NCBI GenBank assembly: GCA_030998015.1
Contig: JARWMV010000004.1
Span: 480,975 to 544,974, forward strand
Source of the DNA: Ceratorhiza oryzae-sativae
Lineage: Eukaryota; Basidiomycota; Agaricomycetes; Cantharellales; Ceratobasidiaceae
Length of the DNA stretch: 64,000 bases
Direction: 5' to 3'
The position numbers were made by a program, and so were the translations under genes. The stretch's first letter is position 1. Every line of letters starts with the position of its first letter. Below the pieces are notes generated by a model. It was not told the DNA's origin and did not search any database. It saw only the letters and a list, made by a program, of their open reading frames with translations. Positions 1-64,000 of this stretch are shown piece by piece.

Positions 1-842
1 GTCATACTCGATGGGAGAGCCGCATGCAGTCCATGATCCATTGCTTCTTTCAGCTCCAGGACGAACGGATCATCATCAGATTGTAGCTTGTAGCCATAAA
101 TGGAGTCAACTAGCGTTGCAGCGGCGGTCCTGTGGCGAATTGAACTTAGTGCTTCGGCAGGTTGCATTAGATGAGGATTACCTATGGAATTCTGCATCGA
201 GCTCATTTGAAGTGGTTGTTTTTTTCGACCTCTGGAGTAGCCTTTGCAATAGCAGGCGGGCTTGAAGCTGCTGTGAAGAATGGAAACTCTCGGCGGCTTT
301 TTTATGTAACCAAGTGTGCATAAGCCGACGGGACTTTCTCCATCTGTCGTTGTAGCCCAACAAAGTGATGAAGCCCGGCCAGTGCATCCTAAAAGCAAAG
401 CCAAGTCTCACAACCTGTGACGGATTCGATTAGTAGAATGTGACATACAACGAAGGTTCTCTCAACATAGTCGGACAGATTCTGTCAGAATATATGCCCG
501 ACCGCTTCTCTAAGAGATTGATGGCATCCTCGGACGAGTTCAAGACTATAATTTGGGTTCCAAACATCCGTAATGAAATAATATCACCTGCCAGAGAGCC
601 ACGTTAAAGGTATCAACCTGGTATTCAGGTTCAATGGCGATGCACTTACTACCGAGCATTTTCCCAAGTTTCATAAATCCAATGTGCTCGTTCTCAGTGG
701 GCATGGAGAGAAGATTGCCAATGATCGGCCAGTACATTGGACTTGGAGGCAAAGGGTATGATTGACGTTTCCGGTTCCAAAATATTAACCATGCTCCCGA
801 CACGATGGCCACGGCCCCAAGCAGAATTGGAGGATTGACCAT
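1..842 (-). CDS. Cytochrome P450, 5' part (gene runs off the left edge)
   Basis: Membrane-anchored haem-thiolate monooxygenase of the ER, N-terminal part only. From the ATG at 840-842 the first exon (to about 653) gives a hydrophobic anchor, a basic stop-transfer and the proline hinge YPLPPSPMYWPIIGN. After an intron, exon 2 gives the GDIISLRMFGTQIIVLN beta-1 region. After another, exon 3 (411 to about 180) gives GYNDRWRKSRRLMHTWLHK, the helix C WxxxR motif that contacts haem propionate. A fourth exon reaches the edge. Exon borders match those of the complete P450 at 57797-60014, which supports the model and makes the two paralogues. I-helix, ExxR and the haem Cys lie outside the window, so activity cannot be judged. 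Substrate unknown. Confidence 0.85.
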
Positions 843-1340
843 GGTCTGACAGCCTACAGGTTACTTCCCGACACACCTGCTCATTCTGATTTTATCAATC
901 ACGACGGTTAACTGCGTGATCTCCACCGGTAATCTCAGCCCGAGGTTGCTTCGGGGCTTCGTCACTTCATATGTCCCCGATGCCGGACTGATGATCATGA
1001 TACGTCAAATTCGTTGATCGATGCGAGGACGATCCAGATTTCGAACGGCCCGGAGGCCGACGGCAGCTCTATCAAGGTTCGTGTAGGCTGGATTGAAGGA
1101 TATCACATGGCGCATGCTTGCCGTGATCGCTGAACACCCATGAAGAACTTCCGCTCGTTCGGCCACACTAGCGGGGCTCATTCATGCAACGCCCAGGTGA
1201 TTGAACTCAATTCAATTTTGCTTGAAAATTACAGCCGAATGATTCATGACCTAGATAGCCCCACAACATTTACGCAATGTCACCATAGCTAAGGCATCAT
1301 TAGAGTTAATGTTCAGTTCAACGTACGTAAGTCACAAAAC
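843..1340. other. Intergenic, P450 promoter side
   Basis: No ORF or RNA gene is supported. It lies between the start of the leftward P450 gene and the stop of the leftward GH74 gene, so it should hold the P450 promoter and the GH74 terminator. I see no clear TATA box. Confidence 0.5.
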
Positions 1341-4093
1341 TTACAAGATTCCACGCCCGTTGGTACCGATATAGACTCTTCCGTAGATTCGAGGGTCTCC
1401 AGAAATAGGCTTAGATGCACCAAAGGCTCATCAGAAACGATGTGTACAATTGAACACATGCGCATATACTCACATTAGTTGATGGATTGGCAAATCCGTG
1501 AGCAGCATCGTTGATCTGAACCCACGTGCTCCCCGAGTTATCCGATCGGAAGTATCCAGTCACGCCACTGATAGTGGCAGCAGCGAATACGCTCGCGTAC
1601 TGCCCGCTCGTCTTGGGCGCACCCAGGCCGATTTCCCAGGCTTGGGTCACACCAGAAACTGCCGTGAAGGTTGTCCCATAGTTGGTCGAGTGGAACAGTC
1701 CTTTATCAGTCGAGACCCAAACATCTCCAGCGACGTTCGGATTTGCCACGATCTTTACCGGGCTGCTCGAGGAGCCAAGGCTTCCAGCGGTGGCGGTAAA
1801 GGTCGAACCATAATTGGTGGAAACGTAGAATTTGCTGCCAGTAGCAGCGTAGAAGACGGTGGCGTTTTTCTTATCGGACGCGATAACGCTGCTGGTAGTC
1901 AGGGTAGAAACGGTGGTAAAGGCGCCCGAGTTGCGGGATACGCTGACGCTGGAAGCGCTACGCCAGAGGATAGTATCGCCGTTGGCATTGATCGCGACCT
2001 TGCCGCCATATGCACCGTCAGGAGCGGGAGTATACGGGGTCCAATTGGCTCCCGAGTCCGTCGAAACAGCAACCTGCTTGTTACCGTCGGTTCCGTCGTT
2101 CCCGATCCGAACAACAGTGGCGGGCTAACCGAGAGTTAGATTCTTGGGAAGAGCAGCACTAAACGCCACTTGCCTTGAGGCCAGCGTAATCCATGTCAGG
2201 GGTCGTGACATAGTGGGGATTCAGGTATGCATACTTCGGGGCAGTGGTCAAGCTCGAGTGCACGAATCCACCGATATCGCCAACTCCAGAAAGCAGGTTC
2301 GGACCAGAAGGAGGAGAGATCAGTGCCAGCACCGCGGTTTCTTCGATACCATCCGCCAGAGACTTGAGGGTGATGTTGTGAACCGTGTCCCATTTCGTGA
2401 GGTCACGACCGCCATAGACAGTTGCACCAGTGCCTACACAAGAGAAATAAGCACAGGTTCTCAGTGCTCAACGACCTCTGGTCGTACCGTAGAGCCAGTG
2501 GTTCGAGTCGAACGGATCAATGGAGAGAGCTTGCATCATCCAGCCGATCTATGACATCATCAGGGATTGCTTGTCCGCCAGAGTCTAAACCGACATACCT
2601 GCTTCGTATCGGTGTTGCCAGGAGGGTTGAGCCAAGGCGCCAGGGATACGTCGTACTTGTAGTAGCGATTCTGTTGCTATATTTAGCCTGGAGCCGCATT
2701 CGGGCATTTTAGCACTGACCATATTGGGGTACCCAGCCCACTCCCAAAGCCTCGTCCAAGTCGCGCCCGAGTTGTTAGAGCGGAACACTTGGCTATCGGG
2801 CCACCACTCGTTCAACGGCGCAACCATCAGTGTACCGGGCTTTTGCAGGTCGACAGCCAGCCCACTGAATCCGAACGTGAGATCGCTGCCGCTAACCGGG
2901 GTTATATCTGTCCAGGTTGAGGTCGCAATGTTGTATTTGTAAACCGCGCCAAGAGTGCCGTCGTAAGGTCCGGCATTATTGTTATAAGTGATGTAGAGCA
3001 CTTTTTCAGCAGGAGAAAGGACACCATGGTGGGGCATGTAAGTGGTTGGCTGGCCAGCGACCGCAGACCCTATCAATCAAATAGCCCATCAGCATGACAT
3101 TTCCGACACATCCCAAAGGGCACTTACAGGTCGAGCCACCATCGTTGGAAACAAATACCGAGTTGGCGTTGGTGTTTGCGACGCCGACGAAGATGCGGGG
3201 AGTCGCTGTCCCAGATTTGGATGAGGTGGAGTCAAACGTGATCCAAGCGATGCCGGTCTTGTCGCTGTTGTATCCGGTCGAATCGGAGGGATTCGCGATA
3301 TATGTACCTAACCCGTCAGGTTGTAAGTTCGCCTATTTGTGTTACACACAAACAGGACGTACCAGTATTCGTGAACGACGAGACTTTGGTGAAGGTCACG
3401 CCGTAATCGGTCGACTTCCACAAGCCATTTCCGCTTCGTGCACCGAAGAAGAGAATGGAGTTTTTGTTCGGGTCGATGGCAAGGCGCTGTGCATAGCATA
3501 TGAGATGATAACCCAACACTTCGATTCGCGGCCCTCACCTCCCCAAGACCACGTCCCGGCATGTTCCCGCCTACTTTGAACGGCAGTTTTGTGACTGCCC
3601 ACGTGCTTCCGTAATCAGAGGACCGAAGAACTTGTCCGTTATTGGGGTCCCAGCTGTTGGTGTACAAGCCAGTAACCGCATAGACTCGTTTCGGTTCCAC
3701 CGGATCGGTTGCTGGTTCATAAGATTCGATAAGTAAACCGATAAAACCAAAGAGGGTGTCTGCTTACCGACGGCATCGACACCCCAGTAGTTCCAAGTGA
3801 CGCTATCCGCAAAGTCCAAGAGCGGAGTCCACGAGTCGTCGGCGTTAAGTTTGTACAGACCTCCAATATCGGTACGGGCATAGGCAAGGCCCTTTTCCTT
3901 GGTGTTGAAAACGATACCTTTTGACCGTATGAGTACTTTATCAAATCCCAGATCACATCGGCATACCAGGCACAAATCCACCGCCTCCACCGATCTTGAC
4001 GTTCTTCCATTTGTAGGCTTGGAGGGGCGAGGCTGCTCCGGCCAACCTGAGAGAGCCGAGCGCAAGGGCGACACAAGTCGCGAGTCCAAACAT
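1341..4093 (-). CDS. GH74 xyloglucan-specific endoglucanase, secreted
   Basis: Hydrolyses beta-1,4 links in xyloglucan outside the cell. Start at the ATG 4091-4093: MFGLATCVALALG is a signal peptide, then YKWKNVKIGGGGGFVPG begins the first beta-propeller. Exons visible on the minus strand include 4093-3967, 3917-3768 and 3711 to about 3541, then several more to the stop at 1341-1343. Family landmarks are ARTDIGGLYK (first catalytic Asp), NYWGVDAVG, LYTNSWDPNNGQVLRSSDYG and SGVGDIGGFVHSS (second catalytic Asp, near 2260-2290). Repeated BNR/Asp-box units such as STDYGVTF, SNNSGATW, STNYGTTF and SDNSGSTW follow. It ends in IGTNGRGIL with no CBM1 cellulose-binding module, which many fungal GH74 enzymes carry. 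All frames can be joined through GT-AG introns, so it looks intact. The long ORFs on the plus strand here are shadows. Confidence 0.92.
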
Positions 4094-5396
4094 AGCAAGG
4101 GGGCAATTTACGCTGAGCGCGGAATCCGTGTCAATTGACGCTTTATACTTGTTGCATAACGCACAGCGTATTTTCCCGAACTTGCGGCGCGGAAAGGCTG
4201 ATGCACCGTCGCTATCCCCATACGTCCCAACAAAAGTTGCCGTCGGTATATTGGATGAATTCTCGCGCAAAATGCTGCCGGAGGACGTGACGTGGTGAGA
4301 GTTAGCGGTTGTGGTGGATGGGTTTCCTTGTGATCGTCGACGCTTCCGAGCCAATCGGTGATCCAGTGACCTGGTGGGGGCAAAAGGTGTTACACCGAGC
4401 CTTTCCCGAACAGTCACCTGTGCCGAGTTTTGCCGGGAAAGAACGTACAGCGGAGGAATCCATCCAGACGCGACGAAAGAATCAGCGCTGTCACCCAATC
4501 AGTATTGATGCCGGTCTCGAGATTGAGGCTAAACGATAAAGCTGCAAGGCGCGATTGCGGAGAGAGATGAACCAATTCTGGCATCGAATTGCGAGTACAA
4601 TTTCCAGAGCCTCCTATAGCGCCGAGACATGAAAGCTGAAGGTTTGATTCCCGAGGTGGGAGTCGGCAGCGAAATGGCTTAAACGCACGTGACGACTGAT
4701 GTTGTTACCGTTACACATGTGGCTTGGGTCTAATCTGCCAGCTGCCGGCGCGCATCCGACGAACTCACGACATTCTGGGGAGGACTGGTACAGGCATTGG
4801 GGCTAGATACGAGGCTAGGGGATATGGTTTGCGATGTGTTACACGTAAAGACGCGGGCCTGGTGAGCGGTCTATCGTACTCCGCTGGCTGATGCTTGGGA
4901 GTCCGTTCTCCTGTTGCCAATTCTTTTTGCTACGCCCTGTTCACCAGTCGATTCATTCCCTGGCATTTATACTTCACAAATGAAATATCCATCCTGTCAC
5001 CAATTCACTCCTTTCGGTCGTCTGCCAAGCATAAGTTGGTCTCGCCCTGCTGCCGAGACTGGATCGGCCGAGCCGCGTGATTTTCGCCACACTTCTGCGG
5101 GGTAAGCTTCTGCAGTTGCTCGATCATCAATGACGTTTTGGACAAGGTGAGATCATCTCTAGGCTCAGCGCACCAGTTTTGCTCACGTTGTATGTATTCA
5201 GAGCACGCATCGGACCAGCGTATCACAATCCACCAGCAACTTTCACGTACCAGATTCGCTGGACGCCGCATCGAAGCTAGCCTCCTGTCTCGGCCGGCAC
5301 TCTTCTGAGCCTCCTATTTACTTCTCCGCTACCCCGCCGCCCCGGGCCAAACGCATCCCCGACCAGAGAAACCGACTATATAATCCCAACCTGAGA
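4094..5396. other. Intergenic region between divergent genes
   Basis: About 1.3 kb between the GH74 start (leftward) and the proline-rich protein start (rightward); it probably holds both promoters. Pyrimidine-rich runs precede 5397 and TATATAAT lies near 5378. I find no convincing protein exon or tRNA. Confidence 0.5.
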
Positions 5397-7159
5397 TGCC
5401 TGGTTCGCCTCCCCCGAAATTCCCCCCCCCCTCATATCGTCAAAGTCTGCTCGAAAAAATCGACATGTACTTGCCCGCCGACCTCGTATCCTGGCTCGAT
5501 ACCATGAGCGCACTTCGCCTGCTGCTCGGCATCGTTGCCCCGACCCACCTCTCCCTCCCTCCCTTGCAGGCGATGTGAGTAGCTCCAGCGTATATGCTTG
5601 TGCTAGTAACGCTAACGATGCTGCTCCAGCACGAGAGTTAGCTCTCTCGCGACTGTCGACCCTATCCAGGTGTCGACATCCCTGCTCACCTTCATCCACG
5701 ACCACCCGCCCACTCTTCCCACCCCCTCGACACCCAGCATCATCATCGCACAGCTGGCGAGGAGCGCCGACACGGCTGGAAAGTGGGCAAACAACAAACG
5801 CGACAAGATGGTGCACGACCTGTGCTACGCCAGACCCGGTGAGTTCGCTAACCAGTCCCTCCCCGCGAGTTAGAGCTAACCACACCCAACGGTCAGCCTT
5901 GATACAATCGCCACGGGCACTCAAGGTGTATCACAGGCTGTTCGTCATCCGGCGCCAGTTCTGCCCTGGCCGTCCGCAGTTCCTGGACTCCATCCCCCGT
6001 CCGGAATGGCGGTCTCGCCCGCGACGGTTCCCGCCGGCACTGGCCATCCCCCCTCTTCCCGTCCCTCCCCCGCCCGTCCCTCCTCCAGCCCCTATTCCCG
6101 ACCCCCCTCCGGCTCCCGCCCCGGTCCTCCCTCCGGCAAGCCGGGTCCTCCACTCACCGACCAGGACCCGGCTCACGTCCCTGGACGGCCCCCTCCCCCC
6201 TCAGCCCGGCCACCCCCGCCCCCGCAGACCCCCACCGGCGCCGACAAACCGCTGGACCCGTCCCCCACTCCCAGTCCGCCTGCCAAGCCGGGTCATAGCT
6301 GGGGCAAGGACGCATATGCGGCCTCGCTCCGCACCTGGCTGGACACCCAGGCGAGGTTCCTGGGTTTGATAACGCGCCTGCGCGCCAGTATATCTGTGCG
6401 CGCGTGGCTCATCAGACTCGGGAACTGGATGCCCCTGCTGGAGATGCCCATGTGGCTAGTCCTCGGGATGGTCATCGGGACGGTCCTCGGGCAGCTCTAC
6501 CTCGCATGCCGAGGGTACCTGGATGGCCGACGTTCCCCTCCCCCTCCTCGTCCCGCGACTCCCGCTCCCACCTCCCCTAGGATTGCTCGAATGGTCGAGC
6601 TATCCTACCGACTAGAGGTCCGTGTCTACTCAGACCGTTCCTCCCGTCGTATCCACAAAGCTCATCGCTTTGTGAGGGCCACCGGCTTGGTCGACAAACA
6701 AAGCCAGCTGGAGGCCTACGCATGGGTAGAAATGCAGCGGGGGTTCAGAGACTTGGAGCTGGGCTTCGTGCGCCAGCGAAACATTCGATTCAAGACGCGG
6801 ATCATTCGCTGGGCGGCTACGTGGGACCGGTGCATGTGCTGCACCAAAACCTACGCTAGGGTTGAACACGAACGTGAGTGGGTTTCTCTTGTTGTAAAGT
6901 CCCGATCGGCTGACATTTCCTAGCGGAGGTGTTCAAGAGCTTGGAGGAATTGCAGGCCGTACTGGCAGGTGGGGTCGACTGCGCCGAGTGGCACCCGGCG
7001 TTCTACTGGAGCGCGCCGGATAGCCCAACGCCGAGCCGACCGCCGACACCGCTGAACCCAGAGCTCCGAGACAGAGCCATCTGGGTGCCAGTGGTTGAGC
7101 CGGAGGAGATCGAGGAGGATGGAGTGGATCGGCGGCGATGGAGCAGCTGGGGCAGATAG
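5397..7159 (+). CDS. Proline-rich single-pass membrane protein, function unknown
   Basis: I do not recognise the family. A four-exon model is supported. Exon 1 runs from ATG 5397 to about 5575 (MPGSPPPKFPPPSYRQ...). Exon 2, about 5631-5839, has STSLLTFIHDHPPTLPTPS. The long exon 3, about 5898-6871, holds a Pro/Ser-rich stretch, then WLIRLGNWMPLLEMP, a transmembrane segment MWLVLGMVIGTVLGQLYLA, and a basic helical region. Exon 4 (about 6924-7159) is acidic and ends in RRRWSSWGR. Introns are GT-AG, and each donor-acceptor pair keeps the frame. The extended proline tract on one side of a single membrane segment suggests a surface or wall-associated protein; that is inference. CpG-rich like other host genes, so not a repeat relic. 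Confidence 0.65.
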
Positions 7160-7581
7160 GCTAAGTGTTGTATTAGCCTGCCGAAGTGTGTATCTAGTTG
7201 TATTGGTCATGTATTCATTAATAAATTCTCTTACCCCCTGGAGGGGCCCACTATTCAATATCATGTCACGCATGATGCGAGCCTTATATTTTATTGACTT
7301 GAGAGAATTGAAACTCTCTGGCAGGTTTTGTGTCATCCGCCGCATACATGCGCGTCCCTACCCTCGCGTGTCTTCTCTCGGCTGGTGGGTGGCTATCCCG
7401 CTAAACAAACAATATCAGAGCCACACAAGCCGAGCTATTTATGCGCGGACTGTATCACGCGCCAATCGACCACCCACTCTCTTGCACCCACGTTCAACAA
7501 ACTGCCCCTCTAGTCATGCTAGCCATAAACCTTTCCTTTTCCCTTACCCTCACTCTGCCTCCCACATTCTTTTGTGACACA

Positions 7582-10500
7582 ATGCGTGTGGGCTGCCCAC
7601 CAAGGTAGGCGATTTTGTCACCGCCCCTATCTGGCCTAAGCTCACTTCGAATGCAACTGCGATGTGCTTACCTTTTGACAGCCCCGCTCTCACGACCTTT
7701 AATGGATCGATAGCCGACCTTCCGGCCCTACCGCCGACGCACGGGCCACTGCTTGGGCCAACGCCGTCAGAACAGTCTCAGCTCGTTCCGCTCCAGAACA
7801 ACGGCACGGCTTTACAGATCCAAGCCACTGGCCGTAAGTGGATGACTTCCCGTAAGCGCTAAAGCTATTCTAAGCTAAGCTTTCCAGCGCTAAAGATTGT
7901 CTATTGGCTGAATGACCGTGGTTTGGACCGGGACCACAAAACCGATCTGGCAGGTACTGTTGGCGAAATTTCGAGCAATTTCTCTTACATGTCATATGTG
8001 GCCTCACGTCGTGATGACGCTTTCTGTTTGTATGTTCAGGACGTACCGCATGTTTCAGCGACGAAAATGTATATAAATTGAGTAGAAAATACATGATGGT
8101 TTCGGCATACCCCCTCGATTATACTGTACCACACTATCGCGTACTGCTTCAAATGGCACCCAAGAAGTCTCAGAAAGCGCGAGGTAAAGCTCGTGCTTGT
8201 CGTACTCCGTCCCCATCACCACCCCTGAGTCTGCGGTTGGCTGCTCGTCGTGGTCGACGCGCTGGTGCTGTGACGTACTCGCCTAGCGAGCTCCGATTGC
8301 TTTTGAGGCTTGTCCGGAAGCATCGACCGCGGACTGCAAGCGACTGGGCGGCTATCGAAGCAGAGTATAACGCTTTGGTACCCACCAGTCGCGAGCGTCG
8401 TGCTACAAACCTCCGAACGCGATTTGACAAGGTTGGTCAGCTTTTATTAAACGCTCAGATACCATGCTCACCTAAATTGCTGTAGCTGGTTCGTATGCCC
8501 AAACCAACTGGCAACCCAGAAGCGAATGAGCTGCATGAACAGGCTGTCGAAATTGATCAAGACCTGGAGGGAATGGAGTACACACGTGTGCTCGACGACT
8601 CATCGCCTACACCAAGTGACCAGGGGACAATTCAATTGTCATCATTGGACTCTGAGCCAGAGATATTGGACCCACCTGTGCTTCCACCCTCTACGGCAGC
8701 CTCTGGTAAACGCAACGCACCCTCTTCTCCGCCTTTTCGTGCTGTTGCTCGCAAGATCCATCCCAACTCGCAACCCGTCCAGGCTCGTAACTCACTTGAC
8801 GCAGCCACTGCACATCTTGCCTCGATTCTTAGTCCCGCCACAGAGCAAGAGTTGATCAATCGCCAGCGAGAGGATGATATTGGGCGACTTACCATTCTGT
8901 CTCTGAATGACACTATTCAGGACCTTCAAGCTGAGCTTTCGCAGGAGCGTCAGAGGAGCCACGCACTAGAGAACCAGCTTCAGAACCAGGAGATGCAGCG
9001 CCAGATTGAGATTCAGGTGCGAGAGCAGATTCGTCAGCTTGCTTTGACTCGTGAATCGGGTGTTATACCTTATCGTAACCCAGCTCCATGGCAAGAAGTC
9101 CCTCGGTTGTTGTCTAGTGAGCCCCTCGATCCATCCTTCTGGCCTGACACTCCTCCTCGACGCACGTCTGGCGAAGCTCACCCAAGCTGGAAGCCTGGAC
9201 CACCTCCAGAGCGCTCGGATGCCTCAGGATCTGGGACTCGTCATTATTAGGGCTTGCCATTGTGGATTTTCTGGAGTTCTACGTACAGATGGCCAATTAC
9301 GTTGCAGTTGATATGGACTGTGGGTGTGTACCATGGCGTAGTTGGCTTTGAGGTATACATGAGAAAATCTGTACTTAGAGCTCATTTTTGTACATACCAT
9401 GACATTTTGTTGTATACCAAAGCTGTTGTTTCTTGTACGACTTGAGAAACCATGCTGAATTGTGGTGGCAGAGCGAAGAACATTCTGGCACTCTGCGAAG
9501 CGCTGGGATCTACGGATCACTTGGGCTGTGCATGCTGAGTCAGGTGGAGCCTCCGATTTTTGCCTAAGTTCCACTCGCACCTTCCCCCCTCCCCTTACAT
9601 GGATGATTCAAAGTTAGAGGTGCCGTTCAAGTAAGTTTCTTGGCTGTGTGTAAAGCACGATGAACTGAGATACTCAAAACGACAGATGTATCTACACAAT
9701 AAAATAAAGATTATTCGTTGTCTTCTAGGTAGAAGCGTCGGGTGCGATTGTGCGCATGAACATTCGATAACAAAACACGGTGAGCATAATCGCATATTGA
9801 TGCACCAAGTGTGTCCTCCCGAGGCATATAAACTGACCGAATTTCATTGATTCCAATGCAGCATGTTCGCAGATTGTGGAGTCGGACACACACCTCCAGC
9901 AGCACTTGGCGTCCCTCTGGATTGTTGATGTCTAGAGGTAACCGAAGTCGAGCAAACACCCCCTGCAAGGAGCGCATTCCCCATTCAGCAGCCTGGCGTG
10001 CCTGTGTCAGGTTGTTGCTCTCTTGGATTACTCTCCTGCGTTCGTGGCGATTAGAAGGAAGCCGGCTCCCCTTCTTGAGTGGGGTGCGTATTTTTCCCTC
10101 AAGTACCACCGAGTTGTTACGGAATGCGGTGTCAGCGATCAGGAAAAATCCTTCAGGTGTGTCGTTAACCAGCTTCAAGTACACATCCCGAGCAATTCGA
10201 GCGTCATGCCAACTACCTGGTGCGTTGAGTTTGCATGCAATTACACAGCCTATGCAATATCGTTAGGTGAGTTTGATCCACCGCTTGAATTACTTGTATG
10301 CTTACCATCAGGCGCAAAAACAAATATGTTGCTCACCCGGTGTGAGTGCAACCAGCCGTTGTACGTTGCCTCTTCTTCTTGCGGATCCGAACTTGTTCCA
10401 ACTGGCAGGTTGAGGCCATCCATGAACCCAAATGCTCCACAAATTGAGGGGTGTCGACGCTGGATCAGCTCTGAGAACTTGCCCATCTGGTCTGGAGTAG

Positions 10501-12534
10501 GCCAAGCGACTCGGCTCTCAGAGGTGTTTCGAAGGATGTGTAGAAGGATTCGCAGGGCAAACGAGAGGTACCGGGATAAAACCGAAGGCACCAGTGCAAA
10601 GGTCTGTCCCAAGGCAGCCTCGCTTTCGGTTGAAGTTAACCAATACAATGCCAGACCCAGCGCACCGTCAGCTCGAAGCGATCGCCTGCGAAGCCGAGGT
10701 CGCCCCTGCTCGCCCACATCCCCTCGGACAATGGTATGCGTGTTCCATAGTTCCTCAAATCCCTTTCCGAGTATGTATTTGAACGTTTTGACATCTAATC
10801 CCATTGTTGCTAGGTACGCCCGATCGTCGTGGCTGCGGCGCACCTGTTGCCATGGCGTGTCAAGTCGAGGATTCGACAGTAGATGGGAGCGGAGTAGGTG
10901 GCGGTATCGAGCACGGCGCTCTAGAACCTTGGAGACCTTGGCTAGGCGAGCGAGCAGAACAAGTGCGGCCAGCTTTTTGAATCTGAGTCGGGCAGTCTGT
11001 TTGTTTTTATGAAATAAAAGCGAATATACAGCATGTTTGCGATTTGTCTGCATTTTCGAGCGATACATGGTGGAAGAGAAGGATGTACAGATTGAACACG
11101 AAAGTACACGAAAGTACACGAAAGTACACGTCATTCGATATGACGTATTGCCGCAGGGTTCCTGTCTTTAGCAGCGGAAAGTTTAGCTTAGCTTTAGCTT
11201 TAGCGCTTACGGGAAGTCATCCAGTACCTCGCCACTCCGTACTTGCTAAAATGAGCAATCCTCCCTGCCACGCCACAGGAGCTCAGTCCACCCCGCTACT
11301 GCACGAAGTGGACCTGGCGCATGGAACATGTGCTCCAAGGGCCGTTCTGGCGTTCTGCATCGGCCCGCATCATTGGCTCAAGCTTTCGAGCGGTAAGTCC
11401 TCATGATTCGTTCGCTGTGTCTATTTGTATAAACCGAACCTTTAGCACCAGCAAGCATAGCATTGCCTTGGACCGAATCTCGTCCCCAGGTCCATGCTGG
11501 CTCCCCGACGACGCTATCCGAGGCTATTGGACCCCCGCCCAAGGAGTCGAGTCGTCCCCCCACTTCAGCCCATCGGTACGTGTATGTGGAGCCACAGTAT
11601 GACTACGCTCTTTTCCCTTCGATGGACCGTGGTGTAACCTGCGAGTTCATCCGACGGCACCCCGAGTTCATCGTCCAAGACTCCTGGTGCACTAGGCGGG
11701 AAATTCTCATCAAGCATGCGGGTGCTATCACAGTGGTGCTTATTGGTAGTACGTGTTTCACAGTTTCTCTTTACAAACAGGCTCACAGCAATACGAATCA
11801 GGTTTCATTGCCCTCTACTATCTAATTATTAGACACGGCTACCATAAGAGTCGAGGCATCGTTATTGACATTACAAGCACCCGCCAGGGCACTCCCAGGA
11901 GGGATGTGGACCACCCCTCTAGTCCAGAGCACGAGCCACATGCTGGTACATCAGGCTCTGGCTCTGTTGGTAAGCCGGCCTTGTATTCATAGACCAAAAT
12001 GGTCATTCATAGTGACGGACGGTAACGATTCTCTCCACAGGGGGGCTTTGGAGGCGCTGGATAGTGATGCCTCTCATAGATTAATGTCCCATCCCACAGA
12101 GATTCCCTCGCGCAATGGTGGTCTCCCCGGTGGAGCAAGGAGTCCGGTTTAAGCATCGGGATCTGGACGATTTATCATCTGGCAGACGCAGCCACACCAC
12201 CAGGAACTCAGAGGAATCTGGACCGTTGGCCAACTCAGCAGCTGGCTCTATTCATTCAAGTGCTGAGGTTCACTCGACTGAAGAGGACCTGATGGAGGAT
12301 TCTGAATCTGTGGCTGGATCATCCTCTCAAGGCGTTGGATCTGCATCATGGACACGCTATATGACCCGTTATAGAATCGCTCGGACCTGGACCGTGTCAT
12401 CAACCCCGGATTCCATTATCTCAAGTGATTCAGAACTCGCTCTGTCGACAACGGAAAGCCTTGACTCCATCATCTCTGCTGATCAGCCCCAAGATCCGCC
12501 ACCTCGTTATCCGATATCCTCCTCCAATGCCTAG
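7582..12534 (+). CDS. Host membrane-protein gene split by a PIF/Harbinger element in intron 2
   Basis: Family not recognised, about 411 residues. Exons inferred from splice signals and from homology to the decayed copies in the palindrome at 38-41 kb: 7582-7604, 7682-7833, 11279-11392, 11446-11745, 11781-11969, 12041-12063 (tiny) and 12100-12534. Landmarks are MRVGCPPR, LLGPTPSEQSQLVPLQNNGT, YVYVEPQYDYALFPSMDRG, QDSWCTRREILIKHAGAITV, a hydrophobic segment around VVLIGSQQYESGFIALYYL, and an acidic Ser-rich tail with SIISSDSELALSTTESLDSI. Intron 2 should be about 60 nt but is about 3.4 kb because of the transposon. The donor GTAAGT survives, so correct splicing is still possible. The 12064-12099 intron is unusually short (36 nt) but keeps the frame. 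Decayed relatives lie at 38053-41143 and 53490-53880. Confidence 0.7.
7840..7898 (+). repeat. Left terminal inverted repeat of the Harbinger element
   Basis: Matches the reverse complement of 11164-11222: 27 identical bases, then a run rich in GCTAA units with a few mismatches, ending near GCTAAAGA. The preceding AGT (7837-7839) is the target duplication. Confidence 0.9.
8153..9250 (+). CDS. Harbinger-encoded SANT/Myb-like DNA-binding protein (DUF6818-like)
   Basis: Accessory DNA-binding protein that in PIF/Harbinger elements binds the terminal repeats and helps bring the transposase into the nucleus (family knowledge). Start at ATG 8153 (MAPKKSQKARGKARA, strongly basic). A trihelix/SANT-like fold follows: YSPSELRLLLRLVRKHRP, SDWAAIEAEYNALVP, and R-rich TNLRTRFDK. 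A 54-nt GT-AG intron (8432-8485) joins this to LVRMPKPTGNPEANELHEQA, the usual KPTG end of the domain. The second exon continues through Ser/Pro-rich sequence and a long coiled coil (about 8860-9035, repeated Q/E/R-rich LENQLQNQEMQRQIEIQ) that could mediate dimerisation. An in-frame ATG upstream (8078) would add 25 residues; I prefer 8153 because the basic start fits the family. Confidence 0.75.
9711..11134 (-). CDS. Harbinger DDE transposase (HARBI1-like, DDE_Tnp_4)
   Basis: Two exons: 11134-10307 and 10249-9711, with an intron starting GTAAG at 10305. The N-terminal part is basic and helical (LVLLARLAKVSKVLERRAR), with a helix-turn-helix-like region following. The catalytic fold shows FGFMDGLNLPV (first Asp), LIADTAFRN (second Asp) and QAAEWGMRSLQGVFARLRLP (the Glu), in the order and spacing of DDE_Tnp_4 enzymes. 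No frameshift or in-frame stop is seen. The true start could be the Met of MYRSKMQTNRK rather than 11134; the first residues overlap a triplicated AAAGTACACG run near 11100-11130. It converges with the accessory gene on the other strand. Confidence 0.88.
11098..11130. repeat. Short tandem repeat, three copies of a 10-bp unit
   Basis: Three head-to-tail copies of AAAGTACACG lie just inside the right end of the Harbinger element, upstream of the transposase gene. They could be subterminal binding sites for the SANT/Myb-like accessory protein, or a simple expansion. Confidence 0.7.
11164..11222 (-). repeat. Right terminal inverted repeat of the Harbinger element
   Basis: Reverse complement matches 7840-7898. 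Followed by the target duplication AGT at 11223-11225. Confidence 0.9.
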
Positions 12535-13722
12535 TTGCTATCGATTGTATATACCATTTGTTTGCGCCTATAAGATTTGATAACCAATTGAATCCCACCG
12601 CTGGCTCTAGAGTGAACATTGAGATGTGTACAGCGGAAATATATTGCCACTCAACACATAGAATTTCTTTGACCCTATAAAGTTGAATATATTGAGGTGA
12701 ATAAATAACCCGGGAGCCTGTGGCCAAATTTAAGCACAAGAATATCACCAGAACTCGTAGCTCGGTATAAGCGCAACTATGTGGAAAATATCATGTTTTT
12801 GACGCGCTGCAATGCTTGCAAGTGTTGAATAATCCCGCAATCTGTACCGCATGTGTCTACGGTCCATATACATTATCTACCAGCACTCATGTGCTTTCTC
12901 TTCGTATATTCCGTTTGCACTTTCATATGTCTTTAGTGCCGCATGTATCGCTGTATCCACAGCGACCTTTCTACATGTACATGTTCTTCTGTCTCTCACA
13001 TTGTATGCTATATAGGCGAATACATAGTCGCATCGTCCCTCAGCGACTTTTACATCCACCACTCGTGTTTCGCAACAACGCGCTCTCCCGCTTTATTCGC
13101 TGCGTTAAGCCACCTTGAAACGACCTTTATTTCCTCCACTTCAACAGCAAGTATTCTGGGCAATAATTGTGCATATTCCCGGTTTATTCGCATTTAATTT
13201 ATCATTAATGAAGTATCTCGACCAGCACGATATACACATGAGCTTCTCTAGATGAGCCACTATCTATCGAGATGAAGCTAATCTTATCTGGTAGCACCGA
13301 CTTCGGTCTTATTTTATCACACATCGTTCTTTGGGATGGTAATTACACATGGTATTCATAAAGAAAAAGAAAAAGACATCGTATTGGATTACATATATCA
13401 CATTGGCACGCAGTTATCTCCTTCTCTCAGGAGCACGGGTAGTTGAGGTAGGTTCGTGATACCTGGTTCCCCAGAACAAGGCGTGAATTAGTTGAATGCA
13501 CTGGGAATGACTGCCGGGCTCACGTTAAGAACTAAGTTCAGCGGCGAGGGATTGTTGAGGGGAATAGGCACCAGAGTGCTCCGCCAGTGCAGGAGCATGG
13601 TTGTCACAAGGTATTGCAGCCAGTTCGTCCACGGCTAGGTCCAATACGTTCAGGTCAAAGGTATTATCGATCGCAGCCTCGATGCCCAAGCGTTCGCTGG
13701 TGATATTACGCCAAATCTCTGC
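12535..13722. other. Gene-poor spacer
   Basis: AT-richer DNA with only short ORFs of unnatural composition. I see no gene, RNA gene or transposon end that I can support. Confidence 0.4.
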
Positions 13723-13980
13723 TTAGAGATCTGAAGGTGGCGGAGTGCGAATGTAGTCCTGAAGACACTTGTTAGCGGTCTCGACAGTTCCTTCTGTGAT
13801 CGTTGTGTTGGATGATAAAAGGAGCGCAGCAAAACGTTCAAGCCTCTGGTCGCGTTCGACGATGTTATGGGATATGATTGAGCGAGCGACTGCCACTGCG
13901 ACTCGAGTCTTCTGAGTCAGAACGCGCAGGTACTCGAATTTGCGAAGGAGGAACCTGGTGTCAGCCCTAATGCCAGCCAC
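13723..13980 (-). CDS. Hypothetical protein or gene fragment
   Basis: 85-codon ORF with protein-like composition: MAGIRADTRFLLRKFEYLRV, then a helical stretch with VAVARSIISHNIVERDQRLE and a Pro-rich end DYIRTPPPSDL. Immediately upstream the same frame reads HDRVITAEEMR before a stop, so the ORF may be the last exon of a longer gene or a broken relic. No family recognised. It lies beside a dispersed repeat (14028-14150) and could be part of a repeat unit. Confidence 0.3.
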   Translation of the reverse strand: MAGIRADTRFLLRKFEYLRVLTQKTRVAVAVARSIISHNIVERDQRLERFAALLLSSNTTITEGTVETANKCLQDYIRTPPPSDL

Positions 13981-14027
13981 TTCCTATCGCATTTCTTCAG
14001 CCGTGATCACCCTGTCATGTTCTGAGC

Positions 14028-14150
14028 CACGAGCCCCAGCCTTACCCCAGACTCATGGTCATTAAGCGAGGGCTCTGTGGCATAACCGAGTATCACATAT
14101 ATACTGACATCTACATTTGTCTCCTATTTTGTTAGTTACGAACCAATGTA
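14028..14150 (+). repeat. Dispersed repeat, copy 1 (partner at 56733)
   Basis: About 120 bp shared in the same orientation with 56733-56855. Landmarks are CCAGCCTTACCCCAGACTC, GTGGTCATTAA-type sequence, GGGCTCTGTGG and TTAGTTACGAACCAATGTAT. Copies differ at scattered bases. Function unknown; no coding potential seen. Confidence 0.75.
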
Positions 14151-14610
14151 TTCGTCAGGGAACCGGAGGTTACAACTGGCTTTGCACCGCTGCGGCCAAC
14201 TGCAGCAATGCGAAACCCCCCAAAATTGTAGTAGCCGACTTGGTGATGGTGCCAGAACATAGGCTATTATGGTAGCCATGGTAGGCTTTGGGTGCTGAAC
14301 GGATAGTCTAAACCCGGTACCTGCCCTGTATAATAGGCACAATATTATATTAATTAGAGCTCTTGCAGTTGAAGGTACATGTCCGAGCTGTCTAAATCCC
14401 ACAGAATATGCTTCCTGTCCTCGATACCGGGGGAAAGAGCAACGCAAGAGCGAATAATCGAGCATAAGAAGACAGAATTGGGATGGCCGTCGTCAGAGAG
14501 CTCGATGTACCCGGTGGTATTGCTTCGAGGGGATTTCCGTAGGCGCCGAAGATACGCAATCGAGTGCTACTGTGTGAGGGTTGTCTCACGCAGGGAGGTT
14601 TCTCGTGGCT

Positions 14611-14770
14611 AAGATACAAATCGTACTTAGCTCAACTACGAAGGTAGAGAACTATATATACTGTACCTAAGATACAAATCGTACTACAGAGTACAGTGTG
14701 AATAGAATACATTAGAAAAGAAAGAAAATACGATACCTTAGCTCAACTACGAAGGTAGAGAACTAAGGAA
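14611..14770. repeat. Interspersed short direct repeats
   Basis: Two overlapping motifs recur: AAGATACAAATCGTACT (near 14611 and 14669) and TTAGCTCAACTACGAAGGTA (near 14628 and 14737). The rest, to about 15060, is purine-rich and low in complexity. The ORF reading across it on the minus strand (14806-15105) has a Phe/Leu-rich composition typical of non-coding DNA. Confidence 0.6.
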
Positions 14771-15634
14771 GAAGAAGGGGGATTCCCGCGAACTCGCGCA
14801 TGATATCAGAGAGGGGGGATACGAAACAGAAACAAATATGCGCATACATACACGCATATGATTATAAATTCAACAGGTTGAGTGGCGAAACCAGTAAATA
14901 GAAACGAATAGAATAGAACGAACCATGCGCAGGGCAAGAATGAAATGGAAACGAATAGAACAAATGAGAAAAGAGTAAAAAAAAAAGAGCATATGAAAGC
15001 CATAGAAGGGTTAACGAGATGATTCGGGCTCATACATATATGCGCGAGAAAACTAAAGAACTCACCAAAACGACTCGTCGTCGCCTCCTGCAACTGCGGA
15101 GGCAACTTACGCGGCCTTGAAAGTCATACACGCGTCCCCAAGGACTGCGCATATAGTTAGTATATGTAGGCCTGTATTTTCGTCTCATTCCTGTACCTTA
15201 GTTTTACCATGAACACGTACGATTTCGATAGCCAATTGTCGGTTCTTAAGATCTTATCATATCTCTTTATATTATCATACTTGTTTAACTGTTTAGCTAA
15301 GGTGCGCTAGGAGTATCGTTTTATTTGCTAAAATTTGTTACATATCTTACGAGAACCTTGCATTTTTTGGCTAACGAGCACTCGAACGTATACGCACAGA
15401 GGACTGAATGACTGATCACCGGTTGGTATTGCGTTAAGGACAAGAACAGAAACTAGCCAGAACGACTAAATACTTACATTCCGTGGATAAATCAAAGGCC
15501 ACTCGGGGCAAAGCATCGACGGGTCATGGGAGCTCCGTGCCCACCCTGATCCTTCTAGCCAAGTTGCATCGGCCTCGGGAACGAGCACGATGCCCAGTGC
15601 AATGAACCTCACAGGCAATTTCTCCTAGGAATCT

Positions 15635-16896
15635 TTGTTCAATACCATGACTGGCGGCACTGGTAATCTCGGGCCGGAACAGGAGAGCACCAGGTTATTT
15701 TGCAACACTGGGAGCGAAACCGGGAGCGCGGACACTTGCGAAAACTTGGAATCATTAGACACGTGCATATACACTACACCCAGTGATGTTAGTAAAGTAG
15801 ATACAAAGAAAGTGATATCATTGGAACACATACCTGGACAAACAGGAGAGGCAACACACATACTGTGCAGGATGGATGAAGCGTTGGAAGAGGGGTCAGC
15901 CACACCAAGCACTGAGACACTTAAACATGAATGATGCAAGGCCTGGAGCTGGCCTGATAGACTTGAAGGGAAGGCAGCAGGCAAATCTACTGCCAAACCA
16001 CCCAAGCCTACCAGAAGCTCCAAGAACAAGGGCAAATCTAAAGAAGAACCTGAGGAGCTAGTGGAGTTGGAGGACAAAGAGAGTTTGGACAGGAATTTTA
16101 CCAAGACCATTGCTATGCCTCAAGAGTCAGCCCTAAAACCATTGAAAGAAAAGAATGAGAATAAAGCAATCAAATGGGATGCTTGGACAGTTGCCAACTG
16201 GCATTTGATCAAGCAAATCTTTGACAATCCAGAATGGCTGAAGGGCATGAAAGCATATGACATGTCCAATACCATAGAATTAGTCAAAGAGGCCACTGGA
16301 GTAGTGGAAAAGAAAGACAAACCTAAGAAGAAAAAGAAAGTTCACATCTTGCTTGGAGTAAACATAGATGACTTGGAGGGCAAGAAGAAGAAAGGCATCA
16401 GTGACACACCAATAAAAAAGAAAGAAAAGACACAAGGCTTACCTACAGGTGGCTACCTAGCTGAGAAGCTGAGGGATAAGGAATGAGAAAGTAGTGCAGC
16501 AAACATACCTAGAGTCCCAGATGATTCATTGTCATCTTCCTTGGACAACAATAATTCAGGGAGAGACAACAACTATACAAACATGATGCACCAAGAGAGG
16601 GTCACATACAAGAAGGGAAAATGGGACAGGGAGCATAGCAAGTGCAAGAAACAGCAAAAGCATGAGAAACTGAAACTAGCAGTTATAAAAACAAGCTGCC
16701 TACACTGTATAATGGCAAATCAAACTACAATATTTATGAACAATTTGTCTATGGAGTAGACACATGGGTTCAGGATACAGGATTCAACAACAATTGGGAA
16801 GCAATAAGACATATAAAATTGTTTTGAAGGATAAGGCTGCTACCTTTTATGTGGACCATGTAGCCTCAAAACCAAAGAAATACACTATGAAGGAAC
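15635..16896 (+). pseudogene. Gag-like ORF of a third retroelement, decayed
   Basis: One frame runs from 15635 to 16759 broken only by TGA codons (15932, 16484). It encodes a charged protein with Ser/Thr-rich, Lys-rich and Asn-rich parts, including IKWDAWTVANWHLIKQIF and KKDKPKKKKKVHILLGVNID. After a frame change, sequence to 16896 gives WEAIRHIKL and AATFYVDHVASKPKKYTMKE, which resembles the capsid part of fungal retroelement Gag. The LTR of an element B relative starts abruptly at 16897, so this gag was interrupted by that insertion. Sequence becomes CpG-poor from here rightwards. Assignment to Gag is by resemblance only. Confidence 0.45.
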
Positions 16897-17423
16897 TGTC
16901 AGAGACAATGACCTGAATGGTGACACCTAATGCTTGTGAGGCAAAGGCAGATCCAAGGGCTATGACACCAAGGATCAAGACCACAACATCTAAGAGGGGA
17001 TGTGCAGTGAGGGGGATGGTTGCAACAACATGCAGGAGAGTGTAGATGTGTGCTTGCACTAAAGAGCACTGGGCAGATACTGCTTGGCTTGGTAACCATG
17101 CAGGTAGAGGGTGGATGATTGACAGGAGGTCAAGTTCTGAGGCTTAAGGCTCTCAGACTCTCCCTTATATATTCATAGATGGGGCTATACATGTGAAATA
17201 CAAAGTTGTACAATATATGAAAGTGGTGCCATGTCAGCAGAATATTCTGGAATACATCAACAGTGATCAACAACAAAAAGGTCACATGACTCAGTTGACA
17301 ATTCTACACATATATCTGAATACACAGGAGTTGTCCAAAAAGCAGAATGACAGCAATATGATAAAATCAGAATAAATCAGAATAAATCAGAATAAATTTG
17401 TGCTCACAGTCTAGGCCATGACA
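16897..17423 (-). repeat. LTR of an element B relative (minus strand)
   Basis: 527-bp LTR on the minus strand: starts TGTCATGGCCTAGA at 17423 and ends CTCTGACA at 16897, matching the LTRs at 31510-32028 and 37247-37768. It directly follows the chromodomain end of the minus-strand pol fragment, so it is the 3' LTR of that copy. Confidence 0.85.
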
Positions 17424-17475
17424 CTTCCCCCCCATTAAGGCCCAGGCACATTTGGGCGAGACTGGTGGAATTCAG

Positions 17476-18757
17476 CTACTTTTCTGGAGCATTCTTGAGG
17501 TGGGCTTTGGGTTGCCAGCTGTTTGTTTCTGCTCCATAGCCTTTCCATTTGACATAATATTCCAGTCTTCTACCCTTGTGTTGTGAGTCCAAAATCTCCT
17601 CTACTTTGTACTCCTCTTCTCCTTCAGGGGTTACCACTGGTGGTGCAGGGTTTGGATCCCTTTGGTAGTTGTCTGAGGGCTTGGGGTACAGGAGGGAGAC
17701 ATGGAAGGCTGGGTGCACCTTCATGGATTTGGGCAGATACAATTCAAAGGTGTTTTTCCCAATTTGTTTAGTGACCACATATGGGCCAAATCACCTATTG
17801 CCCAGTTTTTTTGAAGGCTGAAGGGTCTTGATATTTGACCAATCCAGAAAGACTTTTGATCCAACCTCAATTCTAGGGGCCTCACAATGCTTTTGGTTGT
17901 AGTATTCCAAGTGAGAGCAATTTGCAATTGTGAGTTCTGCCTTGGCTTTGTCATGAATAGCTTTGAGGTGGTCTGCATATTGGTCAGCCTGAGGGACACT
18001 GCTTTCCTTGGTATTTCCCACTGTAAAGTCTGGGTTGTAACCATAGCAGGTGAAGAACAGTGAGTGTTGGGAGCCTGAGTGCTTCCCAGTGTTGTATGCA
18101 AATTCTTACCTGGGTAACAAAGCAACCCAGTCTGTTTGTTGGTGATAGATGTAGTGGCAAAGGTAGATTTTGACAAACTGGTTAAGTTGTTTGCTTTGTC
18201 CATCTACCTGAGGGCAATAGGCTGTTGAGTAATGTGGCTTGATCCCCAGACATTTGTAGACCTGGTGTAGGAATTTTGCATTGAAGTTGGGTCCTTGGTC
18301 AGAGATGGTTTTCCAGGGCAGTCCATGCAGTTTCCAGACAAAGTTGACCAACAGGTTGGCAATGTCTACTGCTGAGGCATTCAAGTGTGTTGGAATAAAG
18401 TGCACCATTTTGGATAGTCAGTCTACCACAGTGAGTATTGCATCATAACCTTCTGACATTGGTAATCCAGTAATCAAATCATAAGTGATCTCCTCCCACA
18501 GTTTGTTGGGTAAGTTTATGGATTGGAGGAACCTGAGGGGAGCTTGGTTTGAGTGCTTGTTTTGGATACACAAGTTGCATGCCTGTACATATTTTACAAT
18601 GGACTGCTTCATCCCAGACCAGTAATAGTCTCAAGAGACCAAGTTGAAGGTTCTGAAATGCCCTGGGTGCCCTGCTGCAGGATTGTCATGCCAGCTTTCT
18701 ATGACAGCTTGCATGATTTCCAACTTGTTTGGTATGTACACTTGCTTACAAAATTGA
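17476..18757 (-). pseudogene. Truncated chromovirus pol: integrase and chromodomain
   Basis: Minus-strand 3' part of a Ty3/gypsy pol closely related to element B (compare 35940-37208). In order: zinc-binding HHCC region with CNLCIQNKHSNQAPLRF, integrase core with EEITYDLITGLPMSEGYDA and ISDQGPNFNAKFLHQVYK, then STAYCPQVDGQSKQLNQF (Glu helix). Then come the integrase C-terminal region (KSMKVHPAFHVSLLYPKP) and a chromodomain (YYVKWKGYGAETNSW). The copy is broken by TGA codons and frame changes and stops where the Tc1 terminal repeat begins. RT and RNase H parts are missing; the matching part is not found on the far side of the Tc1 element. Confidence 0.85.
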
Positions 18758-18765
18758 TGCAGTAT

Positions 18766-18961
18766 GTGACCTTTCTCATGGTTGCTGAGATTGGACTTGC
18801 TGCACTGGGTGAATAAGTAGACTTGAGCACTTGGCTGTATAATGAAAGTTGTAGTGAGACATCAAATGTATATATCTGTAAATTATTGTACAATTTGGAG
18901 TGACACACAAGTACATGTGTGTCACTCACCAAAAAGGTATGCCACATCAATTATGTAACTT
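18766..18961 (+). repeat. Left terminal inverted repeat of the split Tc1 element
   Basis: Matches the reverse complement of 31318-31509. It includes a local palindrome of GTGACACACA type around 18900-18930. Confidence 0.85.
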
Positions 18962-19045
18962 GGATATCATGCATGGGAACAGCTTGTGTATGTGCCCACT
19001 CTCCCCCTTGCCCACCACAATTTTTGACCTTGAACTGACTTTAAT

Positions 19046-19381
19046 ATGCATGGGAGACACATCAATGAGCCTACCAAGGCATTGATTCCCAATGTGCAAG
19101 CTCAGGGGCATAGTACATACAATATTGGGGCCCAGTTCCACATTAACCCCACTACCATTAGCCATATTGCAAAAGAGCCCAAAAAAACACAAAGCTCCAG
19201 CTCAAAGAAGCCTAAAGTGGATTGCACACACAAACTTACCCCTTCTGATGCTTGATTTGCTGCCCTCTTGCTTGCTTGCACTCAAAATTTTGCTGCAGTT
19301 GACCAGCAGGAAGAGTTCTTCCCCTCTGTTCACCCTCAAACTGTGTGCCAAGCCCTTTGTGATGTTGGTTTACATGCATAT
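19046..19381 (+). pseudogene. Tc1 transposase, N-terminal half
   Basis: Helix-turn-helix DNA-binding part: INEPTKALIPNVQAQGHSTY, then FHINPTTISHIAKEPKK. An in-frame TGA (19253) follows, then AAVDQQEEFFPSVHPQTVCQ and ALCDVGLHAY, where element A interrupts. Order and residues parallel the 55200-54800 region of the intact Tc1 copy (SFHKIGPTVRVHPTTASRIY, FPHVSVQTVRRNLKGIGLRAY). Confidence 0.8.
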
Positions 19382-20042
19382 TGTTATGACCCTTCAAACA
19401 GACATAACAAAATAACTGAATATTTTTACAGATTTATGGCATTTTTCCTAAGTGGAACAAGCCATAAACAAGGTCACGTGACCTCGGCACTTAACCGGCG
19501 CTTACGGTGGTTACCCTGAACTTGCTCCAGCATTTCTCTCCCTTGTTACTTGGAGTGAGGAGCAAGTTGTCACGTGATATTGGCGCTTACAGCAGGATCA
19601 CATGACCTCAGTGCCTACGGTGGTTACCCTGAACTCGCTCCAGCATTTCTCTCCATTGTTACTTGGAGCGAGGAGCAAGTTGTCACATGATCTTGGCGCT
19701 TATGGCAGGATCACATGACCTCAGCACCTACCCCTCAGACCTTGTGCAGCTCTATAAGATTTGGAGCTGCACAAACTTAAGACAAACAATTACCTAACCC
19801 ATAGTACTATACATAACCTACACCTACTGCAGATGTGCTTAGATAATACATCCGCAGCCACCGCAGCCACATATATATAAGGATAAAGCAAGACTGGACC
19901 CTCAGCTTGCTTTATCTTGTCAACCACCATAGACCATAGCAAACACTGTAACTAGAACACTCAATACATACTGCATAGCACCAAACTGTCAACGCAGCCA
20001 CTACTTAAGTGCTCCACAGGGAGCCTCCAGAGGGTCACGACA
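19382..20042 (+). repeat. 5' LTR of element A
   Basis: 661 bp. It contains about two tandem copies of a roughly 120-bp unit with GGTGGTTACCCTGAACT and TGACCTCRGCRCTTA-type sequence, the E-box-like CACGTGAC, and two TATA-like sites (CTCTATAAGATT near 19751 and CATATATATAAGG near 19870). The 3' LTR has one copy of the unit, hence its shorter length. Confidence 0.9.
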
Positions 20043-20162
20043 TTATAAAGCAAGCTCTTAACTTAACTAGTGGCGAACATAAGTATACTACACAGATACT
20101 AAGGGCTGAGTACACAGAAAACCAGCTAACTCCTGTGATACATAAGAGAACACAAAGAAACT

Positions 20163-21993
20163 ATGTCACAGAGACCACAAACTCGATCTCAAAGCAGAGT
20201 GGCAAATAGTAGGCCACAATCACCCAAACCCATTGCTTCCCCAGAGGCTGAAGGTAACCCAGATGAGACCCTCCAAGGAATGCCAGGGGGGTTGCCACAA
20301 AACCCACGACCAGTGGCTCAACCCAACCCCACTCGGGCCCCCATCCTGGGAGGGGAAATAGGGGGAATACCACTCCACAGCCCTCAACCGCCAATTCACC
20401 TGATAAATCCAGACCCAGAAGATATCTCAAATCCAGAGAGGGATGAGGTAGAAGATATGACCCGAACCATATACAAACAAGGCACAGCCTTGGCGGAAGA
20501 GGCAAGGACACAACCCCAGCCAGGTCCCAGAACCATAGCCACTGCCAACCCTATTCACACCATTGCCACCGCCATCAGGGCGGGGCTCAAGGAACTTAGA
20601 GACAATAATCATAGGGAACTAGAAAAGGCAATCACAGGTATAAATCAGTGTCAAATATCACTAACCCGACAAGAAGGAAACGAGGACTGGATGGTAAGGT
20701 CAATGGAAACATCCAACAAAAATGTCCTCTATGTGTCAAAGAACCAGGACGACCTAAAGGCAGAACTGGGGAACCTGATAAAAGAATTAAAGGACATCTC
20801 CATGGAAATAAACCGGGTACTGGGAATGCAAGAGCGAAAGCTCGAAAGCTTAGAGAAGAAAACTGAAAACACAGGGGAGATCCTAATCGCACTAGAACAA
20901 CGGTAACCGATCTAGGAAATGAGCTCCGAAAACAACTGAAGCAGGAAGGCCAAGGGAAAGGACAGAAGAAACCAGGGGAAGAACTAGGGTGGTCATAGGA
21001 AGCCCCTCACGATCCCCCTCAGCCTCCCCAGTACGAACACCCTTTCTCTGGGAAGAACCTTCCAGGCTGAGTCCACAATAAGACCCCAACAGAACCTCCA
21101 TCCCAAGCAAACCAACCTACCCTTGCTGCAAACCACACTCCTAAGGAGGCGACTAGGGAGACCCAGCAAATTTAATGGGAAAAAGGGGAAGGAAGCAGAG
21201 AACTTCATAATCAGCATGGAACTTTTCTTTGCTGACTACGACGAATCAGCCTTTGATGACCGAAAAAGATATCTGCTGTGCTAATGAACATGGAGGAGGG
21301 GGAAGCAGCAAACTGGGCACAACCTTACCGCCGGAAACTACTAGCAGGCGAACACACAGGTATTCTTGCATCCTGGAAGGATTTCAGGAAGGGATTCCTG
21401 GATGCTTTTAATGACCCAGTCATAAAGGAAAAGACCATCCGGAAACTAAGGAAATTAACACAGACCAAGAGTGCATTGGATTATGCTACCCAATTCCGGA
21501 TCCTGATCCAAGAGGTAGACTGGAACCAGGAAGCCCTCAAGGACCAATTCAGGGAAGGTTTAAAACCCAAAGTACGACAAGAGATCTTAAGGATTGAAGT
21601 ACTGGCAAATGAGGCTGAAGGTCCATCATATACCTTAGATCAATTAATTGACTTTGCCTGCAAAATGGATGACATGCAGTTTGCAAACCAGAAAATGAAT
21701 ACAAGGACCAGCAACTCATCAAATTCAACCTGGGCACCAGCAAATACAAACAAGGGGGGAACAAGCCTTTAGGGACCAGCAGCAAACAGGGGAATACCCA
21801 AACCAACAACATGGTAAGGATACCAAACAGTGAAAAGGACAGGCGAAGGAAAGAAGGACTCTGTATCAAATGCGGTAAATCAGGGCATGTCCTGAAGGAG
21901 TGCCGAGGCCAGTGGACCTACGACAAAGCTAAGATACAAGGGAAGGCCAGCAGACAAGTTGAGGAAGAAAGCAGCTCTGAGTCGGAAAACTAA
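20163..21993 (+). pseudogene. Element A gag (frameshifted)
   Basis: Starts MSQRPQTRSQSRVANSRPQS. A Pro-rich, coiled-coil N-terminal part runs open to 20906. The frame then changes and the capsid part appears at 21278-21772 (ASWKDFRKGFLDAFNDPV, LDYATQFRILIQEVDWNQEA). A further change leads to the zinc knuckle CIKCGKSGHVLKEC (CX2CX4HX4C) near 21857-21900. Ends at 21993. Domain order is that of a normal Ty3/gypsy Gag; at least two frame changes disrupt it. Confidence 0.8.
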
Positions 21994-22109
21994 TTGGTCC
22001 TACCACTTCCATGTTGGAGGACCCCAATATAACCCCTACCGCAGATGTATGTTACCTCAAGAAGTCTAGTAATCAATCAATAATATACACTACGGTAGAG
22101 GGAATCATG

Positions 22110-25100
22110 GAACCAGCTAAAGACGCTGATTGACTCAGGATCTTCAACCAACTTCATCGATAAGGCCTATTCAAGGGAAAAAGGGATTCCAACCACTCCC
22201 CTCAAACACAAGAAATCAATTGTGGCCATTGATGGAAATGAAATCAAGGATGCCATAGAAGAAAGGGCAGAACTAAACATCGAAGTGGAAGGGAAGACAC
22301 TAAAATGCTCCCTTTATGTAATGACCCTAGGTGACACAGACATAGTCCTAGGGAAAGAATGGCTTGAAGAAGCAGAACCTATCATAGATTGGAAAGACCT
22401 TACCATCTCATACCCAGACAAATCAAGGCAAGGGCAGCAAGTGAAAGCCTACAAATCCCAGAAGAATTTAGGGATTTTGAAGACCTATTTGGGGAAGAAG
22501 GTTTCCAGAACTTCCACCCCACCGAGGTAACCTAGACTTCAAAATGGACCTGATCGAGGGAGCGGAGCTGCCAAAGCCTGCAAAGAGGTACAGTATGTTG
22601 CCAGCAGAAACAAAGGCGCTCAGGGAGTACCTAGAGGAGGAACTAAGAAACGGAAAATAAGGCCCAGCCAGTCAGTTGTAGCTGCACCCTGTTTCTATGT
22701 GAACAAAGCAGATGGAGGGCTTAGGTTGGTAGTCGACTACCGTAAGATGAATGACATCACCAAGCCAGACAGGTTTCCACTTCCAATCCAAATAGAATTG
22801 ATTGAGAGACTGAAGGATGCAACCATCTATTCAAAAATGGATGTTCGATGGGGGTTCAACAACATCAGGGTAAAAGAGGGAGACGAATGGAAAACAGCTT
22901 TCAGGACAGGAGAAGGCCAGTTTGAATGCTTGGTCATGCCATTCGGAGTAAAAGAAGGACCAAGAACCTTTACCAGGTTCATGATGGAAAAGTTCCGTGA
23001 CATAATAGACGATTATGTGGTAATCTACATGGACGATGTACTAGTGTTTTCCAGAAACAGGGAAGAACATGTACAACATGTCAGGGAAGTGTTAAGAAGA
23101 ATGAGGGAAAACCACCTCTTCCTCAAACCACACAAGTGTCAGTTCTTTGTGAAGGAGGTAAGCTTCATTGGAATTGTCATATCCCCAGAAGGGATATCGA
23201 TGGAAAAGGAAAAGGTAAAGGCAGTTCTAGAATGGCCAGAACCTAACACAGTAAAAGAAGTCCAAGCCTTCCTAGGCTTCGTGGGGTTCTATAGAAGGTG
23301 GATAGAGAAGTTTAGTACCTTAGCCAAACCCCTCACAGATCTCACCCAAAAAGATGTCAAATTCCTGTGGGAAAGAAAACAACAGGAAGCATTTGAAGCT
23401 ATCAAAGAAGCAGTAGCAAGAGAACCGGTCCTGATCCACCCAAACCCAAACAGGCCATACATACTGGAAACAGATGCCTCAGGAGTGGCCATGGGGGCGG
23501 TACTAAGCCAAAAGGGTGATGACAACCGATTGCATCCAATTGCCTTCCTATCGAAGAGCTTCACCCCACCAGAGAAAAATTATGACACCTACGACAAGGA
23601 GTTGCTTGCAATTGTTAGGTCCTTAGAGCACTGGAGGTTATACTTAGAAGGGACAGAGGAACCTATTGTGATATACACTGACCATAGGAACCTCCAGTAC
23701 TGGCAAAATGCCCAGATGTGGAATAGAAGGCATGCCAGATGGTATCTCACTCTGGCACCCTTCAATTTTCAGATTGTGTATAGACCAGGGAAACTCTCAC
23801 AGAAGCCAGATGCCCTTTCCAGAAGGAGCGACCATGGGGATACCCCTATGGAACCACAGATCATGATTCCAGAAGAAAGGTTCATAGGTTTCATGGCAGA
23901 AGTACAGGGGAATTTCTGGGAAGCTTAAAGAAGCTCAGGAAGAAGACGAATCTATCAGATCCTTAAGGCTGAGTGGCAAATAAAGAACAACTACCGCCCT
24001 CAGTACAGAAGGAATTTAGACGGTATGAAATGAAGGAGGGCCTATTAAGGTATGACATAGGCTCTACATCCCAGATGACAAGGACTTGAGGTTGAGTCTC
24101 CTTGAGGAGTGCCATGACGCCCCTGGCAGGTCATCAGGGACAAGCCCGAACACTAGAATTACTATCAAGGGATTACTATTGGCCAGGAATGAAGGCCCAA
24201 GTAAACCGATACTGGAATCTTGTGAAACATGTCAAAGAAGCAAAGGACACAAACAAGGCACTCCCCTGAAGTCCTTACCAATCCCATGGAAACCATGGGC
24301 AGATGTCGCATATGATTTCATCGTCAAATTACCTGTCTCAAAGGGGTACAAGTATCTTGACAGTTGTAGATCGCTTCTCTCCGGCAGGCCCATTTTGTAC
24401 CATGTCTGGAGAGCACCAATGCAGAAGAACTGGCAGAAATATTCATAAGGGAAGTATGGAGACATCACGGACCCCAGAAACCACTGTCTCAGACCGAGGG
24501 CCAACCTTTAACAGCCAATTCCTAAAAGCCCTATACAAAGGAATTGGGACAAAGCCCAGATTCTCCACTGCTTTCCATCCAGAAACAGATGGTCTGTCAG
24601 AAAGGACAAATCAATGGGTAGAAGGGTTCTTAAGAACCTTCTGCAATTATAGACAAGATGATTGGGTAAAATGGTTACCCATTGCCAAGTTCTGCCATAA
24701 CAACCACGTAAATGCTACAACAGGACAAACCCCATTTGAAACGGTATATGGAAAAAACCCAAGATGGGTTGTCCAAGAGGGAGAAGAACCGTCTGAGGCA
24801 CCTGCTGCAGACAACATGCGTAATCAAATGGAAAAAGTATGGGATGAGGCAAGAGCCTCAATGGAATTACACCAACAAATGGAAAAGAAAGGGAGGGAAT
24901 TCAAGGTAGGAGACAAGTGTTATGACCCGCCTAGCAGACATAACCTAACAACCGAATATTGTACAGATTTATGGCATTTTTCCTGAAGCGGAACAAACCA
25001 TAAACAGGATCACGTGATCTCGGCGCTTACCCAACGATTAAGCACTGGTGGTTACCCTGAACTCACTCCAGTGTTTCTCTCCCATGTTACCTGGAGCGAG

Positions 25101-26077
25101 GAGCGAGTTGTCACGTGATCTCGGCGCTTACCAACGACTAAGCGCCAGTGGTTACCCTGAACTCACTCCAGCGTTTCTCTCCCATGTTACCTGGAGCGAG
25201 GAGCAAGTTGTCACATGACCTCAGCGCTTATCCAGCGATTAAGCGCTGGGTGCTTAAGTCCAAAAGGTCACATGACCCTCAGACCTCGCGCGGCTCTATA
25301 AGATTCGGAGCTGCACAAACTTAGGATAAACAATTACCTAAGACCTAGTACTATATAGAACCTATAACTGCTATAGACGGCGCTTAGGAAAGAGGGGCCA
25401 CCACAGCAACCGCAGTCACATGTATATAAGGGGAGTAAAGCAAGACTGAACGCCTCAGCTTGCTTTATCTTGTCAACCACCATAGACCATAGCAAACACT
25501 GTAACTAGAACGCTCAATACATACTGCATAGCACCAAACTGTAAACGCAGCCACTACTTAAGTGCTCCACAAGGGAGCCTCCAGAGGGTCACAACAACAA
25601 GGTTTGGCTGCTCCTAACAAACCTCTCGTCCAAGAGACTCTCCAAGAAATTGGACAACTGAAAGGGGGCCCTTTTGAAATCACAGAAAAGATCTCATCCC
25701 ATGCATATCGCCTGGACCTACCTAAAACCATATGTGTACACAATGTATTCCATGTAAATCTCCTCTTGCCATTCACAGAAGATAAAGACTTCCAAAGAAG
25801 GCAGGCCAAACCACCACCAATCATAACAGAAGAAGGAGAGGAGGAGTATGAGGTGGACCACATTGCAAATTATGAATGGCGGAATGGCGAGCTGTTTTAC
25901 CAAATCAGATGGAAGGGCTATGACCCAATAGAAGACACAATGGAACGTGCCAGCAAGTTTGCTGACATGAAAGAGGTTCTAAATGACTTGCAAAGGTGCT
26001 TACCAGCTGCACCAATGCCAGTCAAGACGAGTCAGCACTCAGGTGACTCAAAAGGCAGGCCAAAGAGAACCAAATGA
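22110..26077 (+). pseudogene. Element A pol: PR-RT-RNase H-IN-chromodomain, split by an LTR
   Basis: Protease: LIDSGSSTNFID near 22130. Reverse transcriptase: open frame 22699-23928 with LRLVVDYRKMND, FECLVMPFGVKEGP and the catalytic YMDDVLVFS. RNase H: YILETDASGVAMGAVLS and IYTDHRNLQYW. Integrase: zinc-binding [33 protein letters not shown] (first Asp), VSDRGPTFNSQFLKALY (second Asp) and FHPETDGLSERTNQWVEGF (Glu). A C-terminal chromodomain near 25840-25950 (VDHIANYEWRNGELFYQIRW) identifies a chromovirus, a group known to target heterochromatin. Frame changes occur around 23930-24300, and the solo LTR at 24918 interrupts the integrase after EFKVGDK. Confidence 0.88.
24918..25596 (+). repeat. 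Solo LTR nested in element A pol
   Basis: 679 bp, TGTTATGACC to TCACAACA, of the same family as the element A LTRs. A perfect 5-bp target duplication ACAAG flanks it (24913-24917 and 25597-25601). Removing it with one ACAAG rejoins the integrase reading frame. It must be younger than element A and arose by LTR-LTR recombination of a later insertion. It holds more copies of the internal tandem unit than the 3' LTR. Confidence 0.93.
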
Positions 26078-27003
26078 GGATCTGGAAAGCTTTAAAAGGA
26101 GCCATCCAGGATACCCAAGAAAGGCCAGAGCCCACTCTACCACCTCACTTGCACTACAATACACCTGCGAAACCCCAAAACATGCCTTTCATCACTCACC
26201 CAGTCGCACATCCCAACTGTTACACACCACTTGCTGAAAATCAGGTGGCCCCACTTTGGCAGCCACCCACCACTAGGTGGCCAGCACCCTACCCTGGCAG
26301 GGAAAATTGTCCTAAACCAGGGATGTACTGCTCCAGTGTGGAAGACGCCCAGAGGTATGCTGAGCAACTGTTGCCAGGGGCTAACCTAGTGTACATCCCA
26401 AAGAAGTTAAGGGATGAAAGGAACTGGATCGACGATGACAAGTACCTGGATCCCAGGTTAGGGGTCCTGACATGGCATGGAAGCCAGAAGCCAACAATGA
26501 GAAACGCCTTGCTAAGAACACCAATGTATGTTGTTGACAATATTGTGGGACCAACGGTTGATGTGGTGGCCAAGGCAGCAAGACGACAGAGGAGGGCCAC
26601 AGGCCAAATGGCAGACAGGGGGGACTGGGAGGTGGAGCACTGGGCCAAGGCATTGTTGGAAAAATGGAAGTTGACACCAGCTGCACCATATGTGGGACTG
26701 CTTGAAGCAACTACTACTGATGAGATGTTTACTGCTATCAGGACAAAGCAGGCAAACATGAGCAACTTCTGAAATTGGGTGAAGGTGCACCCAAACAAAA
26801 ACACCAATTACAACACCGATATGACAAGCCTTACATCAAGCCTAGAATCACTGGTTGTGGCTGAGGAAGAAGCCAAGCCAGTAATAAAGGAACCCACCCT
26901 GGACCCAGCTGCAGAGGAAGCCAAACAGGACTGGGACCAGTGGGAAAATGAGCTTGTCAAAGCTCTGGAGGAGGTGCCACTGTTGGAACCAGCCCCCATA
27001 TGA
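26074..27003 (+). CDS. Cargo ORF 1 of element A, function unknown
   Basis: One frame of 309 codons with a single in-frame TGA (26770-26772). Its first ATG overlaps the pol stop. I recognise no family. Composition: Pro/His-rich N-terminus, then a likely folded part with ENCPKPGMYCSSVEDAQRYA, LPGANLVYIPKKLRDERNW, LGVLTWHGSQKP and a basic helix VDVVAKAARRQRRATG. The C-terminus is acidic (ELVKALEEVPLLEPAPI). It lies between pol and the 3' LTR, on the same strand as the Rep-like frame and opposite to the antisense gene. It could be a structural or partner protein of the Rep-like module, or an env-position accessory ORF; neither is shown. Confidence 0.5.
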
Positions 27004-27084
27004 CCACTTTGCCTCCCACAGATTTTTTCTTGAATGTATAAGAGTTTTATTTTTACACATCAAACTTAATACATTTTTTACTCT

Positions 27085-27617
27085 CTATTTACGTTTGCCC
27101 TTGAGGGGCTGGGTATAGGGCTTCTTGCCTTTTTTATCCTTCTTATTGGTCTGAACAACTGACTGGGTAGTGGGCTGCAGCCAAGGGGCCTCCCCCCCTG
27201 GGAAGTTGGCCATGTTGTTCTGGAAACACCCAGAACCAGACACTGCAAAGGGCGAAGCCTCATCAAACAAGGGAGCAGAGCCCTCCTCAAAGAATTCAGC
27301 AAGAGCAGCCTGGTGAGACCGCTCCTCAAAGGACTTGTAGTCCTGATCAACAAGCACCCAGACATGCTCAAGGGTGGCCTCATGGGCCCAACCATCGAGG
27401 AGGATGTGCTCTTCTACAGAACAAGTTAGCAATGTGAGAACAATGAAGAATGAGCACATGTACCTGGCACCCCACAGAAGAACCAATCCCTGACACCTCC
27501 ATAGAAGTCTTCAATGGAGGTGTTGCACATGGCATCGCAGTAGGCACAGTACTCCCCCTCAGGGAGAGACCAGCAGGTGCAGTCAAGGGGATTGTAGTTA
27601 AGGGAAATCATGCACAT
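27085..27617 (-). CDS. Antisense spliced gene inside element A, function unknown
   Basis: Two exons on the minus strand, 27617-27464 and 27413-27085, joined by a 50-nt intron (27463-27414). The intron has donor GTACATG, a branch-like TTGCTAACTT and acceptor TTCTGTAG. Splicing removes a stop and keeps the frame, giving about 161 residues. Exon 1 is Cys-rich (CTCWSLPEGEYCAYCDAMC). Exon 2 has LLDGWAHEATLEHVWVLVDQ, an acidic middle and a strongly basic C-terminus (KKDKKGKKPYTQPLKGKRK) that could be a nuclear signal or bind nucleic acid. No family recognised. Being antisense, its intron would not be removed from the retroelement's genomic RNA, which would explain why it survives. It converges with cargo ORF 1. 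Confidence 0.5.
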
Positions 27618-27734
27618 AGTAAAGACAGGATGAGGAAGGAAAACAACAAAACCACAAACATTAAAAAATCATGGTGCAACACAATAACTTGCACAAACAT
27701 CAAAACAAGGTCTGGTCAGGTGAGATAAACAGAC

Positions 27735-27857
27735 ACGTGACCATCTGCCAGAAAACAAACAACAAAAGCATGGGAATCACATGACCTAGCCTAGTCATGT
27801 GACCACCTGCCAGAAAACAAACAACAAAGCATGGGAATCACATGACCTAGCCTAGTC
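27735..27857. repeat. Two 61-62 bp direct repeats between the antisense gene and the Rep-like frame
   Basis: Copies at 27735-27796 and 27797-27857, nearly identical. Each contains GCCAGAAAACAAACAACAAA and ends CACATGACCTAGCCTAGTC; the copy boundary forms the inverted repeat CACATGA...TCATGTG. They lie in the divergent intergenic region, where a shared promoter or a Rep-binding iteron array would be expected. The CACGTGACC/CACATGACC core also recurs in the element A LTRs, so a transcription-factor site is an alternative. Confidence 0.8.
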
Positions 27858-28142
27858 ATGTGAATATATGCTATCCCCTAACTACCGGAGGGGTTGGAGA
27901 GGGGGCACTGACTGAAGTGGAGGAGCGGAGGCCCCAAGTGTAGCAAGGAGAAAGGCTGATGTGGGGGAACGCAGGAAGGGCACCCCTCAGAGATGCGTCA
28001 TAACCAGCACAAGCCTACATCAGGAAACCATGTGATCACAACAACCAGAAAAGGGTATATCTAGGGGACACCTTTGGGGGTAAAAGGGGCTATCATTTCA
28101 TGCCCTCCCCACAAGACGCATCTACCTCAAAAAACACCAACA

Positions 28143-29429
28143 ATGCTAAGCGAAGATGGCTCGAATGTGGGAACACCCCAGCCAAACGAATCAAGTGCAG
28201 GGTGGAGGTCGGCATCGCCATCGCTGGCGCCCTCAGAATCAAGCTGAGCCCCCTCACCTGCTTCTACACAGCTTACACTGATGGATCGCAGGTCCAAAGA
28301 GCTGACCGAAACCACACAGGCCCCCTGATTCCATGTCCAGACCAGGGCAGTGTTGCTGACCTGGTTGAAGCTACATGATCAGCCCTCAAGTGGGCTCGCT
28401 GCCTGATACAAGGTGTTCTGCTGCCACCAGCCCAATCACTGGGCAACCTTAGCTGTGGTCGAATGGCACAACCTGGAGGAGCCAAACTACGACCCAACCC
28501 AGCCCCTGCACGTCCACACCCTCTCCATCAGTCAGGAATGGAAGGGCAGGTGGAACACCCAGAACGCGGGGTTCTGGGACTTTGAGGGGCAACACCCCAA
28601 CATATGGCCCAAAGACCTCAAGGACAGGCCAGGAGGCAACCCAGCAAGGGATGCCTTCAACTATCTCTGGAAGGATGTTGGAGCTAATGGCAAGGAGATA
28701 GAGGATTTGATGGCAGGGGACCTGACCTTGGAAAGGTTGGAGGAGATCTTGGTGAAGGGAAAGGGTGGAAAACAGTCAAGGATGGAGGCAGACTTGGAGG
28801 ATGGGACAGAGATTGTCACCTTGGCGACAAAACAGGAGTACTACCAGGCATTCAAGTGCCTCCGCCCCCTCCAGATGGTGACAATGTGGAACTTGGTATG
28901 AGCATATGCCAAGTACACATACAAGGAAGACTGGGGTTGCATGCCTGCAATCCCTGTGGAGTTAGAGGTCCCAGAAGACTGGGAGCACATTGACCAAACA
29001 GACAGATGGTTTGCCAAGGAGGTCGAGAAGAGGGGAAGAGGGGTGCGCCATCACATCCTGGTGATAGAAGGAGAAACTGGAATAGGGAAAACAGCATATG
29101 CACAATCCAAGGGCTGCCACAGCCAGATGTGCAATGTGTGGAATGTGGGCAACTTGTCGGAAGATGCTGACATTTGGATCTTCAACAACATGGTCCAGTC
29201 AAACAGGAAGTACTCACTCAAGGCCCTGAGCCAGTATGAGGCGGACTTCACAGGCAGGTACATGCACGTGAAATCGATGAAGGTACAGTCGACAGTTATT
29301 TTGGGAAATAGCTGGTTGGCAATCATGAAGTGTTGGTTGGACATAGAGGGGGAAGAAGGGGACTTATGGGTATCAAGAAATGTGGAATGGGTGTATGCAG
29401 GAGGAAAACCATTCTTTGTATTCCCTTAG
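28143..29429 (+). pseudogene. Rep-like HUH endonuclease / SF3 helicase frame (CRESS-DNA-virus type)
   Basis: A single 429-codon frame with no frameshift, interrupted only by TGA codons at 28245, 28326, 28404 and 28899. In order it shows a Ser/Pro-rich N-terminus; motif I LLTW (28350-28364); motif II LHVH, the metal-binding HxH (28506-28517); motif III YLWK with the nicking Tyr (28662-28673). The helicase domain follows, with Walker A GETGIGKT (29070-29093), a Walker B position IWIFNN (29169-29189) and motif C VILGN ending in the sensor Asn (29307-29309). Order and spacing are those of eukaryotic rolling-circle Reps. The Walker B acidic pair reads Asn-Asn, both codons AAC after C, as CpG to CpA decay would leave. 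It sits between pol and the 3' LTR of element A. The present copy is inactive. Closest viral group cannot be named from sequence alone. Confidence 0.75.
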
Positions 29430-29549
29430 AATAATTTACTGTACTGTACAACTTCTGCTATGCCCATCCAAACAGTTGGGGCATTCTGAGAAGAAGCAGA
29501 TGAATTCTCACCCCTAAATAACCTCCACAACAAAGAAAAGAAAAACAAT

Positions 29550-29670
29550 CTCATGTAACAGAGAGGTTAAGGGGTCTAGCCTGACTCAGCCTGACCTCAT
29601 TGAACAATACTGAATCAGCCAAAAGGTTGTTGGTTCAAGTCCAGCACCCTTCACCTCCTTGGTGCATGAG
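29550..29670 (+). other. tRNA-like sequence before the 3' LTR of element A
   Basis: CTCATGT (29550) can pair with GCATGAG (29664-29670). An A-box-like stretch AGAGAGGTTAAGGGG follows the 5' end, and a T-arm-like GTTGGTTCAAGTCCAGC with a B-box GGTTCAAGTCC lies near 29631. About 18 extra bases separate the T arm from the 3' acceptor strand, and the middle is long, as in Ser/Leu-type or pseudo-tRNAs. Probably a tRNA-derived relic or Pol III promoter, not a functional tRNA. Confidence 0.4.
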
Positions 29671-29724
29671 ATTCCTTTTGCATAAGGATCTAAACCATGT
29701 CTTGAGGTCCCCCAAGACATGTCC

Positions 29725-29738
29725 AAAGGGGGGGATAA
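29725..29738 (+). promoter_or_regulatory. Polypurine tract of element A
   Basis: AAAGGGGGGGATAA immediately precedes the 3' LTR, where plus-strand DNA synthesis is primed in LTR retroelements. Confidence 0.7.
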
Positions 29739-30294
29739 TGTTATGACCTGTCAAATGGACATAACAAAATAACTGAATATTTTTACAGATTTATGGCATT
29801 TTTCCTAAGTGGAACAAGCCATAAACAAGGTCACATGACCTCAGTGCTTAACTGGCGCTTATGGTGGTTACCCTGAACTTGCTCCAGCATTTCTCTCCCT
29901 TGTTACTTGGAGCGAGGAGTGAGTTGTCACATGATCTCAGCACTTATGGCAGGATCATGTGACCTCAGCGCCTACCCCTTGGACCTCGCATGGCTCTATA
30001 AGATTCAGAGCTGCACAAACTTAAGACTAACAATTACCTAACCCATAGTACTATACATAACCTACACCTACTGTGGATTGTGCTTAGATAATACATCCGC
30101 AGCCACCACAGTTGCAGGCATATATAAGAAGGATAAAGCGAGACTGGACACCTCAGCTTGCTTTATCTTGTCAACCACCATAGACCATAGCAAACACTGT
30201 AACTAGAACACTCAATACATACCACATAGCACCAAACTGTCAACGCAGCCACTACTTAAGTGCTTTGCAAGGAAGCATCTAGAGGGTCACAACA
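29739..30294 (+). repeat. 3' LTR of element A
   Basis: 556 bp, TGTTATGACC to TCACAACA, followed by target duplication CATAT (30295-30299). Shorter than the 5' LTR because it has one copy of the internal tandem unit. Many differences from the 5' LTR are C/T or G/A at CpG sites. Confidence 0.9.
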
Positions 30295-30299
30295 CATAT

Positions 30300-31225
30300 G
30301 TGCATCAGAATGTCCCATTCATCAATTGACAGAACTGGCTTTGCTGTTTTGACTGGCCTACAGACCACACCATATGGGACTTTGCACAATTGCTCCAAGG
30401 CATTGTTTCAGATGAAAGTAAATTCAACATTTTTGGTTCAGATGGAAAAGCCTATACATGGCACAGGAAGGGCAAAGGCCTAGACCCTCAATACACATCA
30501 AAACTTGTCAAGCATGGCAGTGGAAATGTTAAAGTATGGGGCTGTATTTGTTAAATCATAAAGGAATGTGACATTCCTTAGTGTGTGAGGAAGTGGTTGC
30601 TAGGCTCAATTACTGGCACACATGCCCAGGTAAGTGTACACTATAGATTGCAGGTCGCTAGTCACTACTGTACATAAGAGATATAAAACAGTTTATATAC
30701 ATGAACAATGGAGAAATATATGTGAATAATCAGAAACACAGAGTACATGTGCAGGAATATCAGCAGCACATGATCTGGTTCAACAGTATTACATCAAGAG
30801 GAGTGAGGTGCCTCCACCACATTGATGGAATCCTCACTGGTTCGCACTACACTGAGATTCTTCAAGAATAGCTGCTTGGGACATTAAAAGACCATAAAAT
30901 ATCCAAGAAAAACAAATTTTTTCAGCAGGATAACAACCCAAAACATACTTCTTGCATTGCCAAGAAATGGCTGTCCAATCACTCCATGAATGTTTTGCCT
31001 TGGCCCTTGTCTAGCTCCAACCAAAATATTATTGAGCATGTTTGGGACTGCTTGGACAGGAAGATACATGCACAAGACTGCTTACCTCACAACAAGGATG
31101 AGCTCTGGTCAATGCTGCAGGAAGAATGGCATTGTATCCCACAAGACTTTATTGACTGACTATATGCATCAATCCCAACTCAAATTCAAAGTGTTATTAA
31201 GGCAAGTGGAGGAAATACATGATTT
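30300..31225 (+). pseudogene. Tc1 transposase, C-terminal half
   Basis: Continues the transposase broken at 19381. It includes VSDESKFNIFGSDGKAYTW (first catalytic Asp) and SKLVKHGSGNVKVWGCI. An interruption of about 250 bp (30550-30795) follows, then ILTGSHYTEILQE, FFQQDNNPKHTSCIAKKWL (second Asp) and QNIIEHVWDCLDRKIHAQD (Glu, D34E type), ending near QSVIKASGGNT. Several TGA codons and frame changes. The order matches the 54765-54178 frame of the better Tc1 copy. Confidence 0.85.
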
Positions 31226-31317
31226 TGAACATCCTGGTGCATATATAGTGTGTCCCATGAGATGGGAAGTGCAACTCATGGCTATACAGCTGCCTTTGTT
31301 GGAGGTGGCACTTGAAG

Positions 31318-31509
31318 CTACATAATTGATGTAGCATACCTTTTTGGTGAGTGACACACATGTCCTTGTGTGTCACTCCAAATTGTACAATACTTTACAG
31401 GTATATACATTCAATGTCTGGCTACAACTTTCATTACATGGCCAAGCGCTCAAGTCTACTTGTTCACCTGATGTGGTGAGTCCAATCTCAACAACAATGA
31501 GAAAGGTCA
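31318..31509 (-). repeat. Right terminal inverted repeat of the split Tc1 element
   Basis: Reverse complement of 18766-18961 with scattered mismatches. It ends GAGAAAGGTCA, directly against the element B LTR at 31510. Confidence 0.85.
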
Positions 31510-32028
31510 TGTCATGGCCTAGACCATGACACAGATTTTATTATAATTTTCCTATATTTTACATCTCTTGTTCTCATCTTTTTGGGCAAGTCCCGTTTAA
31601 TCAGATATATGCATAGAATTACTTACATGATCACATGACCTTGTTGTTGTTTACATTCTGTTTGTACCTTCTGGAATATTCTGTTACATGGCACCATTCT
31701 TACATTGTATGATAGTTGTCTTGCACCATATGTGTATTTGATATAGCTCATCATATGAATATATAAGGGAGAGTCTGAGAGCCTTAAGCCTCAGAACTCG
31801 ACCTCCTGTTGTATCCCTCTACTACCTGTGTGACTTACAGTCCATAGTCCCTGCCCAGTCCTCTTAAGGACAAGTGCACCTACTTCCACAGCCTTGTGTC
31901 TTATCACACACTCCTTGTCACATGTCTTTCCCTTGACATTGTGACTTAGACCTCCAGCATCATCGCCTATAGGTCTCCCATTGTCCCCTTAGACATTTGG
32001 GTCATCCTTCCTGGTCGTAGCTCTGACA
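31510..32028 (+). repeat. 5' LTR of element B
   Basis: 519 bp, TGTCATGGCCTAGACC to GTAGCTCTGACA. Contains TGAATATATAAGGG as TATA-like site (near 31757) followed by GAGAGTCTGAGAGCCTTAAG. Confidence 0.9.
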
Positions 32029-32395
32029 TTAGGTCAAGTTCTTCCTTGTCAACTTGGGATTGAGATGTACCCCTGTACTAGCCTACTGTGAAATGGAGAA
32101 AGGCTTGGACTGCATAATAATCAAAAGCAGAAAGAGACTATCCAGTAACAGGTGTCTACAAGGCAGACGGTACCTATCGCCCAACCCTAGGACTCTTGTC
32201 CATCACCACACGTGTCGCAGACAGCAATCTACCTGCTTGCAAAAAGACGCTCTATATCATGCCTGTCAAAGGCTTGTTGATTAGTTGTAGTCATTGTCCA
32301 ACACTAGGTAGCAGATCAGCCACATTGTTTGAGAGTGAAAATCGTGGCTTCAAGAGCACCCACCATATTTGCCTATCCCACTTCCTTTTTTAGCT

Positions 32396-33709
32396 ATGTC
32401 CACACCAAACCCCACCCCTGCTTGGATTCAGTTTGATGCCACCCAGATTCAAGTACCCACCAATCCAGCCAACCTATTAGCATTTACACACACAATCAAG
32501 GACATGCTGATTGCTATAAATAACAATCTTGCAGTATTCATCAATCTACAGTCAGCCAAACTTTCCACTATCAACACCACTCTCCAGAACCACAATACAG
32601 GTGTATCTAACCTTGAAACAAATGTAGTCGCACTCCAGGCTACAGTCCAAGCACCTGGCACAAGCACCTCTGTTGTGCATACTTGAGCGCCCAAGTTATC
32701 AGCACCTGCTAAATTCAATGGCTCAGATAAAAACAAAGTGGTATCCTTCAGGGTCATGGTGGCCCATTATTTGTGGACTTCTTATCCTTCTGTGACTGCT
32801 GATGAGCAGATCGCCTACATCATCTCCTGCCTGGATAGCAAAGCCCATGAGTGGCTGGAACCCTATTTGGAAGATGATGTTATTAATGGTAATCCAGTCA
32901 CTTGGCTTCATAATGTCAATGACTTCTGGACCCAATTTAACACTCACTGGAATGTCGCCAACAAGACCAAAAATTTCAGGGTGAAATTCAAGTTGCTCAA
33001 ACAAAAGAATTTGGTCCAAGAATATTTCAAGGACTTCCAGACATATTCCCAGGGTCTCAGTTACAATGATGCATCTCTTTGTGATCATTTCTTCAATGGT
33101 CTTATGGTCAAAATCAAGGAGTTCCTTGTGGCCCAAGACTACGACCACATGGCTGCCAACGTCACTTTGCAAACTCTTGCAGACAAGGCACTCAGAATCG
33201 ATCAGCATATTGAGTCGTTCCAGGCCCAAAATCCATCTTCCAAATCTTCCTCTTCCAATGTGGCTAGCACCTCCACCAAAGCTTCCACCTCGCCATCAGC
33301 AGCTCCTCCCAAAGGCCAGGCCAGGGAAAAGATGCCTGTTAGGGAAAAGGTGTACACGCTTGGTCTGGATGGTAAGGCTCGCAAAGGAACAGTTTTAGCT
33401 ATAAACCACAACACCAAAGGACAGTTGATTCCCATGATCAAATGGAATGACAGATCATCTGAAGAAACTATGTTTAAACAAATCCAAAAAGATTTGCATC
33501 TGATTGTCATCGCTCCCACAGCTCCTACCCTGGCCAAAGGTTCTGGTCCTGGACCCATGGATCTAGATTCAGCTGGGAAAGGGAAAAAGCCTGTTATATG
33601 CAGCACTTGTGGTGGTTGTGGCCATTATTCCAGCGCCTGTCCCTCCAAACCCTATTCTGGGCAAGCCGCTTCCCTTTCTGGTGATGAGTCAGAAAACAAG
33701 GACGCTTGA
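32396..33709 (+). pseudogene. Element B gag, one in-frame TGA
   Basis: Starts MSTPNPTPAWIQFDATQIQV. The only stop before the natural end is TGA at 32684. Capsid part: DEQIAYIISCLDSKAHEWLE, FWTQFNTHWNVANKTKNF, NLVQEYFKDFQTYSQGLSYN, which is the retrotransposon Gag family typical of Tf2-like chromoviruses. Ser/Ala-rich linker, then zinc knuckle CSTCGGCGHYSSAC (CX2CX4HX4C) near 33602-33643. Length and order normal. Confidence 0.88.
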
Positions 33710-36700
33710 ACATTGACAGAGCAAATGTATCAAGCGAAACCAGTACAGACTTTGAAATATATGCTGTAGACAACGTGTCCCCTTTGAATATATATTTTGT
33801 TGCATCTCAAGTCCCATCTGCTCCAGAAAATAAAAGCATCAGCCATATGCAAACCATGCACAGTTGGGCAATGATTGACTCAGGCACATCCTCATGCTTT
33901 ATACACCCACACCTAGTCAAACAATATTGAATACCCACTTACAAAAAGAAAAATCCAAAAAAATTAAAAGTTATTGATGGTTGTGAAATCTCTTCTGGTA
34001 TTGTTGATACAGAATGTGTTTTTATTCTAGAAATAGGTAGCCACAAAGAACAATTGATTTGTAATGTAGCAGACATAGGTAGACACACTTTAGTACTAGG
34101 AATGTTGTGGCTCAAATTACATAATCCAAATATTGATTGGCCAAACAAACATGTTACCTTTGACTCAAACTTTTGTATAAAAAATTGCGTTCCTGCTTCT
34201 AATGTAGTTCTTGGCAATGTTGGTGGTGTCATTGACCCATTCAATGAAAACCTAGGAGGTGTTGAGGCTTACCAACCTCTTGAAGGCATCCCTAGGGACC
34301 CTGGAGGTGTCGTGGTATCAAAACCACTTGAAGGCATCCCAGAGGAACTCCAAGACTATGTGGACATATTTTCTGAGGACAAAGTGATGGAGTTACCTCC
34401 TCACTGTCCATACAACCTTGAGATAGTCCTCAAGGATCAAAATGCACCAGTAAAAGGACTGGTATACCCCCTTTGCCCTTTGGATGATGAGGAATTAAGG
34501 AGAATACTCAAAGAGCAGTTGGACAAAGGGTTGATCAGGCCCTCCAAATCATGATACAGCTCCCCAGTAATCTTTGTTCCTAAAAAGAATGGCAAAAGAA
34601 GGATGTGTGTCGATTACTGTTTGCTCAATTCCAACACAGTACAAAACATGTATCCCATACCTCTCATTTCCACCTTGGTAGAGAAATTGAGAGGAGCATG
34701 TGTATTCACAACTCTGGACCTTAAATCTGGCTATAATCTGGTCAGAATTAAAGAAGGAGATGAATGGAAAACAGCATTTAAAACGAAATACGGTCTATTT
34801 GAATACTTGGTCATGCCTTTCAGTCTTTGTAATGCTCCAGCTGCCTTCCAGAACTTCATGAACGAGATCTTCAGGGATTTGCTAGATGTGTCAGTCATAG
34901 TATACCTTGATGACATACTTATATTTTCTAAAAACCCTGAGGATCACATGAAGCACATTCAGGAGGTGTTATCCTGACTTAGGAAACACCAGCTATATTG
35001 CAACCTGGAAAAATGTGTCTTCAACACTTCTGAAGTGGAATACCTAAGTGTAATTGCCAATGGCAAAGGAGTCAAAACAGACCCTAAAAAGGTCACGGAA
35101 GCAGCTAATTGGGAAACACTGCATACCATAAAGGAAGTGCAGGAAGCACTAGGGTTTTTCAACTACTATCACTGCTTCATAGAGGACTTCACAGGACAAG
35201 CTTGGCCTATGTACCAGCTCTTGCATAAAGATGTCCCTTGGCAATGGGGAAAGAATGAGGAAGCATCTTTCCAAATTCTGAAAAAAGCACTAGTCGAATC
35301 TCCTGTCTTAATCCAACCAGACATCACAAAGGAATTTATACTGGAATGTGATGCATCCGACTTTGCCACTGGAGCTATTCTCAACCAGTATGGCAAAGAT
35401 GGCAAAATACATCTGGTAGCCTTCTATTCCAAAACTCTATCACCAGCCGAACAAAACTATGATATACATGATAAAGAATTACTGGCTATGATATGAGCAT
35501 TCAAAGAATGGTGTCACTTGCTTGAAGGATCTGAAATCCCTGTCTTGGTACTCTCAGACCACAAAAATCTAGAGTTCTTCCAGACAAAAAGGGACTTAAA
35601 CCAGAGACAAGCAAGGTGGATGGGCTTCCTGGCTGACTACAATTACAGAATCAAGTACAGAAAAGGGGCACAAAACGGAAAAGCTGATATACTATCTTGA
35701 TGAGAATCACTCTGGAGAGAAGCAGCTAAAGAGGGGGGTGAAACCCTGCTGCTTATCAGCCCTGAGCTTTTCATTTCAGCAATTCTCACCAACCATTCCC
35801 TCAATGATCTAATCAGGGATGCATTACCAGATGATAAGACCATATCAAAGATTCTAAAGTCCCTTGAGGAAAACATTCCAGTTAAAGGCTGGCATCTAGA
35901 AGATGACTTGTTGTACTACCACAAACGCATATATGTACCAAACGAGTCAGAAATCAGACGAGTAGTCATAGAAAGCCAGCATGACAATCCTGCAGCAGGG
36001 CATCCAGGGCATTTCAGGACACTAGATCTCCTATCTTGAGATTACTATTGGTCCAGAATGAAAAAATCTGTTGTCAATTATATTCAGGCATGTGACTTGT
36101 GTATCTGGAACAAGCATTCAAACCAAGCCCCTCCTGGTCTCCTACAACCCATAGACTTACCAAATAAACCCTGGGAGGAAATCACCTATGACTTGATCAC
36201 TGGATTACCAATGTCAGAAGGATACGATGCAATACTCACAGTGGTGGACTGATTATCAAAAATGGTACACTTTATCCCCACACACTTGGGAGCCACTGCA
36301 GTAGACATTGCAAACCTATTCGTAAACTTTGTCTGGAAATTACATGGATTACCCCAAAAACCATATCTGACTGAGGCCCCAACTTCAATGCCAAATTCCT
36401 TCACCAACTGTACAAACGCCTAAACATTGAACCACATTACTCTACAGCATACAGACCACAGGTTGATGGGCAAAGCAAAAGACTTAACCGATTTGTTGAA
36501 ATATATCTTTGTCACTACATAAATCATAGACAGATGGATTGGGTAGCAGCATTGCCTATGGTGGAATTCACATATAATAATGGGAAGCACTCAGGATCAA
36601 GCCACTTGCCATTCTTTGCCTGCTATGGTTACAACCCAGACTTCACTGTGGGTAATACCAAAGAAAGCCAGGTACCTGCCACTGATCAATACACTGAACA

Positions 36701-37208
36701 CCTCAAGGAAATCCAAGAAGAGGCCAAGGCTGCTCTAATGATTGCCAATCGAACATACTCCGAATATTATAATTGGAAGCATTGTGAAGCACCAAAGATC
36801 AAAGTCGGATCAAAGGCCTTCCTAGATGGCTCAAATATCAAAACCATACGCCTATCTAAGAAATTGGATAACAGGTGTTTTGGACCATACAAAGTACTGG
36901 AACAAATTGGAAAACATACTTTCAAACTGGAATTACCCAAATCCATGAAGGTTCACCCAGTATTCCACACTTCACTCCTGTTCCCAAAACCAATAGATGA
37001 CTATAACCAGCAACCTGTACCCGTTCCACTGGTGGTCACTCCTGATGGTGAAGAAGAATTTGAAGTTGAAGAAATCCTGGACTCTTGAAAGGTTGGAAGA
37101 AGATTGGAGTATTACATCAAATGGAAAGGCTATGGACCAGAAGAAAACCTATGGTTACCTAAAGCTGAACTCAAGAATGCACCTGAACAAGTCAAAGAAT
37201 TCCACTGA
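33706..37208 (+). pseudogene. Element B pol: PR-RT-RNase H-IN-chromodomain, decayed by TGA codons
   Basis: Protease AMIDSGTSSCFIHPHL near 33870. [32 protein letters not shown] and the catalytic pair in [14 protein letters not shown]. RNase H: EFILECDASDFATGAIL and [12 protein letters not shown]. Integrase: HDNPAAGHPGHF, ITYDLITGLPMSEGYDA, PQVDGQSKRLNRFVEIYL, and a C-terminal region with KSMKVHPVFHTSLLFPKP. The chromodomain ends with IKWKGYGPEENLWLPKAE. In-frame TGA codons at 33928, 34552, 34975, 35494, 35698, 35701, about 36037, 36250 and 37086; one base lost near 36355 shifts the integrase core. No TAA or TAG interrupts the frame. Confidence 0.9.
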
Positions 37209-37246
37209 CTCCATCCCAATGCACTCAGACCTTGATGGGGGGGAAG

Positions 37247-37768
37247 TGTCATGGCCTAGACCATGATGCAGATTTTATTATGATTTTCCTACATTTTATA
37301 CATCTCTCTTTCTCATATTTTTTGGACAAGTCCTGTTTAATTGGATATATGCATAGAATTACTTACATGATCATGTGACCTTGTTGTTGTTTATGTTCTG
37401 TTTGTACCTTCTGGAATATTCTGTTACATGGCACCATTCTTACATTGTACAATAGTCATCTTGCACCATATGTGTATTTGATATAGCTCATCATATGAAT
37501 ATATAAGGGAGAGTCTGAGAGCCTTAAGCCTCAGAACTCGACCTCCTGTTGTATCCCTCTACTACCTGTGTGACTTACAGTCCATAGTCCCTGCCCAGTC
37601 CTCTTAAGGACAAGTGCACCTACTTCCACATCCTTGTGTCTTATTGCACACTCCTTGTTGCATGTCTTTCCCTTGATGTCATGACTTAGACCTCTGGCAT
37701 TGTTGCCTATAGGTCTCCCATCGTCCCCTTAGACGTTTGGGTCATCCTTCCTGGTTGTAGCTGTGACA
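37247..37768 (+). repeat. 3' LTR of element B
   Basis: 522 bp, TGTCATGGCCTAGACC to GTAGCTGTGACA, preceded by a G-rich tract. Confidence 0.9.
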
Positions 37769-38052
37769 AATACTGCAGCTACATATGAGGCTGTACACTG
37801 GTTACTCACAGCTGAGCATAGCAAATACATAGTCAAGCCAACAGGAAGAGAGAAAAGGAAGGAAAGGAAGCAGTAAAGCACAGCCAAGCACTGCCTTGAG
37901 CCTGTGTTGCTAGGCTGTAAGAGGGTGACTTGGAGGTAGTGCTGGTCCTTATATTAGACCAAGATCTGGCCCAGCACAGCAAAGGCCAGTGTCTGGGTAA
38001 GGTCTGGCTGAGAAGAAAAGAGGGGGGAGGAAAAGAGGGTGGCTCTTGACAT
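37769..38052. other. Spacer between element B and the palindrome
   Basis: About 280 bp of CpG-poor, purine-rich sequence. No gene or repeat end recognised. Confidence 0.4.
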
Positions 38053-38151
38053 GACTCTCCTTCACTCACTTTCAAAAAACTATCCTTGTACCAATGCTGG
38101 CCATTCAGTTCTCTGTTTCTCTTACACTTGCATTCCCACCCATGTTTTTTT

Positions 38152-39480
38152 GTGACACAATGGGTGTTGGCTGTCCATCCAGGTAGGCCCTTTTGTTATT
38201 GTGCCCAATCTGGTCTGAGCCTACCAAAAACACAAATTTGATCAACTTCTCCCTTTATAGCCCTACTACCATAAACTATACTGGGTTGATAGCTAATCTC
38301 CATGCCCCACCACCTTCCCTGATGCCACTGCTTGGACCAACACTGCCAGAGCAGTCTCTGGTTGCTCACTTCCAAAATAATGACACTATATTACATACCC
38401 ATATGCTATGGAAGGTGAGTATCTCCCTACTTCAAACAATATCAGCTTACAGCTCCTCCTCCAACACTACACCAATGGAATCCATCCTGCTCTCATACAA
38501 GGTGGACCTCACTTGTGGAACATCTGCTCCAGGGGCCCTTCTGGATTTGCATTAGCCCTCATCATTGGCTTAAGCTCTCAAATGGTAAGCTCTCATTTTA
38601 TGTTCACTTTGTCCAGTTGCATACTGCCAAACTCTTAGCCCCAACCACCACAGTCTTGCCTTTCACCAAACTCCCCACCCTGGTCTATGCTGGCTCACCA
38701 ACAGCCCCTTCCCAGGTTATAGGATCCCCATCCAAGGAAGGGACTCATCCTCCCATCTCAGCCTGTCAGTACATCCATGTGGAACCACAGTTTGACTTTA
38801 CCCTTTTTACTTTGATGGACTGTGGCCTAACTTGCAAGTTTGTCCAACAGCACCTCAAGTTCATTGCTCAAGGCTCCTGGTGCACTAGGTGGAATAATGT
38901 TGTTGAACATGCTGTTTCCACCATAGCAATGCTCATTGCCAGTATGTATTTCATTGTTTCCATTAACTCACACAGGGATACCAACTAGCATGCATAGCCT
39001 GCTACTATTGCTACCACAAACAAGGTTACAGGAGGATCCAGTTCATTGTTAACAGGGCAAGTGGCACTAGTGAAGCAACTCCTGGGGGAGATTCAGATGG
39101 CCCTTCTGTTCAAGGGGGTGAATCTCATGCAGGAGTGATAGACTCCTCTGGTTCTGTTGGTAAGTCAATCTATCACTGCACCAGAATACCTAATTTTGAT
39201 AGTGGTAATAGATGATGATGTCCCTATGATCCCTATGGAGGAGCTGGATTACAATGCTTCTGGTATATCCAACCCAAGCACTGTAGAGGTTGACATGCCT
39301 CCTGTGGACTGCCTGGTGCATCAGCAAAAACTGAGATATAGGTCAGTTTACAGTGGAGTTTTATTTTCTTGGGTAGCCCCAAGTGATTTAAACATACCTT
39401 GTGGCTGTGAAGCTGTTTTTGACTGGTCTAAATGTGCCACTGTGAATTTGGAGCAATTTTGACTGGCAGGTCAGCTTGAG
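38152..39480 (+). pseudogene. Decayed family copy in the left palindrome arm
   Basis: Homologous in order to exons of the 7582-12534 gene. TGACACAATGGGTGTTGGCTG is the start exon. LLGPTLPEQSLVAHFQNNDT is exon 2; the donor GTGAGTATCTCC at about 38415 aligns with the Harbinger empty site. HHWLKLSNGK is exon 3, IHVEPQFDFTLFTLMDCGLT is exon 4, and the tail is PGGDSDGPSVQGGESHAGV. After a GTAAGT donor a different 3' part follows (DDDVPMIPMEELDYNASGIS). CpG is largely gone and at least one frame change splits the copy near exon 3. Confidence 0.8.
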
Positions 39481-39733
39481 AGCAGCCAAAGCTGATTTTG
39501 ACCTAATTAGGCAAGTTTGGGGCAGTTTAAATTGCCCCAGATCAAAATTTCCTTTTTTGGCAATTCTGATAAATGGAAAGAGGTAAAGAGGAAAATAACA
39601 AAAATGCCATTATTCATTCCCATTTATCAGAATTTCCAAAAAAGGAAATTTTGATCTGGGGCAATTTAAACTGCCCCAAACTTGCCTAATTAGGTCAAAA
39701 TCAGCTTTGGCTGCTCTCAAGCTGACCTGCCAG

Positions 39734-41040
39734 TCAAAATTGCTCCAAATTCACAGTGGCACATTTAGACCAGTCAAAAACAGCTTCACAGCCACAAGGT
39801 ATGTTTAAATCACTTGGGGCTACCCAAGAAAATAAAACTCCACTGTAAACTGACCTATATCTCAGTTTTTGCTGATGCACCAGGCAGTCCACAGGAGGCA
39901 TGTCAACCTCTACAGTGCTTGGGTTGGATATACCAGAAGCATTGTAATCCAGCTCCTCCATAGGGATCATAGGGACATCATCATCTATTACCACTATCAA
40001 AATTAGGTATTCTGGTGCAGTGATAGATTGACTTACCAACAGAACCAGAGGAGTCTATCACTCCTGCATGAGATTCACCCCCTTGAACAGAAGGGCCATC
40101 TGAATCTCCCCCAGGAGTTGCTTCACTAGTGCCACTTGCCCTGTTAACAATGAACTGGATCCTCCTGTAACCTTGTTTGTGGTAGCAATAGTAGCAGGCT
40201 ATGCATGCTAGTTGGTATCCCTGTGTGAGTTAATGGAAACAATGAAATACATACTGGCAATGAGCATTGCTATGGTGGAAACAGCATGTTCAACAACATT
40301 ATTCCACCTAGTGCACCAGGAGCCTTGAGCAATGAACTTGAGGTGCTGTTGGACAAACTTGCAAGTTAGGCCACAGTCCATCAAAGTAAAAAGGGTAAAG
40401 TCAAACTGTGGTTCCACATGGATGTACTGACAGGCTGAGATGGGAGGATGAGTCCCTTCCTTGGATGGGGATCCTATAACCTGGGAAGGGGCTGTTGGTG
40501 AGCCAGCATAGACCAGGGTGGGGAGTTTGGTGAAAGGCAAGACTGTGGTGGTTGGGGCTAAGAGTTTGGCAGTATGCAACTGGACAAAGTGAACATAAAA
40601 TGAGAGCTTACCATTTGAGAGCTTAAGCCAATGATGAGGGCTAATGCAAATCCAGAAGGGCCCCTGGAGCAGATGTTCCACAAGTGAGGTCCACCTTGTA
40701 TGAGAGCAGGATGGATTCCATTGGTGTAGTGTTGGAGGGAGGAGCTGTAAGCTGATATTGTTTGAAGTAGGGAGATACTCACCTTCCATAGCATGGGTAT
40801 GTAATATAGTGTCATTATTTTGGAAGTGAGCAACCAGAGACTGCTCTGGCAGTGTTGGTCCAAGCAGTGGCATCAGGGAAGGTGGTGGGGCATGGAGATT
40901 AGCTATCAACCCAGTATAGTTTATGGTAGTAGGGCTATAAAGGGAGAAGTTGATCAAATTTGTGTTTTTGGTAGGCTCAGACCAGATTGGGCACAATAAC
41001 AAAAGGGCCTACCTGGATGGACAGCCAACACCCATTGTGT
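39734..41040 (-). pseudogene. Decayed family copy in the right palindrome arm
   Basis: Mirror image of the left-arm copy. One extra base relative to the left arm near 40737 lets exons 2-4 read in one longer frame (40208-41002), which is why this arm seems to encode a 264-residue protein while the left arm does not. Not an independent gene. Confidence 0.8.
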
Positions 41041-41143
41041 CACAAAAAAACATGGGTGGGAATGCAAGTGTAAGAGAAACAGAGAACTGAATGGCCAGCA
41101 TTGGTACAAGGATAGTTTTTTGAAAGTGAGTGAAGGAAAGTCA

Positions 41144-42205
41144 GTGGTCAGAAGCCATGCAATATAGTCAGCCCCTAAATGGCTCATTTAAACCTTGGCT
41201 TTGGCATAAGTTGTTTGGCATGCACAGCCACCTTTCACCTTGGAGATTGGGGACAAACTAGCACTGGGAAAAGCATACATGCACTGGATGGCTGAACACC
41301 TTGCTTGTGGTTGATTATCCCAAGTCAGGACATACCAGAAAACAATCCCATGGAGCAGAAAATAGAACAAGGGGCCCCTCTAGAGGGTGAACAAATTTTC
41401 TTCACAAGTGAATGATGGACACAACTACAAGATCAATAACCCACTACTACACCTCACTCATCCACTTCATCTACTGCATCACTACCAGCCTATACCATCC
41501 TCCTTGCCTTCCTCCACCACTGTCACCCAGACAAAGGAAGCTGTGCCAGCCTCTGTGTGCAGGAATTTGCAGGAATTCCATGTGAAATTCTGGCATATTC
41601 TGGCACTGCAGGAGACAGACAGTGCAGGAATGGCCCCAGTGGTGCCAGTACCCTGGAGCTCTGGCAGTCCTGCATTCTTGCATACTGGCATTCCTGCACC
41701 AGTGCATGAACCCCACTTTTGAATTACTTTTAGCCACCATTACATTCACAAGATTCAACCATTCCATCAATACATACATGATCTGTAAGAGATTAAAAAT
41801 GAACAAGATTGAAGCACATTTATGTGCAAAACATAATCAGGTGAATGCACAAAGATTCAGGTACCCCTATGCCAATGACCAGTGTGCAACACTAACATAT
41901 ACCTACCATTTAACTTGTCCAGTTGAGAGGAGTCTAATGAGCATACTTACATCTCAATCAGGCATATCTGTGAGGATGTCTAGGCAATATATTGGGGGAT
42001 AGCCCCTAAACAGCATCACACACACTAGTGAAACCAACCATGCAAATAATGGTCCCCTAGGTGGAGAGGGTGCAATATGGTGATGATACACTCTATACCA
42101 AGAATCAGCTTGTTTGGAGCAGTATTGGTGAGTGAAACTGGCAAAATACATACCCCTGTTGCCTAAAACCCTGTTAAATATACATGTTTGTGTTGGTTGT
42201 GTAGG
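41144..42205. other. Unassigned repeat-rich DNA
   Basis: CpG-poor sequence with short ORFs. A segment near 41560-41705 is rich in imperfect inverted and direct copies of TGCAGGAAT and TGGCA motifs and could fold. No coding region supported. Confidence 0.4.
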
Positions 42206-42767
42206 TGTCAGAACCAACAACATGAACAACAAGGCCTAACACTTGTAAGGCAAAGGTGGACCTATAGGCTGTGACAGCCAAAGGTCAAACTGCAATGTCT
42301 AGAGGGGGACACACAGTGAAGGGGTAGGTGTGACAACATGCAGGAGGATATGAGAGGTGCACTTGTCCTAAAGAGGACTGGGCAGATACTGCTAGGCTTG
42401 GTGACCACACAGGTAGAGGGGATATTGACAGGAGGTTGAGTTCTGAGGATTAAGGCTCCCAGACTCTCCCTTTATATATTCATGTCCAAGGCTGTGCATA
42501 TTAAATCTGAGGATGGGTGAGCAGTAGCAACAATGGTACAATGGTAACCAGGGTGCTAATGACACATCATCAGAGAAGGACATTCTGGAAGATACAAACT
42601 ATGGTCAAACAACAAAAGGGTCACATGACTTTCTTATGTAAGTAAATCTATGCATATATCCTAATATCCATGACTTGGTCAAAAAGTATATAAAATAAAA
42701 TGGAGAAAAATACAAAATAAATTTATAAAAATTGAAATAAATCTGTGTCATGGTCTAGGCCATGACA
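42206..42767 (-). repeat. Solo LTR of the element B family (minus strand)
   Basis: 562 bp, reads TGTCATGGTCTAGGCC from 42767 to GGTTCTGACA at 42206 on the minus strand. Perfect 5-bp target duplication GTAGG (42201-42205 and 42768-42772). Left by LTR-LTR recombination. Confidence 0.92.
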
Positions 42768-43075
42768 GTAGGGATGTAATTAATAGCTAGGACTATTGTG
42801 TAGTCAGTGGCTGTGAGTAATGAGTATACATAACCAGTAGCTGTCATGAGCCAAGTTAAAGGTACAATGGGTGAGTGTCATGGCCTAGACCATGAGCACA
42901 GATTCACTCTGATTTATTTCAATTGTATCTTATCTCTATCTTTCAGTTTTTGGACAAGTCCTGCTTATTCAGATATATGCATAGAATTATTGACTGAGTC
43001 ACATGACCTTGTTGTTGTTGACCATTGTTGATGTATTCCAGAATGTTCTGTTGACATGGTGCCACCTCTATTATT

Positions 43076-46000
43076 GGGGGTTGGCACATGAAGCATGCCA
43101 GGCCTGTGCGTTACATAAGCATATTTGATTGAAAAAGTGGCACACATTATATGTGCTTGGTTGAGGATTGTTTGATACACCATTGAAGGCTCAGAAATTG
43201 TGTATAGTTTACTAGAGAGCATATGAGCAATGAATATAGAAAGAAAGCAAGAAATTGGCCAATCAAATTGTGTATACAAGCAGATTATGTGGTGTGGGGT
43301 TACTATGACAAGGTTTCTTGAACTAAAGACTTGCATTGTACATATTTTAATGCTAGATCTGCAACAAGTTCCTGCTTTTCACCTACTCTAAGCTTGCTTG
43401 TGATCAGAAAACCCTGCTGGTTTGTCAAGATCTGCTGATATGCCTTAAGCTGGTTGTTCAGCTGTGGCCCTTTCATTGTTGCAATTGCCTCTGAGTCAAG
43501 TTTGAGTTGAATACCAGCAGCATACTGCTGCCTTTGAACTTGCTTCTCTGTGTGCTTCTCCTGAATAGCCTGATTTTGCTCTGCCTCTTGCTCTCCTGCA
43601 TAGACCAGATTTGCCTTTCAAGTTTCCTCCACTCTTGATGTATCCATTTGTAATGCTTCCCTTTGAATCCACTTGTACTGCTCAGGGGTAAAATTTGCCT
43701 CCATGTAGTCTTCAGTATCATTTGCACAGTTTGACATAGGGTGTTATACTTGTGCAAGGTTAGACTGGGAAACTGCTGTGTCCAAACACACCAGGCTCCA
43801 AGTGCACCCTCATTTATATTGTTTGTAGTGGGCATGAATGATAGTTCAAGCTCCTCAGGAGACATAGTTGCAAAAGGCAAAGCTGCTGTAAATTTGTCTG
43901 TAAGTTGTGCCCATGTTTTTGATGCATGACAACAGAATGAAACAAATAAATCTGTTAAATATGGGAGCTTTGATTTGTGTTTCTGCATCACTTCAAGTAC
44001 TTCTGGATCATCCCATTTGCATCTGTCAAGAGTAGCTGTACCTGCAAGTGCATTGGTTCCAAGTACTAACATTGGATCTGCAATGATTAAGCTAAGATGT
44101 TGCTGTACCTAAGTATGAAGGGATGTTAAGTCAGAAAGGCCTTTGCCAGCAACAGTGGCTGTGCAGACAAGTTGCATATATGGTTTAGACAATATTTGAC
44201 TGTAGAGCGCAATCACAAGCAGCTCTGCTAGGGTGGCTAGACAGTTGAGACCCTTTGACACATTGCTTTCCATGTGGTTAAGCACACCAGACACCTTTTT
44301 CTGTCTACAGTGCTCCATAAACCTGATATATGCGTCATGTTGTACAGAAAGTTCAGTTGCTGCATCAATATATGAGCTGTATCACATGTTGCTAGTGTCT
44401 AGAAACTGGCAGGAGCAATGATAATTGGACTCAAACCAATATACATGGCTATCTTGATGGCCTTTTTTATTGTCCTTGTGATTGAAAACAGCCCCAGCTA
44501 AGCCACAGAGTTTAATTGCCTCAGCTTCGGAAACAGAAATTGCCTGATGTTCAGCTGGTGAGATATTGGAAGAAGGCAAAGCAAGAGACACAGCAGCATC
44601 ATTATCTTTGTTGAAAAGAGTTATGGGTGGAGTAAATTGTTTGTTCTCTTTCCAAAATGTCTGCATCCCAGAAGTGCCACCTTTTGCCACATTCATATCT
44701 TTATGAGCACAACATCCACCTTGCACCAAGCAAGTCCAATCAAGCTGGACACTAGGTGAACTTTGGCTGAACTCTTTGTTGCCTAGCTCAGATATGTACT
44801 TTTTGTACTCAGTGGCATGTAAATGTTCTTGAGCATCAGGAGTTAGGCTTGAAAAAGCAGCAGCACCTCCAGCAGATGTTTCAGACTGGTTCTGTATATC
44901 TTGGTAAACAAGCTCAGCCTCTGTTTTGTCTAAATTCATTAGGGCTAGGTTGCCCTGATAATCAACCCATGAATCAACTTTCCACTGTTGCTCTAGCTGG
45001 GCAACCTTCAGCTGGTCTTTGGCATGGTTGCCATTAGCCCTGTAAAGCTTGTGTGCAATATCCAGTACTACTAGTGGAGCATAACTACTAGTATGAGACT
45101 TTGGAGCATGCTTTCATGTATTGCATACAGCCTCAAGAGAGTCCTTAAGCACTGCAACTTGGGTTTTGCTTGTATGATCTGCTGTTGATTAAACTGCTAG
45201 AAAAAGCTGCTTGTGAGTGCTTCCACTGTTTGCCATTATATGCATGCTGCTATAATTAATGTTCTGCTGTGATGTTGAATCCATGCTAGTGGTTATACCT
45301 GCACATACACTGCCTCAGCATTTTAATTTTTCTAAGCTGACATTATTGCATACCTTGTCCAGCTGACAGTATGTTGCCCACCTGGATCCTTGCACCAACT
45401 CCCCTTTCTAGTATGAACTGACCAACTGATTGTGGTGAAGGTATGTGATTGATTTTGACCCCAAATGTTGCTGCACACATCCAGATAACCTTTGGCACTT
45501 GTACTGCAGACACACCAGCCATGACAAGTTGATGTGAGAGGCTGTGAATAGGGATATCATAAGCACCAGATGATTTGCCTGTGAAGGAGCACTGTGCTGA
45601 ACAATTTTTCAACTTTTTGTATTGCATATATTGAATAGGTTGCTCAGCTGCATATGCTCTTTTCTTCCAGCACATTTTTGATAGCTTGTATTGTTCCATT
45701 TTACTCTTGTACATAGTGGCTTTTGTGCCCTGCACATCTCTTTGTGTGTTTAATCTGAGTACAAGCATGGTAAGCTGGCATTGAAGTGTCTTGTAGCACT
45801 TGGTGGATAAAGCTATTTTCTGCTTTCCTTGCTTAGCTACCTTCAGGATGTTGTGTTTTTGAGAGTGTAGCTGGGAGTTTTGAACAGCAAGCACTTGATT
45901 TCATGCCATGAGTTTCTTGAAGATTTTAGAATTGCAAACTTGTAGGCAGCAAGCTTCTTCTTTACTCTATATGACTCAGTTAGTATTGGAGGACAACTAA

Positions 46001-46634
46001 GCTATTGTATGCAGAAATACAGTGTATAACTCACATGTTCACCAGTAATACCTAGCAGTTGACACCTTCCTTGCACTAGAGCAGCTTTTTGGCATTTTGT
46101 TGTTCTCCTTTTACACTGTTTTGGCAAGGAAGACAATTTCGAAGGCATTTTGGATTATTAGATAGCAGCTCAAAAGGATCAATGCATAGCCATGGTGTAG
46201 AAGGCTGGAGAACAGCCAATGATGGTGAGTTGATGCTAATTGCCAATACAGGTATTCAAACAGTTGCAAACATGAAATTGTTGCAGGTTGAACACTTGAA
46301 TGCTCCCCAGGTTAGATCAGAATCATCTCTATTTTTGGTCATACTGTGGTGAATACTGAAATTGAAGACTTTGCTAAGATTGAAATTTGGCAACAGGCAG
46401 TATTTCATTGTGTTCATATGTAGTTACAGTAGCTATTTCTTCATACATGCCAGTTAGCTTCAGTTCATTCTTGGGGTTTGTCTTACAAACATCTCCTGTG
46501 ACCTGATATCACATTTATGGAGCTCTAAATTCTCATGCAATGGAGGATTGAGAGGCTGTTTTCTGGTGCCATGAATGGCTCTCAATATCTGAATGTGACA
46601 CACAGGCCTGGCACACAAAGTGCACCAACCCCCA
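43076..46634 (-). mobile_element. KDZ/Zisupton-like DNA transposon
   Basis: 3559 bp. Ends are inverted repeats (left GGGGGTTGGCACATG, right CAAAGTGCACCAACCCCC) sharing the internal GCCAGGCCTGTG block. Flanked by an 8-bp duplication CTATTATT (43068-43075 and 46635-46642); 8-bp duplications fit the KDZ/Zisupton group. It carries one large, decayed transposase gene on the minus strand. In agaricomycetes KDZ elements are known to be associated with TET/JBP DNA-modification genes; none is seen in this copy. Confidence 0.7.
43473..45894 (-). pseudogene. KDZ-type transposase, decayed
   Basis: Three long minus-strand frames in gene order, 45894-45343, 44939-44382 and 44072-43473, with sequence between them that also translates but contains stops. 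First part: coiled-coil lead, then LVMAGVSAVQVPKVIWMCAA and GQFILERGVGARIQVGNIL. Next, STSQQNINYSS after the probable first acidic residue. Middle part: the hallmark GGCCAHKDMNVAKGG near 44690-44720, then CGLAGAVFNHKDNKKGHQDS. Last part: MPTTNNINEGALGAWCVWTQ and a basic C-terminus. I recognise this as the fungal transposase family with HKDxN and NHKDxKKGxQD motifs, which I place in KDZ; the subfamily is uncertain. Confidence 0.65.
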
Positions 46635-46979
46635 CTATTATTGTACAATTCTGTCTAGCTTCTTATTTCACATGTACAGCCCTTCTTGTGAATATATCAG
46701 GGAGAGTCTGAGAGCCTTAAGCCTCAGAACTTGACCACCTGTTCTACCCTCTTGCAACCTTTGCACCAGTGGTCACATCACCACTTGGTTCCTTGCCCAG
46801 ACTTCTTTAAGTCAAGTGCACCCTTAGTATTACCATTGATGCACCTTGTCACACCCAACCCCTTTGTTACTGCACTACCTACCTTAGTAGTTGCAGTTTA
46901 CCCTCTGGCTGTCAGAGCCTATAGGGTTGCCTTCACCTCAGATGTGTTAGGCCTATTAGTTCAGGTTGTGGCTCTGACA

Positions 46980-47715
46980 CACAAGTTGCATCATAATTAT
47001 TTAAGCAAAGTTGACAGACAGGACACCATTTAGGCCAGTATTGCACAGAAATGAGTAATAAATAAAATCTAGGATGATGGTTTTTCATGCCTAATACTGA
47101 GAAACTGTGCAAAAATGGTCTCATTACAGACTAAAACACAAATACACACAAGTATATTTGACCACAAGTTTCAGGGATAAGGGACTCTGTACATCAAAGA
47201 TATACAAGTACTGTTACCTCATTTTGATCTTATCGTCATTCTTCTACTGCATATGCACTAAGTATAGCTAATTAAAGACCTATTGTCTTTAACATCCTTC
47301 TCATCATTTGGCCAAGGTCCTAATAATTCCCCTCCACGCCATTGAAAATGTGCCATCCCCAATGCCAAACCCTCATTGAATGACACTACGCAGGGCTGTA
47401 AATCGACAACTAGAACCCGTCCGAGCCCAGGTTAAATACCAGCTGCATTCCGCCAGGACCGACCGACTTGATGTAAGGGGCTAATAATCGTCAGCCCGCG
47501 GGCGCCAGTTCGCCAACGCGGATGTATGCGTTTCTCCCAAACGGATCCCGGGAAAGAGATGCAACGCAATAATGTATCGGATTCATTAGGGGGTTGACAA
47601 TACATATATAAAGTCCATGTATCAGCGGGGTAAAAAGTTCTTTCGCGCATCTAGTTGCGAAGTCCGTACTTCCTCAGCACTTACGTAACCTGGCCACACA
47701 CGATTGCTTCTCTCA
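46980..47715. other. Edge of the transposon island
   Basis: AT-rich sequence to about 47330, then CpG-containing DNA that is the 3' flank of the GMC gene. No gene seen. Confidence 0.45.
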
Positions 47716-50140
47716 TTACCACGCCGCCAACCACCCGGCCAACCCGACCATGATCCATCCCACCATCTTCCCAACCTCGACTTTCCCGGCGTTGTTTGAT
47801 TTTCCGCCACTACTGTTGTTGTTACTCGCGGGCGAGCCGGTCTGCGTTGCGCTACCTGGTGCGCTGGTGCTGACCGTAGAGGCTGGAGGAGGCACGCCAT
47901 TGTACTGAGCTCGGATAATCGAAGCTGCTTGTTCAGCCATTCCATAAGTCGGAGCCATCAACTAGCAATTTCATGAGTTTTCAATCGACACGGATCTCAT
48001 CAAAACTCACGTGGGCGGCAAATTGGATAGGGAATATAGACGAGTCGGCCACCCGAACGTTACCTACGCGAGATGAGGTCGTGAGCATTTCATCAGATGG
48101 AGTATATCAATCTATGGCTTACTTGTCCCATACATCCTCAGATCGGAGTCGACAACGCCCGCGTGATCCTCTGGCAACATGGACATCGTGCATCCAGGAT
48201 GATATCTATCCAGCGCCCAGTACGGTCAATTCTCATGTCTTTGTGCAAGTTGATAGCAAACACATACTCAGTATGAACCTGCCCAAGCAACCATCCATCC
48301 CAATCGTCGTCAGTCTGGATCGAACTGCCCGGCGACACCTCTTGCACGATCGACGCATTCAGGGGCTGTGTTTGTCCGAGCTTTCTCGCAAGCTTCAGTC
48401 CTTCTCTCAGGATCAGGATATCTCCGTCGTGAGCCAGATAGTTCGGGTCGATCACGGGCGAGTCGAATGGATCGGTGCTATTAATGTAGAGATGGCCTTG
48501 GGAAAAGGGATGCTGAAGGGCGGCTTGAATGGCGATCGTGTCTGAACCGGCGGATGTGCCAGTCAAGGAGAGCAAGAGCTCGACCTATGGCAGAAGTAGT
48601 AATTTAGGCCGAGGTGTCAGAACTGTGAGAGCATGGTGAATACAAACGTACCTGCCCGACCTGGCTCATCAACAGCTTGTTCATTGTAGTCTCGTATATG
48701 GCCTGGTAGCCCTTCTTCACCCGATCGTCCGTGCTGAACGTGAGCCGGTTGAGACTATCCGTCAAGTTCGCTCGCAGCTCCTCCTGGAACGTGGACGCCC
48801 AGTCTCCGAACAGATCAGTGATATTGGCATACGCAATGGCCGAGTTGATGAACGAAAGGAACGGAGCCGAGGTACCGTTGTCGAGCTGGTTCGAGTTTCG
48901 AATGGACGCGGCCGTTTCGGCAGTGGTTCGGAAGATCACTTGGGTTGCGACGTGATCCTGGAGGTGCGCTCCCACGCCTGGCAGTTCGTAAACTAGACTA
49001 GAAGTCAGGCCCAGCGAGTCGAGCGAAGATCATTTGACATACCGATAGGTATGTTCAGCCTATTCAAGACGTCCTTGGGACCTATCCCACTATGCATCGC
49101 AATATTCGGGCTTCCGATCGCCCCACCTGCTAGAATGACCTCTCGCCGGGCGTTGACGGTCCTCCTGGGGCCATTCCTGGTCGCGGTAAACTCTACCCCG
49201 CTGGCCACGGCTTTGCCGTTCGAGTCCTTTTGAGGTGCCCAAATTATCCTCGTGACAGTCGCGTTGGGCAGGATCGCGAGGTTGGGTCGAGGACCGAGCG
49301 GATCGATATATGCACTTCTCGAATATGATCGAGTCCAATTCGTTGGATTGATCGAACTCGTGGCGATGAAACCACCCCAGCCACTCCCACCGTTCGCGTC
49401 CGGGCTCGGGGGATACCAATCCAGTCGAGAGTGGCGGTCCAGTTGCCCACGACTGGGACAATATAGCCCGGGTAGCTGTAGTGCAATGGGCCAGACCGGC
49501 CGTGGGAAGTGATATCATACATGATGCGCCCTTGGGACTTGATCCCGGCACTCGGCTCGGTAAAGTTTTCAGACTTTTTCATAGCTTCGAAGAGGGAGAC
49601 CCATGACCACGCTGGGGCGGAGGATTGGCCGGTGAGGAGTTGGGACCAGGCGTCGACTTCGAGAGCGGATGGGCGGACAAGGTACAGACCGTTGACTGCT
49701 GTCGAACTGCAAGTATTCAATAGACGAAAGAGACATGGAGAGAGATACACACCCTCCAAGCGTTTTGCCTAGTGGCCAAGGTATTTGGCGGTTCCCCAAT
49801 CTTGGCTGAGGCTCTGTAACATATTGCCAATCGTAGCTTGTACCAAGCAACGACGAGTAATATGCGTTGCCAGGAATGTCTAGAGCCGGCTCAGCGTTCG
49901 ACGCTCCAGTTCCCCGCTTGTCGACTCACCTATCCTGTCCTTGACCGCATCCCCCGACGCGCCAGCCTCGAGCACCAACACGGTCGTGTTGGAGTCTTCG
50001 CTCAGCCTGCTCGCCAACACAAGTCCGGCGAGACCTCCGCCGGCGATGACAAAGTCATAGGCGGCATCGATCTGGTCGTTGTACACGATGCCGGCGGCCA
50101 GCACGGGGGCGGCATAGAGCAGTGCCGAGAGGGGCTTCAT
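47716..50140 (-). CDS. GMC oxidoreductase, aryl-alcohol-oxidase-like, with hydrophobic C-tail
   Basis: Secreted FAD-dependent alcohol oxidase family that makes H2O2. Start ATG 50138-50140: [17 protein letters not shown] is a signal peptide, then [20 protein letters not shown], the Rossmann GxGxxG, and VLVLEAG. Further exons give [20 protein letters not shown] (GMC signature 1) and [20 protein letters not shown] (signature 2). The catalytic His follows in [16 protein letters not shown] (near 48200), and [17 protein letters not shown] supplies the second catalytic position and FAD contact. Introns are short GT-AG. The last exon (47961-47716) ends with a Ser/Thr/Asn-rich stretch and a hydrophobic tail [15 protein letters not shown], suggesting a GPI anchor or membrane tether, unlike typical soluble aryl-alcohol oxidases. 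No break seen. Confidence 0.9.
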
Positions 50141-52690
50141 TGTTGTTCATGTTGTGATGCTTGCATCAGAGGCCGGTCTTATACCACCCATCAGGTTTCA
50201 CCCGTGCAGCTCTTGGGGACTCAGGCCAATTTCGAGTTATGTCCGGTTTTTGCCGGGCCAAGTTCTGCGCCCCAGCGTGGTGAGCTCCGTAAATTGGCGG
50301 GCCAAATGAGTGAGAGAGGGGTCACAGGTCCGGCCTTTCCCGGGCCAAACTCGGTGAGCGGGTCGATAGGGCATCAGAGGTTTTCTTACTCGAGCTCTGC
50401 TCCCTTGTGTTCTTTGTGTATGATTATTTTGACATGCCTAAATAGTCTGCTGATTTCCTTGCACTCCTACCCTCCATGCGTCCACGTTGCGCCAGCAGGC
50501 AGCATGTGAAACGGGTGGCAGAACACATCGTTGGATGTCTTTATTGGTCATTGGAGCGATATTTGGCGAATCTGTGACCAACTGTGTGAGCAGCAAAGAG
50601 CAATTGGTTGGAGAGTTGGTAGTCTTTTTCCAAGTTGGTGAAGAGAGGATGAGGCAGATGATTCCCCTCAGCAATTGCTGGGAGTCAGTGTTGAGTGCAC
50701 ATGGAGGTGTGCATGACAATCACAATGTGGGTCACCATATATGCTAGCTTGTTAGGTAGCTAAGCATTGACAGAATTATTGTGTTCTAATATCCATATAT
50801 ACTATCATAAAGCCTGAGCGAATTTTCAACAATGACTAAAACAAAGCTGTTTGGGTTGTGAGCAATTGAATTTACTTGGACAGCCCATGAGCTTATCCAG
50901 CAGATAACGTGCCATCAGCTGTGAATAAGCAGCATGAAAGGATTCTCCAGCCTCCCACTGAAACAGACAAAATGATTCCTCATGATCTTTTTTACTGGTT
51001 CTGACTGTTAAAGTTACAATCATATCCACTCGTGTATGTGGTGTGTTTATATTTCCATACTCACATCTGATATCACACATCCCCCTGTGAAATTTTTATT
51101 CCTTAGTTCTCTACCTTTGTTGTTGAGCCAAGTACATTTGTGCCTAGCTCCCCCAAAACCTCCTTGTGTGAGACTTGCATGATACTCTGGCCAAAACTCA
51201 TCAGAACCAATTGATTTATACCCACCCACCCTGCTGGCAATGTAAGAACTAGCAAATAAATACCTGTGTGCTATATTAGTGACTGCTAGTTCTGCAGCAT
51301 GAGCTAACAGTGGCATTGTCAATAAGACTTGTCTGTGTGCTTATTATGTTCTGGTGCTGCAGATGAGCTGGAATGAGGAGCCCCAGGCTGCTCTCAAGCA
51401 GCAGCCAACCCCACCCTTACTTGCTGATCCCCCCCCCCCCCACCTCTGGCACCCCATTCAACCCACCACCAGCCATCCCTCATTCACCAAAGCCAGACTT
51501 GCTGGCCACCTGCCTGTTGCACCTGTCCTTACACCCCATGTCCATGCCCACATGCACATCCCCAGATCCAAAACTAGGCCTAGCAGCTGCAGCTCCCACT
51601 CTGTGAGTGTTCCCATTGGCCAGAAGCTTGGGTAGTGTGCTTTGCATGGGCACAATGGTACCTCAGATCTGGTTAGTGTACCAGTCAAACACCAAGCACT
51701 CCTCTTGAGTCAGACATGGTTCCTCTACTCTGCATAAGCAGAGCATCCAAATTTTTTGGATGTTGAAAGTGGATCTTAGGGCCAGTTTATGTAGGCAAAG
51801 TATCCATATTGTGATGCAAAATACTTAAAATTGGGTGTTTTGCCCATTTATACATGCATTTGTTGGGACCAGAGCAATCCCAACAACATGAATCCAAGCC
51901 TGGTAATGCTTTTGTGAAGGTGCCACAATCCAAAGGCCACCTAAAATCTAAAAGTGGACAAAATGTCTATTTTAGATGCAATTGTCCAAATAATTTGGAC
52001 ATTCCCAATCTGCAGAGTCTTCACCAGGTGATCAAAGTAACTGAAATGGTGTTATGGATTACTAACATTTTCTATTATTTTAGTCTGCTCTGCCAACTTC
52101 AAGCAATGCCTCTGTAATTAATTTGTGAATTACTTGAATTTGTATGCACTCCAAATTGTACTATTTTGCATTCATTAAATAGTACAAATTTCCTGCTTCC
52201 CAATGCATATTTTATTAAGTTTTTACAATAAGATCTCAGAGAGATACAGAGGTTGCAATATTTCCTCTTATCAGGGAATATTGATTACAACATTGTGCTG
52301 CTCATATCTTGGCAACCACTTACACTATCAAAGCAATCTTATGTTCTATCAATAGCTAATCTTTGGCAGTATCTGCTGCCTGAAGATCATTAGAATCTTA
52401 CTGGACCATCAATCAAGATCTAATGACTCCAGTGACTCAGGAGAGCCTTCCAAATTGATCCAGAAGCTTCTCTGACTCACTTTATGACTCACTGAGATGT
52501 AGCCTCCATTCATTACATGTATATACTATGATAATATGATCTACAATCCAATAGCAGGTCTCAGATGCATCAATGCCTTTGATCCACACCCTGTCTTTAC
52601 TCTCTTATCCTATACTGGGCTAGGGTGTACCCCAAGTATAGCAGTACCCTCTTTTGATGATCACACTGGCATGCATGCATCTATTTGGCT
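50141..52690. other. Second repeat block, mostly unassigned
   Basis: To about 50490 this is the GMC promoter side. Beyond it CpG falls sharply. Two minus-strand ORFs, 51322-51047 (GYKSIGSDEFWPEYHASLTQ, GGVRD-free, with TWLNNKGRELRNKNFTGGCV) and 51080-50826 (FCLFQWEAGESFHAAYSQLM), look protein-like and may be fragments of one decayed gene of unknown family. A run of C residues lies at 51431-51440. No transposon ends identified. Confidence 0.35.
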
Positions 52691-52699
52691 CTGGAATGC

Positions 52700-52870
52700 C
52701 CTCCTCAGGGTATAAAAGGACCTCCTCTGAGGCCCTTCCAGACTACCTCCTCTTACTCAACCCAGACCAGTTATTGGTTTCTTTTCCCTTTCTATTTTCT
52801 CTTGTCTCTGTGTGATTTCTTATATAACTGGTACTGAGGAATAAAGTACCATATTAGTTATATACTGTCT
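52700..52870 (+). promoter_or_regulatory. LTR-like promoter and polyadenylation segment
   Basis: GGGTATAAAAGGACC (near 52709) looks like a TATA box. About 130 bp on, GAGGAATAAAGTACC has a polyadenylation signal, followed by TATA-rich tandem sequence. This arrangement is typical of a solo LTR, possibly of another retroelement family, but I could not fix its ends or a target duplication. Confidence 0.3.
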
Positions 52871-53299
52871 GATTCATTGTATCTTATATACAGAGATATA
52901 TAAGGATATAATATTGCCTGATTGAGCATGACATTAAGTGCCAGCTATTAGAGGAAATCTAATTACCTCTAGCTGAGGAAGTACATGCATTAGGCAGCCC
53001 TCCATCTAACCAATAAGCTACCTATAATTAAGATCAGTATCAGTTAGTCCAAGTGACTAGGGCTGAACTACATTTAAGATATCTAAGGGAACCTGACCAT
53101 AGTAGTCTTGCTCTTTATACCTATAAATTAGTCAGTTTACATTGTGAAAGATTAAGACTACCTTGGGTTTTACTTGATTGCATTGCAACTACTTTGAGCC
53201 TTCTTACTCTAGTCTAAGAAGTATTGAGTATGATTAGTGAATACTAACATATCTACCTTTGTTTAAGCTCTAGATATTCAAGTGTACCCTGACCTGTAA

Positions 53300-53430
53300 C
53301 AAATGGACCATTGGTATGTGAGCTCAAATTATGCATTCATCGCATAGTTATAACCTGGAACCAGTTCAGAGTTTCCTTCAATGTGATGTGCACAAATGTT
53401 CAACACAGATGTGAGTTGTGCCCCAAGGAA
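53300..53430 (+). repeat. Dispersed repeat, CpG-poor copy (partner at 57305-57410)
   Basis: Aligns with 57305-57410 in the same orientation: shared AGCTCAAATTAYGCATTCATC, TTATRACCTGGAAC and GTGAGTYGTGCCC. This copy has lost CpG at positions where the partner keeps it. Confidence 0.7.
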
Positions 53431-53489
53431 ATAAAATTACATTGTAGACTGGCCTAAATCTCAGTCAGTTTTTGTTGATGCAGAGCAGG

Positions 53490-53880
53490 GAGCAAGTTCT
53501 CAGGACCATGATCCAAGTCATGCATCATCTAGCAGACACAGTGATGTCATTGACCACTTAGGGGGTTCTGGAACAATGGCCACCTCAGCATCCAGCTTAA
53601 TGGATTTGAGTGCTGAGGCTCAGCCTACTCAAGGGACAGTGCAAGGCTCCACTTCTGGGGCTTGAGCAGCCTCCCATACTCTTGGATCATTTTCATGGAA
53701 GTAATATATGACCTGCTATAAAGGGGCTAGGACTTGGAGCAGCTCATCACTCCTAGATTCAATAATATCAAGCAATTTGGAGGTTTCTCTAGCTATGAGA
53801 AGTAGCTTTGACTCAATCATCTCCACTGATGAGCTGCAGGAACCTCCACCTGTTTACACAAAGCCTGCCTCCATTGCCTA
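53490..53880 (+). pseudogene. 3' fragment of the host gene family, truncated by Tc1
   Basis: Encodes a decayed relative of the last exon of the 7582-12534 gene: TWSSSSLLDSIISSNLEVSL and SFDSIISTDELQEPPPVY correspond to VSSTPDSIISSDSELALSTT and SLDSIISADQPQDPPPRY. Just upstream (53420-53485) lies a stretch matching the palindrome near 39820-39885 in the opposite sense to the gene, so the locus is rearranged. A Tc1 element begins at 53881, inside the last codons. Confidence 0.75.
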
Positions 53881-55493
53881 CACTGGCTCACAAAAGAAAC
53901 GCAGCATGTGATGGAAAAATCTTCAAGCTCCAATCCTGTGCAACATACTGTATTTAGAGAGTACATGCATTAATAGATAATATGCATAGAGGAGTAGAGT
54001 GTAAGTGTGTAAAATATCTAACAGTTCCACGCAGTTCTCGCAGTGAGAGGGGACTTGTAAGTTGTGGCTAGCTGCATTACTTTTGTAATGTAACACTATG
54101 AAAGACTTCTCCAAGGCAATCTACAAGGCATAGTTGTATTTTAGATGAATCTTTATGTATATACATATGAAAGAAGATCAATACTCTGTATTCCCACCCC
54201 TTGCTTGGATCACAGCTTGTACTCTATGAGGAAGGGACTTGTACAAATGATCAATGAAGTCCTGAGGTACACAATGCCACTCCTCCTGAAAAGTGTCCCA
54301 TAGTTCCTCTAGATTACTTGGCAAAACACACCTAGAGTGAACCTTCCAATCCACATAGCTCCATACATGCTCAATTATATTCAAATCCGGGCTCTGAGCC
54401 GGCCATGGCGATACATGGATTGACTTGGTGCTTAGCCAGTCTTGGGCCACATGTGAGGTATGCTTTGGGTTGTTGTCTTGTTGGAATATCATCTGACTTT
54501 TCTTGAGTTTTGCGTCCTTCAGCATCCCTAGAAGTCCCTCCTGTAGTATTTCTGTGTAATACCACCCAGTCAAGGTTCCATGGATACAGACAAGTTGCCC
54601 AACACCATGTTGGTGGATGACCCCCCATGTCATGAGACTACCACCACTGTGTTTCATGGTTTTTTGAGTGTATCGTGGATCCATTGACTTCCCTACTGTT
54701 CTATACAAATATTGGTGCCCATCTGAGCCAAATAAATTGACTTTCTTTTCATCTGAGTACATCATGCAAGCCCAATCAGCTGCTGTCCAAGTCGCTCATT
54801 CTTGGCACCAGGTGAGCTGAATTTGCTTGTTGATGCATGAGATGAGTGGAATGCGACACCGTACATATGCTCTAAGCCCAATCCCCTTGAGATTTCGGCG
54901 CACAGTCTGGACACTGACATGGGGGAAAAGGTGGTTGCAAACCTGCACTGCATTACTAGTTTGGCCTCGAGCGAGTGAGAGCCCAGCAAATTTGGTGTCA
55001 GAGACAGTAAGAATGCATGGGCGACTGGACTTGGCAGCTACAGATGTCAAACTGCAGGTTTTACAATCACAGGTGTAAATGCGACTAGCTGTAGTTGGGT
55101 GAACTCTGACTGTAGGTCCAATCTTGTGGAATGACATCCCCTGATGGTGTAGCTCATTGATTCGAGCACAAACTTTGGGTGTAGCATAGTGAGTCATGAC
55201 AGATAGCCTACGGAGTGAGTTTCTTGGTGTGGTGAATGTGCAAAAGAGCAGTGAGTTTGTGAGAATGGCTGAAGGCAAGGTTACATCACAAAAGTAATGC
55301 AGCTAGCCACAACTTACAAGTCCCCTCTCACTGCAAGAACTGCGCGGAACTGTTAGATATTTTACACACTTACACTCTACTCCTCTATGCATATTATCTA
55401 TTAATGCATGTACTCTCTAAATACAGTATGTTGCACAGGATTGGAGCTCGAAGATTTTTCTGTCATGTGCTGTGTTTCTTTTGTGAGCCAGTG
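53881..55493 (-). mobile_element. Nearly intact Tc1/mariner-like transposon
   Basis: 1613 bp with long terminal inverted repeats of about 205 bp (53881-54090 against 55285-55493, both beginning CACTGGCTCACAAAAGAAAC) and the canonical TA target duplication (53879-53880 and 55494-55495). One transposase gene on the minus strand with a single TGA. Related to, but distinct from, the split Tc1 element at 18766-31509. Confidence 0.93.
54178..55200 (-). pseudogene. Tc1 transposase with one in-frame TGA
   Basis: DDE (D34E) transposase in one frame from MTHYATPKVCARINELHHQG (about 55200) to QAVIQARGGNTEY (54178). DNA-binding part: FHKIGPTVRVHPTTASRIYT and VSVQTVRRNLKGIGLRAYV. Catalytic part: MMYSDEKKVNLFGSDGH (first Asp), MIFQQDNNPKHTSHVAQDWL (second Asp), AQSPDLNIIEHVWSYVDWKV (Glu). 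The frame is broken once, TGA just after TWCQE (54796-54798), a likely CGA change. An alternative start at 55278 adds 26 residues with no family match, so I prefer the internal Met. Confidence 0.9.
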
Positions 55494-55518
55494 TAGCTCT
55501 CACAGCTGTATATGTATA

Positions 55519-56036
55519 TGTCATGGCCTAGACCATGATGCAGATTTTATTATGATTTTCCTATATTTTATACATCTCTCTTTCTCATATTTTTGGACAA
55601 GTCCTGTTTAATTGGATATATGCATAGAATTACTTACATGATCATGTGACCTTGTTGTTGTTTATGTTCTGTTTGCACCTTCTGGAATATCCTGTTACAT
55701 GGCACCATTCTTACATTGTACAATAGTCATCTTGCACCATATGTGTATTTGATATAGCTCATTGTATGAATATATAAGGGAGAGTCTGAGAGCCTTAAGC
55801 CTCAGAACTCAACCTCCTGTCGTATCCCATCTACTACCTGTGTGACCTACAGTCCATAGTCCCTGCCCAGTCCTCTTAAGGACAAGTGCACCTACTTCCA
55901 CATCCTTGTGTCTTATCGCACCCTCACTGCATGTCCTACCTTAGACATTGTCAGTATAGCCTCCAGCATCACTGCCCATAGGCTTGTCATCACCACTTAG
56001 GTGTTTGACATTACCCTTCAGGCTGTAGCTCTGACA
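55519..56036 (+). repeat. Solo LTR of the element B family (plus strand)
   Basis: 518 bp, TGTCATGGCCTAGACC to GTAGCTCTGACA. Perfect 5-bp target duplication GTATA (55514-55518 and 56037-56041). It lies 25 bp beyond the Tc1 element. Confidence 0.93.
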
Positions 56037-56732
56037 GTATATATATATTTGATTGTACTACCAAAAGGACTTTATCACCTGCTGAGAGTCTGAGAAGATG
56101 GTACAGAAATAATGTATATAGCCCAGTTAATAAAAGAGATAAATTGTGTATTAAGTGACAAGGAGGATTACACAGGACGGAAGATAAAAGTGTGAACAGA
56201 GGATGAGGGACTACGAGGCCCAAAGGCAGCCTTATATACTTGAGAGAAAGACTTTCCGAGTCACTACATGAACTATGGTCATACTATAATTGACTAGTTA
56301 CAGTAAGTCATATCACAGCCGCTTGACTCGCTTGCTGACTCTTCTTATACATGATTCACTAACTACATGACTCGTATTGCAATAAATGGTCGTGTTCCCT
56401 TAGGGTTGGGTGGAATCGAGGATTTAGATATGTTGAAGCGAGATAAACGAGGATGTACTTCAGTATAGAATAGCGCAGTGTATGCTAGCGACCGAGCTCT
56501 TAAGTTGTATAATGCGAGCGAGAAAACTAACACGTCCCCGAGGTTCGAGGCGACAGTCTATTCGTGCATATATGCAGTACGACGCGCGAGGCGGAGTGGA
56601 GACACGGAGATACATCTCTGTGAAAGCGATGAAATATAGGATACGATTCACATGTAAGATAAACTGGAAGGTGCGACATAAAATGAAGGAAACCACAAGC
56701 GTAACGTCGAGTTTGTATGTTATCATGAGTCA
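56037..56732. other. Transition from repeat to host-type DNA
   Basis: AT-rich start, then CpG reappears from about 56330. Short ORFs on both strands overlap each other and none is convincing. Confidence 0.4.
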
Positions 56733-56855
56733 CGAGGTCCAGCCTTACCCCAGACTCGTGGTCATTAATCAAGGGCTCTGTGGACTAATTTAGAGTCGCA
56801 TATTTACAGACCTCTACATTTGACTCTTATTTAGTTAGTTACGAACCAATGTATT
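56733..56855 (+). repeat. Dispersed repeat, copy 2 (partner at 14028)
   Basis: Same-orientation partner of 14028-14150. Contains CAGCCTTACCCCAGACTCGT and TTAGTTACGAACCAATGTAT. Confidence 0.75.
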
Positions 56856-56915
56856 GGATTCCTATGTATTTTTGATGTACAGGGCGTGAATAAATACCAA
56901 ATGGGTTGGGTCCTA

Positions 56916-57235
56916 CTATGTAGGTCGAAATAATTTCGCCTCCCCCTCTACCACTTGTGTGACCATACGGCCCTCCCCAACAGGTCCAAGCACATGTATA
57001 GAATCACATTCGTTCAACAGGATAGCGAGGTAAATGCCTGTCATCTCAACACCTAGGGTTGAGCGTTCCCCCTGGTCTCCGAACAGGAAGCATATTGTCT
57101 CTTTGGGTGCGTCATCCCCAGTCCAGATGGCCTCCGCACCCACGCTGAACCTCAACTGCGTCCCGTCTGCGCAAATCCGAATGTTGGACTGGTTTGCAAA
57201 AGCATCCAGTTTCCTTTGATCTCGCAGGGGAAACT
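56916..57235 (-). CDS. Hypothetical protein, C-terminal exon
   Basis: Open minus-strand frame of about 105 codons with good protein character: KFPLRDQRKLDAFANQSNIR, then RFSVGAEAIWTGDDAPKETI, EMTGIYLAILLNECDSIHVL and a C-terminus GEAKLFRPT. No start codon in the first part, so an upstream exon is likely (a dispersed repeat lies there, 57305-57410, shared with 53300). No family recognised. Could be one member of a repeated gene family, since part of its upstream region recurs in decayed form. Confidence 0.45.
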
Positions 57236-57796
57236 TGGGGGCCCAGTTTGAGAGGTAGGATCTTTTGGTGAACTATGCCTTAGCTAACGGAAATGGACTA
57301 TCGGCAGCCAGCTCAAATTACGCATTCATCACATGGTTATGACCTGGAACTATTTGGGCATTTCCGCACCAATGTTAAAGGCGAATGTGAGTCGTGCCCT
57401 CACTACGGATTAGGGCAATATGTTGATGTCGTCTCTCCCGGAACAAATGGCTCTATTGGAGTGTGCCGGACAGTCTCGCTCCAAGTTCGCTGAGCATCAT
57501 TTCGTTGGAAGTCAAACGTGGCTGTGCGCATGTAGTCATGTGATTCGTATCATTGTATTTGCAGCACATCATAGCATAAAATGTTACCAAAAGAGAGTTT
57601 TCACCTAACCACTATGTAGCCTGCCTGCTATCTCGAGTTTGAACCTTATATTTTCATCTCATCGCGTCCTGCATCTCAGCAGTAGGAAGAGACCATGCAT
57701 AAATTATGTTAAACGAGAATAAACATACTAAACTAAAGCCTCGACATACACAAATCTACGGGGAACGCATATTCATAAACACAACTCAAGATGTCT

Positions 57797-60014
57797 CTAT
57801 TCCCCTGAGCGAACAAACTCCAGCCTTGAGGCTGAACGTGGGACGAATCTCATCCCAAATGGCTTCGGATGGCTAAATTGAATCGCGATCAACTGATATC
57901 GGCAGCGTGAGCGCGAGCAGGGGTACTTACTATGGCACTTGATTTGCACTCTCAAGAGTCGGAATGATATCAACACCATTCTCGTCCTTGGCTGGAACAA
58001 TGTCAAATGTAGCCAAAATAGAGGCGATCGTCAGGAATAGGGACGCTCTTGCATAATGAAGTCCCGGACATGCGCTAAAGTCAAAAGTCAGTTTCAAGTT
58101 GGTGCATGTAGAACTCTCGGGAGCACACCGACGACCGAACCCAAACCCTGGAGGGCACGGGACCTCTGGGTTAAGGTATCGATCCGGGTCGAAATCTTCT
58201 GGGTCCTTGTATGTGCTTTCATCCCGGGTTATGGCCCTTTTGGCAGAATTTCAGTGATTTGCAAACGGCTTAAGATAGTAGATAAAGAACCCACCAAATG
58301 TTTGCGATGCTGCAACAACCATCGAAGGTCCAGTCAACTTTGAGCAATTGAAAATATTAGGAAAACCTACATTGTCGCGCCCTTGGGAATGTAATATTCC
58401 CGATAGACATCATCTCGAGAGGTCGAATGAGGTACCCCTGATACAAAAATCAACAATCTGTAAATGTTTGAACGTAGATTACACAAACCAAGTGGGGCTA
58501 TAGGTCGCCACCTGAGCACCTCTTGCACAAGTCGGTCCACATAATCTAGCTCTGGCCTATCTTCCATGGTGGGTAATCGTCCTGGGTCGATTATCCGATC
58601 GATCTCATGCTGGGCTTTCTTCTGGACTTCCGGGAAATGGATCATAGCTAGAACGAAGATCAAGAGCGTGCTCGCGATCTGTGTTGTGGGATCATGAGCG
58701 TGGTTGGCACTTCCCAGTATGAAAATGTCTAACTTACTGTATCCGGGCCCGCTGGAAATAAAACTCAATTTAATTCTATAATAACCACATGCGAGGTTAT
58801 CTCATACCGATGAATAATGTCACTGCTAGTTGCTTGATGTAGCCGTCAGTCTCCTCGGAACTAAGACCCAACTCATGGACATGACTCAGTAAGGATGAAA
58901 CAACCGGAGTCTCATTGGTCCCTCGGGCCTAAAGTAATACGACTTCATACTGAGTTATAATTCATAGAGTTGATTGCTCACCATCTGTTCTTTCGTCCAC
59001 TCATATACCGTGGTGACAGCGCGCTCCTGTTGTTCTCTCCACTCCCGAGCAGTACGCTTCCAGCTCGCACCCGGAAACCAGGAAGGTATACGAATAAGCG
59101 AAGGGAAGACGTTCACCAGGAAGTCTGAAATTTGATATAAGAATAAATTTATGGAAGTAGCCATCAACCCGTGGGTACCCACTAGCTGGCAGAGCGGCGG
59201 TGATAAAGTTGTTTGTCGCGACCTTGAGTTCGGACAGCATAAGATCGTGCGATGTCTCAGTCTTGTAGCCATAAACATATCGAGCCAAGGTTGAGGAGAG
59301 AGCTCTTCAACATGATCTTCAGTACAAAGGGACGTTGTTTGTCTGATCAGAGCGACTCACCTGTATAGTTCAGCCTCTAAGGAGCCGGAAGTAAATGACG
59401 CTCCGGAACCTTTCGCTATGCGATGCAATAAAAGTCGGGTTTGGAGGGGTTGGACGCTATGCAACTCTTCCGCTGCTCTTTTGTGCAACCAGGGATGCAT
59501 CAATCGTCGAGACTTTTGCCACCGACTGTTATAGTTTAGGAACCCTACGAATCCGCTCCAGTTGGTTCTGTCAAGCAGAATCCTATATCAGCATGTGCCA
59601 ATAGACCATAATAACTTACGCACAGTGAAGGCTCTGCTAACATTGGGGGGCATATGCGGTCGGAGTACGTGGCTGATCGTTTGTCAAGCAAGTTGACCGC
59701 ATCATCCCACGAGTTCAGTATAACCACAGAGGTGCTGAATATGCGCAGTGAGATGATGCTACCTGTATAGAGAGATGAAATTCAGCATTAAGATTCCGTC
59801 TGTCATGAGCTCAATACGCACTACCCAATTGTTTCCCCATCTTGAGAAATCCTGCGTGTTCATCACGATCCGGCAAGGAAAATAGGTTCCCAATAAGAGG
59901 CAATCGCTTGGGGCCGGGAGGTAGTGGGTACGGAGGGCGGGTCAACAAAGCTCGACGAAGAAATAGGATAGAGTCAAGGACGAGCAAAGCTGCGAGAATG
60001 TACAAAAATGACAT
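57797..60014 (-). CDS. Cytochrome P450, complete, multi-intron
   Basis: Microsomal monooxygenase. Start at 60012-60014: membrane anchor MSFLYILAALLVLDSILFLR, hinge PPYPLPPGPKRLPLIGN. Exons follow with SIISLRIFSTSVVILNSWDD, WQKSRRLMHPWLHK-like helix C, VNVFPSLIRIPSWFPGA, and the I-helix AGPDT (near 58740), ASTLLIFVLAMIHFPEVQKK. ExxR is in QEVLRWRPIAPLG (near 58515), then YYIPKGAT and FDPDRYLNPEVPCPPG. The haem loop FGFGRRACPG is split by an intron near 58130. The last exon ends KPFGMRFVPRS...FVRSGE. At least nine short introns. All hallmark residues are present, so it should be active. Paralogue of the edge gene at 1-842, with matching early intron positions; substrate unknown. Confidence 0.92.
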
Positions 60015-63000
60015 GGTAAAATTCAAAGAGGGTTCTCTCGTGTGGACACTCAACCGCGGAGCTTTCTCCCATTTATGTCCCACACAGATCAAGGCGTTTG
60101 TATGATTTCCTCGCGTCATCTGGTAAAATTACAGGGATTAACTGTCAAAACCATTTGGTTTTCTCGGCGCTGGGGCTGTCGCCGTTGACTAGCCTTGGAT
60201 CGGATCTGATCTACACAGATGCGGCTCATGCGGCGTGTATAGCCATGTCCTAGTATGGACGACTTGTTTCATTCCTAGGAACAGAGACGTTTGTGCCAGC
60301 CCGAGGACGATTTGGGTTGGGCTGCCGAATATAGATCCGATGATCGGCTGCCCATAACCGAAACCCGGCAAGGCTCCAGTGGGATGAATTGCCTGTGCAT
60401 GCGGTGCACATCATTTTCTCATGGGCGCTCGGAAAGCCAACAACATAGCATTAGCCATCAAATCCACTTTCCATAAACAACCATCACGTAGAAAGGCATA
60501 TCTATACTTGGAGACCACCAAGGACTTGGGTGTCGATTAGCATTCGTGCCTGGGGTTCATATACGAATCATCAAACCATCCTGGATCCGGTTGATATGAG
60601 AGTGACCCCGATCACTTCAGGTCAGAAATTCATCAGCTCTGTTCATTCATTTCGCGTTTTCGAAACCTAGCGCGAGGTTGAGTATGTCGACTTGCATTGT
60701 AGCGATTGCACCTATAAAGGCTTCCGTAAATAGGGTTAAATGCAACTCGCTGATGCGATTAAGCAGGTCTTCAGCGAGAAGTGAATCAGGAAGTCCCTTT
60801 CACTCAATTCTTCTTCACGCCGCATGTTATGGGGCTGCTGTGGCGGGTGACATGGCACAAGTATTGATGATGCATGCAGCTGGGGAAGAACGCTAGAGGC
60901 AGCCCAAATGCTGTTTGATTTCAGTTCAGATGAAATGACACCTATAGATTCAGGCCAAAAGAATGAGCCCCGCATCAGACAAAAGCCAAGCTATAAGCAC
61001 GTCCGAGAAAAGAGATCTCAGCCAAATCCCAAAATCACCCCATAATTGAGAGAGAAGAGGAAAATAAAGGGACAGCTCGGGTGTCAAATTCAAAGATTTG
61101 AGTAGATTATATGCGCAGTTTTCTCATGACCTGTTATGGGGTACATAAAGGCAAGATCAGTTATCCATGAGCGCAGCACACGCGGAAGCCGGGCTGAAAT
61201 TACCAGTATCATTTATATTGATAGACCGAAATATTTGAGATTGACCATGATAGCATGGGAGGGCCAAAGGTCCAGGTCTGCATTCAGATTCTTTTGTCTG
61301 TTCCGTAAACACAGATGACTCAAAATCAGGGAAGAAATCATCGACCTTGGTTATGGAGATCCTATCACTCGACAGACAATCTCATTAACCCTACAAATAT
61401 CCCAAATAACAGTTGGAAATAAATTTTACCTTTATTGTTTTCGTGGAATCGTTGTGTGTTGTGGTAAGTCCCGTGCACAGGCCCCACGCTCCTCGCCGAC
61501 GTAGACACACGGAAAGTGTGATTACGCTAAGGAAGATACAGGAAGCAGTGATTTCGGTGCATCAATCATTCGTCCCTTCCGGAGGAAAAAATATACTGCA
61601 TTTATGAAATTGTACATACATAGTCTGAGAACAGAGAAGTCGAACGTTTGATAAAGATACAAACGGAAAACAATAGATGACTAAACCGTCGCATTATCAC
61701 CGCATACATGGGCTCATACTAAGCAAATGGCGAGAATGAACGCTGCTACAACTGCAAACGAATATTAAAATAGACATACACACAGCCCAAATGAAACCAG
61801 GCATTCTCCCCCCACCCTCACCATGCGGAGTCTTACGAAATGCTGAAAATAGGAACACCAACTGAAAAAACCATCATCACGATCAGTGGTGCGGCGTTCG
61901 TATAAGCGGCTTCATGATTTAGTAGAGAGCTCCCTGCATGACCTGGTCGTTGAATGAGACGATGGGACCAATATCCTGAGCTCTCCGCCCCAGTTTGCGC
62001 GCCGCGTGGTAAACTACATACCAGTGGGGCCCTTTCGGTCCTCTCTTGGGAAGCAGGCGATCGATCACCTCTTTTCCAGTGCATCATGGTGGTGCTTCCC
62101 TCCCAGGATTTTTGTCATGGCGAGCCGGGCGGGTACGTCAATAACTAGATGCAAATGGCATAAGATCGATAGAGCAACCACCAATCGTCCCACAGGGTTG
62201 GGGATCGTCTGGGCGGAGAAACTGACTAGAAGACGGTGGATTGGAACGGGGAATGCATAGGCGTGGCTACATGTCCAATTTTGTTGCGTCGGCAATTTCA
62301 AGTAGATAAGCTTTGTCGATAAGCCCAGGGGTCGCACGGATAATACGAAAGCAAGAAACAGCAAGAGGTTCCTCGATCCATCCGCTACGCAACTGCGAGC
62401 CCTACCTGGGCGAGGACGCGCGGGATAGCTGATTCCCCTAGAGCTAACGTAGTGCAGACGGCGCTCCTGACTCTGGGCAACGTACATCGTTCGAGGTATG
62501 TATGGAGGGAGAGGAAACCCGCGGCCAAGCGTAGCAAGTCAATCTGGGCGGGTATCCGTCGAAAACAGGAAAATCATTCCGTTATCCTATTCAGTTTGAA
62601 ATCTTCACGACCAGAAAGACTGCTCCCGTCATTGATGATCCCAAGACCCTCGGCTTTGTCGTGGCTGTAAATTGAATCTTTATGATTCATGTAGTAAATT
62701 ACACGAGCCAAGGCAACCAATTCGAACTTAGTGCCCACACATTTTGCTCTTGAAGAGCCATTGTTGGTCAGACGACGACAATAAATGGCGAGACACAGGT
62801 ATGGAGGCAACTGAATTAGCCCCTGGTGGAAACCATTTCTACAAACGAGGGCAGATCCGTGTGACTGGGCAATTCATATTGAGCGTTGATACAAACCCTT
62901 GCTGGCGCTTGTAACACGACTTGAAGTCACCAGCCGCACCACAAGACAGATCGACAGCAGGGCATTAAGACAAGACTAACGCGGGCAGAGAAATGCTCGG

Positions 63001-63695
63001 GTTCATCGAGTACAAACGAGATGGCCTGAGCTGGGCGGGACAGCCCACGAGTGAATTCGAAAGATCAGCCCGATTGCGGCGCCGTGCCAGAGAAAGGCAG
63101 TGCGCCAAGAAAGCTTGCATTCGCGATGAGACAAGTCCAAGAATGAGCTGTGTGGCAAAATCACCCGTTCAATCGCCATGAAGGCATCGAACCATGGCAA
63201 CGCGGGATCGCCTCAACCGCGGGTCAGGTGATCGCGGCGCTTACACCGGTGGGACTCCAGTCAGCCCGGCACCCGGTATCAGCGAACGATGCGCAGTGGC
63301 TTAATTGGTGTGCGCCGTCGATCAGCTCGGGGTTATTGCGGGCATGCGTTGCTGAGCGGTCATAGGGGACCGACAGTGACCCAGCGTCGGTGCCTTGATC
63401 CACCCAGATCAACAGAGCCCACTTTAGTTGCCCAGCACCACACGATGCCATCACCCGACGATATCAACACCCCACGCACAGACACGTTGTATTCGGGATT
63501 TATTCCATTCAAGCCCGTGATGTACATCCCATGTATAGAAACAATAACGCACAAGATCTGCAACATCAACAAACCCGACCAGCCCTCGGTCATGATTTCG
63601 AGCAGCAGGAATATCCTCGAGCTGGACTAAATTGCCAGATAGTGGTGGTATCGGCGTGAAATCCTCGCCAGGCTGCAAATGACCGAAGCCGGAGA
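60015..63695. other. Long intergenic region, few supported features
   Basis: About 3.7 kb with normal CpG content. Apart from the weak exon candidate at 61919-62072, ORFs are short and overlap on opposite strands. I see no tRNA, repeat or transposon end. Confidence 0.4.
61919..62072 (-). CDS. Possible terminal exon of an unrecognised gene
   Basis: Minus-strand frame of 51 codons ending in TAA at 61919-61921, with natural composition: EVIDRLLPKRGPKGPHWYVV, YHAARKLGRRAQDIGPIVSF and a C-terminus NDQVMQGALY. The acceptor side is weak (AAAAGAG before the frame) and I could not build upstream exons, although 62100-62330 has other short open stretches. Treat as a candidate only. Confidence 0.25.
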
Positions 63696-64000
63696 CTAAG
63701 CGGTAGGCACGGGTGTCGCAGGGAGGGTGATGACAACTTGTACGGCGATGCAGTCGCTATCCGGGCCGGCGGTGGGAAGAGTCGGCGTTCCCCCGTTGGA
63801 CGGTACACCGATAGCAGCGTTGATCTCGTCTGGGGTCACATCCTCGACCAGTAGCTGTTGTGTGAATATGCAGCCGCTCGTGTCGTTCTTATCACTATCC
63901 AGGTCTCAGACATCCGTCAAAGTGAGATCATCTTGTAACTCACTTGCAAGAGAACCCTTTGGCAGTCGGGTCACTTATGAGACCAGGTTGAAACGTCCCA
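63696..64000 (-). CDS. 3' end of an unidentified gene (runs off the right edge)
   Basis: Minus-strand exons. The part entering from the edge gives GLISDPTAKGFSC. A GTGAGT...GATAG intron (about 63944-63893) joins it to NDKNDTSGCIFTQQLLVEDV, TPDEINAAIGVPSNGGTPTL and PDSDCIAVQVVITLPATPVP before the stop at 63696-63698. Two Cys, many Thr/Pro and no basic clusters suggest an extracellular protein, but there is not enough to name a family. Confidence 0.5.

Follow-up and report, generated by a model that had tools for sequence, protein, structure and literature searches.

Does an LTR retrotransposon in the genome of the basidiomycete Ceratorhiza oryzae-sativae carry a Rep as a gene of its own, and if so, what might the element use it for? 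The question is raised by one locus in a stretch of 64,000 nucleotides (hereafter the window), where a first-pass annotation, made from the letters of the DNA, had noted a frame resembling an HUH endonuclease/SF3 helicase and had proposed that it was captured by a Ty3/gypsy element and moved with it. LTR retrotransposons and rolling-circle replicons are usually seen as separate worlds, and a Rep-like gene that is selected and amplified would link both. As such it would show a route for the genes of circular DNA viruses through fungal genomes, and if its protein acts on the element, this retroelement would possess a second means of copying DNA. The explanation that we regard as very likely is that a Ty3/gypsy lineage captured a block made of the Rep-like gene and an antisense gene, and that the element may use the Rep-like protein as a nickase/helicase.

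The element and its Rep-like gene

At 19382-30294 the window contains a complete Ty3/gypsy element of the chromodomain type (Table 1). Both LTRs have TG...CA ends, the target duplication CATAT stands on either side as is typical of chromoviruses, and gag, protease, reverse transcriptase, RNase H, integrase and chromodomain follow each other in chromovirus order. In Pfam searches the copy matched Retrotrans_gag and Ty3_capsid, RVP_2, RVT_1, two RT RNase H families, SH3_Tf2-1 and Chromo; the integrase core, decayed and interrupted in this copy, gave a weak match only (E 0.0044). Inside the integrase, a later insertion event has left a nested solo LTR belonging to a second subtype, and the positions equivalent to 24917 and 25597 are joined in 17 of 20 intact loci fetched from the genome, these 17 being the ones that span the site. 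The two window LTRs differ at 47 of 546 aligned columns, with 43 of the 47 differences being transitions, and the LTR pair of another copy, L019, at 13 of 586 (gap columns left out in both cases). Tandem repeats of about 113 bp occur inside the LTRs of the element, and the 3' LTR ranges from 578 to 895 bp in 18 copies. The window also contains other gypsy pol ends at 17536-17829 (minus strand) and 36882-37232 (plus strand). Short introns, chromodomain elements of the Ty3/gypsy kind and decay of CpG type fit a filamentous basidiomycete.

The Rep-like gene lies where the annotation had put it, between pol and the 3' LTR of an element with CATAT on both sides, and its 429 codons are indeed present as one collinear frame that shows LLTW, LHVH, YLWK, GETGIGKT and the Asn of motif C. 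In-frame stops follow residues 34, 61, 87 and 252, every one of them TGA, and the Walker B position reads IFNNM as against ILDDM in the intact copies fetched. No other match in the window besides 28140-29426 was returned by tblastn with an intact Rep-like protein. The whole genome (48.8 Mb in 253 contigs) was searched with the stretch between the third and the fourth stop, and 150 of 197 candidate matches were scored. These are 70 to 100 percent identical and contain the gene whole or in part; the 429-codon frame is open from stop to stop in 25 of the 150, and a frame of at least 426 codons is found in 32. Twenty of the 25 open copies were fetched, and the intact copies referred to below are these, picked for openness.

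Table 1. Positions of the element and its genes within the window.
Feature	Position	Strand	Remark
5' target-site duplication CATAT	19377-19381	.	same five bases at 30295-30299
5' LTR (TGTTATGAC...GTCACGACA)	19382-20042	+	internal repeats of ~113 bp
gag piece (Retrotrans_gag, Ty3_capsid)	21260-21769	+	Pfam
Protease, reverse transcriptase, RNase H frames	22099-23925	+	Pfam
Integrase piece, split by nested solo LTR	24270-24917	+	
Nested solo LTR, related LTR subtype	24918-25596	+	duplication ACAAG at 24913-24917 and 25597-25601
Integrase C-terminus and chromodomain (pol end)	25597-26077	+	
ORF2, without known domain	26074-26772	+	overlaps pol stop (ATGA); divergent version in outgroup copies too
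Antisense gene exon 2 (basic C-terminus)	27085-27413	-	
Antisense gene intron, 50 nt	27414-27463	-	GTATGT...CTGTAG in 15 of 16 modelled copies, GTACGT in one
Antisense gene exon 1 (Cys-rich N-terminus)	27464-27617	-	window limits from comparison with intact copies
Intergenic region of the divergent genes	27618-28099	.	paired TCACATGAC...GTCATGTGA near-palindromes, 27777-27802 and 27838-27863
Overlapping upstream frame with basic stretch	28100-28378	+	alternative or additional N-terminus
Rep-like gene	28143-29429	+	429 codons open stop to stop in intact copies; four TGA stops in window copy
Motif I position	28353-28370	+	LLTWSK in 18 of 20 intact copies fetched
Motif II, HxH	28506-28520	+	LHVHA in most intact copies
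GRS-like stretch	28569-28616	+	RFWDFEGQHPNILPKD in L015 and others
Motif III, YxxK (FNYLWK)	28650-28673	+	
Walker A	29070-29105	+	GETGTGKTAYAR in L015 and others
Walker B position	29178-29192	+	ILDDM in intact copies, decayed in window copy
Motif C (ILGN)	29298-29309	+	
Polypurine tract	29725-29738	+	L044 and outgroup show same layout
3' LTR	29739-30294	+	
3' target-site duplication CATAT	30295-30299	.	

Identity of the protein

Searches of the window pieces and the intact copies against Pfam, NCBIfam and PHROGs gave no HUH or SF3 family, an outcome that the annotation had itself counted against a Rep. Sub-cut-off matches of NTPase-type profiles lie over Walker A, the best being nSTAND3 (E 0.012), and the sequences of PDB contain nothing below E 1 for the Rep-like pieces and copies. 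The Gemini_AL1 profile (PF00799) matched neither the frame nor anything across the genome, and it was also silent in the control genomes. A single match (E 4) came from tblastn of plasmids; a scan of IMG/VR with alignment produced 133 pattern stretches, none confirmed, and a Walker A pattern scan of the same collection 12 contigs that were read as other P-loop proteins. Two window pieces were also modelled structurally, without relatives, and the models were uninformative (mean pLDDT 44 and 37). Since no HUH or SF3 profile family was found, homology to Reps rests on the ordered seven-motif test.

For this test, position weights were taken from 22 rows of published Rep motif tables of genomoviruses and relatives. 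Of the tables as excerpted, Table 3 of PMC8703526 gave 16 of its 17 genomovirus rows (one identical row was dropped), and Table 2 of PMC10821283 all three genomovirus rows and three of four cluster J rows, with Walker B trimmed by one leading letter; one cluster J row and the cluster K row, which has a differing GRS, were omitted. A program placed the seven motifs in order. Its choices for copies L017, L015 and L010 were LLTWSK, LHIHA or LHVHA, a stretch with FWDFEGQHPNILPKD at its end, EAFNYLWK or DAFNYLWK, GETGTGKTAYAR, ILDDM and ILGN. L017 scored 80.8, a value reached by none of 3000 shuffles (mean 7.0, sd 6.3, maximum 30.5) and by none of 100 control ORFs of at least 300 aa, the best of which, a P-loop protein, scored 49.2; the control set excluded 24 ORFs with Rep-like words, which scored 32.9 to 90.7. 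The four endonuclease motifs taken alone scored 37.5, which again none of 3000 shuffles reached (mean 5.7, sd 4.9, maximum 32.6). The seven-motif pattern is beyond chance.

It might be argued from the silent HUH and SF3 profiles of the libraries searched that the protein is not a Rep at all, and that the motifs coincide in an unrelated P-loop protein. We regard this as highly improbable, with the ordered score more than 11 sd above the shuffles, the endonuclease motifs alone beyond every shuffle, and P-loop controls that stay at or below 49.2. The RepA of the Bifidobacterium plasmid p4M, a Viral_Rep protein, reached 16.9 on six motifs compared with 68.3 for L015, so that not every Rep or P-loop protein passes the test. 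This RepA scored no better than its own shuffles (mean 12.5, sd 5.4); it is therefore a contrast and not a support, and it does not work as a general positive control for Reps. The difference from L015 points to a resemblance of the Rep-like gene to the geminivirus/genomovirus side, and in hhalign only the P-loop of the two proteins matched (probability 6.2). From the annotated HUH/SF3 identity, then, the ordered motifs were borne out and a match to the corresponding profiles was not.

The residues themselves are well kept. HxH and YLWK are present in all 20 intact copies and the GKT of Walker A in 17 of the 20, in a set picked for openness, and the SF3 set of the intact copies consists of the Walker A GETGTGKT, the Walker B ILDDM and the motif C ILGN. 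The GRS between motifs II and III reads FWDFEGQHPNILP, where published strings are of the FDVEGFHPNI type, and motif I, LLTWSK, retains the T of the pattern uuTYxQ and has W and K in place of the genomovirus Y and Q.

Comparison with known systems

An HUH endonuclease together with a helicase is found in a eukaryotic mobile element of another kind, the Helitron, which is defined by a RepHel protein with an SF1 helicase and has neither target duplication nor LTRs. The LTRs, the target duplication and the SF3-type motifs rule out a Helitron here, and unlike in Helitrons, motif III of the Rep-like protein is a YxxK with one tyrosine, followed by helicase motifs of SF3 type.

With the Reps of geminiviruses and genomoviruses (class Repensiviricetes) the protein has in common the seven ordered motif positions and a GRS-like HPNI stretch between motifs II and III, as far as the excerpted motif tables go (PMC8703526, PMC10821283). 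It differs from them in having LLTWSK instead of LLTYxQ, in the lack of a Gemini_AL1 match and in its place inside an LTR element. Unlike in the genomes of these viruses, no nonanucleotide was found in the block and no capsid gene was recognised; the gene that is divergent from the Rep-like gene, as a capsid gene would be, encodes about 163 aa and shows no known domain.

A fungal parallel comes from Tuber melanosporum, in which the excerpted report describes 42 Rep genes or remnants, most of them in a TIR transposon, and from Laccaria bicolor with five (PMC3198968). As in Tuber, a geminivirus-like Rep has been multiplied in a fungal genome by a transposon; the Tuber carrier has terminal inverted repeats and transposase frames (PMC3198968), whereas here we find LTR ends, pol and target duplications, and a full open frame in 25 of the 150 scored matches. 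A Tuber-type geminivirus-like TIR transposon is ruled out by the LTR ends and pol. Extra genes in LTR retrotransposons are known from bdelloid rotifers (captured ORF3 enzymes, PMC5408684), from an orchid Ty3/Gypsy element with an AlkB demethylase (PMC9289625) and from fungal chromoviruses with a dUTPase or a further ORF without known function (PMC2864245). Such an extra gene is what these three cases, two of them named as Ty3/gypsy, share with the present element; the available excerpts of these reports name no rolling-circle Rep and no captured divergent gene pair. A literature search, with most subscription papers and all bioRxiv preprints outside its scope, returned no report of such a Rep inside an LTR retrotransposon in the text portions available (see also PMC11052389, PMC6668415, PMC8780604, PMC7758297).

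Association of the gene with pol

If the gene moved with the retrotransposon, it should accompany pol, and the annotation had suggested looking for this co-occurrence. Within the same genome, 150 of 739 candidate pol C-terminal places were scored, and at least 129 of the 150 have a Rep-like match downstream of the pol end, on the same strand and within 9 kb (median 2.8 kb). Nine of the 21 pol ends without a listed match are divergent pols of 52 to 68 percent identity. A Rep-like gene absent from the lists is in fact present at one of these nine (C238:1008350, locus L042), which makes the count a lower bound. The 3' LTR begins 297-311 bp past the Rep-like gene in 19 of the 20 intact loci according to pattern placement; in the remaining one, L024, the pattern missed the LTR and blastn shows it there.

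The same arrangement is found in a sister family (B; L042 and L044), where the pol end is 66-67 percent identical and is followed by ORF2, the antisense gene and the Rep-like gene in this order. In L044 the Rep-like gene is 70 percent identical and is followed by the polypurine tract and the LTR, and in L042 it is broken by another insertion. Three outgroup copies (L043, L045 and L047; pol end 53-58 percent) pass by a short junction from ORF2 to the polypurine tract and the LTR start, with a foreign insert inside ORF2 in L045. Neither the Rep-like nor the antisense gene was detected by tblastn in the 5 kb fetched at these three loci, and a Rep profile search without filters on the same 5 kb gave a best E of 0.4. 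At L046 parts of the antisense gene survive, and the 5 kb fetched there show no Rep-like match; this locus and L041 are interrupted by other elements and were therefore left out of the block comparison. Divergent relatives of ORF2 occur in all seven related loci fetched (L041-L047).

The simplest order of events is a gain of the block in the ancestor of A and B, and the block could instead have been lost from the outgroup. Capture by the retrotransposon and movement with it are thus upheld by the pol ends, by the same place of the gene in both families and by three outgroup copies without it.

In some family A copies the 3' part of the element has diverged further than pol. In the pairs L015/L011, L025/L010 and L019/L013, pol is 98-99 percent and the Rep-like gene 89 percent identical, with the pol comparison of L019 and L013 covering 180 bases only. 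Such diverged 3' types on a nearly uniform pol suggest, from the sequences compared, that recombination between co-packaged RNAs may have taken place.

The two-gene block and its introns

The idea of a captured gene held as far as capture is concerned, and had to be changed in its unit: what is carried is a two-gene divergent block and not the Rep-like gene alone. The second gene, antisense to the element, could be modelled in 16 of the 20 fetched copies, all 16 with the intron. Its spliced product has 163 aa in 12 of the 16, and the unspliced reading halts after 63 aa in every one. Exon 2 was scored at 150 of 182 candidate places. At 140 of the 150 it has no internal stop, and at 142 a divergent Rep-like gene follows within 9 kb downstream, at a median distance of 1.4 kb. 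Profile scans recognised no known domain in the protein with its Cys-rich start and basic end.

A second intron lies in the Rep-like gene. It measures 61 bp (GTAAGC...ACATAG) and is present in all three family B copies examined, namely L042, L044 and a second copy in L016, and it is missing from family A with flank length and frame unchanged; the frame is continuous in all 20 fetched copies. Family A thus lacks only the intron on the sense strand and has kept the antisense one, as predicted by passage through a spliced genomic RNA, and the pattern would give a natural record of intron loss via an RNA intermediate. The 61-bp intron may instead have been gained in family B.

Taking loss in family A as the preferred reading, we propose the following course. 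A chromodomain Ty3/gypsy lineage would have taken up a divergent two-gene block between ORF2 and the polypurine tract, and this block would have comprised a geminivirus/genomovirus-like Rep with putative HUH endonuclease and SF3 helicase, a spliced antisense gene and a regulatory region between them. Judging from family B, it probably came in as DNA and had an intron in each of its two genes. The Rep intron, which lies on the sense strand, would then have disappeared from family A when the RNA intermediate of the element was spliced, with the antisense intron surviving, and the block would have spread along with the element, with purifying selection keeping the Rep-like protein.

Selection on the Rep-like gene

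The annotation had also suspected past selection on the frame, and the substitutions agree with this. Between L015 and L044, counted at non-CpG-type sites from base 240 of the Rep frame onward, changes affect the first codon position in 42 of 245 cases, the second in 16 of 244 and the third in 113 of 244. All six A-B pairs compared show a dN of 0.19. Their dS is saturated except in two pairs, which have values of 2.16 and 2.35 and dN/dS ratios of 0.087 and 0.082. Three pairs within A have dN of 0.036-0.039, dS of 0.56-0.63 and ratios of 0.058-0.066, and in both sets CpG decay inflates dS and is uncorrected. The ratio is thus 0.06-0.09 where it is computable; for the pol end of the window copy against L044 it is 0.19, likewise uncorrected for CpG decay. 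These values, together with the third-position bias, support purifying selection on the Rep-like protein among copies that were picked for openness. Antisense constraint is weaker, with a ratio of 0.13 for L017-L011 and of 0.3 to 0.7 for other pairs, which have few codons, frameshifted copies or near-saturated dS. At bases -45 to 150 of the Rep frame, the changes, small in number, suit another frame starting at the ATG at 28100 better than the Rep frame, so that this part may contain an overlapping frame, an additional intron or a frameshift.

It might then be asked if the block is a mere passenger, a host or viral gene block carried along without use, given that 118 of the 150 scored matches lack an open frame of at least 426 aa. 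This we consider very improbable, since purifying selection is strong both between and within families, the block has the same place in two families, and the catalytic residues are found in all 20 fetched copies, though these were picked for openness. Instead, we infer that the protein is an active nickase/helicase used by the element.

Possible use by the element

A clue to such a use may lie in a short motif, TCAYRTGA, which is concentrated in two parts of the element. It occurs 101 times in 7.7 kb of intergenic region (13.1 per kb) and 90 times in 12.9 kb of 3' LTR (7.0 per kb), compared with 11 words in 25.3 kb of Rep-like gene (0.43 per kb), two in 20.9 kb of pol/ORF2 (0.10 per kb) and 10 in the 53 kb of the window outside the element (0.19 per kb). 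The counts for the element come from 19 of the 20 loci, with the LTR covered in 18. In L044 the LTR part has four words and the intergenic region two, and in the outgroup copies L043, L045 and L047 the LTR stretches contain none. Hence a common factor likely serves both the block and the LTR through this motif, and this factor may be the Rep itself, the product of the antisense gene or an E-box factor of the host.

With the motif words as candidate binding sites, the use that we would tentatively put first, as a possibility short of a firm expectation, is that the protein acts on extrachromosomal or LTR-containing DNA of the element. A bolder version is a hybrid element that is reverse-transcribed from its LTRs and whose circular or integrated DNA is in addition nicked by the Rep and copied as a rolling circle. 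The Rep would then recognise TCAYRTGA-type sites in the block and the LTRs; we consider this version unlikely. Nonanucleotides of the TAATATTAC type (four patterns, in 20 family A copies and L044) are absent from the block except for one TAATATTAT in L024. A hairpin of the paired TCACATGAC and GTCATGTGA copies was rejected as a proven origin, because each copy is itself a near-palindrome and any two of them therefore resemble a hairpin.

Head-to-tail arrays, which rolling-circle copying might leave behind, were rejected as well. Among 163 places, neighbours within 30 kb stand on the same strand in 16 cases and on opposite strands in 14, and with no excess at unit length there is no sign of such arrays. 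Two pairs are near unit length. In the one on C20, whose members lie 10,365 bp from each other, an LTR adjoins an internal stretch without its first 564 bases, which recombination explains; in the one on C66 a truncated Rep-like match is followed by an element with its own LTR end and an intact internal start, which would fit the insertion of one element into another.

A different use would be directed against the host. Some geminivirus Reps push cells to DNA replication or lower cytosine methylation, and by promoting replication or dampening methylation the Rep-like protein could aid a methylated retrotransposon. The copies show many R/W/Q, S/L and A/T/V exchanges as from CpG decay, which together with the predominance of transitions in the window LTR pair suggests methylation of the element, and the lack of a recognised replication origin would suit this role too. 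Nevertheless it appears rather unlikely to us: endonuclease and helicase motifs are both conserved, which pure anti-silencing would not require, and the three intact copies checked have no LxCxE motif.

Finally, a noncoding stretch of about 130 bases (window 27860-28010) is alike in families A and B. In Rfam it had one match (E 2.6), far under the gathering score, and in some family A copies, for example L012 and L024, the stretch is doubled.
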